The notes below the pieces were generated by a model. The model made no database searches and was not told the DNA's origin. It saw only the letters and a list, made by a program, of their open reading frames with translations. This document shows positions 1 through 64,000 of a stretch of 64,000 nucleotides of DNA, piece by piece. Every line of letters begins with the position of its first letter. Position 1 is the first letter of the stretch. This DNA comes from Clostridium cylindrosporum DSM 605 (GTDB taxonomy: Bacteria > Bacillota > Clostridia > Clostridiales > Caloramatoraceae), in contig NZ_LFVU01000007.1 of NCBI RefSeq assembly GCF_001047375.1, forward strand, positions 1-64,000, given 5' to 3'. Made by a program: the position numbers and the translations under genes.

Positions 1-65
1 ACACACAAAATTATTGTACGCTCGCTATAGTTACTGTTTAGTTTTCAATGACCAAGTGTTTTATT

Positions 66-94
66 ATTGTAAAACATAATTTTCATTCTGTCAA
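66..94 (-). promoter_or_regulatory. rRNA operon promoter (proximal)
   Basis: On the minus strand a TTGACA box (89-94) is followed after exactly 17 bp by TACAAT (66-71). Just downstream, at about 38-57, the text reads TTGGTCATTGAAAAC, which resembles the leader/boxA region that precedes 16S rRNA in Firmicutes. The transcript would run off the left edge, so an rRNA operon probably begins just outside the window, as expected from its place after bofA. The rRNA itself is not visible. Confidence 0.75.
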
Positions 95-250
95 CTATGT
101 TTTTCAATTTTATTTTGTGAAGCTAAGTTTTTCTTTCGCTTCATCACCGGTTGTTCCCGGCGACAAGATATATCTTACCACATGGCTATATATCTGTATA
201 TATTAATACATGACTATAATGATGTTACAGCATAAATACTATAGATAACT

Positions 251-278
251 TCTATATACTAACTCTTTCACAGGTCAA
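251..278 (-). promoter_or_regulatory. rRNA operon promoter (distal, candidate)
   Basis: A second minus-strand promoter-like pair lies upstream of the proximal one: TTGACC (273-278), a 16-bp spacer, and TATAGA (251-256). Tandem promoters are usual for rRNA operons. Between the two promoters is a GC-richer hairpin-prone stretch around 145-172. Nothing resembling a gene is seen from 1 to 430. Confidence 0.45.
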
Positions 279-440
279 CACCCTAGGAACAGTTGTAGCG
301 CAAAACCGTCTATTAATACAATATAATCACTTTCAAATAGATTAACTTCTAATCTCTTTAAGTATTATGAACCTATTTTTCAAGTTTTATTCACATAAGA
401 TAAAAAGTTTTTGTTTCTTTTTTTATTTTAATCATGCTAA

Positions 441-508
441 AAATAAAAAAGAGATCTTTACTTAACATATCTACTCATCTTAGTAGTAGATATACTTTAA
501 AGATCTCT
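441..508 (-). terminator. Terminator of bofA
   Basis: Long inverted repeat with 11-bp perfect outer arms (450-460 and 498-508) and a second inner stem (about 464-474 with 484-494). On the minus strand it is followed by a T-rich tract. It separates the recR-yaaL-bofA region from the rRNA promoters. Confidence 0.85.
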
Positions 509-528
509 CAAACTTATATCACTAATTG

Positions 529-816
529 TTACATAGGATATATAGCGTATTTTGCTATGTATATAAGAGCCATTCCCGGTGCCTGTAGTAGGGCTATGAT
601 AGATGCAGTAACTGGATTTAGTGGGATACTAGCATCTATTCCTATATGTGGAGTTATATAATTTATCCCATATATAATCCCAATAGCAACTACAAATCTA
701 AATGCCAACTTAACCATAATCCCATTTTTTACTCTAACGGATATAGCTATAGTTATAAGTATTGCCATTATTACTATGTACATTAACATATTCATATTGC
801 CTAGCTGATTTAACAC
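529..816 (-). CDS. bofA: Pro-sigma-K processing inhibitor BofA family protein
   Basis: This 95-residue protein starts at GTG with GGAGG six bases upstream. It has hydrophobic helices at about 8-28 and 33-55 and a hydrophobic C-terminus with the family's NPVTASIIALLQAPGMALI stretch. In Bacillus, BofA is a mother-cell membrane protein that holds the SpoIVFB protease inactive until sigma-K is needed during sporulation. Clostridia have the homolog although their sigma-K control differs, so its exact role here is inferred. It is the last gene before the rRNA operon, directly downstream of yaaL, matching the Bacillus subtilis order. Confidence 0.85.
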   Translation of the reverse strand: MLNQLGNMNMLMYIVIMAILITIAISVRVKNGIMVKLAFRFVVAIGIIYGINYITPHIGIDASIPLNPVTASIIALLQAPGMALIYIAKYAIYPM

Positions 817-871
817 ATTACACCTCCATAATTAAGTCATCTTAATTATGTTTATGCAACTACACCTTAGT

Positions 872-1147
872 TTATATTATGTCTTTGTTAGCTAATTCTT
901 TTATTTTTTTAAGGAGATAGGATATTCTCTCCTCTTCCGCCTTTTCTCTATATATTGCGTATTCTACAAGTTCCCTGTCGGTTACAAACTCGTAGTATTT
1001 TCTTATGTTTTGCAACTGCACAATAGCAGACCTTGCTTCTTCAATAAGGGATTCTAAAACTTCTTCTTTAGAACCTTTTTTTAACTTACTCTTCCTTATT
1101 CCTCTACTTAAAAGCTCAGAGGTTTGTAGTACTGCTTTATTTTCCAT
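872..1147 (-). CDS. yaaL: YaaL family (DUF2508) protein
   Basis: A 91-residue, charged, mostly helical soluble protein with a strong RBS (AGGGGGGC). Length, the Lys/Glu-rich helices (residues 25-85) and its place just upstream of bofA match the YaaL/DUF2508 family, whose function is unknown. In Bacillus it sits between recR and bofA. Here about 8 kb of other genes separate it from recR, so it probably has its own promoter, co-transcribed only with bofA. Identification relies as much on synteny as on sequence. Confidence 0.8.
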   Translation of the reverse strand: MENKAVLQTSELLSRGIRKSKLKKGSKEEVLESLIEEARSAIVQLQNIRKYYEFVTDRELVEYAIYREKAEEERISYLLKKIKELANKDII

Positions 1148-1212
1148 ATATAAAGCCCCCCTTTCTTTAGCTTAGATTCTATCCAACCTAAAGAAGCTTT
1201 ATACATTTTATA

Positions 1213-1950
1213 CTAGATAACAAAACCTCCATTGGGACTTATAACTTGTCCAGTTATAAAATCAGAATCATCTGATGCTAAAAAATATACACACTTAGCT
1301 ACATCCTCAGGGGTTCCAAGTCTCATTAAAGGAGTTTCATACTTAAGATCATTTAAATCATCCTCTGTAAATCCTTTAAGCATATCTGTTTGAATAACTC
1401 CAGGTGCTACCGCATTTACTTGAATATTGGATGGCCCAACTTCCTTAGCTAAAGCCTTAGTCATTCCTATGACCCCTGCTTTTGCTACTGAGTAGTGAAC
1501 CTCACAGGATGCTCCAACCATTCCCCACATTGAAGAAATATTAATTATTTTCCCCTTCTTTTCTGAAATCATATATTCTAGGGCCTTTTGACTACAGTAA
1601 AACATGCTTTTAAGATTACTGTTCATCATATTATCCCAATCCTCATCTGTTATATCTATAAAAAGTTTTTCCTGACTGATTCCTGCATTATTAATAAGTA
1701 CGTCAATTGAACCAAAGTTCCTAATACAAAAATCTATCATGGAATTAACTTCTTCTCTACTACACACATTAGCTTTAAACACCTTAGCGCTATATCCTCT
1801 ATTCTCTAGTGATTCACACAGGCTTAATGCTTCATCTTCTGAATTGTTATAATTAATTACTACATTATATCCCTTTTCACTAAAAAGCTTTGCACATGCT
1901 GCCCCTATTCCACGGGACGCTCCTGTTATTAAAACCGTCTTACAATTCAT
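1213..1950 (-). CDS. SDR-family oxidoreductase, FabG-like
   Basis: Classical short-chain dehydrogenase of 246 residues. The NAD(P)-binding motif GASRGIG is at 10-16, NNAG at 87-90, and the catalytic triad at Ser140, Tyr153 and Lys157 has canonical spacing. The start is the ATG at 1950 because a GAGGGAGA ribosome binding site precedes it; an upstream in-frame ATG at 1974 lacks one. The closest relatives by pattern are 3-oxoacyl-ACP reductases. There is no fatty-acid synthesis gene beside it, so the substrate may be different. It lies inside the accessory insertion between recR and yaaL. Confidence 0.85.
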   Translation of the reverse strand: MNCKTVLITGASRGIGAACAKLFSEKGYNVVINYNNSEDEALSLCESLENRGYSAKVFKANVCSREEVNSMIDFCIRNFGSIDVLINNAGISQEKLFIDITDEDWDNMMNSNLKSMFYCSQKALEYMISEKKGKIINISSMWGMVGASCEVHYSVAKAGVIGMTKALAKEVGPSNIQVNAVAPGVIQTDMLKGFTEDDLNDLKYETPLMRLGTPEDVAKCVYFLASDDSDFITGQVISPNGGFVI

Positions 1951-1978
1951 AAAAAAATCTCCCTCATTTTCCATCCAT

Positions 1979-2104
1979 CTATTTTAAAGTCTTAATTTTA
2001 ATATATAAAATTGGATCTAAATATGCAGAACTTATTAAAACATATACATCTATAGTAATATTAATCAAAATTCTAAGCAAAACATCCTTTAGTATTCTCT
2101 TCAT
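1979..2104 (-). CDS. Possible 41-residue peptide
   Basis: A short reading frame beginning MKRILKDVLLRILINIT and ending just upstream of the SDR gene. AAAGGGA lies about 11 bases before the ATG. The peptide has a basic start and a hydrophobic middle. It may be a leader peptide or a small membrane protein, or merely chance. No family is recognised. The rest of the 1982-2314 gap is AT-rich with no other feature seen. Confidence 0.3.
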   Translation of the reverse strand: MKRILKDVLLRILINITIDVYVLISSAYLDPILYIKIKTLK

Positions 2105-2314
2105 GGTAATAATAATCCCTTTCTAAGGTGAATTAAAACTACAAATAATGTACAAACTAATAAGCATATCCTTATTTTCATTAATTATAGGATACACATT
2201 ACAGCTATTTTATGATATGTACTTTATCACTATAAATAAATTTTAAAATAATATGTTTTTATCACTTTCTGACTTATATAACTATACTATATATGTATAA
2301 GGGGGCTTGATAAA

Positions 2315-2479
2315 ATGTCAAGAGAACTTTCTGATTTTGAAAGATCTAAAATGATTAAATACTTATCAGAGGAAGTAGAAGCTTATAATGTAGATAATAA
2401 CTTTGGGTCTTTACCTACTCCAATTTTAGAGTCTATATATGACTATTTTATTGCCACAGATGTTAATAACAAAAAATAA
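2315..2479 (+). CDS. Small hypothetical protein (54 aa)
   Basis: An ATG with AAGGGGGC ten to twelve bases upstream opens a 54-codon frame for an acidic, helical peptide (MSRELSDFERSKMIKY ...). It ends two bases before a strong hairpin terminator, which supports it as a real gene unit. No family is recognised. Its length and amphipathic character resemble small sporulation or regulatory peptides, but that is a guess. Confidence 0.55.
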   Translation: MSRELSDFERSKMIKYLSEEVEAYNVDNNFGSLPTPILESIYDYFIATDVNNKK

Positions 2480-2503
2480 AAAAGGAGGGACTTCCCTCCT
2501 TTT
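2480..2503. terminator. Bidirectional terminator
   Basis: Perfect 11-bp arms (2480-2490 and 2493-2503) with A tract on the left and T tract on the right. It serves the small gene on the plus strand and the thioesterase on the minus strand. Confidence 0.85.
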
Positions 2504-2523
2504 ATTAATTATATAAATTATTT

Positions 2524-2964
2524 TTATTTAAATGCTATGTATTGTCCATGATAATCTGCAAGTAGTGTATCATCTTCATAACAAGAAACTTTTAAATTTA
2601 ATCTTCCTTTTCCATGCTTATTATACATTTGTATAAATCTTTTCTTACTCTCTTCATCAGCCAAATTGCATTCTGCTGTAAAATCTCCAGTAATGGGAAG
2701 TAAGTAATTTATATTGCTTTTTTGAATAACTATATGAGCCTCAGGATCTATCTTCTTAATAGTTATAAATACCATCCCCCAACCACAAATAGTCATAAGC
2801 GTATTTATACTTCCACCAAAGGCTGTTGATTTGTGATTTATATTTGGTTCAAACTTAGCTGATACTTTTACTTTTGATGGTGTGAACTCTATTACACTAA
2901 TACCCATTGCCTTTGTAATTGGTATTTGCTCATGTAACAACTTTTCAAATTCATGCTTATCCAT
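2524..2964 (-). CDS. YiiD_C-type hotdog thioesterase domain protein
   Basis: A 146-residue protein read from the ATG at 2964, which has GGAGGGTC just upstream; the longer ORF start at 2982 lies within that ribosome binding site. The sequence has the layout of the putative thioesterase domain found at the C-terminus of YiiD: MGISVIEF near the start, then NHKSTAFGGSINTLMTICGWG, a hotdog-fold segment with the family's NxxxTaFGGS pattern. Expected activity is hydrolysis of acyl-CoA or related thioesters; substrate unknown. Confidence 0.75.
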   Translation of the reverse strand: MDKHEFEKLLHEQIPITKAMGISVIEFTPSKVKVSAKFEPNINHKSTAFGGSINTLMTICGWGMVFITIKKIDPEAHIVIQKSNINYLLPITGDFTAECNLADEESKKRFIQMYNKHGKGRLNLKVSCYEDDTLLADYHGQYIAFK

Positions 2965-3170
2965 AAAGACCCTCCATTCCACTTAAATATATTATTCAGT
3001 TTTCACCTTCTTCTTATATTAGATTATAAGCACTTTTCTCACTTTATATAATTCTAAACTAACCTATTAATAGATTTATTCTTCATCTCTTTTTCGCTTC
3101 ATTTGGAAAAATCCTCTCTTGCAAACAATTAGTAACAATATCTTATTGTACTTAATATTTCAATCTTGCT

Positions 3171-3346
3171 TGTAACCTATATTCATAATGCTCATATTAT
3201 GAAGCACAAAAATGATAAGGAAATGCCTACCTTATATTTTTGTAACAATTATTCACAACACTCATATTATAAAGCACAAAAATGATAAAGAAATGCTTAC
3301 CTTATGTTTTTGTAACAATTATTCATAACACTCATATTATAAAGCA
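3171..3346. repeat. 70-bp tandem repeat, 2.5 copies
   Basis: Copies begin at 3171, 3241 and 3311 (partial), each starting TGTAAC and carrying ATTCAnAAnnCTCATATTAT and the AAAAATGATAA block at the same offset. The period is exactly 70 bp. The array ends just before the ribosome binding site of the YmaF-like gene, so it forms its upstream region. Confidence 0.85.
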
Positions 3347-3374
3347 GAAAAAACCAAAAGGAGCTGATTTTTTT

Positions 3375-3911
3375 ATGTCATGGAATCAAAACGATGTAAA
3401 AGGAATAAGAGATGAAAGAGATGACGATTATGTAAGAGGTGACAGAGATAACAGATGTGATAGGGATGTAAGAGGCGATAGAGATGACAGATATGATGGA
3501 GATGTAAGAGGCGACAGAGATGACAGATATGATGGAGACGTAAGAGGCGACAGAGATAAAAGATGTGATAGGGATGACAGAAGACAAAGACACGTTCACG
3601 AATTCCAAGGTAGTACAAGACTTGCTGAACTAGGTGAAAGAGACGTTCATAATCATCGTTTCACTGGTGTAAGTGGTCCAGCGATTGGACCACTTAGCCG
3701 TCATGTTCACCGTATTGAAACAAGAACTGATACTTTCGTTGAGCATCAGCATAAAATTATTGATGTCTTCACTGGTCCACCAATATGGGTATCAAGAACT
3801 AGACACGTGCACTTTGTATATGGCGTTACAACATGTAATGATGGACACAGACACACATTCGTTCTTGCTACTCTAATCGAAAACCCTATTGCAAGAGATA
3901 AACATTGTTAA
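3375..3911 (+). CDS. YmaF-like His-rich protein with Arg/Asp repeats
   Basis: The start is the ATG at 3375, preceded by AAAAGGAG; the frame upstream is only the tandem-repeat region. The 178-residue protein has two parts. Residues about 15-70 are four imperfect 12-residue repeats built on RGDRDDRYDGDV. Residues about 75-178 form a His-rich region (HVHEFQG, HNHRFTG, HVHRIE, HQHKI, HVHFVYG, HRHTF) as in the YmaF family, often seen in spore formers. A spore-coat or metal-binding role is plausible but not shown. A related RGDRDD repeat protein is at 29129. Confidence 0.75.
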   Translation: MSWNQNDVKGIRDERDDDYVRGDRDNRCDRDVRGDRDDRYDGDVRGDRDDRYDGDVRGDRDKRCDRDDRRQRHVHEFQGSTRLAELGERDVHNHRFTGVSGPAIGPLSRHVHRIETRTDTFVEHQHKIIDVFTGPPIWVSRTRHVHFVYGVTTCNDGHRHTFVLATLIENPIARDKHC

Positions 3912-3928
3912 TTTAATAATATCCCCTA

Positions 3929-3965
3929 GGGACATAAAGTAACTACTTTATGTCCCTCTTTTTAC
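3929..3965. terminator. Terminator shared by convergent genes
   Basis: Perfect 12-bp arms (3929-3940 and 3945-3956) followed by CTCTTTTT on the plus strand. It ends the YmaF-like gene and overlaps the last codons of the convergent acetyltransferase gene. Confidence 0.9.
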
Positions 3966-4493
3966 TGGATTCTTGTTTCCTAATGATTTTAAACTATTCA
4001 CATACCTCACATTTACTAACTGTTTTTGCATAACTTCAAAATAATACTTATCATCATTACATTTAAATCCATTCTTTTCATAGAATAGTCTTGCTTTATC
4101 ATTTTCCTCTAATACCCACAAGTAAATGTTTTTATACCCAAGCTCTTTCATATCTATTAAAACATTATCTAATAGTTTTTGTCCGTATCCTTTGTGAAAA
4201 TAATCAGGAAGCAAGTATATAGATACAATTTCACCCCAATTAAGTAGTTTTTCATCCCTTGACTTTCCATAGATAGCACAGCCTATAGGCTTTTCATTTT
4301 CATAGATTATCTTAGCTTTCAAATCATCACTTCTAATCCAATTTTCAAAAGCTTCTACCCAAAAGTCATTTTTAAGATCATCTAGATACCTCTGTGGTAC
4401 AAGTTCTTTATATGCGGACTTCCAACTAAGGGCATGAATATTACTAATAACCTTCGCATCTTCAACAACTGCTTGTCTTATTTTTAGACTCAA
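3948..4493 (-). CDS. GNAT family N-acetyltransferase
   Basis: A 181-residue GNAT protein starting at TTG with AAGGTG seven bases upstream. Acetyl-CoA binding motif A is visible as IYLLPDYFHKGYGQKLLDNV (about 92-111), followed by NIYLWVLEENDKARLFYEKNGF, the usual strand-5 to helix-4 region. The substrate is unknown. The last codons lie in the convergent gene's terminator hairpin, so the two 3' ends overlap. Confidence 0.85.
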   Translation of the reverse strand: MSLKIRQAVVEDAKVISNIHALSWKSAYKELVPQRYLDDLKNDFWVEAFENWIRSDDLKAKIIYENEKPIGCAIYGKSRDEKLLNWGEIVSIYLLPDYFHKGYGQKLLDNVLIDMKELGYKNIYLWVLEENDKARLFYEKNGFKCNDDKYYFEVMQKQLVNVRYVNSLKSLGNKNPVKRGT

Positions 4494-4553
4494 TTATTTC
4501 ACCTTCTCCCTAATTAATACTTATGAATTCTATTTAATAAACTAAACTATAAA

Positions 4554-4919
4554 TTAATCTCTTTTACTAATTTCATCTGTTATTAATGATTTTGAGATAT
4601 ACATCGCTTCTATTATGTTCTTAAAACGGGTGTGATGAGATGTGCCCTCCTCAAATTTTAACTGTGCCTTTTCACATTTGCTGATAACTGAAGATACTGG
4701 GCGTAGTGCTTCTATCAATTCTTCTTTTGTATATTTGTCTATAATATTTTCATTTGTTATTAGTGATCTTGAAATATACATTGCTTTTATTCTATTCTTA
4801 AGGAGTGTGTGATGAGATGTACCCTCTGCAAATTTTATCTGCATTTTTTTACACTTACTTATAGTTGAAGATACAACTCGTAGCGCTTCTGCTAATTCTT
4901 CTCTTGTATATTTGTTCAT
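4554..4919 (-). CDS. Hypothetical protein with internal tandem duplication
   Basis: A 121-residue soluble protein made of two near-identical halves of about 55 residues. Residues 3-57 and 62-116 both read KYT(R/K)EEL..ALR.VSS.ISKC.K.Q.KF.EGTSHHT..KN.I.AMYIS(R/K)SLIT. The single unit is the sort of small conserved protein found in clostridia, but no function is known to me. The invariant Cys and the EGTSHHT motif in both halves suggest a binding or dimerisation surface. Confidence 0.8.
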   Translation of the reverse strand: MNKYTREELAEALRVVSSTISKCKKMQIKFAEGTSHHTLLKNRIKAMYISRSLITNENIIDKYTKEELIEALRPVSSVISKCEKAQLKFEEGTSHHTRFKNIIEAMYISKSLITDEISKRD

Positions 4920-5027
4920 ATAACTTCACCTCAAATTACTATTTATTAATTTGCTTTACATTTTAAGCATATTGAGGATTAAACTATATAAGTTATATCT
5001 AAAAAACGTCTGAAAACTAATATTAAA

Positions 5028-5267
5028 TCAATGCCATGTTGTCTTATAAAATAAATTAAACTTAACTGCTGCTTTATACTGCTTACCCTTTACTGTATAA
5101 CAAACATTATAAATTTCATCTCTCATACTTATCTTCTCTATATAACAAACTTCCCCACCAATACTATCTATATGGTTAGTTATTTTCTTCTTACAAACTA
5201 TATTTCTCCATACTACTTCATATAATATTCCTGCTATTATAAATACTGCTATACCTATAAATTTCAT
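5028..5267 (-). CDS. Small single-pass membrane protein
   Basis: A 79-residue protein with an N-terminal hydrophobic helix (2-20) and a polar C-terminal part with beta character (CYIEKISMRDEIYNVCYTVKGKQY). GGAGGTG precedes the ATG by about 12 bases. No family is recognised. It begins a run of small membrane proteins on the minus strand (5028-7418). Confidence 0.55.
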   Translation of the reverse strand: MKFIGIAVFIIAGILYEVVWRNIVCKKKITNHIDSIGGEVCYIEKISMRDEIYNVCYTVKGKQYKAAVKFNLFYKTTWH

Positions 5268-5403
5268 CTAGGTAATTCACCTCCCTATATACAACTAAAA
5301 CTTCTCTTATTTATTTTCCAGATTGTACACAAATGGTCAGTTAAAAATTAAATTTACTGGTTTTTTTACGTAATATGAGACTACTGTATATTTAAAATAT
5401 AAT

Positions 5404-5637
5404 TCAACTTCTTATTTCTTTAAAATTACAAACTATTCCTACAATAATAGCTATTCCAACACCTAAAGCAAAGTCTACTACAAAATCATCTTTAAAAACT
5501 TCAAGTGTAAATCCATGCTTTAACATTCTTCTTCCTAACACAACAAATACACCTATACTAAACCAATGTAAAGAGATTTTTAATGCTTTATTTATTTCAC
5601 TTTTATCACCTTCTACATCCTTTTTGGCTTGAGAAAA
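5404..5637 (-). pseudogene. Remnant of a small membrane protein gene
   Basis: On the minus strand a frame without stops from about 5637 to the TGA at 5404 encodes KALKISLHWFSIGVFVVLG and a second hydrophobic segment (FALGVGIAIIVGIVC), clearly protein-like. No ATG, GTG or TTG with a ribosome binding site opens it, and an in-frame TGA lies just upstream. It therefore looks 5'-truncated or frameshifted. It could still be a live gene with an unusual start. Confidence 0.45.
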
Positions 5638-5695
5638 TCATTCTTATTTCAAGTTCAAAATATAAAACTATTATGATGTAATAAAATTACATGTT

Positions 5696-5887
5696 CTAAT
5701 TTCTACTTTTTACATATTTCTTTCTATAAAAATATTCTATAAAATGAAATATATTTATAACCAAAATTGTCCAAATAGAAAGTTTTAAGGCTTTCATAAT
5801 ATCATTTTCAATCCAAAAGTATCCTAAAATAAACATTATTAAAAATTGTATTAATACACGTATAAGGGTCTTCTTAATATTATCCAT
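5696..5887 (-). CDS. Small membrane protein (63 aa)
   Basis: Two hydrophobic helices (about 8-25 and 31-51) with a basic C-terminus. GGGGTG is six to eight bases before the ATG. Unknown family. A copy of the dispersed CACAATATAAAAC motif lies about 20 bp beyond its stop codon. Confidence 0.55.
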   Translation of the reverse strand: MDNIKKTLIRVLIQFLIMFILGYFWIENDIMKALKLSIWTILVINIFHFIEYFYRKKYVKSRN

Positions 5888-5971
5888 TTTTTCACCCCAT
5901 TTATTGGATTATTAACTTAAATAATATTCTTTTTATTTAATAAATGTTACACAATATAAAACGAATATGAA

Positions 5972-6235
5972 TTAATTGATTTCTTTAACCCAATTTATAA
6001 ATAAAACAGTGGAAAATGTTATAGACATTATAATTAAAGATATTCCTAATATTACTGGTGTATAAGTACACCCTAATATCATTTCATTGGATGTCTCCCA
6101 TATACTTTCACCAATTGGTCTAGATAGACTAGTCGCAATATCATCTCCTTTAACAAAACCTATAAATGTCATTAAACTACCACTTAAAAATAATAGAAAT
6201 GTTAAAACAATTGCTTGTTTTAGTTTTCTATTCAT
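5972..6235 (-). CDS. Small membrane protein (87 aa)
   Basis: Two hydrophobic helices (about 8-28 and 57-80) separated by a polar loop with SRPIGESIWETSNEMILG. GGGGGG is six bases before the ATG. No family is recognised. The dispersed 3' motif ends next to its stop codon. Confidence 0.55.
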   Translation of the reverse strand: MNRKLKQAIVLTFLLFLSGSLMTFIGFVKGDDIATSLSRPIGESIWETSNEMILGCTYTPVILGISLIIMSITFSTVLFINWVKEIN

Positions 6236-6277
6236 ATGTATCCCCCCATTTTTTTATTAATACATAATACAAAACCA

Positions 6278-6598
6278 TTATGACTTATTAGTTTTTTTAT
6301 TTTGTTTAATAGCAAAAACAAATATTGCTAATGATAGATAAATTATTACTGGAGTAACCATACTGGTCATGTTATACCATATAGAAGTAGGTATAATAAC
6401 TGCCATAGATGATAATAGGCAACCAATTATCATATTTCTAATTGAGCTTGAACATATAATGCCTTGAATGATAAAAATTATTGGGAATAATAAATATATT
6501 CCTAATAAAATATATTTACTCTCAGGGAACATAGAATCTATCCATATGAATGTAAATATCAATAGACTTGGTAGTATTGTTGAAAGAATCTTCTTCAT
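6278..6598 (-). CDS. Membrane protein (106 aa)
   Basis: Four hydrophobic stretches fill the protein, with a Lys-rich C-terminus. The second ATG (6598) is chosen because AAAGGAG sits seven bases before it, while the first in-frame ATG is only one base away. No family is recognised. The dispersed 3' motif overlaps the stop codon. Confidence 0.55.
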   Translation of the reverse strand: MKKILSTILPSLLIFTFIWIDSMFPESKYILLGIYLLFPIIFIIQGIICSSSIRNMIIGCLLSSMAVIIPTSIWYNMTSMVTPVIIYLSLAIFVFAIKQNKKTNKS

Positions 6599-6710
6599 AA
6601 ACATACTCCTTTTAATAAAAATATTTTATAATATAAAATAATTGCTAATTAAAGATGTATAATATATAGTAGCTTTTCATCACAATATTCTACTATGCTT
6701 ATGACTTAAC

Positions 6711-6923
6711 TTAATTAGAAGTTCTTAAAAGAAAAAACAATATTCCAATAATTATAACTGTAGTGATAATCCTAATAAGGCAGCCGCCTCCTCCTTTTGT
6801 TAACTGGCTTAAGTCTCCTATCTTTGAATGGTTTATTGAATCCGCTAAGTTAATCATTGGATGTTTTTTATATTCTTCTATTTTGCGTTTCTCTTCCTTA
6901 TCCTGTCCATCATTTATATTCAT
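6711..6923 (-). CDS. Small tail-anchored protein, DUF6366-like
   Basis: A 70-residue protein: a charged N-terminal half (DKEEKRKIEEYKKHPMINLADSI), a Gly-rich hinge GGGG, and a C-terminal membrane helix (about 49-66). The order of charged helix, PMxNLxD segment and membrane anchor recalls the DUF6366 family of unknown function; this match is from memory. AAGGTG precedes the ATG. Confidence 0.5.
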   Translation of the reverse strand: MNINDGQDKEEKRKIEEYKKHPMINLADSINHSKIGDLSQLTKGGGGCLIRIITTVIIIGILFFLLRTSN

Positions 6924-7014
6924 AATTTCACCTTCCTATTATTTAGTAAGTTAAATCGTATTTTCAAACTCTCATGAAATAAACCATAAAATTATAGTTT
7001 ATAAGTATATAAAT

Positions 7015-7053
7015 AAAAAATACCTCCAACCATTTTGGGTAATGCGGTATTTT
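7015..7053 (-). terminator. Terminator
   Basis: AATACCGCATTACCC pairs imperfectly with GGTTGGAGGTATT and is followed by a T tract on the minus strand. It ends the DUF1648-like gene. Confidence 0.65.
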
Positions 7054-7085
7054 AAAAACTATTATTACTTTTATATGAATACTTA

Positions 7086-7418
7086 TTATATAATCTTTAC
7101 ATAGGTATAAACATATACAATACTTACAAATAAATATACTATGGTGTTTATTATGTTTATCCTATTTCTTTTTATTGAGAAAAAGTTAACCAACAGTAAG
7201 ATAGTTGGTAGTATCCAAACACCAATTATGCTTGGTAATGTATAATTTACACTGCCATCAGCTGCCCACTGCATTGGCATATCCTTTGGAAGAAACTTCA
7301 ATATAATTGCTGAGAAAATATAAAGGAAAATTATTATAGTGTAATTAAATTTTAATAGTCTTAAATTATTCCTAGAATACTTTTCATCTAGTATGCTTTC
7401 TAATGCCTTTCTTATCAT
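7086..7418 (-). CDS. DUF1648-like membrane protein
   Basis: A 110-residue protein with three membrane helices (about 25-44, 64-82, 89-107). The segment between the first two, LPKDMPMQWAADGSVNY, matches the DUF1648 signature (LP..IP.HW...G..), found alone or at the N-terminus of SdpI-type immunity proteins. It is too short to be full SdpI. The role is unknown; a regulator or immunity function is speculative. Confidence 0.65.
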   Translation of the reverse strand: MIRKALESILDEKYSRNNLRLLKFNYTIIIFLYIFSAIILKFLPKDMPMQWAADGSVNYTLPSIIGVWILPTILLLVNFFSIKRNRINIINTIVYLFVSIVYVYTYVKII

Positions 7419-7540
7419 ATTATCCTCCTATCAAAACAAATCCCCATTACAATATATGGTAAATACTTAAATAGATTATATACATATACTTTAGAATATA
7501 CAAATAAATTACTGAAAATTATAAGATTAATCTTTCTAAA

Positions 7541-7584
7541 TAAAAAACAACATACTATATTACTCAATCATATAGCATGTTGTT
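7541..7584 (-). terminator. Terminator
   Basis: ACAACATACTATAT pairs with ATATAGCATGTTGT (7570-7584 side) and runs into a T tract on the minus strand. It ends the following gene. Confidence 0.8.
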
Positions 7585-7596
7585 CATTATTATCCT

Positions 7597-8025
7597 CTAT
7601 AAAAACTTCTTCATTTCTTCAACGTTATCCTGCTCAAACTTTAATAGCCTATCTCCTAGTCCTCGTATATCCTCACTAGCATTACTATATTCCTTAAGCT
7701 TTTTCGTAATATCAACAATACCCATAGTACTTCCTCTAATCATCATTTCAGCAATATGGGATGAAGTCTTATCTCTAAGGGTATTAATGTTAATCATTAA
7801 ATATGTAGATAACTTAGTAAGTAATCCAATTCCCTTACCTTCTTTATCATTTTCTTGAATCTTATTGTTTGCTATATCAAATATCTCATTATATTCTTTA
7901 AGTTGAGATTCTAATACTCTTTTAAATGACTCATCCTCTGAAATACCTAGTAGCTGATTAATTGTACTTTTACCCATTTCCGCATTTTGATATATATAGT
8001 TTAGAAATTCTATATTAGTATTCAC
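7597..8025 (-). CDS. Conserved clostridial helical protein (DUF2383/ferritin-like?)
   Basis: A 142-residue all-helical protein with four predicted helices and short turns. The region STYLMININTLRDKTSSHIAEMMIRGSTMGIVDITK resembles a conserved clostridial protein sometimes placed near ferritin-like DUF2383 bundles. I see no clear di-metal ExxH pair, so metal binding is unproven. Its own terminator and divergent position from the marR operon mark it as a single-gene unit. Confidence 0.55.
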   Translation of the reverse strand: MNTNIEFLNYIYQNAEMGKSTINQLLGISEDESFKRVLESQLKEYNEIFDIANNKIQENDKEGKGIGLLTKLSTYLMININTLRDKTSSHIAEMMIRGSTMGIVDITKKLKEYSNASEDIRGLGDRLLKFEQDNVEEMKKFL

Positions 8026-8108
8026 TTACATCACCTCATACTTGGATTATCTGCAAAAATTATATTTTTATTCTTATTGATTAACTAGTTACACTTATTC
8101 TCTTATAT

Positions 8109-8160
8109 TTGACAACTATATTCCAAACATATATGATATAGTTAACTAAGTTAACTATAT
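8109..8160 (+). promoter_or_regulatory. marR promoter and operator
   Basis: TTGACA (8109-8114), a 17-bp spacer and TATGAT (8132-8137) form a near-consensus sigma-A promoter. A perfect inverted repeat with 11-bp arms and a 3-bp centre (8136-8146, 8150-8160) overlaps the -10 box and the expected start of transcription. This is where a repressor encoded by the next gene would act. Confidence 0.8.
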
Positions 8161-8171
8161 TGAGGTGCTAT

Positions 8172-8594
8172 ATGGATAAAAACATGGAATATGCTATAGA
8201 GATAGTAACGCAATTTTGTAGAAATAATATGAACTTAAAAAGGAAACTACCTATTAGAGCAAGTGAGGTTGGCATTCTGATTTTTATTAAAAGATCAGAA
8301 AATGCTGTAACTCCAGTTTCTATAAGCGAATTTTTTAATATATCAAAGCCAGCAGTTACAGCTTCTATTACTTCACTCTATAAAAAGGGATACATCGAAA
8401 AGATTCCTATGCAAAGTGACAAAAGAAGCTTTCAGGTTATTCTAACTGAAAAGGCAATAAATTTAACTAATGACTTTTATGATGAGTATGTAAAGATAAT
8501 TACTTTACTTGAGAAAGGACTTACAAAGGATGAATTTACACTTCTAATTAAATTATTAAAGAAATCAAATAGTATTTTAGAAGGGGGAAAATAG
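8172..8594 (+). CDS. MarR family transcriptional regulator
   Basis: A 140-residue winged-helix protein. The recognition helix region reads VSISEFFNISKPAVTASITSLYKKGYIEKIP, followed by the wing SDKRSFQVILTEKA, as in the MarR family. The ATG at 8172 is chosen for its GAGGTG site; the ATG at 8160 lies inside the operator. It ends two bases before the NmrA-like gene, so the two form an operon. The perfect palindrome over the promoter suggests autorepression relieved by a small ligand. Confidence 0.85.
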   Translation: MDKNMEYAIEIVTQFCRNNMNLKRKLPIRASEVGILIFIKRSENAVTPVSISEFFNISKPAVTASITSLYKKGYIEKIPMQSDKRSFQVILTEKAINLTNDFYDEYVKIITLLEKGLTKDEFTLLIKLLKKSNSILEGGK

Positions 8595-8596
8595 AT

Positions 8597-9448
8597 ATGA
8601 AAATATTAGTTACAGGCGCTAGTGGTAATGTAGGGGGTTATGTTACTCGTGAACTAATAAAACTAGGAGAAAGTGTTGTAGCCTCTGGTTCAAATGTAGA
8701 CAGATTAAAAAAGACCTTTGGAGATAGCTGTGATGTAGTTTATTTTGACTTTAATGACAAGAATACATTTGATGAGGCATTAAAAGATGTAGATCGTGTA
8801 TTTTTAATGAGGCCACCATCCCTTGGAAACCCCACAGCATTATACCCTTTTATAGATGCCCTAAAGAAACACAACATTAAGTTAGTATCATTTCTTTCAC
8901 TAATGGGAGTTGAGAACAACCCGATTCCGCCACATGGAAAAATAGAAAAGTACATAGAGAAAATTGGACTTTCATACTCACATATTAGACCAGGGTTCTT
9001 CATGCAAAACATTTCTGGGATTCATTCTGATGAAATACGCAAAGAAGATAGAGTCTTCGTACCAGCAGGTAAAAGTAAAACAAGCTTCATAGATGCTACA
9101 GATATAGGCCTTGCAATAGCTAAGATTCTTCACAATTCATATGAGCACATAAATACTAAGTACACCTTAACAGGAAGTGAGTCTATTGACTACTATGAAG
9201 TTGCTAATATATTAAGTGAATGTCTTAAAAGAAAAATAATCTATGCAAATCCTTCTCTTCTAAGATACAGAAAACATTATATTAACAATCGAAAACTAGA
9301 TAAAACCTATGTTAATGTAACAGTTATGCTTTATATAATGACAAGGCTAGGTACATCAAAGCATGTTACAAATGATTTTTTCAAAATTACAGGCAAGGAG
9401 CCTAATACTTTCAAAGAATTCGTCCTTAATAATCTAGATTGCTTTTAA
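8597..9448 (+). CDS. NmrA/QorB-like NAD(P)-binding protein
   Basis: An atypical SDR of 283 residues. The N-terminal nucleotide motif is TGASGNVGGYV (6-16), then VFLMRPP and the PGFFMQN segment typical of NmrA/QOR2-like reductases. Such proteins bind NAD(P)(H) and either reduce quinones or sense redox state. It follows marR with a 2-base gap, so the MarR protein probably controls it in answer to an electrophile or quinone. That functional link is inferred. Confidence 0.8.
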   Translation: MKILVTGASGNVGGYVTRELIKLGESVVASGSNVDRLKKTFGDSCDVVYFDFNDKNTFDEALKDVDRVFLMRPPSLGNPTALYPFIDALKKHNIKLVSFLSLMGVENNPIPPHGKIEKYIEKIGLSYSHIRPGFFMQNISGIHSDEIRKEDRVFVPAGKSKTSFIDATDIGLAIAKILHNSYEHINTKYTLTGSESIDYYEVANILSECLKRKIIYANPSLLRYRKHYINNRKLDKTYVNVTVMLYIMTRLGTSKHVTNDFFKITGKEPNTFKEFVLNNLDCF

Positions 9449-9519
9449 TAATAAAAAACTATAATTAATACATCCTCTACTACATTAGCATTTTATAGCA
9501 AACTTCCATAATTAAAAAT

Positions 9520-9550
9520 GAGGCCACTGTCAGTCATAGACAGTGGCCTC
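9520..9550 (-). terminator. Terminator of the dnaX-ybaB-recR operon
   Basis: GC-rich perfect 12-bp arms (9520-9531 and 9539-9550) followed on the minus strand by ATTTTTA. Confidence 0.9.
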
Positions 9551-9570
9551 GCTAAAAGTTTATATAAAAA

Positions 9571-10164
9571 CTATAATTCTCTTCTTCCCTCAAGTGCCCT
9601 TGTTATAGTAACCTCATCAGTATACTCAAGGTCTCCTCCAACAGGTATCCCATGGGCTATTCTTGTTACCTTAATCCCAAGTGGTTTAAGCAGCCTTGAT
9701 ATATACATAGCTGTAGCCTCGCCTTCAACGTTAGGGTTAGTGGCAAGTATAACCTCCTTAACCTCTGGAGTCATTCTTGTAACAAGTTCCTTGATTTTTA
9801 TATCATCTGGACCTATCCCTGATAGTGGAGATATAGCCCCTTGTAGTACGTGATACAGCCCTGGGAATTCCCTTGTTCTCTCCATTGCTATAACGTCCCT
9901 TGCATCCTCTACAACACATATAACCTCAGGTGTCCTTGACTTATTACTACATATCATACATGGGTCCTTATCTGTAAGGTTCCCACATACTGTACAGTAA
10001 TTCGTCTTCTCCTTAGCTTCTATAATCGCCTCTGCAAGACGATTTACAGCGCTTTTTTCCATGCCTAATACATGAAAAGAAAGCCTCTGTGCTGTTTTGG
10101 ATCCAATTCCTGGTAGTTTAGAGAATTCTTCAATTAATTTCATTATGGATTGTGGGTATATCAC
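9571..10164 (-). CDS. recR: Recombination protein RecR
   Basis: Full-length RecR (197 residues). A helix-hairpin-helix segment ([12 protein letters not shown], 17-28), a four-cysteine zinc finger (Cys57, 60, 69, 72), and a Toprim domain starting [10 protein letters not shown] (81-90). RecR works with RecO and RecF to load RecA at gaps during repair. It starts at GTG with GGAGG seven bases upstream. It follows ybaB and dnaX closely, the usual operon. Confidence 0.95.
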
Positions 10165-10182
10165 CTAAATTCCTCCCCTAGT

Positions 10183-10512
10183 CTAGAAAAGACCTGGCAT
10201 GTTCATTCCGCCTGTAAGTTTACCCATAGTTGATCCCATTTCCTTGTCAGCATCGCTAATTGCTTTGTTAACTGCAGAAATTATAAGGTCTTGTAGCATT
10301 TCAACATCATCTGGGTCTACAACCTCTTCCTTAATGATTATATCAACAACTTCTTTCTTTCCATTAACCTTAGCAGTTACAGCTCCGCCACCAACAGTTG
10401 CTTCGAAGATCTTGCTTTCAACTTCTGCTTTGCTTTCCTCTAGTTGCTTTTGCATCTTTTGAGCCTGCTTTATTAAATTATTCATGTTTCCTGGCATTCC
10501 ACCTTTAAACAT
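10183..10512 (-). CDS. ybaB: YbaB/EbfC nucleoid-associated protein
   Basis: A 109-residue protein with the family order: Gly/Met-rich N-terminus ([20 protein letters not shown]), a two-helix/beta core with [18 protein letters not shown], and a C-terminal helix. It binds DNA as a dimer. Its position between dnaX and recR is conserved in most bacteria. AAGGAGG precedes the ATG. Confidence 0.95.
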
Positions 10513-10581
10513 AGGAAATCCCTCCTTAAATTCTAATTAAACTTATATACATTCCATTATATTGTAACATTCTAGTTTTTA

Positions 10582-12249
10582 CTATTCAATTACCTCGACA
10601 AACTCTTCTCCAAGTAAACTTTTAGCCCTATTAATACTTTCATTAAAACTGTCATCTTCCCCTTTTTCGATAATAAACTTTAATCTTACAGGGGAGCTTA
10701 TATATTTTTCGAAGTATTTTTGAAGGCCCTTTGTATAGTCAGGTTTTTCTAGTATGGTTTTACTAAAACTAAATTCATCTCTGAAACTTATATATATAGT
10801 GTTACCCTCTACTTTTTGCACCTTTCCATTAACAAGATGAGCATATACAGTCATTTTTTTATTGGCTCGAAGAATGTTAAGAACTTCAACTAAAGCTCCT
10901 TTAGCTTGCTGTTCTGACATAGAGCCTACCCCTTGAGATGCAGTATCCTCTTCTTCTTCAATTACACTTGGTGTAGAATTTGAATCATCAAGATTAGGAC
11001 TTGTAACTTCAATGTCCTTAACTGCCTCACTAGCGGCTAACTCCGATCTCCTTTGAGGTACTTCCTTTTCCTTTTGAGGAGTGCTTCTAACAATACTTCC
11101 ACTTTCTATAATATCCTCAAGTCTTGATATTCTCTTAAGTAAAGTTTCCGTGGATATGTCATATTCTCTTTTTGAGAATCTTATAATAGCCATCTCTAGA
11201 ACTATTCTCCATTGTGATGTAAGCTTAATCTCCTGTTCAGCCTCAATAAATATGTTTATAGCTCTTACTATATCCTCATATCTTAGCTTTCTTGACTGTT
11301 CAAGTAAATCATTTACCGTATCAAGACCTATATCTATAGTATCCTCAGGGTTTTTGCTAACTCTAACCACTAAAAGGTTTCTAAGGTGCTTTATTATGTC
11401 CTTAATAAATTGCATTATGTCCTTACCTGACATCATTACAGAGTCTATTTCTCTAAGTGCTGAATCTATATTGCCATCAGACATGTAATCAATTAGATTG
11501 TATATAGCCTCTCTTCCTGTGATGCCAAGCATTTCCGATACGAGTTTTCTATCTACCCTTCCATCTCCCATGGATATCGCTTGATCTAGTATAGACAGAC
11601 AATCTCTCATAGCTCCCTCTGAAACCTTAGCTATAAGTTTAAGCGCTTCGTCCTCAGCAAAAACACCCTTCATGTTTATTATATGCCTAAGTCTCAAAAA
11701 GGCGTCATCTCCTTTAATTCTTTTAAAGTCGAATCTTTGACACCTTGAAAGAATTGTTGCAGGTACCTTTTGAGGGTCTGTTGTTGCAAGTATGAATATA
11801 ACATATGATGGAGGCTCTTCTATAGTCTTAAGTAGGGCATTAAATGCTTGAGTAGTTAACATATGAACCTCATCTATTATGTATACCTTATACCTTGCTG
11901 ACTGTGGTGGATACTTTACTGTCTCTATTATATCTAGTGCATTTTCAAGCTTTCTATTTGATGCAGCATCCATCTCAACAACATCTAAAAGCGTTCCTTT
12001 ATTTATTTCAATACATGCTGTGCACTCATTACAAGGACTTCCATCTATAGGTGTTAAACAGTTAACTGCCTTAGAAAAAATCTTCGCAGTAGATGTTTTA
12101 CCTGTTCCACGGGTTCCTGTAAAAAGATAGGCATGTGCTATTCTATCTGAATTTATTTGATTCTTCAGGGTCGTTACTATATGATCTTGACCAATAATAT
12201 CCTCAAATGATTTTGGTCTAAACTCCCTGTATAGTGCCATATATGACAA
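10582..12249 (-). CDS. dnaX: DNA polymerase III subunit gamma/tau
   Basis: The AAA+ clamp-loader subunit of the replisome, 555 residues. Walker A is GTRGTGKTS (45-53), zinc ligands Cys64, 73, 76 and 79, Walker B DEVH (126-129), and the SRC sensor follows. The C-terminal third is an acidic linker and a tau-type domain. The start is set at TTG (12249) because AGAGGTG lies eight bases upstream and the protein then begins MSYMALYREFRP, as in relatives. An ATG at 12240 is possible. It is led by ffs and followed by ybaB. Confidence 0.95.
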   Translation of the reverse strand: MSYMALYREFRPKSFEDIIGQDHIVTTLKNQINSDRIAHAYLFTGTRGTGKTSTAKIFSKAVNCLTPIDGSPCNECTACIEINKGTLLDVVEMDAASNRKLENALDIIETVKYPPQSARYKVYIIDEVHMLTTQAFNALLKTIEEPPSYVIFILATTDPQKVPATILSRCQRFDFKRIKGDDAFLRLRHIINMKGVFAEDEALKLIAKVSEGAMRDCLSILDQAISMGDGRVDRKLVSEMLGITGREAIYNLIDYMSDGNIDSALREIDSVMMSGKDIMQFIKDIIKHLRNLLVVRVSKNPEDTIDIGLDTVNDLLEQSRKLRYEDIVRAINIFIEAEQEIKLTSQWRIVLEMAIIRFSKREYDISTETLLKRISRLEDIIESGSIVRSTPQKEKEVPQRRSELAASEAVKDIEVTSPNLDDSNSTPSVIEEEEDTASQGVGSMSEQQAKGALVEVLNILRANKKMTVYAHLVNGKVQKVEGNTIYISFRDEFSFSKTILEKPDYTKGLQKYFEKYISSPVRLKFIIEKGEDDSFNESINRAKSLLGEEFVEVIE

Positions 12250-12343
12250 GGAAATCACCTCTTTAGTCAAATTAAGTAAAAATATAAGCATAAATAATAA
12301 CTTGAAAAAATAAGTTAGTATTTATGCTTATATTATAATTAAA

Positions 12344-12612
12344 GGTCATGCACCACGCTTTGACTACACTGAACAAGCGTTACCGAGGCAGTTAGCTCGG
12401 ACCAGGTTGTTCTACGGCACAGAGGAGATTCCGCTTATCGCTGCTTCCTTCCGGATCTGACGAGGTTCACAGATTCCTCTTGCGTAGGACCCAATCTTCA
12501 ACACCACTTACCGCGGTCAGTCCTCACACAATGTAGCCTAGACGTGGAATTCAACCCTGCTGTAGCGGATTGCAGGTTACAGGGCACCGCTGCCTCCCCG
12601 TCTAGCATGACC
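12344..12612 (-). ncRNA. ffs: Signal recognition particle RNA (large Firmicute type)
   Basis: The minus strand carries the SRP Alu-side segment GGCAGCGGTGCCCTGTAACC near the 5' end and the invariant apical domain CCGGAAGGAAGCAGCGATAA near 12430-12460. The ends pair (GGTCATGC with GCATGACC). At about 269 nt it has the long Bacillus-type form with an Alu domain. It lies directly upstream of dnaX, as in Bacillus. The 5' and 3' ends are set from the terminal helix and may be a few bases off. Confidence 0.95.
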
Positions 12613-12854
12613 AAATATATGCTATTAAAAAATAAACTATACAATTTATGTTTTAATGTGTTTTATAAATATAATTAAAACTAAACTGTAATATTATTAT
12701 ATGTTACAAAGTCTTAAAGGTCAAGGAAAAGCATATAACAATAAAAGCCTTTACACTACATATATCTCTGTTATTCCAGTAATAGTTTTCCTTATTCTTC
12801 TTATCCAAAAGTACCTTTAAATATCTAATCTATCTCTATCATAGTTAATGAAAC

Positions 12855-14570
12855 TTACTCAGATAGTGTAAACTTGTTTACCATATTTAGCATTGAAAGT
12901 GACTTTTCTTGTAAGTCTATGGCAGCTCCCTCTACTTCTTCAGTAGATGAAGTAACCTCTTCACTAGATGCTGCTATCTCCTCAGCAGCTCCTGTAAATT
13001 CCTGTGATATAGATGATATCTCATTAACTCTTTCTACTATTTCTACCTTATCACTATTTAATTCCTCTATTTTAGCCCCTACTAGCTCAACCTTTGGTGC
13101 TATAGCCTCTATTGAATTAATAGTTAATCTAAAACTATCAATAGACTCTTGTATTTTGTCTATTTCACTTTCAAGTTCCTTACCTACGTTTTCAGTAGTC
13201 TCCTCCATAACCTTACTTTCTAAGGTTACAGTTTCAATTAACTTATTAATATCCTTAACAGAGTCCTTTGACTGCTCTGCAAGTTTTCTTACTTCATCTG
13301 AAACAACTGCAAATCCTCTACCAGACTCCCCTGCTCTAGCAGCCTCAATTGCAGCGTTAAGAGCTAAAAGATTTGTTTGTTCAGCAATTGAATTAATTAA
13401 GTTAGTTATATCTGATACCCTTACTATATTACTTGAAAGAATTGATACCTTATCACTTACATCTTCAAATGAGTGTTTAATCTCGTTAATTGAAAGTACT
13501 ATATTTTCTAACTGAGTACTACTTTCCTTAGCACTACCCATAGCATCCTCTGTACTTTTATCAACATCTGTAATACTTTCTGTAATTGACTTTATATTTT
13601 GGCTAAAAATATCCATAGTAGCGTTAATTTCCTGTAGTTTTGCCGCCTGTACATTTGATCCTGCTGCTATTTCCTGCATTGCACCTGATACCTCTGCTGT
13701 AGCACTTGTTATTTGACCTGATGCTACTTTCAGTGAAGTCGATTTATCCTCAACAGAATGGGCTGAATCTATAACATCTCTAATAACCCTAGAGATATCA
13801 TTTAATGCTGCCTTAACAAGTTTCTTCATTTGACCAAACTCACTTTTGTCCGGTGTGATTTTAACTGACAAGTCAAGCTTTGATACCCTTTCTAATATGT
13901 AAGCAAATTCTTTAATAGACTTTTTCATACTCCATACAAGAAATACAGAGCTTATACCTAATACAAACATAACACATAGCATTATACTAAATATTAGGTT
14001 TTTTGAGTCCTTCATAGACTTATCTATAATAACATTATTAGCCTTTAAAGTTATAAGGTTAGCTTTATCTGCCTTTGCCAAAGAAGCATCAACTTCCTCT
14101 GCCGCATCCTTAAGAGCATTTCTTTGCTCTATTGGAGCTATTTTACCATTTAAAATTCCTGCTCTAATTCCATCCCAAGTCTTATTATATATATCTACTT
14201 TATTAGTTACATCAGCCAAAGCATCTTTTTCTGCTTGGCTCACTATACCTAATTTAAGATAACTATTAACACTATCACTTATATTCTCATTTTTTTCCTT
14301 AATTATATTATACATTTGTGGCTCATACTCACCAAGAGTACCTTTTACAACTTGTATTCTCATTTCTAGCATGTCTGTTCTAATCTTGTTTATATATTCA
14401 GTGGACCTTGCTGTTATGGCAGATATTTCTCTGCTATCTCTAATAGTCTTTTGAGAATTCGCTATTGATACAATTCCTTGAGTTATAACTAAAATCATAG
14501 CTATTACCACTTCAATAATTATCATTGTGGAAAGTTTCATATTGCCCTGAATTTTATTTACATTAGCCAC
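12855..14570 (-). CDS. Methyl-accepting chemotaxis protein
   Basis: A 571-residue chemoreceptor starting at GTG with AAGGGGG seven bases upstream. It has a first membrane helix (about 15-35), a helical periplasmic 4HB-type sensor (to about 190), a second membrane helix, a HAMP linker, and a long cytoplasmic coiled coil. The signalling tip is canonical: [20 protein letters not shown]. The ligand is unknown. No other chemotaxis gene is adjacent. Confidence 0.9.
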
Positions 14571-14706
14571 ACCATTGCCCCCTTATAAAATAACTTCTAT
14601 ATTTGGTAGTTTATCACTAATTCCTGAGGTTTTTTTACATTTTAATACAACTTTAACACTAAATTAATATTGTCTAACCTTTATTAACATAATACATATT
14701 ACCCAT

Positions 14707-14762
14707 AAAAAAAGATTCCAAAGAAGTAAACAGCCTTTTAATCCTACTACTTCCCAGGAATC
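14707..14762 (-). terminator. Minus-strand terminator without an obvious gene
   Basis: Arms 14714-14728 and 14748-14762 pair with a 3-nt internal mismatch and are followed on the minus strand by seven T. No coding region lies upstream on this strand for over 800 bp, so it may end a noncoding transcript or read-through upstream of the chemoreceptor. Confidence 0.5.
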
Positions 14763-14805
14763 CTAAACACAACAGTACTCTACAATAGTTATAGTGCTAT
14801 ACAAA

Positions 14806-14905
14806 AAATAAAAAACAACGAACTACAAGCCCTATTGCAAGCAATTCGTTGTTAAGCAAACAAATTTAAAAATACTAATATTCTTTTTTTTATTACTTTT
14901 TATTT
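14806..14905 (-). ncRNA. Candidate small RNA with promoter and terminator
   Basis: A sigma-A-like promoter on the minus strand (TTGACT 14935-14940, 17-bp spacer, TAAGAT 14912-14917) would start RNA near 14905. About 60 bases on is a hairpin with 9-bp perfect arms (14814-14822, 14845-14853) and a T-rich tail. No reading frame of note lies between. The unit would be about 100 nt. No known RNA family is recognised. Confidence 0.35.
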
Positions 14906-15004
14906 AACTATATCTTAATATTTCGACAACAGAAAGTCAATATAGATATCTATAGAAAAACCGAATATTAAGAATAGTATAAAGTTTAATGTAGGTTTTG
15001 ATCC

Positions 15005-15102
15005 TGCAAGAGCTAGTACCTAGGTGTAAAACGGCGAGATCTTCGAAAAGAGCTTCTAATCCTCGACTCTATTGTTTTACACCTAGGTACTAGCCCTTTG
15101 CA
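15005..15102 (+). repeat. Compact copy (A) of the double-hairpin element
   Basis: Perfect 21-bp inverted repeat (15012-15032 and 15074-15094), extended by imperfect TGCAA ends. The loop holds the family motif GGCGAGATCTTCGAAAAGAG followed by CTTCTAATC and GACTCTATT. Compared with the longer copies at 15309, 51089 and 53984, the inner stem-loop is absent. See findings. Confidence 0.75.
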
Positions 15103-15308
15103 ATGATACTTTATGAGAAGGTATCTTTTAAGAGACTTTTAATCTTTATTAAAACCATATTTTCATTTTAAGAAGTATTACTTAATTTCTTTATATATTA
15201 ATTTACTCACAATCCTAAAGTATAAACACTCAACCTTATCCACATTATCCACATAAAAATCAAAAGAAATCTAGGATATATACACAATTACATTTTGCTA
15301 TGTAGATA

Positions 15309-15523
15309 AGGTCTCATAGCAAGTAGTGGTGCCTACGGCTAAAGCTATAGAGCCAAGAGTTAGATATTCTTATCCATGAAAATATCCTTAGACCTAGTAA
15401 AGAAGCATGTTTGAGCTTTTAGGCGAGTTTGCGCTGCACTTGGTCTAAGGGTATTTTCATAGATTAGAATATCTTCTCGAAGGTCTCGTAGTTTTAGACG
15501 TAGGCACCACTACTTGCTCGACC
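15309..15523 (-). repeat. Full copy (B) of the double-hairpin element
   Basis: Outer perfect 20-bp stem (15318-15337 and 15499-15518), an imperfectly paired middle, and an inner stem (15376-15394 with 15442-15460, one or two mismatches) closed by a 47-nt loop containing GTTTGAGCTTTTAGGCGAGT. The whole reads as one 67-bp imperfect inverted repeat. It lies between divergent genes. The rest of 14571-15601 shows no coding region. Confidence 0.8.
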
Positions 15524-15601
15524 TCCCCCACATACAAAGTTTGACTTTTAACGCTTAATTATTTATACTTTCTTCAAAAACAATGTAAGGAAGTAGAAAC
15601 T

Positions 15602-16021
15602 ATGAAGGAAAAACAAATTCAAGATCTTTTTAGCGAGGGCTTTAACTGTTCTCAAATTGTATTAAGTAGTATGACAGAAAAGTTAGACCTTGATGATGCT
15701 ACTGCCAAAAAGGTATCTGCTTGTTTTGGAAGTGGAATGCTTTGTCAAGGTACCTGCGGTGCTGTTACAGGGGCTTTAATGGCAATTGGTTTAAAGTATG
15801 GACAAGCTGTTCCAGGTGAAAGTGCAGACTCTACTGTGAAGTCATTACAATTTACTAGTAAATTCTCAGAAAAGCATAATGCTCTTACATGTAAGGAACT
15901 TTTAGGTTATAACCTTTTAGATGCAGATGATATGAATGTGATTCTTGAAAAGGGGTTATTTACTACAGTTTGTCCAAAGCTTGTATCTAGTTCAATTGAA
16001 ATACTAGATGAATTAATTTAG
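15602..16021 (+). CDS. C_GCAxxG_C_C family redox protein
   Basis: A 139-residue protein with the family's cysteine pattern: FNCSQ (16), ACFGSGMLCQGTCGAVTGALMA (around 40-61), LTCKEL, and VCPKL near the end. The set C...GxGxxCxGxCGAxxG is diagnostic of this putative redox or metal-binding family, often next to oxidoreductases or radical SAM genes. It stands alone, preceded by palindromic element B and followed by a hairpin. AAGGAAG precedes the ATG. Confidence 0.8.
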   Translation: MKEKQIQDLFSEGFNCSQIVLSSMTEKLDLDDATAKKVSACFGSGMLCQGTCGAVTGALMAIGLKYGQAVPGESADSTVKSLQFTSKFSEKHNALTCKELLGYNLLDADDMNVILEKGLFTTVCPKLVSSSIEILDELI

Positions 16022-16031
16022 CATTTACCAT

Positions 16032-16113
16032 ACAGCATGTTTACTCATAGAGTGTAAACTTTATATTTAACTAATTCCAATTCTTTAATATGTGCTATTT
16101 TTAAACATGCTGT
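16032..16113. terminator. Long-loop inverted repeat between convergent genes
   Basis: Perfect 12-bp arms ACAGCATGTTTA (16032-16043) and TAAACATGCTGT (16102-16113) enclose about 58 nt. The spacing is long for a terminator, and T-rich sequence follows on both sides. It may be a bidirectional terminator. Confidence 0.45.
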
Positions 16114-16147
16114 ATTATTCTTGTCATTTGTTTTCTTACCTTAATAA

Positions 16148-17158
16148 TCAATGAAAATACTCATTTTCAATTCTATTTAGAAATTCAGCCTCTAAATATG
16201 CTTTTATCTTATTATAGGTAAATTCGTTTTTAATAAGTCTATTTGGGTCTTGATACTCTATCCACGCCATAGAACACCAGGTTACCCCTCTTAAACAGGT
16301 GAGTGGAAGATATATCTTAAACCTATCCCTTAAATCCTCAGTGTTAAACCTTCCATTTACAACCTTTATGTATTCATCAATAAATTCTTCCATTTCACTT
16401 TTTTCTAATATAACATCGGTTTTCCAAAAGGTAGTAGTAGGTGCTAGAAAATGAGCCAAGTCCTGAGCTACTTCTCCAAAGATAGGCTTCTCCCAATCAA
16501 TTATATAATTGTCTTTACCCTCACCATTTATAAGAAAATTCCCTGAGTTAAGTTCAGTATTTATAATACTTCGCTTTCCTTCATATTCCTTTTCACTTTT
16601 TATTAATTCTTTTCCGTAACTTAAAAGTCTTTTTATCTGAGACTTTATCTTTTCGTCACCTAGCTTAGATTCTAGATATACCCTTGCCATAGAGTGACAC
16701 TCCTCTATCATTGCCTCTAGAGGATTTCTTGGTGATATTAAACCATTAATCCCTTGAGCTTCAATACTATGTATATCAGCAAGGCAAGAAGCTGCAATTA
16801 ATAAATCCTTTTTATAATCAAGAGGCACTCCATCTAGGAATTCCATTATAAGTACACCATAATCAAGGTCTTTAAGTGATCCATCTACATAGTAAACATT
16901 AGGAGTCCTTCCTGATTTATAAATAGCTTTTAAGGCGTTATATTCATATTCTATTTGATTATCTAGATGCATTTGGCTGCCTGTATTCACCCTTAGAAGT
17001 AGTTTTTTGTTTGTTGTTGGGTGGGTAAATATATAGTTAATGTTATACTCACCCTGTGCAAGCATTTTAAGCTCTAATTCACTTTCTAATGCAATATTTA
17101 ATGCTTCTTTGAACTTTTCTGTAGCTATATATTCTTTTAATCCCCTAATTCTATGCAT
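16148..17158 (-). CDS. Aminoglycoside phosphotransferase-fold protein, atypical active site
   Basis: A 336-residue kinase-fold protein. The N-lobe nucleotide region (GEYNINYIFTH, LLLRVNTGSQ) and the linker VLIMEFLDGVPL are recognisable. The catalytic loop reads INTELNSGNFLI in place of the usual HxDxxxxN, and the metal motif is IDWEKP. The first Asp is thus Glu and the His is Asn. The start at 17158 follows AAAGGTGG and overlaps the upstream gene by 8 bases. In the ArsS cluster it may phosphorylate a sugar or nucleoside; this is inferred from context. Confidence 0.8.
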   Translation of the reverse strand: MHRIRGLKEYIATEKFKEALNIALESELELKMLAQGEYNINYIFTHPTTNKKLLLRVNTGSQMHLDNQIEYEYNALKAIYKSGRTPNVYYVDGSLKDLDYGVLIMEFLDGVPLDYKKDLLIAASCLADIHSIEAQGINGLISPRNPLEAMIEECHSMARVYLESKLGDEKIKSQIKRLLSYGKELIKSEKEYEGKRSIINTELNSGNFLINGEGKDNYIIDWEKPIFGEVAQDLAHFLAPTTTFWKTDVILEKSEMEEFIDEYIKVVNGRFNTEDLRDRFKIYLPLTCLRGVTWCSMAWIEYQDPNRLIKNEFTYNKIKAYLEAEFLNRIENEYFH

Positions 17159-17837
17159 ACTTCGTCCCACCTTTCTCCCCTTTATCCAAACTCTTTAAAA
17201 ACTCAATCGTGCAATAACAGTTTGTTATTTCTCCTTTTTCTATACCTTCTTTAAGAGCCTTAAGATCTTCCTCTTCATCTATATCAAGACAAGTATCCAC
17301 AAGTTCGTATGATAGATTCTCTTCCTTTATCTTTGATATTGTATTAGATAGCACATCACCTGTCCCATAAAACTGATTACTAAACACATTTTTATATGGT
17401 TTTTTCATTCCAACAAGATAATATCCCTTATCAAATGTTGGTCCAAGTACTACGTCACTTCTCTCAAGTGCTTTAAATGCATTTAGTATATACGTGGCCT
17501 TTAAACCTGGTACATCTGTCCCTAGAAGAATACAGGAGTAGTAGCCTTTACTAAGTACGGTTTCAATCGCATCTAACATTTTTTCCCCTAGATCTTCTCC
17601 TACTTGCACTTGATATTCATCATTTTCACCTATAAGTTCAACAAGTTTATGCTTATATCTTTTAGGTGTATAAAATATAAAGATATCCCTCTTAGTTTCT
17701 TTACATGTTTTGTAAATATCTTTAATAAAACTTCCATGAATCATTGCACACTGTTTTGGTGACAAGCACTTTTGTAGACGTGTTTTTGTTCTTCCCTTAA
17801 TCGGCACTCTTGTAAATATAATAATTGCTTCTTTCAT
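17151..17837 (-). CDS. TIGR04282/DUF2064-type glycosyltransferase
   Basis: A 228-residue nucleotidyl/glycosyl-transferase-fold protein. It begins IIIFTRVPIKGRTKTRLQ, the CofC/GlmU-like nucleotide-binding start of the DUF2064 family, and has LLGTDVPGL for the metal/nucleotide site and VVLGPTFDKGYYLVGM. Members pair with the next-upstream GT2-type enzyme in clusters with ArsS-like radical SAM proteins. It overlaps the kinase-like gene, indicating one operon. The donor and acceptor sugars are unknown. Confidence 0.85.
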   Translation of the reverse strand: MKEAIIIFTRVPIKGRTKTRLQKCLSPKQCAMIHGSFIKDIYKTCKETKRDIFIFYTPKRYKHKLVELIGENDEYQVQVGEDLGEKMLDAIETVLSKGYYSCILLGTDVPGLKATYILNAFKALERSDVVLGPTFDKGYYLVGMKKPYKNVFSNQFYGTGDVLSNTISKIKEENLSYELVDTCLDIDEEEDLKALKEGIEKGEITNCYCTIEFLKSLDKGEKGGTKYA

Positions 17838-17843
17838 CCTTAC

Positions 17844-18518
17844 TCACCTAACATCTTTATACATTCTATTAATCTCTTCGATGTTAACTCCCCTTCTATA
17901 CATGCTTTGTAGTCTTTGCATTTTCCACATGGTAGAGAATATTCCACCCTTTATGAACCGTCTTGATGATGTTTTTATCCTACTATCTACCTGGCATATT
18001 CTATAGCTTTTTCGAAGCCTTAAGGACAGTTCATAATCCTCCATAATAGGGAGACTTGGAATACCTCCAACTTCATAGAAAACCTCTCTTTTCATAAAGA
18101 TTCCTTGATCTCCAAATGCTATCTGTCGAAGCCTTACTCTTAGATTTGATAGGATACCACATATCTTCATCCATATACTACTTGAATCAAAAGCAATGTT
18201 AAAACATCCTACACTATATCCTTTATTTATCTTCTCCTCTATCTTAAGAAGTGCATCTTTTTGAAGAATACTATCACAGTGTAAAAAAAGTAAAACTTCT
18301 CCTACACTTACCTTCGCAGCAGTATTCATTTGATTGGCTCTTCCCTTTTTACTATTAACTATTTTGTGTTTATCTCCAATTATAGAAAGCGTTTTATCCT
18401 TACTTCCTCCATCACTAAATATAACCTCATAATCCCCTTTTAGACTCTTTATATTCTCTAGTAATAACTGAATATTTTCCTCTTCATTAAGCGTTGGAAC
18501 AATTATAGAAAACTTCAT
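17844..18518 (-). CDS. TIGR04283-type family 2 glycosyltransferase
   Basis: A 224-residue GT-A glycosyltransferase. The start FSIIVPTLNEEENIQLLLENI is the GT2 nucleotide-sugar site, FSDGGSKDKT is the second motif, and LFLHCDS supplies the DxD-like metal site (HCDS). FGDQGIFMKREVF and MEDYELSLRLRK complete the acceptor region. Only six bases separate it from the next gene. It is one of two glycosyltransferases in the ArsS-type cluster. Confidence 0.85.
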   Translation of the reverse strand: MKFSIIVPTLNEEENIQLLLENIKSLKGDYEVIFSDGGSKDKTLSIIGDKHKIVNSKKGRANQMNTAAKVSVGEVLLFLHCDSILQKDALLKIEEKINKGYSVGCFNIAFDSSSIWMKICGILSNLRVRLRQIAFGDQGIFMKREVFYEVGGIPSLPIMEDYELSLRLRKSYRICQVDSRIKTSSRRFIKGGIFSTMWKMQRLQSMYRRGVNIEEINRMYKDVR

Positions 18519-18560
18519 TTTATATAACCTCGTCTTTAAATCTTTCCTAGTAAAAGAAAA

Positions 18561-18590
18561 GCATTCAAGTTAATACATCACCTGAATGCC
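18561..18590 (-). terminator. Weak terminator/attenuator inside the arsS operon
   Basis: GCATTCAGGT pairs with ACTTGAATGC and is followed by TTTTCTTTT on the minus strand. It may reduce transcription from arsS into the glycosyltransferase genes. Confidence 0.55.
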
Positions 18591-18597
18591 CCTTATT

Positions 18598-19578
18598 TTA
18601 TGTCGTTGATCCACCACAACTTGAACCACTACCTGCAGTACATGCATAACAGTGATTTCCAAGTTTAATTGTTCTTTTTCTAAGACCTTTCCCCTTTAGA
18701 TCACTTATATGATTATCACCTTCTACTGTTACCTTAAGTGTCTGATTAAAGTCACAATCATAAATACTTCCATCATAGGATATAGAAATCTGATCTCTAC
18801 ACATCATACTCTCTACTGTAGCCGGGTTGAAACTATTTGAAAGCTTCTTCATGTACCCTTCTAAATTCCCACTATTTTTAAGGAATAACCCAAAACGTCC
18901 TACAGGGTTATTAGTGATCGTGAATAGATTATTGAATACTATTCCGTACTTATCTAATAATTTAACCTTATATTCACTTGTCATAGAATCCTGTGATGGA
19001 GGTAAAAATGCCCCTCCTGGATTATAAACTAAGTTAAGAACTAGATCCTTATCTACACCATATCCTAGTTCGTTTAACTGTCTTAACACCTCAATGCTTT
19101 TATCAAAGACACCATTTCCCCTTTGTCTATCAGCGTCCTTAGAACTGTAGTATGGAAGTGATGATACTACCTCTACCTTATACTTTTTATAAAGCTCTGG
19201 TATATGCTTATAACCATCTTCAGCAAGAATTACCAGATTAGAGCGGACAATCACCTTGCATCCTATATCACTTGCTTCCTTAAGTAACCACTCAAAGTTT
19301 GGATTCATCTCAGGTGCTCCACCTGTAATATCTAGAATAGAAAAGTTATTTTCTCTGAAAACATCTAAACAATCCTTCATAGTGTCTAGTGTCATAACCT
19401 CTGTTCTATGTGGCCCTCCCTCTACATGACAATGCTTACAAGAAAGATTACAAAGATATCCTACATTGATTTGCATTGTTTTTAAGGTTTCCTTTGTAGT
19501 ACAAAGTTCTTTATCATTAACTCTTTCAATAAAATTTGGTATGTATTTTAAATCATTTAAAAAATTTTCCCCACTCAT
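18598..19578 (-). CDS. arsS: ArsS-type radical SAM/Cys-rich domain protein
   Basis: A 326-residue radical SAM enzyme. The cluster motif CNLSCKHC (Cys43, 47, 50) is followed by DITGGAPEMNP. The C-terminal DUF3641-type domain ends CYACTAGSGSSCGG (Cys310, 313, 321); in some relatives the last Cys is selenocysteine, here it is TGT. ArsS-type enzymes act in arsenosugar formation, transferring a 5'-deoxyadenosyl group to methylated arsenic. No arsM methyltransferase is visible here, so the substrate is uncertain. The ATG at 19578 follows GAGGT. Confidence 0.85.
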   Translation of the reverse strand: MSGENFLNDLKYIPNFIERVNDKELCTTKETLKTMQINVGYLCNLSCKHCHVEGGPHRTEVMTLDTMKDCLDVFRENNFSILDITGGAPEMNPNFEWLLKEASDIGCKVIVRSNLVILAEDGYKHIPELYKKYKVEVVSSLPYYSSKDADRQRGNGVFDKSIEVLRQLNELGYGVDKDLVLNLVYNPGGAFLPPSQDSMTSEYKVKLLDKYGIVFNNLFTITNNPVGRFGLFLKNSGNLEGYMKKLSNSFNPATVESMMCRDQISISYDGSIYDCDFNQTLKVTVEGDNHISDLKGKGLRKRTIKLGNHCYACTAGSGSSCGGSTT

Positions 19579-19590
19579 ATTATACCTCAA

Positions 19591-19923
19591 TTAAAATTCA
19601 AGTTTATTTGCAACATTTTTCATTTGAACACCATGAACTAAAGTAGCTCCAGCTTTTATAGCCGCTGCAACATGGATTGCTTCAATCATTTGGTTTTGGT
19701 TTACACCCTTTTCTAGGCATGTCTTAGTGTAAGATTCTATACAATATGGACATTGAACAGCATTTGCAACAGCTAGTGCAATAAGTGCTTTTTCCCTTGA
19801 AGTAAGTTCTCCCTCTGCAAAAACTTCTCCATAATACCCCATAAACTTTTCCCATGCCTTTGGAGCATTTTCTCCTATAGTTCCGAACTTTTCTAGATCC
19901 TCTGTATTATAGTAAGTGCTCAT
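19591..19923 (-). CDS. ArsS-associated CxxC alkylhydroperoxidase-like protein
   Basis: A 110-residue AhpD/carboxymuconolactone-decarboxylase-fold protein with the redox motif CPYC (58-61) after ALIALAVANAVQ. This short form regularly neighbours ArsS-type radical SAM genes (the peroxidase-like partner, TIGR04169 as I recall). The start at 19923 has GGAGG eight bases upstream; an earlier in-frame ATG at 19938 overlaps that site. It is the first gene of the minus-strand operon, 12 bases from arsS. Confidence 0.85.
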   Translation of the reverse strand: MSTYYNTEDLEKFGTIGENAPKAWEKFMGYYGEVFAEGELTSREKALIALAVANAVQCPYCIESYTKTCLEKGVNQNQMIEAIHVAAAIKAGATLVHGVQMKNVANKLEF

Positions 19924-19966
19924 AAAACTATCCTCCATATTCTAAAAATTTGTTCTATTTTCCATC

Positions 19967-19996
19967 ATAATACCCCATAATTATGTTTCGTTGCAA
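19967..19996 (-). promoter_or_regulatory. Promoter of the arsS operon (candidate)
   Basis: On the minus strand TTGCAA (19991-19996) and TATTAT (19967-19972) are 18 bp apart, about 45 bp before the first start codon. No arsenic-type operator palindrome is obvious. Confidence 0.45.
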
Positions 19997-20201
19997 TTAA
20001 TAAATCAAATACTCATCTTAATTACTATTGATTATTCCTATAGGATATTTACCAGTTAGTTCCTTTTTTAAATTGACAAATCTTAGGTAGTATTAGACAC
20101 TAAGTATGAGTATATTTATAAGTTTTATTTTAATTCCAAATTCTTATAAATAATGCTCAATTATTTTATATCCATAAAAAATATATTTTGGAGGACTTAT
20201 A

Positions 20202-20918
20202 ATGGAAAACAAACAAAAAAAGTTATTAAGCAAAATAGTTGTTGTCCTGCTAATTGTAGTTGCAGTTTGTAGCTATTTCTTTATACCATCTGTAAAAGCT
20301 ACAATAAACAACATAACTGGCATGTTTGCAACTGGCGACTTTACGGTTGTAAAGGATTTCGTTGCATCATATGGTGCATATGCAGCGGTTATTTCATTTT
20401 TACTAATGGTACTACAATCAGTACTTGCACCACTACCAGCATTTTTAATTACATTTGCTAATGCTAACCTATTTGGTTGGTGGCAAGGAGCTATCCTTTC
20501 ATGGAGTAGTGCTATGGCAGGAGCTATGCTTTGCTTCTTTATCGCTAGAATCCTAGGTCGTGATGTAGTTGTTAAGCTAACTAGTAATTCAGCACTTAAG
20601 CAAATAGACCTTTTCTTTGAAAAGTATGGTAAGCAAAGTATACTAATTGCTAGACTTCTACCATTTATGTCATTTGACATAGTAAGTTATGCAGCTGGAC
20701 TTACATCAATGAGCTTCTGGTCATTTTTCGTAGCAACAGGAATTGGACAACTTCCTGCAACTTTAGTTTATTCATATGTAGGTGGAATGCTATCTGGAGG
20801 AGCTAGACTATTTGTTACTGGTCTTCTTATCCTATTTGCCCTATCTGTTTTAGTTGTACTTATTCGTCAAATTTACGTTGCAAAAAATAAAAAACCAGAA
20901 GAAAACCTTGAAGGTTAG
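20202..20918 (+). CDS. TVP38/TMEM64 family membrane protein
   Basis: A 238-residue polytopic protein with the SNARE-associated/VTT domain. The core is LPAFLITFANANLFGWWQGAILSWSSAMAGAMLCFFIAR (about 73-111) followed by ARLLPFMSFDIVSYAAGL, the family's conserved re-entrant segments. Such DedA-superfamily proteins are linked to lipid scrambling or transport. It is divergent from the arsS operon and ends six bases before a second paralog. GGAGG lies eight bases before the ATG. Confidence 0.85.
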   Translation: MENKQKKLLSKIVVVLLIVVAVCSYFFIPSVKATINNITGMFATGDFTVVKDFVASYGAYAAVISFLLMVLQSVLAPLPAFLITFANANLFGWWQGAILSWSSAMAGAMLCFFIARILGRDVVVKLTSNSALKQIDLFFEKYGKQSILIARLLPFMSFDIVSYAAGLTSMSFWSFFVATGIGQLPATLVYSYVGGMLSGGARLFVTGLLILFALSVLVVLIRQIYVAKNKKPEENLEG

Positions 20919-20924
20919 TTTCCA

Positions 20925-21605
20925 ATGAAAAAAAAGTTTTTTATATTTATAGGAATTGTAATTTTAATTTGTATGCTTGACCATCAATTGGGATGGTCAT
21001 CCTATTTAGCAGATTTTGAGAATATAAAATTTCTAAGGGATATGGTAAAGGACAATATATGGCTGGCTAGCATTATATACATAGTACTAACAATTGTAGG
21101 ATGTGTAGTACTATGTCTTCCTGGAATTACATTTGCTCTTTTTGGTGGAATGTTATTTGGTCCAGTACTTGGAATATTGCTATGCCTAATAGCAACAACA
21201 ATTGGTGCATCATTAGCATTTTTAGTAGGACGCTTCTTCTTAAAGGATACGGTTAAACCTATGGTAGAGAAGAATAAGTACCTAAAGAAAATCCTTTTTG
21301 ATGAATCTGGAAAAAGCGATTTAATACTTTTAATGGTTACACGTATGCTTCCAATTTTTCCATATAACCTACAAAACTTCGCCTATGGAATTACAGATAT
21401 AGACTTCTGGAAATATACATCTTATACATTTATTTTCATGCTACCTGGGGTGGCATTTATAACAATTGGTGCAGCAGGTATAACAGCTGGTGAGAATAAA
21501 TGGATGTACTTTACAATTTCAGCTTTGCTACTTGTAGGAGTACTTGTATTAGGTTCTCTAATTCAAAAGAAGTATTTAGGTGAAAGAGAGAAGCAACCCA
21601 ATTAA
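20925..21605 (+). CDS. TVP38/TMEM64 family membrane protein (second copy)
   Basis: A 226-residue paralog of the preceding gene, with membrane helices at about 3-20 and 45-90 and the domain core LPGITFALFGGMLFGPVLGILLCL, GRFFLKD and MVTRMLPIFPYNLQNFAYG. Paired TVP38 genes beside ArsS-like clusters suggest the proteins export or handle a product of the pathway, but that is inference. A strong terminator follows. Confidence 0.85.
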   Translation: MKKKFFIFIGIVILICMLDHQLGWSSYLADFENIKFLRDMVKDNIWLASIIYIVLTIVGCVVLCLPGITFALFGGMLFGPVLGILLCLIATTIGASLAFLVGRFFLKDTVKPMVEKNKYLKKILFDESGKSDLILLMVTRMLPIFPYNLQNFAYGITDIDFWKYTSYTFIFMLPGVAFITIGAAGITAGENKWMYFTISALLLVGVLVLGSLIQKKYLGEREKQPN

Positions 21606-21643
21606 TTTAATTTTTTATACTTGAATATATATTTAACTTAATA

Positions 21644-21687
21644 AAAAGTGACTGTTACAAAACTACATTGTAAACAGTCACTTTTTT
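21644..21687 (+). terminator. Terminator
   Basis: AAGTGACTGTTACAA pairs with TTGTAAACAGTCACTT (one bulge) and is followed by a T tract. Confidence 0.9.
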
Positions 21688-21744
21688 ATTGAAGTTCTTG
21701 TTATAAATAACTAATGTTATTACTGCCTTTTATACTTTCATTTT

Positions 21745-22230
21745 CTATAGCTCAATATAATAGATTATTATATCCTCATATTCTCCATTACCAAGAAGAT
21801 AGCCCTTTGGAATCACTCCTACTCTATGAAATCCTATCTTCTCATAAAGATGAATTGCACCAGCATTTGTGCTAACTACAGCATTAAACTGTAATATAGA
21901 AAATCCAAATTCACGCCCTATTTTCATTGAATGGAGAACTAGTTTCTCACCTATGTGATATCCTCTATAACTTCCATCAACTGCATATGAAGCATTAGAT
22001 ATATGTCCGCATCTACCTATATTATTAGGATGTAAGATATATAGCCCAAGAATAGCACCATCCCCCTCTGCAACTCCAGTAAAGGTTTGAGATGCAAAGA
22101 ATTCTCTTGCTTCCTCTTCACTTAACTTATCTATTTGAGGAAATGCATTAGCATCCTCAACAACATCATTCCAAATTTCAACCATTGAAGGAATATCCCT
22201 GTCTTCATATTTTCTTATAATTATATCCAT
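21745..22230 (-). CDS. GNAT family N-acetyltransferase
   Basis: A 161-residue GNAT protein. Motif A is YAVDGSYRGYHIGEKLVLHS (about 86-105), then ILQFNAVVSTNAGAIHLYEKIGF, as in the PhnO/YncA-like acetyltransferases for small amines or amino-acid analogues. AAAGGAG is 11 bases before the ATG. It is followed on the same strand by a second GNAT gene upstream at 22277. Confidence 0.85.
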   Translation of the reverse strand: MDIIIRKYEDRDIPSMVEIWNDVVEDANAFPQIDKLSEEEAREFFASQTFTGVAEGDGAILGLYILHPNNIGRCGHISNASYAVDGSYRGYHIGEKLVLHSMKIGREFGFSILQFNAVVSTNAGAIHLYEKIGFHRVGVIPKGYLLGNGEYEDIIIYYIEL

Positions 22231-22276
22231 CTACAGTCTCTCTCCTTTGTGCAATAAAAATTCTACTTAGTATTTA

Positions 22277-22765
22277 TTAAAAATTTAAAATCATATCGTA
22301 CCATTTAGCACCGCCATGAACAGAATTTGATATCCCTTTATTAATAAATCCAAACTTTTCGTAGTAGTTAATAAGCTTGTCCTTACAAGTAAGGATTATA
22401 CCTTTTCTTCCTGATGCTTTTGATACCTTTATCATATGATTCATAAGCATAGCTGCTATTCCCTGTCTTCTATAATCTGGGGCTACATTTAGTCCAAATA
22501 TCGTTTGATAATCACCCTTTGGATTATGCAATGTAGAATCCTTATAAAGTTCATCATATATAACAGTTCTATCAATAATAGCACCATTAACTAAAGCTAT
22601 TATCTTGCCATCTACTTCACCTACAAAAAAACTTTCAGGAAATGCCTTAATACGCTCTTCTAATGATTCTCTAGTAGCTGCTTCTTCCTTAGGAAAACAA
22701 CTTGCTTCAAGTTCTACAACTCCCTCTAAATCCTCTATACAGACATTTCTAATTATTATGCTCAT
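22277..22765 (-). CDS. GNAT family N-acetyltransferase (arylalkylamine type)
   Basis: A 162-residue GNAT. The segment FGLNVAPDYRRQGIAAMLMN is motif A, preceded by LEASCFPKEEAATRESLEERI, the N-terminal pattern of arylalkylamine-type acetyltransferases. YYEKFGFINKG closes the domain. The ATG at 22765 is chosen because AAGGGG lies ten bases upstream; the longer frame would include the terminator of the upstream lepB gene. Confidence 0.85.
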   Translation of the reverse strand: MSIIIRNVCIEDLEGVVELEASCFPKEEAATRESLEERIKAFPESFFVGEVDGKIIALVNGAIIDRTVIYDELYKDSTLHNPKGDYQTIFGLNVAPDYRRQGIAAMLMNHMIKVSKASGRKGIILTCKDKLINYYEKFGFINKGISNSVHGGAKWYDMILNF

Positions 22766-22800
22766 ATTATCAACCCCTTCATAATCCTTTTTATACAATA

Positions 22801-22842
22801 AAAAATACCGTAAATTCACCTTTGGAATAATACAGTATTTTA
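22801..22842 (-). terminator. Terminator of lepB
   Basis: AAAATACTGTA and TACGGTATTTTT pair across about 18 nt; T tract follows on the minus strand. Confidence 0.65.
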
Positions 22843-22851
22843 ATTAATCAT

Positions 22852-23442
22852 TTATTTAATATTTCCTAGTTTATCAAATGGGTAAACCCTAAATACTGCC
22901 TTTCCTTCAACTTGATCGTAATCAATAGGACCAAATGCCCTGCTATCTAAGCTTACAGGTCTATTATCCCCTAATACAAAGAGTTTGTCATTTTCTACTT
23001 TAATAGGAAACTTTAAATCTTGACTAAAAGTTTCACCCTTAACATAATTCTCTAGAATCTTTTCCCCATTTACATAAACATGACCATCTTTAATATCTAT
23101 TTTATCACCTGGAACTCCGATTACCCTTTTAACTAACCTACTATTATTATCCCCTTTATTACCTAAATCTTTTATAAAAATCATGGCATCATCAATGATA
23201 CTTCTTTTATGTTGATTTTCAAGAAATATAATTATATCTCCCCTTTTAGGGCTTGTAAAATTATAGCTTAACTTATCTATTATTAATTGTTGATTAGCCT
23301 TTAAGGTGTTTTCCATTGAACTTTGTTTAACTCTAACCTTTGCAACCACCTTACTATTAAGTAATATAGAAATAAAAAATGCTATTAATATAGAAAGTAC
23401 CCAGCTCATAATTTCTTTCATAAGATTTTTCCTATTAACCAT
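22852..23442 (-). CDS. lepB: Signal peptidase I
   Basis: A 196-residue membrane-bound type I signal peptidase. One N-terminal helix (10-29) anchors it. The Ser/Lys dyad is Ser42 (in SSMENTL) and Lys105 (in RLVKRVIG). Box E is GDNRPVSLDSR. It cleaves signal peptides at the outer face of the membrane. The region between the dyad residues is longer than in the shortest Bacillus forms. The ATG at 23442 follows GGAGGT; the ATG six bases earlier is too close to it. Confidence 0.9.
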   Translation of the reverse strand: MVNRKNLMKEIMSWVLSILIAFFISILLNSKVVAKVRVKQSSMENTLKANQQLIIDKLSYNFTSPKRGDIIIFLENQHKRSIIDDAMIFIKDLGNKGDNNSRLVKRVIGVPGDKIDIKDGHVYVNGEKILENYVKGETFSQDLKFPIKVENDKLFVLGDNRPVSLDSRAFGPIDYDQVEGKAVFRVYPFDKLGNIK

Positions 23443-23471
23443 TCCCATACCTCCAGTTAATATAATAAGAT

Positions 23472-23807
23472 CTATCCCCTTGGAGCATACATAATTATAA
23501 TTACTCCAATTAATGCAATTGCTCCACCAATTAAATCAAATTTATCAGGTATTATATTGTCTATTTTCCATCCCCAAAGAATTGAAAGAACAATAAATAT
23601 TCCTCCATATGCTGCATATACTCTAGCAAAACTAGCGCTTTGAGGCTGCAAAGTTGGGATAATCCCATATAAGACTAATAGTATAGCCCCTAAAATTCCA
23701 TACCACAGATTCTTTCCCTCACGTAGCCATATCCAAACTAGGTACCCTCCCCCTATTTCAAATATACCTGCTACTATAAAGTAAAATATTGACTTTAAAA
23801 TCTCCAT
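23472..23807 (-). CDS. YnfA family membrane protein
   Basis: A 111-residue protein with four membrane helices and the family's fixed elements: [17 protein letters not shown], then [23 protein letters not shown] and [20 protein letters not shown]. YnfA proteins resemble small multidrug-resistance transporters, but their substrate is not firmly known. It is 29 bp upstream of lepB on the same strand. Confidence 0.9.
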
Positions 23808-23912
23808 ATCTACCTCTCCTTATTCTATTTATGTTTAATAATATCCTAGGTATCTCTGCCAAACAATATATTTTTTTACTTTATAAATCACGGATTTATA
23901 AAGCTTTAGCTT

Positions 23913-24003
23913 TATATGAACAAATATTCATATAAGTTATTGACATTAATTCTAGCACAAGCATATAATGAAAATATAAAACATATGAATACATATTCAA
24001 TCA
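23913..24003 (+). promoter_or_regulatory. Metal-responsive promoter with two ArsR-type operators
   Basis: A near-perfect sigma-A promoter (TTGACA 23940-23945, 18-bp spacer, TATAAT 23964-23969) drives the cad operon. Upstream is an inverted repeat TATATGAA-6-TTCATATA (23913-23934). A second site with ATGAAT-ATTCAA (23985-24000) lies at about +10 to +25. TGAA-6-TTCA is the typical SmtB/CadC/CzrA operator core. Confidence 0.8.
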
Positions 24004-24029
24004 TACATTTAATATAGGGGGAATAACTT

Positions 24030-24401
24030 ATGAAGGATAATAAAACTGATTTCGAAAGATGCGACTGCACTATTATTCATGAAAATGTCGTAAATTCAGT
24101 AAGAGATATTATGCCACTTGAGGAAGATTTATATGACTTAGCAGAAGTCTTTAAGGTATTTGGGGATAGTACAAGAATAAAAATACTCTATGCTCTATTT
24201 GCTTCAGAAATGTGTGTATGTGATATTGCTGCACTACTTAACATGACTCAATCTGCAATATCCCATCAGCTACGTGTTCTTAAGCAAGCAAGGCTAGTTA
24301 AATATAGAAAAGAAGGTAAGGTTGTTTATTATTCACTAGATGATGAACACGTTAAACAAATATTTGATCAAGGGCTAAACCATGTAACTGAAAAAAGATA
24401 A
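24030..24401 (+). CDS. cadC: ArsR/SmtB-family metal sensor, CadC-like
   Basis: A 123-residue winged-helix repressor. An N-terminal CDC (Cys11, 13) and CVCD in helix 3 (Cys62, 64) give the four-thiol Cd/Pb/Zn site known for CadC. The recognition helix is TQSAISHQLRVLKQARLV. A C-terminal DDEHVKQIFDQGLNH resembles the CzrA-type zinc site. It is expected to sit on the two operators upstream and leave when Cd, Pb or Zn binds. The ATPase gene follows after 17 bases. Confidence 0.9.
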   Translation: MKDNKTDFERCDCTIIHENVVNSVRDIMPLEEDLYDLAEVFKVFGDSTRIKILYALFASEMCVCDIAALLNMTQSAISHQLRVLKQARLVKYRKEGKVVYYSLDDEHVKQIFDQGLNHVTEKR

Positions 24402-24418
24402 AACTAAGGGGGGATAAT

Positions 24419-26773
24419 ATGTTAACTAAAATTAAAAAAGACCTAATCCTCGAGGGTCTAGACTGTGCTAACTGTTCAGCTAAAATAGAAAATGAAGTTA
24501 ACCAAATCGAAGGTGTAAATGCCTATATGAACTTCATGACAAAGACACTAACAGTAGAAACTGAAGATAATAAAGACTTTAATAATGTTTTAGAAAATAT
24601 AGAATCAATAGTAAAAAAGCACGAACCACATGTAATAGTTAGTGAAAAAATAGTAAAAAAGCCTGCTAAAAATACATTTATTCTAGAAGGTCTTGGGTGT
24701 GCAAACTGTGCATCAAAGATGGAAACACAGATCAAATCTCTTCCAGGAGTAAATAGTGCATCAATTGACTTCGTATCAAAGAGACTAATCATTGAAGCGG
24801 CTAGTACAGAAGATTTAAGAAGGATAGCCGTGGAAGCTGCTGTTATAGTAGATAGAATAGAATCAGGGGTTAAGCTTGTAAGATTTGATTCTACAACTAA
24901 GGAAAAGCCAAAGGCAAATGAAAGTGCTAACAAAAAAGAATTAATTCAGCTTGGTGTTGGAGGTGCATTATTTGCATTTGGATTAATTATGAATCTTCCA
25001 AGCAAAATTGAACTCGCTGTGTTTTTAATAAGTTACCTTATTGTTGGTGGAGAAATTGTACTAAGAGCATTAAAGAATATCGCAAGAGGACAAGTTTTCG
25101 ATGAAAACTTTCTTATGGGTATTGCAACAATTGGTGCCTTCATTATCGGTGAATATCCAGAAGGGGTAGCTGTTATGCTATTCTATCAAGTTGGGGAATT
25201 ATTCCAAGAAATGGCTGTAAATCGTTCAAGAAGATCAATAAGCTCACTTATGGATATAAGACCTGACTTTGCTAATCTTAAATCAGGTGATAATATAACT
25301 CGTGTATCACCTGAGGATGTAATCATTGGAGATATTATTGTTGTTAAACCAGGGGAAAAAATCCCACTTGATGGTACTGTTATAGAGGGAAGTTCTATGG
25401 TAGATACATCTGCCTTAACAGGTGAATCTGTTCCTAGAAAATTAGAACCAGGAACCTCTGCACTAAGCGGATTCATTAATAAAAATGGTGTTTTAACTAT
25501 CGAAGTAACTAAGGAATTTGCAGAATCAACTGTATCTAAGATATTAGACTTAGTTCAAAATGCTAGTAGTAGAAAGGCCCCAACAGAGAACTTTATAACT
25601 AAATTCGCAAGATATTATACTCCAGGGGTAGTATTTGCATCACTTGCAATTGCTTTAATTCCACCTATGGTAATCCAAGGAGCAAGTTTCTCTGATTGGG
25701 TTTATAGAGCGCTTATATTCCTAGTAATATCTTGTCCATGTGCCTTAGTTGTTTCTATACCTTTAAGTTTCTTTGGCGGTATTGGTGGAGCTTCTAAGAG
25801 AGGTGTTCTAGTTAAAGGAAGTAACTATCTTGAGGCTTTAAATAACGTAGAAACTGTTATTTTTGACAAAACAGGTACATTAACAAAGGGTTTATTTAAG
25901 GTAACAGAAATAACTCCTGAAGATGATAATACTAAGGAAGATTTACTAGAATATGCTGCATACGCTGAAAGCTATTCAAACCACCCAATTGCAACTTCAA
26001 TCATAAGAGCATATGGAAAAGAGATAGATAAAGCTAACCTTTCAGACTATGAAGAAATATCAGGACATGGTATTAAGGTTAAACTTAAAGATAATTTAAT
26101 ACTTGTTGGTAATGCTAAACTAATGAAAAAAGAAGATATCAAGTATAGTGAAGTTAACTCTATAGGAACAATAGTACACGTAGCACTAAATAAGGAATAT
26201 ATAGGCTATATTATTATATCCGATGAGATTAAAGAAGATTCTAAGGATGCAATAAGAGATTTGAAATCACTTGGAATTAAGAAGATAGTAATGCTTACAG
26301 GGGATGTAAAATCCGTTGGTGAAAAGGTAGCTAATCACCTAGGACTTGATGAAGTATATTCAGAACTTCTTCCTACAGAAAAGGTTGAAAATCTAGAATT
26401 ACTTGATAAAGAGAAATCTCCAAAGGGAAAACTTATCTTCGTTGGAGATGGAATAAACGACGCTCCTGTACTTGCTAGAGCAGATATCGGTATAGCAATG
26501 GGAGGACTTGGTTCTGACGCTGCTATAGAGGCTGCTGACATAGTGATTATGACAGATGAACCATCAAAGATAGCAACTGCGATTAAGGTTGCAAAGAGAA
26601 CAAAAATTATAGTATGGCAAAACATAGCTTTTGCACTAGGCATTAAACTTTTATTCATAATACTTGGAGCATTTGGTATAGCCACAATGTGGGAGGCTGT
26701 ATTCGCTGATGTAGGTGTAGCAGTTATCGCAGTGTTAAATGCAATGAGGGTAATAAAGGTTGATAATATTTAA
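24419..26773 (+). CDS. cadA: Cd/Zn/Pb-translocating P1B-type ATPase
   Basis: A 784-residue metal-exporting ATPase. Two N-terminal heavy-metal domains carry CANC motifs (Cys16/19 and Cys94/97); many CadA proteins have one. The transmembrane metal site is SCPCAL (around 437-442), the phosphorylation motif DKTGTLT (around 483), and GDGINDAPVL and a C-terminal membrane pair follow. The CPC with the CadA/ZntA-type sequence suggests divalent Cd, Zn or Pb, not copper. It is co-transcribed with the CadC-like sensor. Confidence 0.9.
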   Translation: MLTKIKKDLILEGLDCANCSAKIENEVNQIEGVNAYMNFMTKTLTVETEDNKDFNNVLENIESIVKKHEPHVIVSEKIVKKPAKNTFILEGLGCANCASKMETQIKSLPGVNSASIDFVSKRLIIEAASTEDLRRIAVEAAVIVDRIESGVKLVRFDSTTKEKPKANESANKKELIQLGVGGALFAFGLIMNLPSKIELAVFLISYLIVGGEIVLRALKNIARGQVFDENFLMGIATIGAFIIGEYPEGVAVMLFYQVGELFQEMAVNRSRRSISSLMDIRPDFANLKSGDNITRVSPEDVIIGDIIVVKPGEKIPLDGTVIEGSSMVDTSALTGESVPRKLEPGTSALSGFINKNGVLTIEVTKEFAESTVSKILDLVQNASSRKAPTENFITKFARYYTPGVVFASLAIALIPPMVIQGASFSDWVYRALIFLVISCPCALVVSIPLSFFGGIGGASKRGVLVKGSNYLEALNNVETVIFDKTGTLTKGLFKVTEITPEDDNTKEDLLEYAAYAESYSNHPIATSIIRAYGKEIDKANLSDYEEISGHGIKVKLKDNLILVGNAKLMKKEDIKYSEVNSIGTIVHVALNKEYIGYIIISDEIKEDSKDAIRDLKSLGIKKIVMLTGDVKSVGEKVANHLGLDEVYSELLPTEKVENLELLDKEKSPKGKLIFVGDGINDAPVLARADIGIAMGGLGSDAAIEAADIVIMTDEPSKIATAIKVAKRTKIIVWQNIAFALGIKLLFIILGAFGIATMWEAVFADVGVAVIAVLNAMRVIKVDNI

Positions 26774-26792
26774 TTAGCTTAAATAAAAATAA

Positions 26793-26845
26793 TAGGGTTA
26801 TATTTGCAAAACTTTTAGGGAAGCAAATATAACCCTACTTTTATT
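26793..26845 (+). terminator. Terminator of the cad operon
   Basis: TAGGGTTATATTTGC (26793-26807) pairs perfectly with GCAAATATAACCCTA (26823-26837), then CTTTTATT. Confidence 0.9.
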
Positions 26846-26940
26846 AATAATAAATTATTGTATATGGCACATACTAATCTTTAATATAGCTAATCTCACT
26901 TCCTACTAATAATCCTTAATTAAACTTTGGAGGTATAAAA

Positions 26941-27639
26941 ATGATAAAGAAAATAGATAGCAATACTATGGGAAAAAAGAACGTAGGATGGCTAAAAAGC
27001 ACTTTTCACTTTTCTTTTGATGAATACTCGAATCCAGACCATAATAACTTTGGAGTTTTAAGAGTATTAAATGATGATATAATTCAACCAAATACTGGTT
27101 TTGATAAACATCCCCATAGCAATATGGAGATAGTAACCTATGTTATAGATGGGGAAATATCTCATGCAGATAGCTTAGGATACAAAAGAACACTATCACG
27201 TGGAAATGTTCAATATATGGGCGCAGGTACAGGTGTGAATCATAGTGAATATAACCTTTCTAATGAAAGCGTAAGACTTCTTCAAATATGGATTTATCCT
27301 GACATAGAAGAACGTGAACCTGACTATGGAGACTTTAGATTTGACCCTAATGATAGAAAGAATAAGTGGCTACATATAGTTTCAAGCAAAGAGGGAGATG
27401 CCCCTGTTAAGATAAATCAAGACGTTAATTTTTATGTATTGGAGCTTGATGAAAACCTGGAAATTAACTTTAATCTAGGTGAAGGGCGACAAGCATACCT
27501 AGTTCAAATAGAAGGAACTTCAATCATAAATCAAATTGACTTAAAACCTAAGGATGCACTTGAAATTATTGAGGATAGCATCAATATAAAGTCTACTAAG
27601 CCATCTCACTTTATAATTATAGAAATGAAAAAATCATAA
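26941..27639 (+). CDS. Pirin family protein
   Basis: A 232-residue double-cupin of the YhaK/pirin type. The first cupin has the metal ligands HPHSNMEIVTYV (His57, His59) and the second half-site GVNHSEYN. Bacterial pirins act as quercetin dioxygenases or redox-linked regulators; which applies is unknown. TTGGAGG precedes the ATG. It is followed by an azoreductase about 100 bp on, suggesting a shared response to quinones or flavonoids. Confidence 0.85.
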   Translation: MIKKIDSNTMGKKNVGWLKSTFHFSFDEYSNPDHNNFGVLRVLNDDIIQPNTGFDKHPHSNMEIVTYVIDGEISHADSLGYKRTLSRGNVQYMGAGTGVNHSEYNLSNESVRLLQIWIYPDIEEREPDYGDFRFDPNDRKNKWLHIVSSKEGDAPVKINQDVNFYVLELDENLEINFNLGEGRQAYLVQIEGTSIINQIDLKPKDALEIIEDSINIKSTKPSHFIIIEMKKS

Positions 27640-27740
27640 ATAAAAGCATATAAAAATATAGGTAAATTTAATAATGTCCACAGAATATTGCTCTTATCTT
27701 TGGCTAAACTAAACTAAACTTTATAAAAGGAGTAATTTAT

Positions 27741-28427
27741 ATGTTTAGATTTATAAAGAGATTATTTGGACGAGAAAGGAATGATGAAAAAGTGACAAAG
27801 GTATTATATGTTACTGCTAACCCAAAGCCTGAAGCTGATTCCTATAGTTTATCAACAGGAAGAGAATTCATAGATTTATATAAGAAGAATAACCCAAATG
27901 ATGAGGTTATAGAAATTGATGTTTTTAAAGCAAATATACCACTTATTGATGCTGATGTACTTAATGCTTGGGGAGAACTACAACATGGTAAAACATTTGA
28001 TGAATTAGATGCTAATGTAAAGGATAAGGTAGGTAGAATAGATCAATTTACAAATCAGTTTATATCAGCTGACAAATATGTTTTCGTGACTCCTCTATGG
28101 AACCTATCAATTCCTCCACTAATGAAAGCATATATAGATACTATTACAGTAGCTGGTAAAACATTTAAGTATACAGAAAATGGCCCTGTGGGACTACTTA
28201 AAAATAAGAAGGCTGTTCATATTCATGCCGCTGGTGGTGTCTATTCTGAAGGCCCTGCAGCTCCATTTGAACACGCAAATACTTATATTAAGTCTATTTT
28301 AGGTTTCCTTGGTGTTGAATCTATAGACTCTATTCTTATAGAAGCAACAGCACAAGCAGATCCTGGAGCAGAGGCTGTTAAATCAAAGGCAAGCGAAAGA
28401 GTTAAAGAAGTTGTTAAAAATTTCTAA
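27741..28427 (+). CDS. azoR: FMN-dependent NADH-azoreductase
   Basis: A 228-residue flavodoxin-fold oxidoreductase. After a short basic start, KVLYVTANPKPEADSYSLSTGREF is the FMN phosphate loop; TPLWNLSIPPLMKAYIDTITVAGKTFKYT is the signature of AzoR enzymes, and HIHAAGGVYS the second flavin contact. It reduces quinones and azo dyes. AAAAGGAG lies before the ATG. A strong terminator follows. Confidence 0.85.
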   Translation: MFRFIKRLFGRERNDEKVTKVLYVTANPKPEADSYSLSTGREFIDLYKKNNPNDEVIEIDVFKANIPLIDADVLNAWGELQHGKTFDELDANVKDKVGRIDQFTNQFISADKYVFVTPLWNLSIPPLMKAYIDTITVAGKTFKYTENGPVGLLKNKKAVHIHAAGGVYSEGPAAPFEHANTYIKSILGFLGVESIDSILIEATAQADPGAEAVKSKASERVKEVVKNF

Positions 28428-28476
28428 TAACACTATTCCTTTATAAAATTCTCTACCTTTCTTAATACAAAATTAA

Positions 28477-28515
28477 AAATCCTCATAGACAAACAATATC
28501 GCCTATGAGGATTTT
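28477..28515. terminator. Terminator between convergent genes
   Basis: AAAATCCTCATAG pairs with CTATGAGGATTTT around a 14-nt loop; T-rich on both outer sides. Confidence 0.85.
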
Positions 28516-28577
28516 ATTTATATAAAAATCTTTTATTATTTTTAAATTAAACTTAATAAAAGTAAATATAGATTATA

Positions 28578-29042
28578 TTATATTTCTTCATAGGTTTCTA
28601 ATAATCTAATATAATGATTAGCCTCTCTAAGCACATGATCTCCAAGAAGTGGAAGTATTATAGATCTTATTTCACAATTAGCGATTCCTTCTGTACCTGC
28701 TGCCTTAAAATCTCTAAGTCTGATAGTTTCATCTGTAACACTATCTATTGTAGCATCTGTCGCAGCTCGAGCTTCTTTTATTAAGCATTTAAAGTCATGA
28801 GCGAAGTCATCTGCAGTATCAATCAATTCCTCTTCAGTAGGATCAAGTAATCCTCTTATAAATTGTGCATGCTCCATCATAATCTGATCCCAAAATAACT
28901 CTGTTTTTCTAATATCCTTACAATCAATATCAATTCCATCTTCAAGGTCATTTACTAATGAAAGATATAGTCTTGCTTCACGTAATATATGTTCAATAAG
29001 CAATGGATAGTTAAGAGTGAATATCTTACATGATAAAACACA
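28578..29042 (-). pseudogene. DUF2935 protein, 5'-truncated
   Basis: The frame encodes the C-terminal domain of a two-domain DUF2935 protein (FWDQIMMEHAQFIRGLLDPTE, GTEGIANCEIRSIILPLLGDHVLREANHY). In-frame codons continue upstream as SCKIFTLNYP before the TTG at 29003, which matches the family's middle region, until a TAA near 29043. The N-terminal domain is missing and no ribosome binding site precedes any start. Full-length members are about 260 residues; here about 150 remain. It is likely a decaying gene, or a fragment rejoined at about 29045. Confidence 0.75.
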
Positions 29043-29128
29043 ATCTTAGCACCTATTTACATAATCTGCATACTATGGTATTGAAAATAGAGCTAACACT
29101 CTATAAATATCTAATAGGAGATGATTGT

Positions 29129-29377
29129 ATGTGTTGTTTATTTAGGCGTAGAAGATGTCGTAGAAATCGTAGAGAGGATAACTTAATATGTAGATGTAGA
29201 TGTAGACGTGATAATGACTTCCGTGGAGACAGAGATGATAACTTAAGATGTAGATGCGAATGTAGACGTAGACATGATGATGACTTTCGTGGAGATAGAG
29301 ATGACGACTTCCGTAGAGACAGAGATAATGACTTCAGATGTAGATGTCGATGTAGAAGAAGACGTTTCGATGACTAG
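29129..29377 (+). CDS. Arg/Cys/Asp-rich repeat protein
   Basis: An 82-residue, extremely biased protein: Arg and Cys clusters (CRCRCRR three times) alternating with DDFRGDRDD repeats. TAGGAG is eight bases before the ATG. The RGDRDD repeats resemble those in the YmaF-like protein at 3375. Strongly cationic Cys-rich repeats suit spore coat or nucleic-acid binding proteins, but the function is unknown. It lies just upstream of, and divergent to, the DUF2935 remnant. Confidence 0.65.
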   Translation: MCCLFRRRRCRRNRREDNLICRCRCRRDNDFRGDRDDNLRCRCECRRRHDDDFRGDRDDDFRRDRDNDFRCRCRCRRRRFDD

Positions 29378-29385
29378 AGGGATTG

Positions 29386-29449
29386 GGATATTTGGTAAAG
29401 TCACTACTATTGATTAAAATAGTACTAAAACTTACAATAACAAATATCC
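29386..29449 (+). repeat. Large imperfect hairpin after the Arg-rich gene
   Basis: GGATATTTG (29386-29394) and CAAATATCC (29441-29449) pair, with a further inner ACTATT/AATAGT stem. No T tract follows. It may be a structured 3' end. A second hairpin follows at 29485. Confidence 0.5.
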
Positions 29450-29484
29450 ACCTATTACCTCAATTTGTATTAAAAAATAATCTA

Positions 29485-29516
29485 AAGGTAAGTTATATTA
29501 AGGTATAACTTACCTT
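29485..29516 (+). terminator. Terminator candidate
   Basis: Perfect 13-bp arms (29485-29497, 29504-29516) with a 6-nt loop, followed by ACCTTTAT. No gene is seen in the rest of 29517-29727. Confidence 0.6.
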
Positions 29517-29727
29517 ACCTTTATAGTGTAGTTTCTTATATTGTTCTTATTTTGCTAAATAAGAAATACCATAAAATATTATTCTACAACTAATGTTTAT
29601 TATTCTTATAAGTCATAGTTTTTATAAATGTTGATAACTAAACTAAAGGTATTGTAAATCGGCCTCATTTTTCAGGTAAATACACATTGTAAAACTATTA
29701 CAACGTAAATTATTAAGTAAAGAATAA

Positions 29728-29756
29728 AAAAGCAAGTCTTTTAAACTTGCTTTTAT
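29728..29756 (-). terminator. Terminator
   Basis: GCAAGT/ACTTGC hairpin with A tract to the left and T tract to the right; ends the minus-strand gene at 29757. Confidence 0.75.
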
Positions 29757-30098
29757 CTAAACAACATTTAATTTACTTTTAGATTTATATATATCAATAG
29801 TATCTGTCAATATATCATAAAATTCATCTATTTGGACTTGTCCATTTTTACCTTCACAAACAATTTCAAATATTTCTTTACCAGACAAAGAAACTAAATA
29901 GAGATTTATATGTGCATAATCCCATGAACTTCTAGGAAATTTCCATATATCTTCAACTTGATTAAAATAAATAGTTCTATATCCAAGTGAACGTAGAAAT
30001 AAATTTATAAAATTAAATTTATTTCTAACTACCAACCTATCACAGTATAATTTTAATATACCATATGTAGAATTTAATTCAGCTATAATTCCATTCAT
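29757..30098 (-). CDS. Hypothetical protein (113 aa)
   Basis: A soluble protein with a CAGGAG site before the ATG. Alternating strands (GILKLYCDRLVV, NFINLFLRSLGYRTIYFNQVEDIWKF, INLYLVSLSGKEIFEIVC) suggest a small PH-like or beta-sandwich fold of the sort seen in short bacterial PH domains. That is a shape-based guess. No neighbour gives a functional clue. Confidence 0.6.
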   Translation of the reverse strand: MNGIIAELNSTYGILKLYCDRLVVRNKFNFINLFLRSLGYRTIYFNQVEDIWKFPRSSWDYAHINLYLVSLSGKEIFEIVCEGKNGQVQIDEFYDILTDTIDIYKSKSKLNVV

Positions 30099-30347
30099 TG
30101 TCTTACTCCTGCATCATAAAATTATTAATCGATTAATTCTATATCATATTAATTCTATATTATTTAATTCTATACTATATATAGTAATTCCTTTCTTTGA
30201 TTCCTCCTCGAGCAACATTTATTTAAGTACATTTTTACAGATACCATTTGCCATTTTCACTATTTATGTAACATATAGAAATTGAAGAGCATAACATAAA
30301 GCATCTTAAGGATACCCTCATTATTTCTGACATGAAACTACCTCATA

Positions 30348-30512
30348 GCATTAGGAAGTTTAAGAACATTCCTAATGCTACATACTTATAAAATAAATTT
30401 ATCGATAGCCTAGAACTATTCTACTAAGATATAAAAGTACATTTAGATATATCCAGTTTATCCAGTTGTAATAATATATCTTTCTTTTAAGACCTTTGCC
30501 AAAAGGTCTTTT
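30348..30512 (+). terminator. Two hairpins in a gene-free stretch
   Basis: The gap 30099-30716 has no convincing gene. It contains GCATTAGGAA/TTCCTAATGC (30348-30378) and a terminator-like AAGACCTTT-GCC-AAAAGGTCTT followed by TTACTTTT (30489-30516). A perfect 14-bp palindrome, ATTAATCGATTAAT, is at 30124-30137, with three AATTCTATA repeats to its right. A plus-strand terminator with no gene before it hints at an unannotated short transcript. Confidence 0.4.
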
Positions 30513-30716
30513 ACTTTTGCCCTTCTTTGTGATTTTCCTCTTTCCTACTCAGTATAAATTTTTACATAAGGAGCTAAGAGACATATATATTTCCAACTCT
30601 CTACACCTACTTACATTTTCTTTAATAAAATTGTTATATATTATTGTATTTTTTTATTTATACTCTATATAGGATTATATTTTGGTTATATGAAAAATTG
30701 GGAAGGAGATATCTTT

Positions 30717-31505
30717 ATGGAGCTGCTATTAAAGACATTTATTGAAACTACCAGCTTTACTGGTGCAATTATATTAGTAGGGTTGATACTTGGATACTTA
30801 AGAACTCAGACAATACAAAACTTCCAAAGGAGCTTTGGATGGAAAGCAATTATGATTACTGCAGTAGTAGGGGTTCCTATACATGAATTAAGTCATACGA
30901 TTTTTTCACTTATCTTTGGACATAGGATAAACAAAATAAAGTTAATTCAAAGACCAGATGAAAATGGAACATTAGGGTATGTACAACATAGCTATAATCC
31001 ACTTAGCATATATCAACAAGTAGGAAACTTTTTTATCGGTGTAGCTCCTATATTTGGGGGAATTACAGCTTTAATAATTTTTATGAGACAATTAGTCCCT
31101 ACAGCTTATACTAAATTAATAGATATTTTAACTAAGAATTTAAGTATAAATACACTAGATACCGATGTAATTCGTAATATTACTACGTCATATTGGGAAT
31201 TTATAAAAACATTCTTTAGTTTAAGTAACCTAGGAAATATATATTTTATATTATTTCTATTCCTAGCCATATGCATTTCCTCACATATATCATTAAGCAC
31301 CGCAGATATAAAAGGCGCCTTTAAAGGATTAGTGATTATGTATATATTTCTACTTATAGTAAATGCCCTAATTGGCTACAACTACATCTTAGATATAAGT
31401 TTATTAAAATATAATATAATACTTATAGGATTTTTAATCGTCTCTTTAATATTTTCTTTAATAACTTATTTGATAAGCTTAATACTACTTATATTCAAAA
31501 TATAA
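30717..31505 (+). CDS. Polytopic membrane protein with HExxH motif
   Basis: A 262-residue membrane protein. The start at 30717 has AAGGAG eight bases upstream. Residues about 55-60 read IHELSHTIF, an HExxH zinc-site motif inside a membrane helix, followed by FGHRINKIKLI. Further helices fill the C-terminal half. This resembles site-2-protease/M50-like membrane metalloproteases, but I cannot see a clear LDG second motif, so protease activity is uncertain. Confidence 0.65.
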   Translation: MELLLKTFIETTSFTGAIILVGLILGYLRTQTIQNFQRSFGWKAIMITAVVGVPIHELSHTIFSLIFGHRINKIKLIQRPDENGTLGYVQHSYNPLSIYQQVGNFFIGVAPIFGGITALIIFMRQLVPTAYTKLIDILTKNLSINTLDTDVIRNITTSYWEFIKTFFSLSNLGNIYFILFLFLAICISSHISLSTADIKGAFKGLVIMYIFLLIVNALIGYNYILDISLLKYNIILIGFLIVSLIFSLITYLISLILLIFKI

Positions 31506-31701
31506 GTAGTATTAAGCTTTATGTTTTTGTTATTCCAATAGCCTAAGTCTTTTATTTTCAAAAACAAGACAAATACTAAATATCACTAAATAAATAGAAT
31601 ATATAATCGGACCTATTAGTAACTAATAAATTTCATAGTAACTTGTTTGCTTGTAGCTATTTCCGTATAATGATTCTAAAACAAAGAAAAGGAGTGATAA
31701 C

Positions 31702-32289
31702 ATGCCCTTTAATATACTCGGAGCTTTTATTGGATATATTTTAATAAGTTCCTTCACTCCTGGCCCAGGTAATATTCTTGCATTGAACACGATGGTACAA
31801 TACGGATGGAAAAAAGGAAGAAATCTCATTTTTGGTATTGGAGCAGGATATGCAACAGTCCAGTTTATTTGTACAATGGCTATATATGAGTTAAATGAAT
31901 TTCTTACACCTGCACTTGCTATAATTAAATATGTAGGTGCGATTTATCTAGTTTGTCTAACAATTCAAATTATAAAGAGTAAACTGGAGCAAGGTATGAA
32001 TGAAAATAATGCAAACTTTCGCACTGGATTCCTAATGCAGTTGGTAAATGTTAAGATATATTTCTATATCATTACTTTACTTACAGCATATATAGCTCCC
32101 TATTGTAATACATTGCCATTAATGTTATTCATAGGTGTATTTGTAGTTGCTGTAGGGTTTATAGCTACAATGACTTGGTCCTTTCTAGGACTTAAAATGC
32201 AGAAAATTTATGTGGTGCATTTTAAATTGATCAATATTCTATTAGGTGTATTTTTGTTATACTGTGCCTTCAGTATTATAAGGGGGTAG
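31702..32289 (+). CDS. LysE family translocator
   Basis: A 195-residue amino-acid exporter of the LysE/RhtB superfamily. The N-terminal signature SSFTPGPGNILALNTMVQYGWKKG (15-39) is the family's conserved first loop, followed by five hydrophobic helices. AAAGGAG lies before the ATG. An HxlR regulator starts four bases after its stop, and an acetyltransferase follows, so the three form an operon probably controlled by HxlR. Confidence 0.9.
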   Translation: MPFNILGAFIGYILISSFTPGPGNILALNTMVQYGWKKGRNLIFGIGAGYATVQFICTMAIYELNEFLTPALAIIKYVGAIYLVCLTIQIIKSKLEQGMNENNANFRTGFLMQLVNVKIYFYIITLLTAYIAPYCNTLPLMLFIGVFVVAVGFIATMTWSFLGLKMQKIYVVHFKLINILLGVFLLYCAFSIIRG

Positions 32290-32293
32290 AATT

Positions 32294-32680
32294 ATGTATG
32301 AACCAAAATTAGAGAAAGATATCCGTTGCCCATTAGAATATGACTTAGAGATGTTCGGTGGAAAATGGAAATCACGTATTATATGTGTGCTTGCTGAAAA
32401 AGGTATACTAAGATATAGTTCACTACGTAAAGAAATGACAAATATCACAGACTCTGTATTAGCATGCACGCTAAAGGAACTGATTAATGACGATATCGTA
32501 ATCCGTAATCAATTCGATGAAATTCCTCCAAGGGTAGAATATTGTCTAACTAAAAAGGGAAAATCAGTCATTCCCATACTACAAAATATATGTAGATGGT
32601 CTGGTGCTTACTTTAAAGAGGACAATGACAATGCACTTTTGCAGTGCCAGAAATGCGATTATAACAGAAAGGTGGAATAG
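32294..32680 (+). CDS. HxlR family transcriptional regulator
   Basis: A 128-residue winged-helix protein with the family hallmarks: CPLEYDLEMFGGKWKSRIICVLAEKGILRYSSLRKEM, ITDSVLACTLKEL and the wing with PPRVEYCLTKKGKSV. HxlR proteins commonly answer to electrophiles or disulfide stress; two or three Cys residues near the ends could serve. It sits between the LysE exporter and the acetyltransferase. Confidence 0.9.
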   Translation: MYEPKLEKDIRCPLEYDLEMFGGKWKSRIICVLAEKGILRYSSLRKEMTNITDSVLACTLKELINDDIVIRNQFDEIPPRVEYCLTKKGKSVIPILQNICRWSGAYFKEDNDNALLQCQKCDYNRKVE

Positions 32681-32684
32681 AAAC

Positions 32685-33098
32685 ATGGCTATTACTTATA
32701 CTGAGGAAAAGAAATTCACACAAGATGAAGTTCAAACACTGTTTTTATCAGTTGGATGGGTATCCGGTCAATACCCATCACGATTATACAAAGCCTTGAT
32801 GAACTCATCCACTGTTTTCACTGCATGGGATGGGGAAAGGCTTGTTGGTCTAGTTCGTTTGTTGGATGATAGTGAAATGGTTGCCTATATGCATTATGTA
32901 CTTGTTCATCCTGATTATCAAGGAAAAGGTATTGCTGGAAACATGATTAATATGGTTAAGGAAAAATATAAAGATTACTTATACATAGAAATCATGCCTG
33001 AAGAAAGCAAAAACGCCGCATTCTATGAAAAACATGGATTTACTGTAATGCAAGATGGAGTAGCTATGCAGCTTTCTAATTATTCTAACAAAAATTAA
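32685..33098 (+). CDS. GNAT family N-acetyltransferase
   Basis: A 137-residue GNAT read from the ATG at 32685, five bases after the HxlR stop, with AAAGGTGG upstream. Motif A is VLVHPDYQGKGIAGNMINMV, followed by AAFYEKHGFTVM. Small single-domain GNATs of this type often acetylate amines or antibiotics. Operon context with an amino-acid exporter suggests a small amine substrate, unproven. Confidence 0.85.
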   Translation: MAITYTEEKKFTQDEVQTLFLSVGWVSGQYPSRLYKALMNSSTVFTAWDGERLVGLVRLLDDSEMVAYMHYVLVHPDYQGKGIAGNMINMVKEKYKDYLYIEIMPEESKNAAFYEKHGFTVMQDGVAMQLSNYSNKN

Positions 33099-33100
33099 AC

Positions 33101-33164
33101 AGCTTAAAAGAACAAGGCATCCTACATTCTAACTTAGTAGGTGCCTTGTTCTTTTAAGCTCTCA
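33101..33164. terminator. Long terminator hairpin
   Basis: Perfect 19-bp arms (33101-33119, 33142-33160) with a further CCTAC/GTAGG pair inside; ends the LysE operon and may serve the convergent SulP gene. Confidence 0.85.
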
Positions 33165-33228
33165 ATCTCTCATGATAACCTTATACCTCTTCAATAAATT
33201 AAAATTTATTATTTACTGTTCTTATTAT

Positions 33229-34668
33229 TTATACAGCACGTTTTGAAACTTTTTTAAATAGTTCCTTACTTTGTTGATTCGCACCGATAAAAGTTGTTTT
33301 AACGCCCTTATCTTTATTTTTATTAATTAATTTATCAATTGCTTCAACCCCCGTTGAATCCCATAATGTCATTGCACTTATGTCAATTATTATTTCTTCT
33401 TCGTGTTCGATTTCATCTACAAAGAAATCCAGGAATTTTTCAGCGGATGCAAAGTAAAGATATCCCTGTACTTTATAATGATGAGCATCTTCCACAGTCC
33501 CTTTTTCCACATGGACATTTGACATTTTGAATGCTGCGAAAATTGCACTCATTAATGTACCTATAACCACACCATATGCCAAGTTATGTGTTGATAATAC
33601 AATTACAACCGTTAAAATCATTACAAAAGCATCGCTTTTTGGTATAATACTTAAGCGCTTTATTGATTCCCAGTTGATTGTTTCAAAGGAAACGACAATC
33701 ATTACTGCTGCTAAAGCAACTACAGGAATGTGTACAACCACATTATTGAACAATACCACTGATATTAACATGAAGAAACCAGACAAGAATGTGGCCAAAC
33801 GACCAATTCCACCATAATTAAGATTGATGATGGTTTGTCCAATCATGCCGCAACCAGCGATTCCACCGAAGAAACCAGAAACAATATTCCCTAATCCTTG
33901 ACTTGCTGATTCACGATTCTTATTACTTTCTTCCCTTGTAATTTCATCTACTAATTGTGCCGTTAATAAAGATTCTACTAATCCAACAATTGCCACAGAA
34001 AGAGACGTAGGAAAAATTATTTTCAATGTTTCTAATGTCATTGGTACGTTTGGAATTCTAAAATTCGGTAGTTTGCTTGAAATCTCTCCCAAGTCACCTA
34101 ACATTTTTACATCTAAATCTAATCCTAGTACAATGACAGAAATAACTAAAATCGAAATAATTGGTGCAGGAATCTTTTTTGTGATTTTCGGGAATAGAAA
34201 AATAATAGCCACACCGATAATTCCAAGTACAGGTAAAATGAGATTTCCTTTGAAATGTTTTACTTGCGATGTGAACATCATAATCCCTAACCCATTTACA
34301 AAGCCAATCATGACTGGTTTAGGAATATAGCGCATCAATGTTCCAACTTTACAGAAAGCTAAAATGGCTTGAATCACACCTGCTAAAATTGTTGCAGCAA
34401 ATAAATATTCTACTCCATACTCAGCTACTAAATGTGCTAATACTAATGCAACTGAGCCTGCTGCTGCTGAAATCAAGCCTGTTCGTCCACCGAAAAATGC
34501 TGCAATTGCTGTAATAAAGAATGTTGCGTATACCCCAACGATTGGGTCTACTCCAGCCGCAATCATAAAACCAATAACCTCTGGAAATAAAGCTAAGCAA
34601 ACAACAATCCCTGCTAAAATATCTCCTTTGACATTACCGAACCATTCTTTCTTTAATTTTTGAATCAT
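33229..34668 (-). CDS. SulP family anion transporter with STAS domain
   Basis: A 479-residue transporter: about ten to twelve membrane helices with the SulP motifs GDILAGIVVCLALFPEVIGF and GGIAGCGMIGQTIINLNYGG, and a C-terminal STAS domain (about 380-479, IIDISAMTLWDSTGVEAIDKL). Likely substrates are sulfate, bicarbonate or other small anions. The ATG at 34668 follows GGGAGG. Its codon choice looks richer in G and C than its neighbours, and it faces a recombinase-like gene, so transfer from another Firmicute is plausible. Confidence 0.85.
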   Translation of the reverse strand: MIQKLKKEWFGNVKGDILAGIVVCLALFPEVIGFMIAAGVDPIVGVYATFFITAIAAFFGGRTGLISAAAGSVALVLAHLVAEYGVEYLFAATILAGVIQAILAFCKVGTLMRYIPKPVMIGFVNGLGIMMFTSQVKHFKGNLILPVLGIIGVAIIFLFPKITKKIPAPIISILVISVIVLGLDLDVKMLGDLGEISSKLPNFRIPNVPMTLETLKIIFPTSLSVAIVGLVESLLTAQLVDEITREESNKNRESASQGLGNIVSGFFGGIAGCGMIGQTIINLNYGGIGRLATFLSGFFMLISVVLFNNVVVHIPVVALAAVMIVVSFETINWESIKRLSIIPKSDAFVMILTVVIVLSTHNLAYGVVIGTLMSAIFAAFKMSNVHVEKGTVEDAHHYKVQGYLYFASAEKFLDFFVDEIEHEEEIIIDISAMTLWDSTGVEAIDKLINKNKDKGVKTTFIGANQQSKELFKKVSKRAV

Positions 34669-34838
34669 TGATTTATACACCTCCCATATATATTATTTTT
34701 AATTTAAATTGTACATACAAGTAAACATTCTATCACAGGTCGACCCATAAACCAACCATTTTGGAACTTTACTCTTATAAAATTCAATATGGATTATGCT
34801 ATAATAAAATAAATATCTTATGCGCTAGGAGAATATAT

Positions 34839-35381
34839 ATGATAATTGGATATATGAGACCATATCAAGAAGATTTGAATTGTGAAAATCAACTTAAAAC
34901 CTTAAAGGAAGAAAATTGTATGACAGTTATTTCTGAAGATCATTCCTCAGCAAAGAAAAGAATCCAGTTAGAAAATGCATTAAATATATTAAAAAAAGAT
35001 GATAAATTAGTTGTTACAAAACTTTTTATATTGGCTGATTCAACAAGGCATTTGGTTGAGCTCTTGGAAATAATCGAAAGTAAAGATGCCTATCTCAAGT
35101 CTCTTACTGAAGGAATTGACACCAGCGATTCAAATGGATATAGGTTTACTGATATTGTAAAGTATCTTGTTGAATTTCAAAGCGATGTCACAAGTGAAAA
35201 AACAAAAGAAGGCTTATATGAAGCAAAACAAAAAGGAGTTCATGGCGGACGTCCAAGAAAACCTGATGAAAATGTAAAACGCGCTATTGTTATGTATCAA
35301 AGCAAGAAATATAGTTTGGCAGAAATAAAAAACGAGACTGGTATTAGCAAATCTACCCTATATAGATATTTAGAAAATTAA
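34839..35381 (+). CDS. Serine-recombinase-like protein lacking catalytic residues
   Basis: A 180-residue protein with resolvase architecture: N-terminal catalytic fold beginning IIGYMRPYQ, the long helix SEKTKEGLYEAKQKGVHGGRPRK, and a C-terminal helix-turn-helix YSLAEIKNETGISKSTLYRYLE. The nucleophile position (Y-x-R-x-S) is Tyr9, and the two conserved Arg of the DRLxR motif are Ile64 and Asp67. It should not cut DNA by the usual mechanism and may act as a DNA-binding regulator of the divergent sulP gene. AGGAG precedes the ATG; TATAAT lies at 34800-34805. Confidence 0.8.
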   Translation: MIIGYMRPYQEDLNCENQLKTLKEENCMTVISEDHSSAKKRIQLENALNILKKDDKLVVTKLFILADSTRHLVELLEIIESKDAYLKSLTEGIDTSDSNGYRFTDIVKYLVEFQSDVTSEKTKEGLYEAKQKGVHGGRPRKPDENVKRAIVMYQSKKYSLAEIKNETGISKSTLYRYLEN

Positions 35382-35413
35382 TAATTAATATACATTTATA
35401 TATTGTGTACTAC

Positions 35414-35437
35414 AAAGAGCAGGAATGCTCTTTTTTT
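35414..35437 (+). terminator. Terminator
   Basis: AAAGAGC/GCTCTTT hairpin followed by seven T; ends the recombinase-like gene. Confidence 0.9.
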
Positions 35438-35488
35438 ATTTTATATCAATATCATGACTGTTAGGTTATAACAGTACCTATGAAATAA

Positions 35489-35511
35489 AAAGGGAGCATT
35501 TTTATTCTGCT
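35489..35511 (-). terminator. Terminator
   Basis: GGAGCA/TGCTCC hairpin with T tract on the minus strand; ends the membrane protein at 35548. Confidence 0.75.
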
Positions 35512-35547
35512 CCTACTAGCTTACAATATAAACATATTGAAACCCAA

Positions 35548-35937
35548 CTATTTATATTTATTGATTACTTTTTTATTTTCAAATAACAAACTTCCAAAAG
35601 TAGAGCCAAAGGAAATAGCTATAGAACTAAAAATCTTATCTGTTATTCTTAATTCACCTTTAGTTAGATAAACAAGTAAAACAGTCAAACTCCAAATAAC
35701 AAAAAAGCTAGTTATAAATCTGAATATCATTTTTCTTATTATAGTCGACTTTAATTTTCTAACACTAAAAAATACTGTTATTATTAAGTCTATAAATAAT
35801 AACAGTATAATTACTAAATAACCTAATATAAATTGAAAAGAAAAAGGAAACTCAATATTTTTATAAATAATAAATAATATAATTGCAGTATATATAGCAA
35901 ATATAATATATAAAGTTTTTCTTATATTATCCCACAT
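35548..35937 (-). CDS. Membrane protein (129 aa)
   Basis: Four hydrophobic helices (about 7-25, 33-57, 69-90, 100-118) with a Lys-rich tail. The nearest purine-rich site is about 15 bases from the ATG, so the start is uncertain. No family is recognised. It is the last of several small membrane proteins downstream of the sigma/anti-sigma pair. Confidence 0.5.
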   Translation of the reverse strand: MWDNIRKTLYIIFAIYTAIILFIIYKNIEFPFSFQFILGYLVIILLLFIDLIITVFFSVRKLKSTIIRKMIFRFITSFFVIWSLTVLLVYLTKGELRITDKIFSSIAISFGSTFGSLLFENKKVINKYK

Positions 35938-36105
35938 AACTTTTTACATTCTCTCCTTAACTGTGATATTCATAATAAACTAATTATATGTGTTTTCTTA
36001 TATGTAATCCACTGAAAATTGTAAGGATAAGTGTTAATTTGCAACAAATAGAAGACATAACTTATTATTATTTAAGTCTATTAATTAGTTCACATAATAA
36101 AACTG

Positions 36106-36570
36106 TTATCCATTAATCTCGGTGATGTTCCTATTTGACATATATTTATATCCTAATAAACCCATCCAATACCCCAAAAAAGAAAATATTAAACCTAATA
36201 GTGCAGTTGTTAAAGTAAATAAAGTAATATTAGAGTTTAGTAAATATCTAAATCCATACACTGGGCTACCATACCAAATAGCAAAAGGAATAAGAAGTCC
36301 TGAAAGAGATTCTATATGCAATATTATTAGTATAAAAGATATAATATTTATTCCCCAATAAACTAAAATAAATTTTTTATATGTTTTATCGCATTTTGTA
36401 CCCCAGTAAATACTGAATAAAGTCCATGATAATAAAAATAGAAGAGAAATAGCAAAATTAAAAGTTATAGCTTTATTACCCATAAAAAATTGGCAAAAGT
36501 TAAGACATACTGATATACCAGTTACAACAATGGTAAATATTATAATAACTGCTTTTTTACTTATTTTCAT
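36106..36570 (-). CDS. Membrane protein (154 aa)
   Basis: Five hydrophobic helices, with IWYGSPVYGFRYLLNSN between helices three and four. TTGGAGGTG gives a clear start. No family is recognised. The dispersed 3' motif overlaps its stop codon. Confidence 0.55.
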   Translation of the reverse strand: MKISKKAVIIIFTIVVTGISVCLNFCQFFMGNKAITFNFAISLLFLLSWTLFSIYWGTKCDKTYKKFILVYWGINIISFILIILHIESLSGLLIPFAIWYGSPVYGFRYLLNSNITLFTLTTALLGLIFSFLGYWMGLLGYKYMSNRNITEING

Positions 36571-36637
36571 TTATAATCACCTCCAATTTTCAATGTATAT
36601 AATAACAATGTAAAACTATTATGACATAATAATTTTA

Positions 36638-36944
36638 TCAATTCCACCACATACCCAAAGCGAATAATGAATAAATAGAAATTGGAACACCTATTAAACT
36701 ATTTATAATGAGATATGGAGCAAATCTTTTTTTTTTCAATTCTATTTTTCTTAATAAATTTAGACATTAATATAGGTGTTACTAAAAATAATGTTATGCT
36801 TATAAGTGTTAAGACTGTTAAACAATATAAAGGATATATTTTCTCAAAATTACTACTCATATAATAAGAAATATCTTGAGCATATACCCCCAATATAGTA
36901 GCCAAAACCACACTCCCATATATAAAAAACTTAATCTTTTTCAT
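36638..36944 (-). pseudogene. Small membrane protein with A10 frameshift
   Basis: From the ATG at 36944 (GGGGGG upstream) two membrane helices are encoded, then KKNRIEKK reaches a run of ten A at 36727-36736. In the present sequence the frame ends shortly after at 36699. With nine A it continues as RFAPYLIINSLIGVPISIYSLFALGMWWN to a TGA at 36638-36640, adding a third helix. The dispersed 3' motif then lies 13 bp after that TGA, as at other genes. It may be a phase-variable gene, a pseudogene or a sequencing indel. Confidence 0.7.
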
Positions 36945-37022
36945 ATAATTCATTTCCCCCCTTTTAATTCACAATATAAAACTATTGTTCATTTCGCTAT
37001 TATCTTAGTACGTTTATAAACT

Positions 37023-38021
37023 TTATTTGATTTTTATAGTAAACTTCTCACCTAATTGCTTATAACCATTGGCATAGGGTGTTAAGGTTATCTCTGTAAC
37101 TTTATCATTAATTTCTTTACCTAGCCCGGTTGATAATTCAAGCATACCTTCCTCTTCTCCCATAAACACTGGCATAAATTCTATTTTATTCCCGAAAACA
37201 TCATAACCCTTTAATTCTATATGGTCATTAATTTTTGATTTATTTATATTTTTAATTGATAAATAAATCTTTTTACTAACTGCATTACCTACATATTTGT
37301 TTAATGTTACTATACCATCATTTTCCAATTTGAAGCTATGGTTTATTGGAAGTTCTACAGTACGTGTATCTAATTCATCTCCATTAGTAGTAAATTCAAA
37401 TATACATGGATTTATCTTAACTATTTCTCCATCCAACAAAATTGATGAATAAACCATTTTTATATCTACATCACCTTTAAGTTGATTATTTTTAAGACTA
37501 TAAGTCATCACCTCTTGCATTGCAGAGTCTTGAAATTTCCCACTTCCACTTGATACTCCTGACACACTTTCTCCATTTATAAATACGTCCCCAAAGGCAT
37601 GAATATCTTTAGGGTTATAGTTATATTTATTATATCTTGTTGTTGTTGATACTAATAATTCATTTCCGTTTAATATAACTTCATTCAATTGAATACTTAC
37701 TCCATCACTACCTTTTATCTTCCCAACTATCGTTTTATAAGTATCTAAATCTTTATTAATACCTAAAAAAGATGATATATCTACACTTACTAATTTTAGT
37801 GTAGCAGCTATAGATGTTCTAAAATTACTTCCAAGGGATACTATAGTAATAACCCCTACAATAGCAATCGCTATTGTATTATTTTTCTTCTTGTTTTTTC
37901 TAATAGACTTTTTAAACTTGTTCTTTATTTGCTTTTTTTCAATATCATTAAATCCTTCTGTACTTAACTCTTCTAAATCAATATTATTGTCATTTAATAT
38001 ATCATAAATATTATTGCTCAT
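37023..38021 (-). CDS. DUF4179-type anti-sigma factor
   Basis: A 332-residue single-pass membrane protein: a cytoplasmic N-terminus with basic residues, one helix (about 48-66, NTIAIAIVGVITIVSLG), and a large extracellular beta-rich domain. DUF4179 proteins follow ECF-like sigma genes and are thought to be their anti-sigma factors. It begins four bases after the stop of the sigma gene, so they are co-transcribed. AAGGTG precedes the ATG. Confidence 0.8.
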   Translation of the reverse strand: MSNNIYDILNDNNIDLEELSTEGFNDIEKKQIKNKFKKSIRKNKKKNNTIAIAIVGVITIVSLGSNFRTSIAATLKLVSVDISSFLGINKDLDTYKTIVGKIKGSDGVSIQLNEVILNGNELLVSTTTRYNKYNYNPKDIHAFGDVFINGESVSGVSSGSGKFQDSAMQEVMTYSLKNNQLKGDVDIKMVYSSILLDGEIVKINPCIFEFTTNGDELDTRTVELPINHSFKLENDGIVTLNKYVGNAVSKKIYLSIKNINKSKINDHIELKGYDVFGNKIEFMPVFMGEEEGMLELSTGLGKEINDKVTEITLTPYANGYKQLGEKFTIKIK

Positions 38022-38025
38022 TAAG

Positions 38026-38580
38026 TTACACCTTACTTTCCTTTAATTTGAATAGCCTTTTAATCTTCTTTTTTCCTCGTGATACTCTATTATATATAAC
38101 ATCCCTCTTCATACCAGTTTCAAAGCATATATCCTTTATATCTTTTTCTTGAACATAAAGTTTTAAAAATAAATCCTTATCCTCTTTTTTTAAACAATTA
38201 AGCATGGATTCTAAATCTTTATCAAGCTCATTATTTACAATTTCATTGAGTAAAATATCCTCTGCACTTATGTCTAAATTATCAATATTTTCATGTAGTA
38301 GGTTCTTTAAATATTTTCTTTTATAATCTATACATTTATATTTAGATATACCCGCTAACCAATTTTTAAATTTACTTCTATTTTCATCGAAGCTATCTAT
38401 GTTGTATCAAACTGCAATAAGTATGTCATTTATACATTCACCTTGAACACTTTGTAAGTTATACAAACGCTTCTTTACAATAGATTTAATAATCCAACCA
38501 TATTGCTCTAAAATATAATCTAATGCTTTTTGATTCCTCATCTTTAGTTGATTAATGAAGTTTTCTTCAGAAATTTTCAT
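38026..38580 (-). pseudogene. Sigma-70 family (ECF-type) factor interrupted by TGA
   Basis: From the ATG at 38580 (GAGGGGG upstream) the frame reads through region 2 to ...CINDILIAV, then TGA at 38407-38409, then continues in the same frame as YNIDSFDENRSKFKNWLAGISKY and a normal region 4 (KDICFETGMKRDVIYNRVSRGKKKIKRLF) to TAA at 38026. Relatives have Trp (TGG) at the TGA. All 185 codons are otherwise intact, so this is either a fresh nonsense mutation or read-through. The partner anti-sigma gene follows. Confidence 0.85.
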
Positions 38581-38677
38581 AATCAACCCCCTCTCTATAT
38601 AAGATTCTTTTTTAATATTTAGACACTCACTTACTACTTCGTTTATATCCTTACTATATCTATCAAATATTAAAAAT

Positions 38678-38714
38678 AAGAGATAGTAGTAAATTAACTT
38701 TACTACCATCTCTT
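38678..38714 (-). terminator. Terminator
   Basis: 16-bp arms (38678-38693, 38699-38714) with one mismatch and a T-rich tail on the minus strand; ends the DUF6483-like gene and insulates it from the sigma gene. Confidence 0.85.
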
Positions 38715-38733
38715 ATTTAGCATAATAAAACTA

Positions 38734-39111
38734 TCATTCTTTCTCATATAACCTTTTTATTTCTTCCAATCCATTAATAATTTCTTGTTTAGAGAAATTG
38801 TGTTTAACCAGAGTATCTTCATCTAGTTTGTTTATTTCATTATAGAAAAACAATGCCAGTTCTAAATATCTAGGGGATTTGTTTAGCTCAATTGCCTCAA
38901 ATAGCATATCCTCTGCTTTACTTATTTCAAGTTCACTTACATACTTTCTAAGCTTAAGTTCTAATAGTCCTTCTTCTGGAATCAATAAATCTCCCGTTTT
39001 TTCACTTTCATTTATCATTTCCACTATTACATTTTTACTTCCCTCTACTCCAGTAACTAGTGTTCGTCCTAGGGACTTTATTATTCTTTCTATATAATCA
39101 TTTTCATACAA
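38734..39111 (-). CDS. DUF6483-like protein
   Basis: A 125-residue soluble helical protein beginning MYENDYIERIIKSLGRTLV, which recalls the DUF6483 family start. The second half is two or three helices like a TPR pair (AEDMLFEAIELNKSPRYLELALFFYNEINKL). Function unknown. AAAGGAG lies about 12 bases before the ATG. Confidence 0.6.
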   Translation of the reverse strand: MYENDYIERIIKSLGRTLVTGVEGSKNVIVEMINESEKTGDLLIPEEGLLELKLRKYVSELEISKAEDMLFEAIELNKSPRYLELALFFYNEINKLDEDTLVKHNFSKQEIINGLEEIKRLYEKE

Positions 39112-39213
39112 CTTGACTACTCCTTTAAACTTAATTGATACACTGCTATGTTACCATATTATTACATATAGGTTAAGCTTTAATCTCTTAATAGTATTAT
39201 CCAAATTAGACAA

Positions 39214-39256
39214 AAGTCTGAGCTCTTAAGAATAAATTTCTCTAGAGCTCAGACTT
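39214..39256 (-). terminator. Terminator of the amidase gene
   Basis: Perfect 13-bp arms (39214-39226, 39244-39256), then TTTTG on the minus strand. Confidence 0.9.
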
Positions 39257-39267
39257 AATGTAAAATT

Positions 39268-41289
39268 TTATTTATTTAAATATCTTGTTATACCATTAAA
39301 AATACCTTGAGCAAATTTATCTTGATATAAGGCATCCTTTAATTTTGCTGAATCACCAATGTTATCAACAAATCCTAGTTCAACTAAGGACGCTGGCATT
39401 TTAGTATTATTAACAACAGCCCAGTTATAATTATTTTTTATCCCTCTGTTACGCATTCCTGTTATCTTTATAACTTCACTTTGAATAGCTGATGCTAGGG
39501 CCTTATCCTTACTTGGATACTTTTTACTATACAATGTCTCAGTACCATATCCGCTTCCATTTGCTTTGTTACAATGAATAGATACAAATAAATTAGCACC
39601 ATTAGAATTAGCAAATGTATATCTATATTTTAAAGACTGGTTTTGGTCTGAACTATTCCATGCTACCCTATTATTATCAGTTCTTGTATAAAGAACATCA
39701 TATCCTCTATTACTTAATAATGTTCCAAGCTTTAGTCCAACTGTTAATGCTATTTCTTTTTCACGAATACCTGTAGTAGCATCTACTGCCCCTGGGTCTT
39801 TCCCTCCATGTCCTGGGTCTATTACAATTCTTTTTTTCATAGGCCCTGGCCTTACAGCATCTATATCTATTTTTTTAAAGTCTTCGTAGACTTCTCCAGA
39901 TACAGAAACTCTTTTAGCCCACACAAGAACCTTGTTGGTACCACTTTCTATTGGAGTATCGAGTGTAATTTCTGTGCACTGTCCACTTTTCACTCCATTT
40001 GTATAGGATGATGCATCAGTCCACTTTCCTTTAGAATTTGAATATAGGAAAGCTTTGTAGCTTATATCACTTCCGTCTCCAGATACACCACTAACGGTTA
40101 TCTCAGGATTTCTACCTATAGTAGTGGTAGCAGTATTAACCTTAACATCTGATATTTTAACTTCATTTATGTTATAAACATTAACTACTTTATTTACAAA
40201 GGAATCATATCCTCCAACATTGCTTGGAGAGTATCCTTCTCTTTTTACCCAGATGCTAAAGTTATTTCTACCTGATTGTAAAGGTCCATTTATTTGTATA
40301 GTTGCATCATTAGGATCTAATGCTCTTGTATATCCGTTTGATACATCTTCCCAAACCTCTTTACTTTGAGAATATAAATATACCCTATACTGCACATTTG
40401 AATCTGCATCTGATTTTATCCTTAGTGTAGGTTTTTTACCTAGCTTAACTTCTGAATTATCTATATCTACCTTTGTAATCTTAGGAATTTTAGGAGCTTC
40501 TTTTTCTATATTTACTTTATAATTTAAAAAATTATCATAGCCTTCCTTATTAGAAGGCTCTTTATCTGATCTTTTTACCAATACCTTAAAGCTGTTTTCT
40601 CCTTCAATCAAAGGTGTATTTAATTGCACACTATATGTATTAGATGGTTCCTGAGGTAAGCTATATCCATTTGATACATCTTCCCACTGATTTTTATCAT
40701 TAGAATATAATACCTTATATTCTACCTTTTCATCTCCTGTTGAAGTTATGTTCATAATCGGCTTTATACCAATCTTTTGTTGAGATAAATCTATATTAAC
40801 AGATTTAATACTTGGAACTCCCCCAGACTCAGATTCATAATCTGGCTGTGAAATAACTTCAGAATCTGTATCTATCTTAAAGCTTTTAAAATCATCATAC
40901 CCTCCTTTATTTACCGCTGAAGCATATGATTTTTTAACCCATACACTAAAATTATTTTCACCTTTATGTAAAGGTTTTCTTAATTTAATTGTATAAGGAT
41001 TATTACCTGATACAGCAGATGTGTATCCATTTGATACATTTTCCCATGCCCTTTTAGAAGGTGAATATAAATAAACACTATACTGCACCGATTCAGCTCC
41101 ACCTGAGCTTAGCTTAAGAGTTGGATATGTACCAACTGTAGAATTTTTGTCTACTAGTTCTACTCCTGTTAACTTAGGCCTTGAGGCTGCATTTGCATCT
41201 ATAGGTGTATTTACTAAGCCTATAATATTTAAAACAAAAGTAAATAGTAAAACATATACTATTTTGTTTTTAAAATTTCCCTTTAAAAT
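39268..41289 (-). CDS. N-acetylmuramoyl-L-alanine amidase, secreted
   Basis: A secreted wall hydrolase of about 673 residues. A signal peptide (KNKIVYVLLFTFVLNIIGL ... DANAA) leads into four repeated beta-sandwich units of about 110 residues, each with a YxVxLYSxSKxxWEDVSNGY-like segment and a Gly-Tyr-Asp repeat. The C-terminal Amidase_3 domain has zinc ligands in DPGHGG, REKE and SIHCN, and the catalytic Glu in VELGFV. The signal peptide and an AAGGGGGG site point to a start at ATT (41289); no ATG, GTG or TTG is near. The next in-frame ATG, at 41400, has no such site. Confidence 0.85.
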   Translation of the reverse strand: MLKGNFKNKIVYVLLFTFVLNIIGLVNTPIDANAASRPKLTGVELVDKNSTVGTYPTLKLSSGGAESVQYSVYLYSPSKRAWENVSNGYTSAVSGNNPYTIKLRKPLHKGENNFSVWVKKSYASAVNKGGYDDFKSFKIDTDSEVISQPDYESESGGVPSIKSVNIDLSQQKIGIKPIMNITSTGDEKVEYKVLYSNDKNQWEDVSNGYSLPQEPSNTYSVQLNTPLIEGENSFKVLVKRSDKEPSNKEGYDNFLNYKVNIEKEAPKIPKITKVDIDNSEVKLGKKPTLRIKSDADSNVQYRVYLYSQSKEVWEDVSNGYTRALDPNDATIQINGPLQSGRNNFSIWVKREGYSPSNVGGYDSFVNKVVNVYNINEVKISDVKVNTATTTIGRNPEITVSGVSGDGSDISYKAFLYSNSKGKWTDASSYTNGVKSGQCTEITLDTPIESGTNKVLVWAKRVSVSGEVYEDFKKIDIDAVRPGPMKKRIVIDPGHGGKDPGAVDATTGIREKEIALTVGLKLGTLLSNRGYDVLYTRTDNNRVAWNSSDQNQSLKYRYTFANSNGANLFVSIHCNKANGSGYGTETLYSKKYPSKDKALASAIQSEVIKITGMRNRGIKNNYNWAVVNNTKMPASLVELGFVDNIGDSAKLKDALYQDKFAQGIFNGITRYLNK

Positions 41290-41440
41290 TTTAAATCCCC
41301 CCTTACAAAAATATATACTAAATGCATATGTACGTGCACAACTATCTACATGATAACACAATTTAATCCACTTTATTACTTTAGTAACAATTTTATACAC
41401 AATATAACAAATTACTATATAAATAGTTAATTATTATTGA

Positions 41441-41477
41441 TATAAAAAATAAAGAGGTAGCTATATAACTACCTCTT
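41441..41477 (-). terminator. Terminator of the ABC operon
   Basis: AAGAGGTAG/CTACCTCTT arms (41452-41460, 41469-41477) with T tract on the minus strand. Confidence 0.85.
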
Positions 41478-41484
41478 CTCAAGA

Positions 41485-42150
41485 CTATATAATTTCTAAA
41501 ATCCCATCATTTATCCTATACCTAATATTTGCCCTCTCTGCCCACTTAGTATTATGTGTAACCATAATTACAGCACTTCCAGCTTTAGTTGCCTCCTCTA
41601 GAAGACTTATAACCTCAGCAGCATATTTTTCATCTAAGTCATTAGTAGGCTCATCTGCCAAAATAAGCTTTGGATTATTAATTAAAGCCCTTGCAACTAC
41701 AGCACGTCTTCTTTGTCCACCACTAAGACTATGTGGTAGAAAACCTTTTCTTTCTGATAATCCAAGTCTTTCAAGTAATTCATCTATTCTTCTAGTATCA
41801 CACTTCCCCTTGTTTGATATCCTCTGAGCAAACTCAAGGTTCTCCTGTAGAGTTAATGCTTGTAAAAGGTTAGAATCTTGAAATATAAAACCTATCTTCT
41901 CTCCTCTTAGTGTAGTAAGTTCTCTATCACTTAAAAGTGAAACATCCTTATCCTCTATATAAAGCTTTCCTTCATCTAGATTAAGAAGTCCACCTATTAT
42001 ATATAATAGTGTGCTTTTTCCTATTCCCGATGGACCTTCGATAGATAGAAAGTCACCTGAGCTCACCTTTAGAGATATGTTCTTCAGTGGGCATACAGTT
42101 TCACCCATCTTATATGTTTTACTAACATTTTCAAGTCTACATACTTCCAT
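41485..42150 (-). CDS. ABC transporter ATP-binding protein, MacB/LolD type
   Basis: A 221-residue ATPase: Walker A GPSGIGKST, Q-loop FIFQDSNLLQ, signature LSGGQRRRAVVARAL (a slightly changed RRR where most have QRV), Walker B LILADEPTNDLD, and H-loop MVTHN. The start at 42150 is one base after the stop of the permease gene, with GGGGGAG upstream. It powers the FtsX-type permease, together a MacB-like tripartite or mechanotransmission exporter. Confidence 0.9.
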   Translation of the reverse strand: MEVCRLENVSKTYKMGETVCPLKNISLKVSSGDFLSIEGPSGIGKSTLLYIIGGLLNLDEGKLYIEDKDVSLLSDRELTTLRGEKIGFIFQDSNLLQALTLQENLEFAQRISNKGKCDTRRIDELLERLGLSERKGFLPHSLSGGQRRRAVVARALINNPKLILADEPTNDLDEKYAAEVISLLEEATKAGSAVIMVTHNTKWAERANIRYRINDGILEII

Positions 42151-42151
42151 A

Positions 42152-43351
42152 TTAATCAAGCTCCCCCTGTGTTATTGCCCTTTGAGGCTCAAGACTAGCA
42201 CTTTTTAATGCTGGATAAATAGATGCTATAAATCCAAGTAGCAGAGCAGCAAGTATACCTATTCCACCACACTTTAAAGCTGTAGCAAATGACCAAGTTC
42301 CCACTGGCAATGTTAATGCATCCTTTAATTCATTGAGTATAGGGGTAGTGCATATGGTACCTAATATACTTCCTATTATTCCCCCGACTCCAGCCATAAG
42401 CCATGCTTCAATTAGAATTAGTCTTAGGACGCTACTTTTTTGAACTCCCATTGCTCTAAGTAATCCTATTTCCTTCTTTCTCTCATTTGCAAGAGAATTA
42501 AATCGCCCTATTAATGCTAGTGCAGCGATTAATAGGAGTGCAACCCATAGACCTAGAATAATTTTTCCGAATGTTTCTATTTGCACCTTTACATTTCCTA
42601 TAGTTTCACTTGTAGAAATAAACTTTACATTTAGGTTTAAATCACTAATGCTTTTTTCTATTTTTTTAATATCTGCTCCTGGTTTTGCCTTTATAAATAT
42701 AGCTGATACTAACCTTTCTGGTTGTGCATCCTTCCACAGACCCTTTAGCTCATCTACATCCTTAACAATTCTTCTGGCAGAATCTATATTCATGTATATT
42801 GTTTCATCCATACCACTTCCAGTAGGATAAAGCGTCCCAACTACATTAAATATATCGGAAATTATTGAAACCCTGTCTCCAAGGAAGGTCTCTACCTTAC
42901 TTCCTATAACTACTTCATTTTTCTTTAGTTTCTTGAACTTTTGCTGATTAAACCAAGGCTTAAGTATAAAGTCTGTTTTATCATCGTAGCCTACTATTCG
43001 AATTGCTTCTCCATAGCTACAGCATCCACCTTCAAGTGTTTGGGTAAAAAACTGAGGACTTATTTTATCAATCCCAGATACCTTTGATACCTTATCTATA
43101 ATTCCACTATCCATATAAATATTTGCAGGGTTCGCTGTAAACAAAGCCTGATTCGCATCTGCTTTGGCCTTATTTGGTAGGAGCATAATGTCAGCACCTA
43201 GTCTATTACTTGAAAGATTTAATCCTTCCTGTATAACCCAGAAAACTGAAAGACCTATAACAAAAGTTAAAATCGTTAATGTTGTAATAATTACAGTTAG
43301 AATAGATTGTCCCTTTCTTCTAAGAGTATTTTTAAATGCTAATCGCCACAT
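42152..43351 (-). CDS. ABC transporter permease, FtsX/MacB type
   Basis: A 399-residue permease: membrane helix at about 13-35, a large extracellular domain (to about 260), and three further helices in the FtsX domain (LALIGRFNSLANERKKEIGLLRAMG...). The extracellular domain has a vicinal Cys pair in LEGGCCSYGEA. The ATG at 43351 follows AAAGGAT and gives the typical start MWRLAFKNTLRRKGQS. It is divergent from the DUF4418 gene, whose products are also Cys-rich and envelope-located. Confidence 0.9.
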   Translation of the reverse strand: MWRLAFKNTLRRKGQSILTVIITTLTILTFVIGLSVFWVIQEGLNLSSNRLGADIMLLPNKAKADANQALFTANPANIYMDSGIIDKVSKVSGIDKISPQFFTQTLEGGCCSYGEAIRIVGYDDKTDFILKPWFNQQKFKKLKKNEVVIGSKVETFLGDRVSIISDIFNVVGTLYPTGSGMDETIYMNIDSARRIVKDVDELKGLWKDAQPERLVSAIFIKAKPGADIKKIEKSISDLNLNVKFISTSETIGNVKVQIETFGKIILGLWVALLLIAALALIGRFNSLANERKKEIGLLRAMGVQKSSVLRLILIEAWLMAGVGGIIGSILGTICTTPILNELKDALTLPVGTWSFATALKCGGIGILAALLLGFIASIYPALKSASLEPQRAITQGELD

Positions 43352-43581
43352 AATTACAAATCCTTTCATTTTATTCAAACAAGGTTATGTTAGCATATAA
43401 AAAATACAAAAAACAACAAATAGTAAAATTAAAAACCCTTTATAGACATTTTAAATACATTTCGACTCATTTATATAATTTATCTATAATCGCATAAATT
43501 TGTAGTATTTTATACCTTAGTAGTTGTTATATATGTATAATTGTAGATGTATCACTTTTACTTAGAGAGGAGTTGAAATTA

Positions 43582-43983
43582 TTGAAGAATCTTTCGACGA
43601 AGATTATCCCTGCAGTTTTAGTAGTAATCTCACTACTTATACTAGGTGCTATTTTTATTTGGTCACCTGTATGTACTGGTACACTAGAACTTGCTAATGG
43701 TAATATGACTCATATGAAGTGTTTCTACACAGCTAAAGCTGAGGCCTGCCTTGCAATTATTCTACTAGTATCTTCTATTGCGTCATTTTTCACAAAGGGA
43801 AATCAATTAGCAATTATCACAATTGGAATTTTATTTATTGTACTAACATTTGATTCCCCAATGGGAATTGGAATCTGTAAAAAGGAAATAATGGCATGCC
43901 ATGACACTGCAGCTTGGATTCGAACTGGAGGCGCTATTACTATCCTTGGTGGTATATTAATGCTTTTCAAAAAAAGGGATTAA
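43582..43983 (+). CDS. DUF4418 family membrane protein
   Basis: A 133-residue protein with four membrane helices and a conserved set of Cys and His at the outer face: SPVCTGTL, MTHMKCFYTAKAEAC, and GIGICKKEIMACHDTAAW. This pattern identifies DUF4418, of unknown function. TTG at 43582 is preferred to the TTG at 43573, which is too close to the GAGAGGAG site. It starts a plus-strand operon with a lipoprotein and another membrane protein, opposite the ABC genes. Confidence 0.8.
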   Translation: MKNLSTKIIPAVLVVISLLILGAIFIWSPVCTGTLELANGNMTHMKCFYTAKAEACLAIILLVSSIASFFTKGNQLAIITIGILFIVLTFDSPMGIGICKKEIMACHDTAAWIRTGGAITILGGILMLFKKRD

Positions 43984-44038
43984 TTATTCAATGTAAATTA
44001 TTTATTTAATTTATAAAAAACAAAAAAGGAGAATGAAT

Positions 44039-44695
44039 ATGAAATTTAAAAAATTAGCTTCAATTTTAACAGCAGTAGTATGTGCACTTAGCATAACTGC
44101 ATGTTCAGCAAACAAAACTGAAGAAAAGAAACCTGCAGAAACTGCAAAGGCTCCAGAAATAATTGTAAACAAGGAAAAGAAGGAAGTAATTTATCCAGCT
44201 GAAGTAAATGGTAAGTACTTTACAGAAGGTACTCGTCATGGAGTTGTATTCAAGGATGGTTCAAATGGAGAAAAGGCTGTTCTACGTGGACTTGCAGATC
44301 AAGTTAAGTTTCATGAAGCTCTAACTCAAATTGGTGCAAAACCAGGAAATAACCTAACTTTAGCAGACATGAAAAAAAGTGTTCCAGTAGCTGGTGATAA
44401 GCTAAATGTATTTGTAACATGGGAAGGTGCTAACAAAGAAATTCCTTTCGCTGATGTAATTAAGGCTTCAGAGGAAAAACCTATGGATGTAAGATTTGGT
44501 GGAAACCTTGAAAATGCTAAGAAAAAGAAAACTGGTTGCGTACTATGCCTAGATAGCTGTGCTGTTGGTATTACAAGTGATGCAGCTTACCCAACAGGAG
44601 CAGTTGAAAGCAAGAAAGTAACTTTCACTGGTGACAAAAATGTTCTTCCAGCTGATGGTACTAAGGTTAGTGTAATCTTCCGTCTAGCAAAGTAG
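44039..44695 (+). CDS. YdjY-like lipoprotein
   Basis: A 218-residue lipoprotein. The lipobox LSITAC puts the lipidated Cys at about residue 22, followed by a Lys/Glu linker. The body matches YdjY-like domains: RHGVVFKDGSNGEKAVLRGLAD, TLADMKK, and a C-terminal TGCVLCLDSCAVGI with three closely spaced Cys (CxxCxxxC) and PTGAVESKKVTF. The Cys cluster suggests metal or redox chemistry outside the membrane. The ATG at 44039 is chosen for spacing to GGAG. Confidence 0.8.
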   Translation: MKFKKLASILTAVVCALSITACSANKTEEKKPAETAKAPEIIVNKEKKEVIYPAEVNGKYFTEGTRHGVVFKDGSNGEKAVLRGLADQVKFHEALTQIGAKPGNNLTLADMKKSVPVAGDKLNVFVTWEGANKEIPFADVIKASEEKPMDVRFGGNLENAKKKKTGCVLCLDSCAVGITSDAAYPTGAVESKKVTFTGDKNVLPADGTKVSVIFRLAK

Positions 44696-44730
44696 GACTA
44701 GTTTAAAATATTTAAAACGGAGTAAACCTA

Positions 44731-45141
44731 ATGAAGTATTTTAATATATTATATAATAGCTTTCTATGGTCACTTGTAATAGCCTTAACTTCATTTAAAA
44801 GTGAGTGGCTTGAAATGAGAATGAACATAGGCCTATTATTATTTGGAGTTTGGATAGCACTGTTTATAATTTTAAGTTTAATATCTATTAAGAAAACACT
44901 TAATATGAGCTTTATATTTTCTATAATAAACTTAATTGTTTGTTTAGGATATTTAGCTGTTCTTTATGGAATAGAAAGACTTTCTATAGTACCTGCTTCT
45001 ATTATTCGTGAAGGTCTTAATATGACAAGTGTAAGCTTTAATACTATTAATACTGTACTTATAGTCTTTCTATTAGTTGGACTAGTAATTATATTCTTCA
45101 CATCTGCTTCAAATAAAAAAAGAAGAGATATTTTTAGTTAA
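44731..45141 (+). CDS. Membrane protein (136 aa) of the DUF4418 operon
   Basis: Four hydrophobic helices (about 8-22, 32-50, 58-80, 108-127) and a basic C-terminus. No family is recognised. It starts 35 bases after the lipoprotein gene and is followed by a strong terminator, so it belongs to the same operon. Confidence 0.65.
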   Translation: MKYFNILYNSFLWSLVIALTSFKSEWLEMRMNIGLLLFGVWIALFIILSLISIKKTLNMSFIFSIINLIVCLGYLAVLYGIERLSIVPASIIREGLNMTSVSFNTINTVLIVFLLVGLVIIFFTSASNKKRRDIFS

Positions 45142-45150
45142 CATATAATT

Positions 45151-45186
45151 AGAGCACTGACAATTTAAAATTGTCAGTGCTCTAAT
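45151..45186. terminator. Bidirectional terminator
   Basis: Perfect arms of 16 bp AGAGCACTGACAATTT and its complement (45151-45183), then TAATTT. Confidence 0.9.
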
Positions 45187-45224
45187 TTCTTATTCCTGTA
45201 ATTCAACTATTCATACATAATTCA

Positions 45225-45602
45225 TTACCTTTTTAACTCACTTTCACTTGTAACTACCCACTGTTCATATCTTTCTATTTTATAATCTAAGCGCTCTATA
45301 GTTTTCTTCATACTTTCCATCTTTTCTACTAATAGCTTGCGCTGTTCGATTAATAACATTTTTCTCTCTTCTATGGTTCCATCACCCTGTTGAAATAGAG
45401 TAACATATTCAATTAATACTTCTATTGGAAGACCTGCATTTCTCATACACTTAATAAATTCTATCCACCTACAATCTTCCTCAGTGTAATTCCTGATTCC
45501 ACCTTTATTACGTTTTATACTGGGAATAAGTCCGATTCGCTCATAATAACGAAGTGTATCCTGAGAAAGATCAAATTTCTTACTTACTTCTGTAATCGTC
45601 AT
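45225..45602 (-). CDS. MerR family regulator, AdhR-like
   Basis: A 125-residue MerR protein: N-terminal helix-turn-helix and wing TITEVSKKFDLSQDTLRYYERIGLIP and GIRNYTEEDCRWIEFIKCMRNAGLPIE, then a C-terminal coiled coil. The CMRNAGLPIExLIEY text fits the AdhR group, which senses aldehydes or quinones through Cys. The ATG at 45602 follows AGGAGG. Its promoter has the 19-bp spacer typical of MerR activation, so it is likely autoregulated. Confidence 0.9.
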   Translation of the reverse strand: MTITEVSKKFDLSQDTLRYYERIGLIPSIKRNKGGIRNYTEEDCRWIEFIKCMRNAGLPIEVLIEYVTLFQQGDGTIEERKMLLIEQRKLLVEKMESMKKTIERLDYKIERYEQWVVTSESELKR

Positions 45603-45687
45603 AGAGTTGAACCTCCTAAAATAATTCATATGTGATAAAACTTTAAACTCTTTCTAATTTTTATTATCATAGACTAATCTGTATAAA

Positions 45688-45718
45688 ACTTTATCACTTA
45701 GAGCTAACTCCAAGTCAA
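45688..45718 (-). promoter_or_regulatory. MerR-type promoter of the merR gene
   Basis: Minus strand TTGACT (45713-45718), a 19-bp spacer holding the dyad TTGGAGTTAGCTCTAAG, and TAAAGT (45688-45693). The overlong spacer with a central dyad is the classic MerR target. Confidence 0.8.
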
Positions 45719-45740
45719 GAACCTTTTAATAGCATTACTA

Positions 45741-45956
45741 TTAATTTTCTTCATCACTTTTGTATTCTAAGATATCTCCAGGTTGGCATTCTAATGCTTT
45801 ACAAATTGCCTCTAAAGTCGTAAACCTAATTGCTTTAGCCTTTCCATTTTTCAATATAGAAAGGTTAGCCATTGTTATCCCTACTCTTTCGGAAAGTTCT
45901 GTTACACTCATCTTCCTTTTAGCCAACATCACATCAATATTAATTATAATTGCCAT
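45741..45956 (-). CDS. Cro/CI-type HTH regulator
   Basis: A 71-residue Xre-family repressor with the HTH KMSVTELSERVGITMANLSILKNGKAKAIRFTTLEAICKAL and the C-terminal CQPGDILEY typical of YozG-like proteins. The start at 45956 follows GAGGTG. It starts just past the stop of the DUF2975 gene, a standard pairing in Firmicutes. Confidence 0.9.
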   Translation of the reverse strand: MAIIINIDVMLAKRKMSVTELSERVGITMANLSILKNGKAKAIRFTTLEAICKALECQPGDILEYKSDEEN

Positions 45957-45966
45957 GTTATTCACC

Positions 45967-46449
45967 TCATATCGTTAAATCATTATCTGCTTTTATATCT
46001 ATGGCATCTTTTAAAAGTTTTTGAAGAACAGCAGCAAAAACTGCAATAACCGCTGAAGCAAAAATAATGACCAATCCTATTATTATAATACCTGGAGCAT
46101 CATCCATCTCCGCTATGAGATAAAAAAGCGGCATGCCTATTATATACAAAATACTAAATGTGATTGCACAGTATTTTATATTTTTTAAGGCCCTTACAGA
46201 TAATTCGGAAAAAGCCTTGTTCTTGTCGATATAGCTTAGAAGCTTAAAAGCTTGATATAGGGCAAAGTAAAAAGGTATCGCTGTTGCATACAAATCCATT
46301 AAAACAAGATATTTTATATAAGCCATACCTGGATACAATTCTGCTGCAAAGCTTCCTATCTTAGGCACTAGAAATATGCACAGAGCAAGAACTGGAATTC
46401 CAATAAAAATAACAGCCATCTTTAAAAAGAGTGTTGAACATTTTTTCAT
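45967..46449 (-). CDS. DUF2975 membrane protein
   Basis: A 160-residue membrane protein with four helices and the YLVLMDLYATAIPFYFALYQAFKLLSYIDKNKAFSELSV block of DUF2975. Such proteins are encoded with an Xre repressor and may sense a membrane signal; the function is not established. GAGGTAC precedes the ATG. Confidence 0.85.
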   Translation of the reverse strand: MKKCSTLFLKMAVIFIGIPVLALCIFLVPKIGSFAAELYPGMAYIKYLVLMDLYATAIPFYFALYQAFKLLSYIDKNKAFSELSVRALKNIKYCAITFSILYIIGMPLFYLIAEMDDAPGIIIIGLVIIFASAVIAVFAAVLQKLLKDAIDIKADNDLTI

Positions 46450-46599
46450 AAAAAGTACCTCACTTATTTATTTTTAATTTAATTCTAATACATTGTATAT
46501 CGTTTTGCAATAAATTATTATTAATATTCGTTATATAATTATTATTTTTATCTTATTTTCTCGCCAAATTGTTTCTTTGTATGATCTTCTTATCTAATA

Positions 46600-46637
46600 A
46601 AAAATACCGCATATTTTTTCAATAATACGGTATTTTT
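46600..46637 (-). terminator. Terminator
   Basis: AAAAATACCG/CGGTATTTTT arms with T tract on the minus strand; ends the acetyltransferase gene. Confidence 0.85.
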
Positions 46638-46646
46638 ATATTTTAT

Positions 46647-47207
46647 TTATATATTTTTAATAAATTTCGCTGGAACTCCCGCATACACTGTATTATTAGG
46701 TATATCTTTAGTAACAACCGAACCTGCTCCAATAACAGAATTTTCTCCAATTGTCACCCCTGGGCAAACTGTTACTCCTGCTCCAAGCCATACATTACGT
46801 TTAATTTTTACACTCTTAAGAATAACACCACGTCTATTTTTAGAATCTAGCGGGTGATTAACTGATAATATTTTTACGTCAGGGCCAATAAGAACATTAT
46901 CTTCTAATTCAATCCCACCTAAATCAACAAACATACACGATTTATTGATAAATATATTCTTACCTAATCTAATATTAGATCCAAAGTCTGTATTAAACGG
47001 TGTTAATACTTGTACAGAACTATCAAGTTTATTACCAGTAATTTTTGATAAAATATTTCTAACTTCTTGAGGTGTTTTATATCCTGTATTTAATTCAGAT
47101 GTTAATTTCAAAGTATTCTCAAGTATTTCATTAATTTGAGTAAATATTGGATCTTCACTTGAAATAAACTCACTTGTTTGTATCTTATCTAATAACTCTT
47201 TATTCAT
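46647..47207 (-). CDS. Sugar O-acetyltransferase, maltose-acetyltransferase type
   Basis: A 186-residue left-handed beta-helix enzyme. Hexapeptide repeats run from about 70 (VQVLTPFNTDFGSNIRLGKN) to the end, with the active-site SVNHPLD and the closing VWLGAGVTVCPGVTIGENSVIGAGSVV. It acetylates sugars from acetyl-CoA. The ATG at 47207 follows GTGGAGG. Its promoter carries the same MerR-type dyad as merR, so it is probably regulated by the MerR protein at 45225. Confidence 0.85.
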   Translation of the reverse strand: MNKELLDKIQTSEFISSEDPIFTQINEILENTLKLTSELNTGYKTPQEVRNILSKITGNKLDSSVQVLTPFNTDFGSNIRLGKNIFINKSCMFVDLGGIELEDNVLIGPDVKILSVNHPLDSKNRRGVILKSVKIKRNVWLGAGVTVCPGVTIGENSVIGAGSVVTKDIPNNTVYAGVPAKFIKNI

Positions 47208-47267
47208 TGTATCCTCCACTTTTTCTTAAAAGTATTTTTTATTATCATAGATTGACCTATGTATAAA

Positions 47268-47298
47268 ACCTTATCACTTGGAGTTAACTCTAGGTCAA
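47268..47298 (-). promoter_or_regulatory. MerR-type promoter of the acetyltransferase gene
   Basis: Minus strand TTGACC (47293-47298), a 19-bp spacer with the dyad TAGAGTTAACTCCAAG, and TAAGGT (47268-47273). It is nearly identical to the merR promoter at 45688-45718, and similarity continues about 30 bp downstream. Confidence 0.8.
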
Positions 47299-47352
47299 GA
47301 ACTCTTTAATAAGAATTCTAGTAAATTCAACTTCACTCCTAATATATATAAA

Positions 47353-47393
47353 ATGGCAGCTTTCATGTTATCACAAACGCTGAAAACTGCCAT
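47353..47393 (-). terminator. Terminator
   Basis: ATGGCAGTTTTCA and TGAAAGCTGCCAT pair imperfectly across 16 nt; TTTTATAT follows on the minus strand. Confidence 0.75.
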
Positions 47394-47403
47394 AGAATAA
47401 TAT

Positions 47404-48768
47404 TTAATTAGAAACATAGATATCTAAAACATTTTCTAGATTATAGTGTCCATAATATGAACTACTATAGCCATTCTCATCCCTTAAACTAATATTCCCT
47501 ACTATACTTTCTTCTTTATTATCCTGTAGTTTATATAGGGAAATCTCATCTTTGCCAGTTAACCTAGCAAATACAATAGACCTTCCCTTTGATATATAAA
47601 TAGGATAAAAATCAAAGTTATCACCCTTAGTTAACTTTTCTACCTTTTTAGTATCTATATCTACGCTATATATATTATGAGGCTCCTTAAGCCATTTACT
47701 TGCATCTTCATTAGTATTAGATGCTGCAAATATAATCTTTTTACCATCTGGTGAAAAGGAAGGTGTCATTGTAACCATTCCCTTAGTAGTTGGTCCATAG
47801 GGCTGATTACTTGCTATCATTTCATCTGGCAATATAGGAGTAAAGCTTTGATCCCTCGCATTTAGTTTAACTAAAGTCTTGTTAATATTCATATTTCTTA
47901 ATCCACCGTTATTTAGTACAGCTATACTACCATCTAAAGGGTTTATAGTTAAGTTATCACTATAACTTAAAGCGAATACACCTTTATCATCAAAGGTTTT
48001 AAAGTTATTACTCTTTACTTCATATACCCCAAGTGGAACTCCATCTGAATTAATAGAAGCTGAATGGACTCTACGCCATATATATACATAGGCGCCATCC
48101 TTTGAAATCCCAGCAACTCTAGGTGTTAAACCTAGATCATCTTCACTAATAGGCTTTGAGGGAACTACAACTCTTTGCTCTCCTTTAGATAAATCATAGC
48201 TTATAACTCCTTTGTGTTCTATATACTCCTGTCCATCCTTTGTATAATACCTATATAACTCTGAATATATAGTGCCAAGCCTATCTCCTTCTATACCTTC
48301 ATAACGATTCTCACTATTGATATAAATAGAAGACTTTTTAGACTTTAAGTTAAATCCGCTAAGTCCACCTTTTTCTGTTGAGTATACCAAATTATCCTTA
48401 TCTGCCCAAGAATAGCTTACAATCTTATCAGAAATCTTTATGGGCTGTTTATCACCTTTGGGGGAATCAATTGAAACTATATATAGGCTTCCATCCTTCG
48501 TATAAGCTACTACCTTTCCCTCTGGAGAAATCCTAGGGCTTTTAAATACACCCTTTTTATCTAAGTTGATATCTTCCCCTAGTTTTGATAAGTTAACCTT
48601 CCATAATCCATCCTCTTTAACAACTACTGCAATATCATTAGGACTATTTCTTTCTTTTATCCCACCTAAGGCGTTGCTTGTAGCTCCTGAAATTATTATT
48701 AGTAATAATATAAAAACCAGTGATAATCGATTTAATATTTTTCTTGAAATTTCCCTTATTTTAATCAT
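47404..48768 (-). CDS. Secreted or anchored TolB-like beta-propeller protein
   Basis: A 454-residue protein with an N-terminal hydrophobic segment (about 13-30) and then WD40/TolB-like blades, such as SPRISPEGKVVAYTKDGSLYIV and TPSFSPDGKKIIFAASN ... NIYSVDIDTKKVEKLT. Such propellers usually bind proteins or glycans outside the membrane. No strong ribosome binding site is seen before the ATG. The gap 48769-49021 upstream has only AT-rich sequence. Confidence 0.75.
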   Translation of the reverse strand: MIKIREISRKILNRLSLVFILLLIIISGATSNALGGIKERNSPNDIAVVVKEDGLWKVNLSKLGEDINLDKKGVFKSPRISPEGKVVAYTKDGSLYIVSIDSPKGDKQPIKISDKIVSYSWADKDNLVYSTEKGGLSGFNLKSKKSSIYINSENRYEGIEGDRLGTIYSELYRYYTKDGQEYIEHKGVISYDLSKGEQRVVVPSKPISEDDLGLTPRVAGISKDGAYVYIWRRVHSASINSDGVPLGVYEVKSNNFKTFDDKGVFALSYSDNLTINPLDGSIAVLNNGGLRNMNINKTLVKLNARDQSFTPILPDEMIASNQPYGPTTKGMVTMTPSFSPDGKKIIFAASNTNEDASKWLKEPHNIYSVDIDTKKVEKLTKGDNFDFYPIYISKGRSIVFARLTGKDEISLYKLQDNKEESIVGNISLRDENGYSSSYYGHYNLENVLDIYVSN

Positions 48769-49021
48769 AAACTTATATTGAAAAACTTATAAAAATTTAT
48801 ATATCCTGCTTATTTATATTTATTAGATATATACCTTTTCTAGTTTTGCATACTCCTTTCATTTTTTATTTTCCACTGATTCTGGATTAAAGCTAGATAA
48901 TATCTACATAAACCTACAGTGTTAAATATATTATCAGTCATAATATGCAAAACCATTCCTAAAACAAAATCACAAAATCACTGCATTAGAATAAAAATAT
49001 CTTTATTTTTTAAATAAAAAA

Positions 49022-49066
49022 ATATGAGTTTTACAAGGGACCATGCCACTTGTAAAGCTCATATTA
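49022..49066 (-). terminator. Terminator
   Basis: ATATGAGTTTTACAAG and CTTGTAAAGCTCATAT arms (one mismatch) with a T tract on the minus strand; ends the gene at 49075. Confidence 0.85.
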
Positions 49067-49074
49067 TAAATGAT

Positions 49075-49470
49075 TTATATACTATAGATACCTTTTGTTT
49101 TAAGATATCTTTCTATTTTTTCTGTATACTCTGTTCTTTTATTAATACATTTAGCAAACTCTAGGCCTTCTTGTGGTGTTAATGCATTACCTCCACTTGC
49201 TTTAGACCTAATTTCTCTTATTGTATTCTCATTTACTATATATCCTCTAAGTAATTCTATATAATAAATTTGTGGTGTATGTTCAAGGGATATATCATGA
49301 CTAAAGGATTCCTTTTCATCATCTGTCATAGAAGCTCCATCAACCATAAAATAATCACTACTAACACATCCATTTACTTCTTTTAGGAATTCTACCATAC
49401 TCTCTTCTTCCTTATATCTAATAATAGCATCATCTAAAGCTATCTTTAATAACATCTTAATACCTTCCAT
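49075..49470 (-). CDS. Hypothetical protein (131 aa)
   Basis: A soluble, helical, acidic protein read from the ATG at 49470 (AAAGGAG about 12 bases upstream). Segments such as EESMVEFLKEVNGCVSSDYFMVDGASMTDDEKESF and GGNALTPQEGLEFAKCINKRTEY are not recognised. It is divergent to nothing and has its own terminator. Confidence 0.5.
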   Translation of the reverse strand: MEGIKMLLKIALDDAIIRYKEEESMVEFLKEVNGCVSSDYFMVDGASMTDDEKESFSHDISLEHTPQIYYIELLRGYIVNENTIREIRSKASGGNALTPQEGLEFAKCINKRTEYTEKIERYLKTKGIYSI

Positions 49471-49633
49471 AGTTCTCTTATCTCCTTTCTTTTCCTTATC
49501 TAATCCACGAAGTATATATAACATAAATTATACATAAGTTGCTTCTGTAAGTCTAAAATATTTAATCTTATATTAGAGTTAAAATCCCTAATACTCCTAA
49601 ACCCTTGATTATGAGATTTTCTTATGCCTTTGA

Positions 49634-50476
49634 TTATAGCTCTACTGATTCAGTTCTAAATGCCTCCATCATCTCACTTGTAAGACTTATATTTAGATTA
49701 GGACTTGGTATATCTTCTCTGTCCACCCAAACTCCTAATGACAGTTCATCTTCATCAATGGTGATTTCGTCATCCCCATCAAGCTCAGCAAAAAATCCAA
49801 CAAGAAGCGTATCACTAAAAGGCCATGGTTGGCTCTTATAGAATTTAAGATTTTTCACCTTAAGCCCCACTTCCTCTTTTACTTCTCTGTAAACTGTTTG
49901 TTCAAGACTTTCCCCTATCTCAGCAAAACCAGCTATAAGAGCATAATTATTGTAAGCACGCCCTGCATACTTTGTTAAAAGCAGGCGATTTCCATTATAA
50001 ACAGCTACTATAACACATGGAGATATAGTTGGATATACTTTAAATCCACATGATTCACAATAAAGCATACGTTGCTTTTTTGAATGTTTCATTGACTTGC
50101 TACACTTACTACAGAAACGATGACTATCATACCAGCGATTTAACTGCCATCCAACAACACCTACAAATGAGCGCCAGTATTTTGGCTCAGTTCTAAACCT
50201 GTTAATACTTGCATAACTCCACCCATTTATTGAATCAAGTCCCTTTTCATTTACTAAGTAATAGTTAATATTATCTATACTAAAAAGGAATTGAGCATTA
50301 TCTATAAGACCTGGATATTCCACTTGAAAATCAGAAAACGACGGATACCAAAGCTTATCTTTATCCTCTCTAATAAGTACTGTATCTCCCTCATATGAAA
50401 GAAAGAGATCTTGAGGCTCTGCTACTTTATCTTTAAAGTTATTATCAAATATTCTTGGTTCTATATCTTGAATCAT
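49634..50476 (-). CDS. nudC: NAD(+) diphosphatase / RNA deNADding enzyme NudC
   Basis: A 280-residue Nudix hydrolase. A four-Cys zinc ribbon (CSKCSKSM ... YCESCG, about 121-144) separates the N-terminal domain from the Nudix domain. The Nudix box is GFAEIGESLEQTVYREVKEEVGL and the NADH-specific SQPWPFSDTLLVGF follows. It splits NAD(H) and can remove NAD caps from RNA. GGAGG precedes the ATG. It is divergent from the gene at 50647. Confidence 0.9.
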   Translation of the reverse strand: MIQDIEPRIFDNNFKDKVAEPQDLFLSYEGDTVLIREDKDKLWYPSFSDFQVEYPGLIDNAQFLFSIDNINYYLVNEKGLDSINGWSYASINRFRTEPKYWRSFVGVVGWQLNRWYDSHRFCSKCSKSMKHSKKQRMLYCESCGFKVYPTISPCVIVAVYNGNRLLLTKYAGRAYNNYALIAGFAEIGESLEQTVYREVKEEVGLKVKNLKFYKSQPWPFSDTLLVGFFAELDGDDEITIDEDELSLGVWVDREDIPSPNLNISLTSEMMEAFRTESVEL

Positions 50477-50600
50477 CCTAGACCTCCTTCATTTGCAGTA
50501 AATCTAATCTACCTTTTCCCCGTTTATTATAATAACTATTCCACTATATGTAAAACAAAGTTTTCTCTTTTTTCTTACCTCAATCATATATATAAATCAC

Positions 50601-50644
50601 TAACTCCTAATATATTATTAATACAAATAATATATTAGGAGTTA
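50601..50644 (+). promoter_or_regulatory. Perfect hairpin covering the ribosome binding site
   Basis: Perfect 19-bp arms (50601-50619, 50626-50644) with a 6-nt loop AATACA. The right arm contains the AGGAG ribosome binding site of the gene starting at 50647, only two bases away. In mRNA the site would be fully paired. It could equally be a dyad operator on DNA. Confidence 0.8.
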
Positions 50645-50646
50645 AA

Positions 50647-51030
50647 ATGGCTATACATGAAAACTTAATATGGAGAACAAGCTACCAGGAATCTCATTTA
50701 GAAACAAGTACTAAAGTTATAGAAATATATTTAATTACAACATACCCAGACACAGTTACCCCTGAGCAAAAAGCTACTATAATTAACTGCTCTACAAAGG
50801 CTACACATATTGCCTATACTACTTTTACATCAACACATCAAGAACTCATAGATGGAACAGAAGAATTATTTGATCTAATATCAATTGTTAATACAAGTAT
50901 AAAATCCGCTGAAATTGCTGCTAGAAAATCATTTAATGAGTATACAATAAATTCTTTGCCCTACGAAATTTTAAATAAAATAGAAATAAAGATTAAGCAA
51001 GGACCTTTGACCTCAAGTAATAATATCTAA
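50647..51030 (+). CDS. Hypothetical protein (127 aa) under hairpin control
   Basis: A soluble protein rich in Thr and Ser (ATIINCSTKATHIAYTTFTSTHQELIDGTEELFDLISIVNTSIKSAEIAARKSF). The end of the protein is polar. No family is recognised. The 19-bp hairpin immediately upstream hides its ribosome binding site, so expression may depend on RNA melting or a partner. A copy of the double-hairpin element lies 60 bp beyond the stop. Confidence 0.55.
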   Translation: MAIHENLIWRTSYQESHLETSTKVIEIYLITTYPDTVTPEQKATIINCSTKATHIAYTTFTSTHQELIDGTEELFDLISIVNTSIKSAEIAARKSFNEYTINSLPYEILNKIEIKIKQGPLTSSNNI

Positions 51031-51088
51031 ACAAAAATATAAAAATCCTACTCTCCAACCTCCTGTATTTAACCGTAGGAATAGCTTC

Positions 51089-51293
51089 ATTGCAAGTAGT
51101 AGTGGCTCCTTCTAAAACCATAGAGCAAAGAGCTAGAAATTCTTATCTTTATAAATGCCCTTAGACTTAGTAAGTGAGTATGTTTGAGCCTTTAGGCGAG
51201 TTTACTACTTTCTTAGTCTAAGGGCATTTATGGAGATTAGAAGTTCTTCTCGAATATCTCGTGGTTTTAGAAGGAGCCACTACTACTGCAGAC
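51089..51293 (-). repeat. Full copy (C) of the double-hairpin element
   Basis: Outer perfect 25-bp stem (51096-51120, 51262-51286), inner perfect 17-bp stem (51151-51167, 51215-51231), and a 47-nt loop with GTTTGAGCCTTTAGGCGAGT, nearly identical to copy B. Between the stems lie GAGCTAGAAATTCTTATC on the left and GATTAGAAGTTCTTCTCGAA on the right. It sits between convergent genes. Confidence 0.8.
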
Positions 51294-51313
51294 ACTACCC
51301 CTAAATAATATAA

Positions 51314-51790
51314 CTATCTCTTCACCTTTTTCCCTTTTCCACTTATAGATTGAATCTTTATCTTATAGATGTTAGTTCTTTTAAGTGAAGCATTTACAGC
51401 CTTTTGGAAATTATCCATATTAGATGGAGCGAACTTTTCACATATCTTTCTTAGTGCAAATATTTTCTCCTCATCTTCAGTTACTTCCCCTGCTACTCCC
51501 TTTACAACTGTTGATTCGTACTCAGTTGTAAACTGCTCTGGAACTAGGTTAGTATCACCTACACATGTTACACATACATTAGGGTTATTCTTTATGTTAT
51601 CAACCTTTTGTCCAACTGGGGCACAATGAAAATATATGTAATCTTCCTCTACAACAGGAGATATTGGTATGCAGTATGGAGTTCCATCCTCTACATTAAT
51701 TGTTCCAAGTATTGCATACTCAGTGTTAACTAAAAGGTCATATGCTACCTTTTCATCTATTTCACGGTCTTTTCTTCTTACATTTGACAT
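51314..51790 (-). CDS. Pyridoxamine 5'-phosphate oxidase-fold flavoprotein
   Basis: A 158-residue split-barrel protein of the NimA/PPOX type. The start MSNVRRKDREIDEKVAYDLLVNTEYAILGT, then YCIPISPVVEEDYIYFHCAPVGQKVDNIKNNPNVCVTCVGD, matches FMN-binding nitroimidazole-resistance-like proteins. The biological substrate is unknown. GGAGGTG precedes the ATG. Confidence 0.85.
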   Translation of the reverse strand: MSNVRRKDREIDEKVAYDLLVNTEYAILGTINVEDGTPYCIPISPVVEEDYIYFHCAPVGQKVDNIKNNPNVCVTCVGDTNLVPEQFTTEYESTVVKGVAGEVTEDEEKIFALRKICEKFAPSNMDNFQKAVNASLKRTNIYKIKIQSISGKGKKVKR

Positions 51791-51949
51791 AATTACACCT
51801 CCAAATTTATCCTATCATTATTATCTAATCTTACCACAAATAAAAGTCTTCTATAGTATCATTTACAACAGAAGACCTTATTTCTAATTACTTTATATGA
51901 AAATTTAGCTTTAACCTTATCACATAGAACTAATAATCATTATCATAAC

Positions 51950-52855
51950 TTAATAAAATATATGTAATGTGATTCCTGATAAAAGGCTAATTACAAATAG
52001 CATTAATGTTATTAATAATGCTTTTTTCTTATTCTTGCTTTCTTTAAACAAAAATATTAATGCAAGTCCAGCATTAGATGAAAGACCAGCTATTACACTT
52101 GAAAATCCAATAACATTCATAGTAAAAAGCTTTACAATACCTAGGGATACAGCACAGTTAGGAATAAGCCCTATAAGTGATACTAGGAATATTTGAATAT
52201 ATCCTTCAGTAAATATTATGCTATCAAACTTATCTATATGGAAATATTCAATTAGTAGAGTTATCAATACAGTAATTACATATATATATATCCCTACTTT
52301 AAAACTTCTTTGTATAGAGTGTATAAATACCTTTGATAAACTTATCTTTTCATGATCTAAACACTTTTCCCCTTCACTTTCCATTTCCTTTGTACTTTTA
52401 ATATCAACCTTCATAGACTTTCTACCAAATATAATATCAATTATATACCCTGCTACAATTGCAATTACTAGCTTAGCCCCTATTATAGGTAATATGTGCT
52501 TATAAGCACCTGGAGTAGATAATAAAACAGGTATTGTTTCATCTGATGTAGCTAAGAATATAGCCATCATTGTTCCAAGACTTATAATTTTTCTAGAATA
52601 TAGTGCCACTGCCATAACTGAAAATCCACATTGAGGTATTATTCCAACTATTGCCCCAAGTAGTGGCCCAAGAATTCCTGCATTTCTAACCTTATCCTGT
52701 AGTCTTGCAGAAAACTTATGCTCTATATATTCTATTGCAACAAATGTTAATATAAGTATTATTATCATGGGTATAATATCTATTAAAGAGTGCTCCAGCA
52801 CTGCAAAAAAACCAGTTTCATCACCATGTAAATGTCCTTCATGAAGTAGTTCCAT
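51950..52855 (-). CDS. Putative manganese transporter (ArsP_2 family)
   Basis: A 301-residue membrane protein with eight or more helices. GPLLGAIVGIIPQCGFSVMAVALYSRKIISLGTMMAIFLATSDETIPVLL and LIGLIPNCAVSLGIVKL form the two-fold repeat with GxIPQCG and GLIPNCA, the signature of this family. A cytoplasmic loop is Lys/Glu-rich. The ATG at 52855 follows AAGGAGG. The manganese role is by family annotation, not shown. Confidence 0.8.
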   Translation of the reverse strand: MELLHEGHLHGDETGFFAVLEHSLIDIIPMIIILILTFVAIEYIEHKFSARLQDKVRNAGILGPLLGAIVGIIPQCGFSVMAVALYSRKIISLGTMMAIFLATSDETIPVLLSTPGAYKHILPIIGAKLVIAIVAGYIIDIIFGRKSMKVDIKSTKEMESEGEKCLDHEKISLSKVFIHSIQRSFKVGIYIYVITVLITLLIEYFHIDKFDSIIFTEGYIQIFLVSLIGLIPNCAVSLGIVKLFTMNVIGFSSVIAGLSSNAGLALIFLFKESKNKKKALLITLMLFVISLLSGITLHIFY

Positions 52856-52925
52856 ATGTCTTTCCTCCTTTATTTTTGTCAATGTCTATGAGTTTTAACT
52901 AACTTTAACATCTCTCATATAATAT

Positions 52926-52954
52926 ATAATATATCATTTGATAACTACTTTCAA
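52926..52954 (-). promoter_or_regulatory. Promoter of the transporter gene
   Basis: Minus strand TTGAAA (52949-52954), 17-bp spacer, TATTAT (52926-52931), about 70 bp before the ATG. Confidence 0.5.
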
Positions 52955-53014
52955 TTACTTTCTTCTATTACACTGTCCCTACCTGTATCATAAATTAAAC
53001 AAAGCTTACTCTTT

Positions 53015-53042
53015 TTGAAACAAATATACACTCAAATATAAT
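53015..53042 (+). promoter_or_regulatory. Promoter of the glutamine amidotransferase gene
   Basis: TTGAAA (53015-53020), 16-bp spacer, TATAAT (53037-53042), about 80 bp before the ATG. Confidence 0.5.
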
Positions 53043-53122
53043 AATATAATAATCACAAATGTCCATACTCTACTTATAATGTATAATATATATTAATGAA
53101 ACATATATCGGAGGAATTAAAG

Positions 53123-53851
53123 ATGAAACTACCAATCATAGGTATATCGGGAGATCTTTCAAATACTAAGTTTTTTTTAGACTTTTGGACAAAACGTGCA
53201 GGTGTAAATGATGCATACATTCAATCAGTATCAAGATCATCTGGACTTCCTATTATGCTTCCTGTTACAGATAACCTAAATGTATCTCAACTTATTGCTT
53301 CAATTGATGGACTAATATTAACAGGGGGTAAGGATGTTTCTCCTGCTCTATATGGAGAAGACTCATTAAGTCTCCTAAGAGAAACTAAACCTGAACGAGA
53401 TGCATTTGAAATGGCACTTTTAAAGGAAGCAATAATTCAAAACAAACCAATTCTTGGAGTTTGTAGAGGCATGCAACTAATTAACATAGCCTTTGGCGGA
53501 ACAATGCTTCAAGATGTTTCCTATGATGAATCTATAAAGATTCAACACTTTCAACAAACAGATTCAATATTCCCTATCCATAACATAAAGGTAAAAGAAA
53601 ACTCTATACTTCACTCAATACTAGGAAGTGAGTCAAGAGTTAACTCAATCCATCACCAAGCTATAAAGAAACTTTCACCTGACTTTATAGCAACAGCATG
53701 GGCATCAGATGGTGTAATTGAGGGAATAGAGAAAAAGGGAGATGAATTCATCCTTGGAGTACAATGGCATCCAGAAATGATGTCAGAAACAGATGCTAAC
53801 ATGAAAAAACTATTTGATAGATTTATAGAGGCTTGTAAGCGTTGTATGTAG
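53123..53851 (+). CDS. Gamma-glutamyl-gamma-aminobutyrate hydrolase family protein
   Basis: A 242-residue class I glutamine amidotransferase-fold hydrolase (PuuD-like). GGKDVSPALYGE is the substrate loop, GVCRGMQLINIAFGG the nucleophile elbow with Cys, and WHPEM carries the His/Glu of the triad; HHQAIKKLSP is also conserved. It cleaves gamma-glutamyl bonds of polyamine or peptide-type compounds. The ATG at 53123 follows GGAGG. Confidence 0.85.
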   Translation: MKLPIIGISGDLSNTKFFLDFWTKRAGVNDAYIQSVSRSSGLPIMLPVTDNLNVSQLIASIDGLILTGGKDVSPALYGEDSLSLLRETKPERDAFEMALLKEAIIQNKPILGVCRGMQLINIAFGGTMLQDVSYDESIKIQHFQQTDSIFPIHNIKVKENSILHSILGSESRVNSIHHQAIKKLSPDFIATAWASDGVIEGIEKKGDEFILGVQWHPEMMSETDANMKKLFDRFIEACKRCM

Positions 53852-53862
53852 CAATGCTGCTC

Positions 53863-53919
53863 TGCAGGTAGTTGTGATTATGGCTAAAACGACGAGTACT
53901 TCAAAGGGAGCTTCTAATC
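53863..53919 (+). repeat. Half copy (D') of the double-hairpin element
   Basis: TGCAGGTAGTTGTG is followed at the usual distance by AAAACGACGAGTACTTCAAA and GGGAGCTTCTAATC, the left part of the element in plus orientation. No matching right half is seen before the next full copy at 53984. Confidence 0.6.
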
Positions 53920-53983
53920 TTATAAAACTGAAATCTTTCCACTCCAGGATAGAATTAATTTTTTATTCTGTAGGATTAGTATC

Positions 53984-54187
53984 TTTGCAATTAGTGGTGC
54001 CTACGGCTAAAGCAATAGAGCCTAGAGTTAGAAATTCTTATCTGAAGCAAATGCCCCGAATCTTAGAGATACGTCGTCAAGCATAGCGGTTTTTCAGACG
54101 TAGCTCTTAGATTCGGGGCATTTGTGAAGATTAGAAGTTCTTTGATAGGTCTCGTCGCTTTAGATGTAGGCACCACTAATTGCAAGA
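53984..54187 (-). repeat. Full copy (D) of the double-hairpin element
   Basis: Outer perfect 20-bp stem (53985-54004, 54166-54185), inner stem with 16 perfect pairs (54048-54063, 54109-54124) that extends a further 8-10 bp with two mismatches. The junction segments GAGTTAGAAATTCTTATC and GATTAGAAGTTCTTTGATAG are conserved with copies B and C, but the inner stem and loop have a different sequence. It lies between convergent genes. Confidence 0.8.
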
Positions 54188-54195
54188 CACTTAAG

Positions 54196-54537
54196 CTATA
54201 TCAAAGAATAATTTTCCCTATTTTTTAATGTAATTATATTTTCTATAAGTGCATTACATCTTCCACATTCAGTTCCTGCACCTGTAGCTTCTTGTACCTT
54301 CTCTACTGTATCAGCTCCATTTTTAACTGCATTTACTACCTCCTCAAGTGATACATTTTTACATCCACATACTGAAGCTAGTATTTCTTCTATTTCACTT
54401 ACACATCCACCACATACAGTTCCAGCACCTGTCATTTCCTTGATTTCATCAACTGTACGAGCACCTGCTATCATTGCCTTTCTTATTGTAACGTAATCTA
54501 CGTTGCTACAGTGACATATAACTCTATTTCCAGCCAT
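54196..54537 (-). CDS. Tandem BFD-type (2Fe-2S) protein
   Basis: A 113-residue protein made of two Fer2_BFD domains. The first has Cys8, 10, 42 and 45 (ICHC ... CGGC), the second Cys57, 59, 91 and 94 (CGC ... CGRC), each binding a [2Fe-2S] cluster by the CxC...CxxC pattern. AAGGAGG precedes the ATG. Single-domain forms serve as bacterioferritin-associated ferredoxins or subunits of larger enzymes; the stand-alone double form is probably an electron carrier. Confidence 0.85.
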   Translation of the reverse strand: MAGNRVICHCSNVDYVTIRKAMIAGARTVDEIKEMTGAGTVCGGCVSEIEEILASVCGCKNVSLEEVVNAVKNGADTVEKVQEATGAGTECGRCNALIENIITLKNRENYSLI

Positions 54538-54751
54538 TTGTCTTCCTCCTTAACGATCCTTAATATGTTAATAATTCCAGTAATATCATATCATAAATAA
54601 TTCTATTATCTATAGTATAGATTATTACCCAACTTTCTTATTTATATAATATTTTAAAATTTGTATAAAAGATGTTATTTATTAAAAAATTATTCACGAT
54701 AATGTAATAGGTAATTATTTTATATCCATTTTTTATGAAGGGGAGTTGTAA

Positions 54752-56434
54752 ATGAAAGAACAAAGAACATTGTTAGAATCTACGAAAAGAACGAACAAAA
54801 TATTTTCTCTAATCGTTATTACTTCTATATTATTTGGGGTATTAACTATTTTAGCATCTTTCAAAACTAATTCATTAAATAATGAAAGATTTCTTCTCCA
54901 AGAATATAGTGCCAAGCTTAAGGGAGGCTCTGACTACTTAACGGATCAAATTAAACTTTATGCTGCAACTGGGGATATAAAATACTGTAACAACTATGAA
55001 AAAGAAGTAACTGAAACAAAGACAACTACTAAATACCTAGGTTTAATTGAGGATATAGGTATAAACTCTGATGAGAAGAAGCTAATTGAAACTTCTAAAA
55101 ATGAATCAGATACCTTAATTAATTTAGAAGAAGAAGCTATAAAAAATGCTAGGCAAGGTAACTTAAAAAAAGCTCAGGAGCTTGTTCTAGGTAATACTTA
55201 TGATTCTAAAAAAGCTTCAATTGATAGTTATGTATTGAAATTTCAAGCAGCTATTATGGAAAGATCAGAAAGAACAGTGATAATTTTTGAAGTAATTTTA
55301 TTCTTACTAATCCTTATTACTGTTGGATTATCATGTATTATCCTATATACATTTTCTAAGTACTCTAGGTTCATTAAAGAAAGGGTAATATCACCGATAA
55401 TTGCCTTAAAAAATTGTTTTAGTGAAATATCAAAGGGTAATCTTGAAACCTCAATTGACCTAGATGAGGATAATACTGAAATAGGTGAGTTTACTACTGT
55501 AGCTAAAAATACTCAAAGTATGTTAAAGGACTATATAGAGGATATTTCAACTTCACTTAATCGAATATCTAGAAAGGATATTACAACCTCTATTGAAAAG
55601 GAATACATAGGCGACTTTGAAGAAATAAAAACTTCAATAAATGGAATTGTTAGTTTTCTAAATGAAACAATTTCAGAGATTAATGTAGCGGCAAAGCAAG
55701 TAGCACTAGGATCAGAGGAAATAGCAAGTACTTCAACTGCACTTTCTGAAGGTGCATCTGACCAAGCAGGATCTGTTGAGGAACTTTCAGCTTCCATTAA
55801 TGAAATATATAATGACATAAGACAAAATGCAGATAATTCTAAGGATGTTAGTAATATTCTTAATCTAACTGTAGAGAAAATCAAAGATAGTGATAAAAAG
55901 ATGAATGATATGCTTATAGCTATGGAAAATATAAGTTCAGCATCAAATGAAATTTCTAGGATTATCTCAACAATAAGCTCTGTAGCGTTTCAAACTAACC
56001 TTCTTGCTGTTAATACCTCTATTGAGGCATCAAAGGCAAATGTTCAAGGTAAACAGTTTACTGTTATAGCTGAAGAAATACGAACTCTTGCTAATACATC
56101 AGCTAATGCAGTTAAGGAAACAACAGCACTTATAAATGAAAGTATATCCGCTGTAGAAAATGGTAACTCTCTAGCCCGTGAAACAGCAGAAATGTTACAT
56201 GGCATTGTTAGTGATTCTGAAAAAATATCTAATTTAGTTAAAGAGATATCCTTAGTATCAGAAAAACAAGCCCTATCTACTGAAGAGATAACTAAGGGAA
56301 TAGATGAAATTGCAGCGGTAGTACAAACTAATTCTGCAACTGCAGAGGAAAGCGCTGCTGCCTCTGAGGAGTTAGCATCTCAATCGGAATTATTAAGTAC
56401 AGCTGTTTCAGAATTTAAATTAATAAATAATTAA
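54752..56434 (+). CDS. Methyl-accepting chemotaxis protein, divergent tip
   Basis: A 560-residue chemoreceptor: membrane helices at about 18-36 and 178-200, a four-helix-bundle-like sensor between them, HAMP, and a long coiled coil. The tip reads AFQTNLLAVNTSIEASKANVQ where most have [21 protein letters not shown], so the CheA/CheW contact region is altered. It may signal outside classical chemotaxis. GGGGAG precedes the ATG. Confidence 0.85.
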   Translation: MKEQRTLLESTKRTNKIFSLIVITSILFGVLTILASFKTNSLNNERFLLQEYSAKLKGGSDYLTDQIKLYAATGDIKYCNNYEKEVTETKTTTKYLGLIEDIGINSDEKKLIETSKNESDTLINLEEEAIKNARQGNLKKAQELVLGNTYDSKKASIDSYVLKFQAAIMERSERTVIIFEVILFLLILITVGLSCIILYTFSKYSRFIKERVISPIIALKNCFSEISKGNLETSIDLDEDNTEIGEFTTVAKNTQSMLKDYIEDISTSLNRISRKDITTSIEKEYIGDFEEIKTSINGIVSFLNETISEINVAAKQVALGSEEIASTSTALSEGASDQAGSVEELSASINEIYNDIRQNADNSKDVSNILNLTVEKIKDSDKKMNDMLIAMENISSASNEISRIISTISSVAFQTNLLAVNTSIEASKANVQGKQFTVIAEEIRTLANTSANAVKETTALINESISAVENGNSLARETAEMLHGIVSDSEKISNLVKEISLVSEKQALSTEEITKGIDEIAAVVQTNSATAEESAAASEELASQSELLSTAVSEFKLINN

Positions 56435-56441
56435 AATATAA

Positions 56442-56474
56442 AAAGTGGTGTAGAAAAAATTTCTACACCACTTT
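56442..56474. terminator. Terminator between convergent genes
   Basis: AAAGTGGTGTAGAA/TTCTACACCACTTT hairpin, loop of five. Confidence 0.9.
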
Positions 56475-56478
56475 ATTT

Positions 56479-57669
56479 TTACATAGTTTCTGTAAAGTCT
56501 ACTCCAAGACCTTCAATATCAGCATAGGAAATGCCTCTTCTCCTAAGTCTTGCTGAAACCTCATTTTTGAATAAACAATATATAATTGAAGAAAGTGGAA
56601 TACCAAGTAGCATTCCCATTACTCCAAATGAACTACCACCTACTGTTACTGCAAGTAGTACCCAGATTCCAGGAAGTCCTATAGAATTTCCTACTACTCT
56701 TGGGTATATAATATTTCCCTCGATTTGTTGAAGTACAATAATAAATACTATGAACCAAACAGCGGTCATTGGTTCAACCATTAGAAGTACAAATACCCCA
56801 ACCCCAGTACCTATAAGTGCTCCGAAAACTGGAATAAGTGATGTAACTCCAACAATAGTAGAAATTAATGATGAATATGGCATGGAAAATATATTCATAC
56901 CTATAAAGCAAAGCAATCCTATGATAATAGCTTCTGTAAACTGTCCAACTATGAACCTTGCAAATATCTTATTTGAAAGCTTACCTACTGAGATTAGATA
57001 CTCTGCTCTTTTACGTGAAAAATATGCTAAACATATTCTTTTTGCCTGACTTGCAAGCTTTTCCTTTTGGAATAGCATATAAACAGAAAATGCAATTCCA
57101 ATCACAGTATTAACTACTACACTAATTACCGCTGAAGTAATATTCATAGTAGTATTAATAAAGTCATTAGAAACATTCTTCATGAAACTTCCTAGCATTG
57201 AAAATACCTTGTCCCAATCTATCCTAATAGTATTTGCATAATCAGGTGATATATTTAGTGTTGAAATCATCTTGTCAGTCCAGTTCTGAAATACAGCAGC
57301 GTATATATTTATATTGCTTAAAAGCATTTGAAAGCTTTTTCTAAGTTCTGGGACAATTAAAAAGAATAAAACAAATAATATTCCTCCTAAAATAGCATAA
57401 GTAAGTAGTATACAAATCCCTCTTCTGGACTTTTTCCATAGTATACTATTACTCCTGTTTAATGGGGAGAATACCCTATCCTCTAACAATCTAAGTAGTC
57501 CATTGAGAGTAAACGCTATACAAACCCCAATAATAAAAGGCTTTAATATTTTAATAACAACATGTGAAAACCTCATAACTATTCCAAAATTTTGTACCCC
57601 TAGAAATACTAAAATAGAAACAACAATTATAAATAATATCTTTTTAATATTACTACTATTTAACTCCAT
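56479..57669 (-). CDS. AI-2E family transporter
   Basis: A 396-residue polytopic protein of the AI-2E/YdiK family: eight helices with the VGVTSLIPVFGALIGTGVGVFV and QQIEGNIIYPRVVGNSIGLPGIWVLLAVTVGGSSFGVMGMLLGIPL blocks typical of the family's C-terminal half. Some members export autoinducer-2, others exchange Na+ for H+. GGGAG precedes the ATG. Confidence 0.9.
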   Translation of the reverse strand: MELNSSNIKKILFIIVVSILVFLGVQNFGIVMRFSHVVIKILKPFIIGVCIAFTLNGLLRLLEDRVFSPLNRSNSILWKKSRRGICILLTYAILGGILFVLFFLIVPELRKSFQMLLSNINIYAAVFQNWTDKMISTLNISPDYANTIRIDWDKVFSMLGSFMKNVSNDFINTTMNITSAVISVVVNTVIGIAFSVYMLFQKEKLASQAKRICLAYFSRKRAEYLISVGKLSNKIFARFIVGQFTEAIIIGLLCFIGMNIFSMPYSSLISTIVGVTSLIPVFGALIGTGVGVFVLLMVEPMTAVWFIVFIIVLQQIEGNIIYPRVVGNSIGLPGIWVLLAVTVGGSSFGVMGMLLGIPLSSIIYCLFKNEVSARLRRRGISYADIEGLGVDFTETM

Positions 57670-57698
57670 ATAATCACTCCCTTCTAAGTCAAATTAAC

Positions 57699-58334
57699 TT
57701 ATAGTAATTCCTCAAATCCAAGTATATATTTATCACAGAGCTTTTTAATAGTTTCAACATCTCCTTCAGCTGATGCATCACTTACACCAATTACCTTAAA
57801 TCCTGCCTTCTTAGCGGTTTCTATACAGCTTAAAGTGTCTTCATATACAATTACATTATCTATATTAAGTCCTAATCTTTCAGTTGATTCTATATAAATC
57901 CTAGGATTTAGCTTACTATGCCCTACTTCACTACAAGTTAGTACAAATTCAAAGTAATCCTCTATCCCAAGTCTTTTTAAAGCATTTACTGCATGACAGT
58001 GACTTGTTGCTGTTGCTATACACATTTTTATATTATTTTCTTTAAGCTTGTCCAGATAATCAATTACATATGGCTTTAATTCAAAGTGATACTTATATTT
58101 ATCAGCTATTAAAGCATGTACTTCATTTAAGATTTCCTCTACAGTATGTGTAAAACCATACTTTTCTATAAAATACTCACCTGCTTCTTCTAGGCTCATA
58201 GGCTTTAATATTTTACTAATATTATTTTCGGGAACTATACCTTTACTTCTTAAGTAATTTCCTCCGATATTTTCCCACTCATACATAGTATCAAGTAGTG
58301 TGCCATCAAAATCAAATATAGCACCTTTTATCAC
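57699..58334 (-). CDS. HAD family hydrolase, phosphatase type
   Basis: A 211-residue HAD enzyme. Motif I is FDFDGTLLDT (nucleophile Asp), motif II CIATATS, motif III Lys in GHSKLNP, motif IV IVYEDTLSCIETAKKAG. The helical cap follows motif I, as in beta-phosphoglucomutase-like phosphatases. It starts at GTG (58334) with AAAGGAAG upstream, which places VIKGAIFDFDG at the N-terminus. Substrate unknown. Confidence 0.9.
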   Translation of the reverse strand: MIKGAIFDFDGTLLDTMYEWENIGGNYLRSKGIVPENNISKILKPMSLEEAGEYFIEKYGFTHTVEEILNEVHALIADKYKYHFELKPYVIDYLDKLKENNIKMCIATATSHCHAVNALKRLGIEDYFEFVLTCSEVGHSKLNPRIYIESTERLGLNIDNVIVYEDTLSCIETAKKAGFKVIGVSDASAEGDVETIKKLCDKYILGFEELL

Positions 58335-58519
58335 AAAATCACTTCCTTTATACATCTAATACATAAGTCATTATACCATTATTTATCAGTTAGGATAAAT
58401 TAAGTTCTAATATAGAATAGTGGTGTTGCAGTAAGTAAAATAAAAATATTGTAACGTATTGAATTTCAATATAGTTAAATACTAATAGAATGTTTAATAC
58501 TTTTAAAGGAGGATATTAT

Positions 58520-59122
58520 ATGGATTTAAATTGGATATGGCAAGCAACTCTTATATTCATTGTAGGAACATTTATTTTAAGAATAGGAGGAAGAAAATCA
58601 ATTTCTCAGATGACAATATCCCAAACCATTGTAATGATAGGGTTAGGGTCACTACTCATTCAGCCTGTCTCTGGAAAAGGGCTTCTTATTACATTTTTAG
58701 TAGCTCTTGTGTTAACAATACTAATGATGCTTACTGAGTATCTAGAGGTTAAAATTGACTTTTTAGAAACTTTATTTTCAGGTAAATCAGTAATTGTTAT
58801 TGAAAATGGTAAGTTAAATATGAAAAACTTAAGAAAGCTTAGAATGTCTATAGATAAGCTTGAAACACGCTTAAGACAGGCTGGGATTTCATCTATAGAA
58901 GATATTCAGTATGCAACAATAGAAGTAAGTGGTCAGATTGGATATGAGCTAAAAAATAATAAAAAACCAATAACCCAAGAAGACCTTGCAAAAATAATGA
59001 ATGAAATATCTCAACTAAAAACATTAATTTCAAGTAGTTCAAATTCTCAGCCAGCTATAAGTAATAATATATTTGAAGAGATAAATACTAAAAAGTTTGA
59101 AGGAAATAGAAATGAGCCCTAA
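58520..59122 (+). CDS. DUF421 (YetF-type) membrane protein
   Basis: A 200-residue protein: three N-terminal helices with LRIGGRKSISQMTISQTIVMIGLGSLLIQP and a cytoplasmic YetF-like domain (SVIVIENGKLNMKNLRKLRMSIDKLETRLRQAGISSIEDIQYATIEVSG). Function unproven; linked to spore or envelope physiology in Bacillus. AAAGGAGG precedes the ATG at 58520. The C-terminus is longer and Ser/Asn-rich. Confidence 0.85.
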   Translation: MDLNWIWQATLIFIVGTFILRIGGRKSISQMTISQTIVMIGLGSLLIQPVSGKGLLITFLVALVLTILMMLTEYLEVKIDFLETLFSGKSVIVIENGKLNMKNLRKLRMSIDKLETRLRQAGISSIEDIQYATIEVSGQIGYELKNNKKPITQEDLAKIMNEISQLKTLISSSSNSQPAISNNIFEEINTKKFEGNRNEP

Positions 59123-59244
59123 AAAACATTAATATTTCTTATCCAGACCATTACATGACTATAAAATACAAACATAATGTAAATTAAATATATTAATTAT
59201 CTTTATACATAATGTACTTATTTTTACACACAATATATTTGATA

Positions 59245-59259
59245 TTAGATCACATCTAA
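59245..59259 (+). promoter_or_regulatory. Dyad upstream of the copper-storage-type gene
   Basis: TTAGAT-CAC-ATCTAA is a perfect 6-bp-arm dyad about 20 bp before the ATG. A weak TTTACA box lies about 20 bp before it. It may be an operator for a metal-responsive repressor. Confidence 0.4.
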
Positions 59260-59280
59260 CGTGTAAAAGGAGAATTTAAA

Positions 59281-59628
59281 ATGGGAATAGTAACTAATTG
59301 TACAGATAAGCATCAAGCATGTATCGATGAATGTAATAGGTGTGCTCAAGCATGTTATGAATGCTTCGAAGCATGTTTAAATGAACCTGATGTTAATGCA
59401 AGAAAAAATTGTATAAGTATGCTTGTTGAATGTGCACAAATGTGTCAAATGTCAGCTTCAATGATGTCAATGAGTGGTCAATTTGCAAAAGACCATTGCA
59501 ATCTTTGTGCTACTATTTGTGATAAATGCGCACAAGAATGTGAAATGTTTAAAGATGAACATTGCCAAAAGTGTGCTCAAGAATGCCGTAAATGTGCAGA
59601 TGAATGCAGAAAAATGGCTAATATGTAA
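59281..59628 (+). CDS. Four-helix-bundle copper-binding protein (Csp/DUF326)
   Basis: A 115-residue helical protein with 20 Cys, mostly as CxxxC or CxxC along helices (CIDECNRCAQACYECFEAC and CNLCATICDKCAQEC ... CQKCAQECRKCADEC). This is the copper storage protein type, in which thiols line a four-helix bundle and hold many Cu(I) ions. It has no signal peptide, so it is cytosolic. It lies near a multicopper oxidase (61343), suggesting a copper-handling neighbourhood. Confidence 0.9.
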   Translation: MGIVTNCTDKHQACIDECNRCAQACYECFEACLNEPDVNARKNCISMLVECAQMCQMSASMMSMSGQFAKDHCNLCATICDKCAQECEMFKDEHCQKCAQECRKCADECRKMANM

Positions 59629-59645
59629 TAAATACTAAAACTATT

Positions 59646-59672
59646 TAGACAGTGGAATAAACCCACTGTCTA
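59646..59672. terminator. Terminator
   Basis: TAGACAGTGG/CCACTGTCTA arms. The same stem appears after the multicopper oxidase (62343) and, extended, after recR (9520). Confidence 0.75.
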
Positions 59673-59733
59673 ATTAATTTATAATATAAAGCTGTTGTAT
59701 CATAAAATAAACATATCATATCTTATTTAGGTC

Positions 59734-61158
59734 TTAAATTAATGCAAATAATACAAATAGTACTGTTGATATAAGCATCCCTACAATACTATAGGGCAAT
59801 TGTGATTTTATATGCTCCATAAGTGGAACTTCTGCGATAGTTGATGATAATATTGCTGTTTCCCCGAGAGGAGATGTGTTATCACCAAGGGCTCCACCAG
59901 CTAAAACAGCACCTATAACAAGGGCTAAATTTGAATTACTAGATACTGCAAGTGGCACTGCTATAGGCATAATAAGTGCCCATGTTCCCCATGCTGAACC
60001 CATAAAATATGATGCAAAACAACCTATCAAAAAAATAGCCGCTGGAATTAAGTAAACAGGTACTTTAGGTCCTAGCACGTTGGTTACAAAGCTTATAAAC
60101 CCTAAATCCTTTACTATACTTGCTAGCCCCCAACTCAAAATAAGAACTACTATAGGAGGCATCATTTCATTTCCTCCTGCTAGAAAGTTGCTCTCTATTA
60201 CACCCATAGGTATCTTTTGAAAAACATAAATTATTGAAGTTATTATTATTGTAACAGTTCCGGCAATGAAAATTGATTTTTCAAAATTAGCATTTATAAT
60301 TGCTGTGATAAATCCATTTTCTCCACTTCGTCCAGTATACCAAAGAAAGAAAAAGGTTAAGGATATTAATATCCCTAGAGGTAATATTAAGTTAATAGGA
60401 CGTGGAGGAACCTTTTCAACAAATTCACTCTGTTCATGTGCTTCATTATGATGGTGACCATTTTCCTCCAAGTAACTTTTTTCATTATTTAACTTGATTA
60501 CTCTATCAAAACCTAAACCAAATATAATTACACCTATACTTATTAAAATCATAATAATTGCATAAAAATTGTATGGAATACTTTTAATGTATATACTGTA
60601 TGGAGATAATGTTAATCCTGCATTCTTAAATGCTGAACCTATAACCCCTATTATGTATCCAACATAAGTAGTACCAAATGGAATAAGTATTATAAGTAAA
60701 CATGAGGTAACATTTAGAACAAATGCTAATTTTCTCTTACTCCCATTTACCTTATCAATTAATGCTTTACTAACTGTACCAGCTGCTATGCTATGGAAAC
60801 AACAATCAATAAAGGTTACTGGAGTAACTAACCATATAGTTCCTAATGCTCCTTTTTCCGTCTTTACATATTTACTGGAGAATTCCGTAAAACCCTTAAT
60901 TCCTCCTGAAACCTTCATAATTTCCCCAAATGCCCCGAAAATAAATAGGAAAAATATAATGTAAATACTATCTTCGTTTGCTACTGCTTTTATTAAATGC
61001 TCAATAGACAAAATAATTCCTTGAATAATACTTCCTTTAGCAAGAAAAATTCCACCTGTAATAACCCCTATAGTTAAAGATGGAATAACTCGCTTTGTAA
61101 ATGCAGCAAGTATAATAACAATAAGGGGAATGAAAATAGAAATTAATCTGTAATCCAT
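59734..61158 (-). CDS. Na+/H+ antiporter, NhaC family
   Basis: A 474-residue transporter with about eleven helices. The central loop is His-rich (ENGHHHNEAHEQ). FIDCCFHSIAAGTVSKALIDK and the C-terminal CFASYFMGSAWGTWALIMPIAVPLAVSSNSNLALVIGAVLAGGALGDNTSPLGETAILSS block are typical of NhaC/YheL-like transporters. Substrate could be Na+/H+ or an organic acid/Na+ pair. The ATG at 61158 is set by the AAAGGA site ten bases upstream. Confidence 0.85.
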   Translation of the reverse strand: MDYRLISIFIPLIVIILAAFTKRVIPSLTIGVITGGIFLAKGSIIQGIILSIEHLIKAVANEDSIYIIFFLFIFGAFGEIMKVSGGIKGFTEFSSKYVKTEKGALGTIWLVTPVTFIDCCFHSIAAGTVSKALIDKVNGSKRKLAFVLNVTSCLLIILIPFGTTYVGYIIGVIGSAFKNAGLTLSPYSIYIKSIPYNFYAIIMILISIGVIIFGLGFDRVIKLNNEKSYLEENGHHHNEAHEQSEFVEKVPPRPINLILPLGILISLTFFFLWYTGRSGENGFITAIINANFEKSIFIAGTVTIIITSIIYVFQKIPMGVIESNFLAGGNEMMPPIVVLILSWGLASIVKDLGFISFVTNVLGPKVPVYLIPAAIFLIGCFASYFMGSAWGTWALIMPIAVPLAVSSNSNLALVIGAVLAGGALGDNTSPLGETAILSSTIAEVPLMEHIKSQLPYSIVGMLISTVLFVLFALI

Positions 61159-61342
61159 TATAGCCACATCCTTTCCTGCTATTAGTATTACAATTAGTCT
61201 ATAAAATTATTAGATTATGAATACTTTATAATTCTTTATTGGAAATTTTCATATTTGATTATATCTAGCTTTAGTAACATTAGAATAAAACAAGCATATT
61301 ATTATATGATAAGCTTAAAAAATCATATAAGAGGTGTTTTTT

Positions 61343-62248
61343 ATGGTTGTTACGCCTGATATATATTCTCTAAAATATACTATGAGTAAAGGTGTAAAAT
61401 ATTTTGAATTAGTAGCAGAGCCAGTGAATCAAGAAATACTTCCCGGCGTATTTATAAAGGGATGGGGATACAATGGTAGTATCCCAGGTCCGACAATTAA
61501 AGTATATCCTGGAGATTATGTTAACATAAGAGTGTACAATCATCTTCCAGAAGCTACAAGTATTCATTGGCATGGACTTGATGTTCCTAATGTTATGGAT
61601 GGAGTTCCTGATGTAGAGCCTTCCCCAAGAATTGAACCAGGACATTACTTTGATTATCGTTTTAAAGTTATAAATCCCCCAGGAACTCATATGTATCATT
61701 CTCATGTTAATGTTGTTAAGCAAGATATGTTAGGTTTATTAGGTGGATTTGTAATTTTAGACCCAGGTGATAAAGAAAGCCATAAGTGTGTTGATAAGGA
61801 TTACTTATTGCTAATGCAAGAGTGGAGTCTTGTTGGTCCTAAGAAGGGGGAAAAGGTAAAACCAGGAGTGTATGAACTTAACCCCTTTACCAACGAGTTT
61901 AATATGTTTACTATTAATGGAAAGAGCTTTCCTGCAGTTACTCCAATGCCAATTAATTATGGAGATATTGTACGTCTAAGATTCGGAGCTATACAGATTA
62001 ATCATCATCCTATGCATCTTCATGGACATCAGTTTCAAGTAGAAAAAGCTGATGGTAATCCTATTGACCCTAACAATAGAATATTAAAAAATACAATATT
62101 AGTAGCTAGTGGAGAAACCTGGGATGTACTGTTTAAGGCAGATAATCCAGGAACTTGGCCTATTCATTGTCATATATCACATCACATTGCTAATAACTTT
62201 ACAGAAGGTGTAGGGGGCATGTTCTCTACTCTAGTATACCAATCGTAA
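61343..62248 (+). CDS. Short two-domain multicopper oxidase
   Basis: A 301-residue oxidase, about half the usual length. All copper sites are present: HWHG (His75, 77), HSH (His119, 121), HPMHLHGH (His222, 225, 227) and HCHISHH (His275, Cys276, His277, His281). The axial position of the type 1 copper (residue 286) is Phe. No signal peptide is seen, so it would be cytosolic or released. The ATG at 61343 follows GAGGTG. Two-domain forms normally act as trimers. Substrate unknown; Cu(I), Mn or phenols are possible. Confidence 0.85.
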   Translation: MVVTPDIYSLKYTMSKGVKYFELVAEPVNQEILPGVFIKGWGYNGSIPGPTIKVYPGDYVNIRVYNHLPEATSIHWHGLDVPNVMDGVPDVEPSPRIEPGHYFDYRFKVINPPGTHMYHSHVNVVKQDMLGLLGGFVILDPGDKESHKCVDKDYLLLMQEWSLVGPKKGEKVKPGVYELNPFTNEFNMFTINGKSFPAVTPMPINYGDIVRLRFGAIQINHHPMHLHGHQFQVEKADGNPIDPNNRILKNTILVASGETWDVLFKADNPGTWPIHCHISHHIANNFTEGVGGMFSTLVYQS

Positions 62249-62342
62249 ATGCGCTGAGTATCTTAGGTATTTATAAATGCTTTGAAATCTGTTTAATAAT
62301 GCTAATGTTAATTTGAAAAAATTATATTGTAATAAATATTTA

Positions 62343-62378
62343 AGACAGTGGAAGGTCAATCCACTGTCTATTTTACTT
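62343..62378 (+). terminator. Terminator of the oxidase gene
   Basis: AGACAGTGG/CCACTGTCT arms with a 9-nt loop, then ATTTTAC. Confidence 0.8.
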
Positions 62379-62495
62379 TCAAGAATCATTCACAATATAA
62401 ACATTATATGAAATGTAAAGTTAACTTACACTAGTCATAATAATATATTATAATGGAAAATAATAGAAAATAGTAGAAAATGAAAGGGTGATTCT

Positions 62496-63125
62496 ATGAC
62501 AATTAAGAAATTTCCAAAGTTTATAATAATAACTGTTTTATCCTCAATCGTTCTTTTGACTGCAATAATATCATTGTTCTTTAATTCAAATAATGAAAAA
62601 AGCATTGATATTACTAGTTACTCTATATATTCTGGGAAAGTTAAGTTAAAAGAATATGAAAATCTAGAATCATTAGAAAATGAAATGAATTTTAAGCTAT
62701 TACATTCTAATTACTTTTCAAACAATAATTTTGTGGTTATGTGTATTAGATACAATAACTACTCCTCAGAAATATATCAAGTACCTAAGTCAGCAATAAA
62801 AGCATATAAAAAGAAGTTAGACGCGGTTACTATAGGTGAGTTTTTAGGGACAATTAATGAGGCATATGCTGAAATATCAGTTTTAGATAAATTAGGAAAA
62901 GATTCCAAACTTCAACCTGCACAATTTTTAGGAGAGTATGAAATTCTAAAAGGATACCCTCTTAGTAACGGTCAGGAAACTCAATTAGTTAAGCAGCCAG
63001 GCTTCGGATCAAGGAAACCAGCCTATACAATCGCATTTAATTACAATCAAGCAATGTATGCCATAAGGGGAATCCCTTCTCAAAAGAAAGCTAAAGAAAT
63101 CGTAGATTCCTATGTTATAAAATAA
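62496..63125 (+). CDS. Hypothetical membrane-anchored protein (209 aa)
   Basis: One N-terminal helix (about 8-27) anchors a polar domain with SIYSGKVKLKEYENLESLENEMNFKLL and a C-terminal GFGSRKPAYTIAFNYNQAMYAIRGIP. No family is recognised. GAAAGGG precedes the ATG. It lies between the oxidase and its remnant, and ends near a GC-rich hairpin. Confidence 0.6.
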   Translation: MTIKKFPKFIIITVLSSIVLLTAIISLFFNSNNEKSIDITSYSIYSGKVKLKEYENLESLENEMNFKLLHSNYFSNNNFVVMCIRYNNYSSEIYQVPKSAIKAYKKKLDAVTIGEFLGTINEAYAEISVLDKLGKDSKLQPAQFLGEYEILKGYPLSNGQETQLVKQPGFGSRKPAYTIAFNYNQAMYAIRGIPSQKKAKEIVDSYVIK

Positions 63126-63152
63126 GTTTAAGCTATGGCCAAGAGGTGCTGA

Positions 63153-63166
63153 GGTCGCCCTCGACC
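63153..63166 (+). terminator. GC-rich hairpin patch
   Basis: GGTCG-CCCT-CGACC sits inside about 40 bp that are over 60 percent G+C in an otherwise AT-rich context, followed by ATTTTCATTTTT. It could be the terminator of the preceding gene or a leftover of inserted DNA. Confidence 0.4.
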
Positions 63167-63219
63167 ATGGATTTTCATTTTTACATTTGTGTCTTCTAAC
63201 TTTTGAAACATTAAGATTA

Positions 63220-63452
63220 GAATAGCATATTAGGATATAATAGCATTATACCTAGCCCAACAATTAAGGTTTATCCTGGGTATTATGTTAACATAAGAGT
63301 GTATAATCAGCTTCCACAGGTAGAGCATTCTCCACGAACTAAACCAGGTGATTATTTTGATTACCACTTTAAAATTACAAATCCACCGGGAACTCATATT
63401 CATAACCATCCCCTCAAAGTAGTTCACAATATACAACTGTTGTGCAATTAAT
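63220..63452 (+). pseudogene. Multicopper oxidase remnant
   Basis: The frame from about 63232 encodes GYNSIIPSPTIKVYPGYYV and NIRVYNQLPQ, then jumps to VEHSPRTKPGDYFDYHFKITNPPGTH. This aligns with residues 42-117 of the oxidase at 61343, but 20 residues with the HWHG copper ligands are deleted in frame. No start codon or C-terminal half remains. It is a decayed paralog, or a partial duplication. A copy of the dispersed near-palindrome (63425-63445) follows at once. The rest of 63453-63654 is AT-rich without a gene. Confidence 0.8.
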
Positions 63453-63654
63453 AAAATCTAAATTTTAATCCTGTTAATTCATTAATCTTTTTTAGTTGTT
63501 CGGTATTAAAATAAACTACTAAACATGTTTTCCTCCTAAATGCTTTTTCCTTCGTAATATAACGCAATTAGATAGTAACTTAAAATGTAGTACTATAAGA
63601 ACAAGATTTCTTTTATAGGTATACTTATGCTGTAAATTGCTTGAAATGAATTAA

Positions 63655-63694
63655 ACGTAAAAAACACGTGAAGCATTTTATACTTAACGTGTTT
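63655..63694 (-). terminator. Terminator of tRNA-Ser
   Basis: AAACACGT (63662-63669) and ACGTGTTT (63687-63694) pair; TTTTTTACG follows on the minus strand. Confidence 0.8.
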
Positions 63695-63697
63695 ACT

Positions 63698-63788
63698 TGG
63701 CGGAGAAAGGGGGATTCGAACCCCCGGTAGGGTTTCCCCTACACACGCTTTCCAGGCGTGCGCCTTAAACCAGCTCGACCATCTCTCC
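63698..63788 (-). tRNA. tRNA-Ser (anticodon GGA)
   Basis: A 91-nt class II tRNA on the minus strand. The acceptor stem GGAGAGA pairs with TTTCTCC, the anticodon loop reads CTGGAAA with anticodon GGA, a long variable arm (GTAGGGGAAACCCTAC) follows, the T arm is GGGGGTTCGAATCCCCC, and CCA is encoded. It reads UCC and UCU codons. Confidence 0.95.
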
Positions 63789-63812
63789 ATGCGACTTTAC
63801 TTATACCATGTA

Positions 63813-63841
63813 ATTATGCCATAAAAATAGCAACAATGCAA
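63813..63841 (-). promoter_or_regulatory. Promoter of tRNA-Ser (candidate)
   Basis: Minus strand TTGCAT (63836-63841), 17-bp spacer, CATAAT (63813-63818), giving a leader of about 18 nt before the tRNA. Confidence 0.45.
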
Positions 63842-63849
63842 CAGATTTA

Positions 63850-63999
63850 TTATATTGATCCCTTTGACTTATAATAATTCCATAATCTCATTATTGGAGT
63901 TGATAACTTAAGTATATCTATCCCACAACTGTTACTACATAGCCTATCAGATATCATACCTATAATATTATTATTTAAATTTTTAATATGGAAATCTAG
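63850..63999 (-). CDS. 3' end of a gene entering from the right (partial)
   Basis: An open frame on the minus strand runs from the window edge to tandem TAA TAA ending at 63850 (IIGMISDRLCSNSCGIDILK ... LSTPIMRLWNYYKSKGSI). The composition looks protein-like, and the tRNA promoter begins just past it. Too little is present to identify it. Confidence 0.4.
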   Translation of the reverse strand, partial: LDFHIKNLNNNIIGMISDRLCSNSCGIDILKLSTPIMRLWNYYKSKGSI

Positions 64000-64000
64000 T

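Follow-up and report, generated by a model that had tools for sequence, protein, structure and literature searches.

A perfect 19-bp hairpin over the Shine-Dalgarno sequence of an orphan ORF in Clostridium cylindrosporum, a possible translation gate

In phage T4, a helix immediately upstream of genes e, soc, 49 and I-TevI sequesters the Shine-Dalgarno sequence and/or the AUG (PMC3014915). A gene e transcript whose 5' end lies beyond the 5' strand of the helix avoids this pairing and is well translated, while the long ones fold over the site. The long early transcripts, the late promoters and an effect of 100-fold have been documented in the T4 system (PMC3014915). In Clostridium cylindrosporum DSM 605, a dyad before a 127-aa ORF likewise pairs the Shine-Dalgarno sequence in a stable helix. 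Unlike the T4 genes, this ORF is on a bacterial contig, and the proposed gating is read from the DNA sequence and a fold model. A hairpin has also been described for the homing endonuclease gene mobE (J Bacteriol 2009, as cited in PMC3014915), which is a phage gene, unlike the 127-aa ORF. The colA leader/VR-RNA system of Clostridium perfringens belongs to a low-GC Gram-positive bacterium and has a leader structure hiding the ribosome binding site, but colA is opened by a trans-acting small RNA and none is known for the 127-aa ORF (PMC4691137). RNA thermometers also keep the Shine-Dalgarno sequence paired in a leader hairpin, whereas the stem described here is perfect and, in the model, does not open at temperatures up to 85 C.

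The dyad and its neighbours

The features of the locus are listed below. Coordinates are those of the window, which is the whole 64,000-nt stretch of DNA that was analysed (contig NZ_LFVU01000007.1, positions 1 to 64,000).

49634-50476, - strand: nudC (NAD+ diphosphatase, NF001299), divergent from the 127-aa ORF
50526-50554, - strand: nudC promoter candidate, TTTACA, 17 nt, TATAAT (11/12), score 11.2
50601-50619, + strand: left arm of the dyad, with CTCCT as the anti-Shine-Dalgarno
50611-50618, + strand: weak -10-like hexamers TATATT (50611-50616) and TATTAT (50613-50618), lacking a good -35 and scoring below the mean of shuffles
50620-50625, + strand: loop of the dyad, AATACA, 6 nt
50626-50644, + strand: right arm of the dyad
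50637-50641, + strand: Shine-Dalgarno AGGAG, every base paired within the hairpin, ATG at 50647 5 nt on
50647-51030, + strand: orphan ORF, 127 aa, without a relative or domain, atypical codon usage

The sequence-only reading of this DNA had described a perfect 19-bp hairpin with a 6-nt loop that occludes a Shine-Dalgarno sequence, and both parts of this description were confirmed. All 19 of the 19 arm positions pair (100% complementary) with 6 nt between the arms, AGGAG is within the right arm, and the arms have a G+C content of 16%. The distance of two bases to the ATG given in that reading is the distance from the end of the right arm, while AGGAG itself is 5 nt from the ATG. Folded as RNA, the dyad has a minimum free energy of -23.1 kcal/mol, compared with -6.19 +/- 2.04 for 200 dinucleotide shuffles (z -8.29), none of which folded as well. 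With the local base composition, a perfect dyad of such size is expected about 7e-5 times per 64 kb.

The background sample was the window plus 20 segments of 20 kb each from this genome (464 kb in all, about 1/6 of the genome). Perfect hairpins with arms of at least 15 were found 34 times in these 464 kb, most of them lying where a gene ends and resembling terminators. Thus, long perfect hairpins are common here because of terminators, and it is the position of the dyad at 50601-50644 that is unusual. Among the 300 hairpins with arms of at least 10 in the 464 kb (both strands counted), none but this dyad covers a Shine-Dalgarno sequence with a suitably spaced start codon and an ORF of at least 50 aa behind it. 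The fold of the start region is also far stronger here (-23.1) than at 173 other Shine-Dalgarno gene starts (mean -6.2, sd 3.1, strongest -16.9), the sample gene sets being longest-ORF calls rather than curated annotation. A further long dyad close to where a gene begins was seen at L114:12247-12296. Its 23 bp pair perfectly, it stands in a divergent region with the 5' end of a - strand ORF 37 nt away, and with its little T tract it does not resemble a terminator.

Several other features of the neighbourhood were recorded. The nudC protein shares 70-83% identity with proteins from Sedimentibacter, Anaerocolumna and other Clostridia, and its best matches in genomes of the same family reach only about 30-42%, a pattern that could come from transfer or from loss in the relatives. 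On the - strand, a 149-aa ORF at 49075-49524 has good codon usage and no Pfam, NCBIfam or convincing PHROG match. Furthermore, a palindromic repeat of about 200 nt at 51085-51300 is also found at 15314-15514 and 53982-54191. It has 26 matches in the genome, some of them being one and the same copy matched on its reverse strand, and at E 1e-5 it has none in 59 other genomes of the order. When 11 copies were aligned, three of them as reverse-strand matches (as the palindrome allows), 35 of the 54 predicted pairs were preserved in at least one copy despite changes on both sides; changes shared between copies are not independent events.

Stems with the same outer sequence, ACTCCTAAT...ATTAGGAGT, were found in seven other genomes of the order. 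In six of these genomes at least one strand has 6 or 7 T in 8, and the stems are terminator-like. One of these stems (AACTCCTAAT/ATTAGGAGTT, L108:1501-1546, -15.7 kcal/mol), which is imperfect and weaker, pairs an AGGAG just as the dyad does. It is 7 nt upstream of a TTG, a candidate start, and the 296-aa frame that begins with this TTG has a D12 DNA methyltransferase domain (E 1.7e-18). If this putative TTG start is used, the L108 stem suggests that hidden sites of such make occur before real genes. On three viral contigs (L143-L145), the stem ACTCCTAAT...ATTAGGAGT is followed 4 nt on by an ORF of 45 aa (twice) or 68 aa.

The 127-aa ORF

No convincing relative of the ORF was found in 60 relatives, 225 order-level genomes and 391 class-level genomes, and none in genome, viral or plasmid collections. 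Nothing in Pfam reached the curated cut-off, and NCBIfam, PHROGs, PADLOC and PDB gave no match. Since the genomes compared include no genus mate, the orphan status is weak evidence. The weak class-level matches were taken as noise. By reading, one resembles the start of a ribonucleotide reductase (L131), one is antisense to a 359-aa ORF resembling mnmA (L132) and one resembles a sigma factor (L134), while the match in L133 reads through many stops.

The ORF might not be a gene at all, in which case the placement of the hairpin would be coincidental. Its lack of relatives in the collections searched fits this reading, as do the lack of a recognisable sigma-A promoter, an AlphaFold model without a confident fold (mean pLDDT 43.8), and a codon score at the 4th percentile of genes, a score that 12% of spurious ORFs also reach. 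However, under an order-2 Markov model, a start within 7 positions followed by an ORF of at least 127 aa has a probability of about 1.6e-5. A link between the site and the ORF by chance is unlikely. Moreover, the ORF frame scores best of the three + strand frames, and its G+C content at codon position 3 (0.20) is gene-like (0.22 in genes). One - strand frame over the region scores slightly higher (0.045 vs 0.031), but it is interrupted by stops. We consider it quite improbable that the ORF is not a gene.

Transcript start and alternative explanations

In the fold model, opening AGGAG costs 14.0-16.3 kcal/mol in transcripts that start at 50600 or earlier, and 3.8-4.6 kcal/mol in those that start at 50609-50634. 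Loss of the left arm frees AGGAG, an effect seen in the fold model only. In a scan for sigma-A promoters, none for the ORF was recognisable upstream of or inside the left arm. The best promoter score on the + strand was 5.6, compared with a mean of 6.8 for the best scores of shuffled sequences. If the weak hexamers at 50611-50618 were used, transcription would start near 50623-50625. A transcript start inside or after the left arm is a live possibility. The sequence-only reading had set such an outcome, worded there as a start in or past the right arm, against its own proposal. There is no + strand gene close upstream that would give read-through, and the ORFs to the left are on the - strand. 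Between 48500 and 52500, no Rfam riboswitch or other Rfam element reached its gathering score.

The explanation that we prefer, tentatively, is an RNA translation gate that is set by the 5' end of the transcript, as in T4 gene e; the perfect stem with AGGAG inside it, the fold energies, the improbability of a chance link between site and ORF, the L108 stem and the likeness to T4 point to it. The lack of a recognisable sigma-A promoter and of a + strand gene close upstream counts against it, as does the weak codon usage of the ORF. A transcript from upstream of about 50606 would contain both arms, AGGAG would be locked in the 19-bp stem, and the 127-aa protein would hardly be made. A transcript from about 50609 or later, inside or after the left arm, would leave the site accessible and the ORF would be translated. 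This explanation supposes expression of the ORF, a promoter within the left arm and the existence of longer transcripts. By the fold model, the dyad probably blocks the translation of any transcript that has both arms, and from this anatomy we infer the function.

The main rival to the translation gate is a DNA operator, the alternative also named in the sequence-only reading, in which the dyad would bind a dimeric or tetrameric repressor over the transcription start of the ORF and the RNA pairing would be incidental. The dyad is perfect and within a divergent intergenic region, and such symmetry would equally suit a dimeric DNA-binding protein. The start near 50623-50625, if the weak -10 hexamers are used, coincides with the dyad centre at 50622.5, which is the classical position of an operator, and each arm contains the palindrome TAATATATTA, with centres 20 bp apart. 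However, a near-complete symmetry over 44 bp is long for an operator. Outside the two arms, the genome has no match to the 18-nt arm core with fewer than two mismatches, and matches with up to three mismatches are about as frequent (57) as in a reversed control (51). Neither the ORF, which has no confident fold, nor the immediate neighbours scanned contain a DNA-binding family of Pfam or NCBIfam. Two special forms of an operator were set aside. A regulon operator was rejected, as there is no second copy of the arm in the genome. As for a conserved nudC operator, 24 of the 27 nudC-related loci have no inverted repeat with arms of at least 9 in the 400 bases upstream, and the other three (L054, L062, L073) have inverted repeats of unrelated sequence. 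With no comparable dyad at any of the 27 loci, the dyad does not travel with nudC, which counts against the operator. Taken with these points, an operator seems rather unlikely but is a serious competitor. It is very improbable that one sequence, with a promoter inside its 5' arm, serves a bacterial chromosomal gene both as a repressor operator in DNA and as a translation lock against read-through in RNA.

A displaced or decayed terminator, which has lost its U tract and whose stem now happens to precede an ORF, is improbable as well. The ACTCCTAAT...ATTAGGAGT stems of the seven other genomes, most of them with T tracts, agree with such an origin, and a weak terminator pattern was flagged at the dyad on the - strand, where 0.8 such patterns are expected by chance. 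However, there are at most three T in eight at the 3' base on the + strand, in agreement, for this strand, with the sequence-only reading that the hairpin is not a terminator, and five in eight on the - strand, and the arms are poor in G+C. No gene ends into the dyad on either strand, and a decayed terminator leaves both the spacing from site to start and the length of the ORF unexplained. Of the three openers that the same reading had proposed, one being an RNA-binding protein, the other two fared less well. An RNA thermometer, in which the hairpin melts on warming and the site is freed, agrees with the AU-rich middle of the stem, but the probability of being unpaired is below 0.1 for each AGGAG base up to 85 C in the model, and we regard a thermometer as scarcely credible. 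Opening by a ribosome on an upstream peptide was not borne out, as the only + strand ORFs that begin in 50477-50600 are 1 and 2 codons long. Leader-peptide control was thus rejected, with no upstream + strand ORF of more than 2 codons in this interval.

Meaning of a possible start-site gate

The translation gate would extend a known kind of gene control to a new setting, and mechanistically it is plausible. If true, it would bring little that is new in principle. The orphan gene would be silent in read-through transcripts and would be active only when transcription begins within the left arm, and the locus would be a bacterial case of start-site-gated translation, a device best documented in phage T4.
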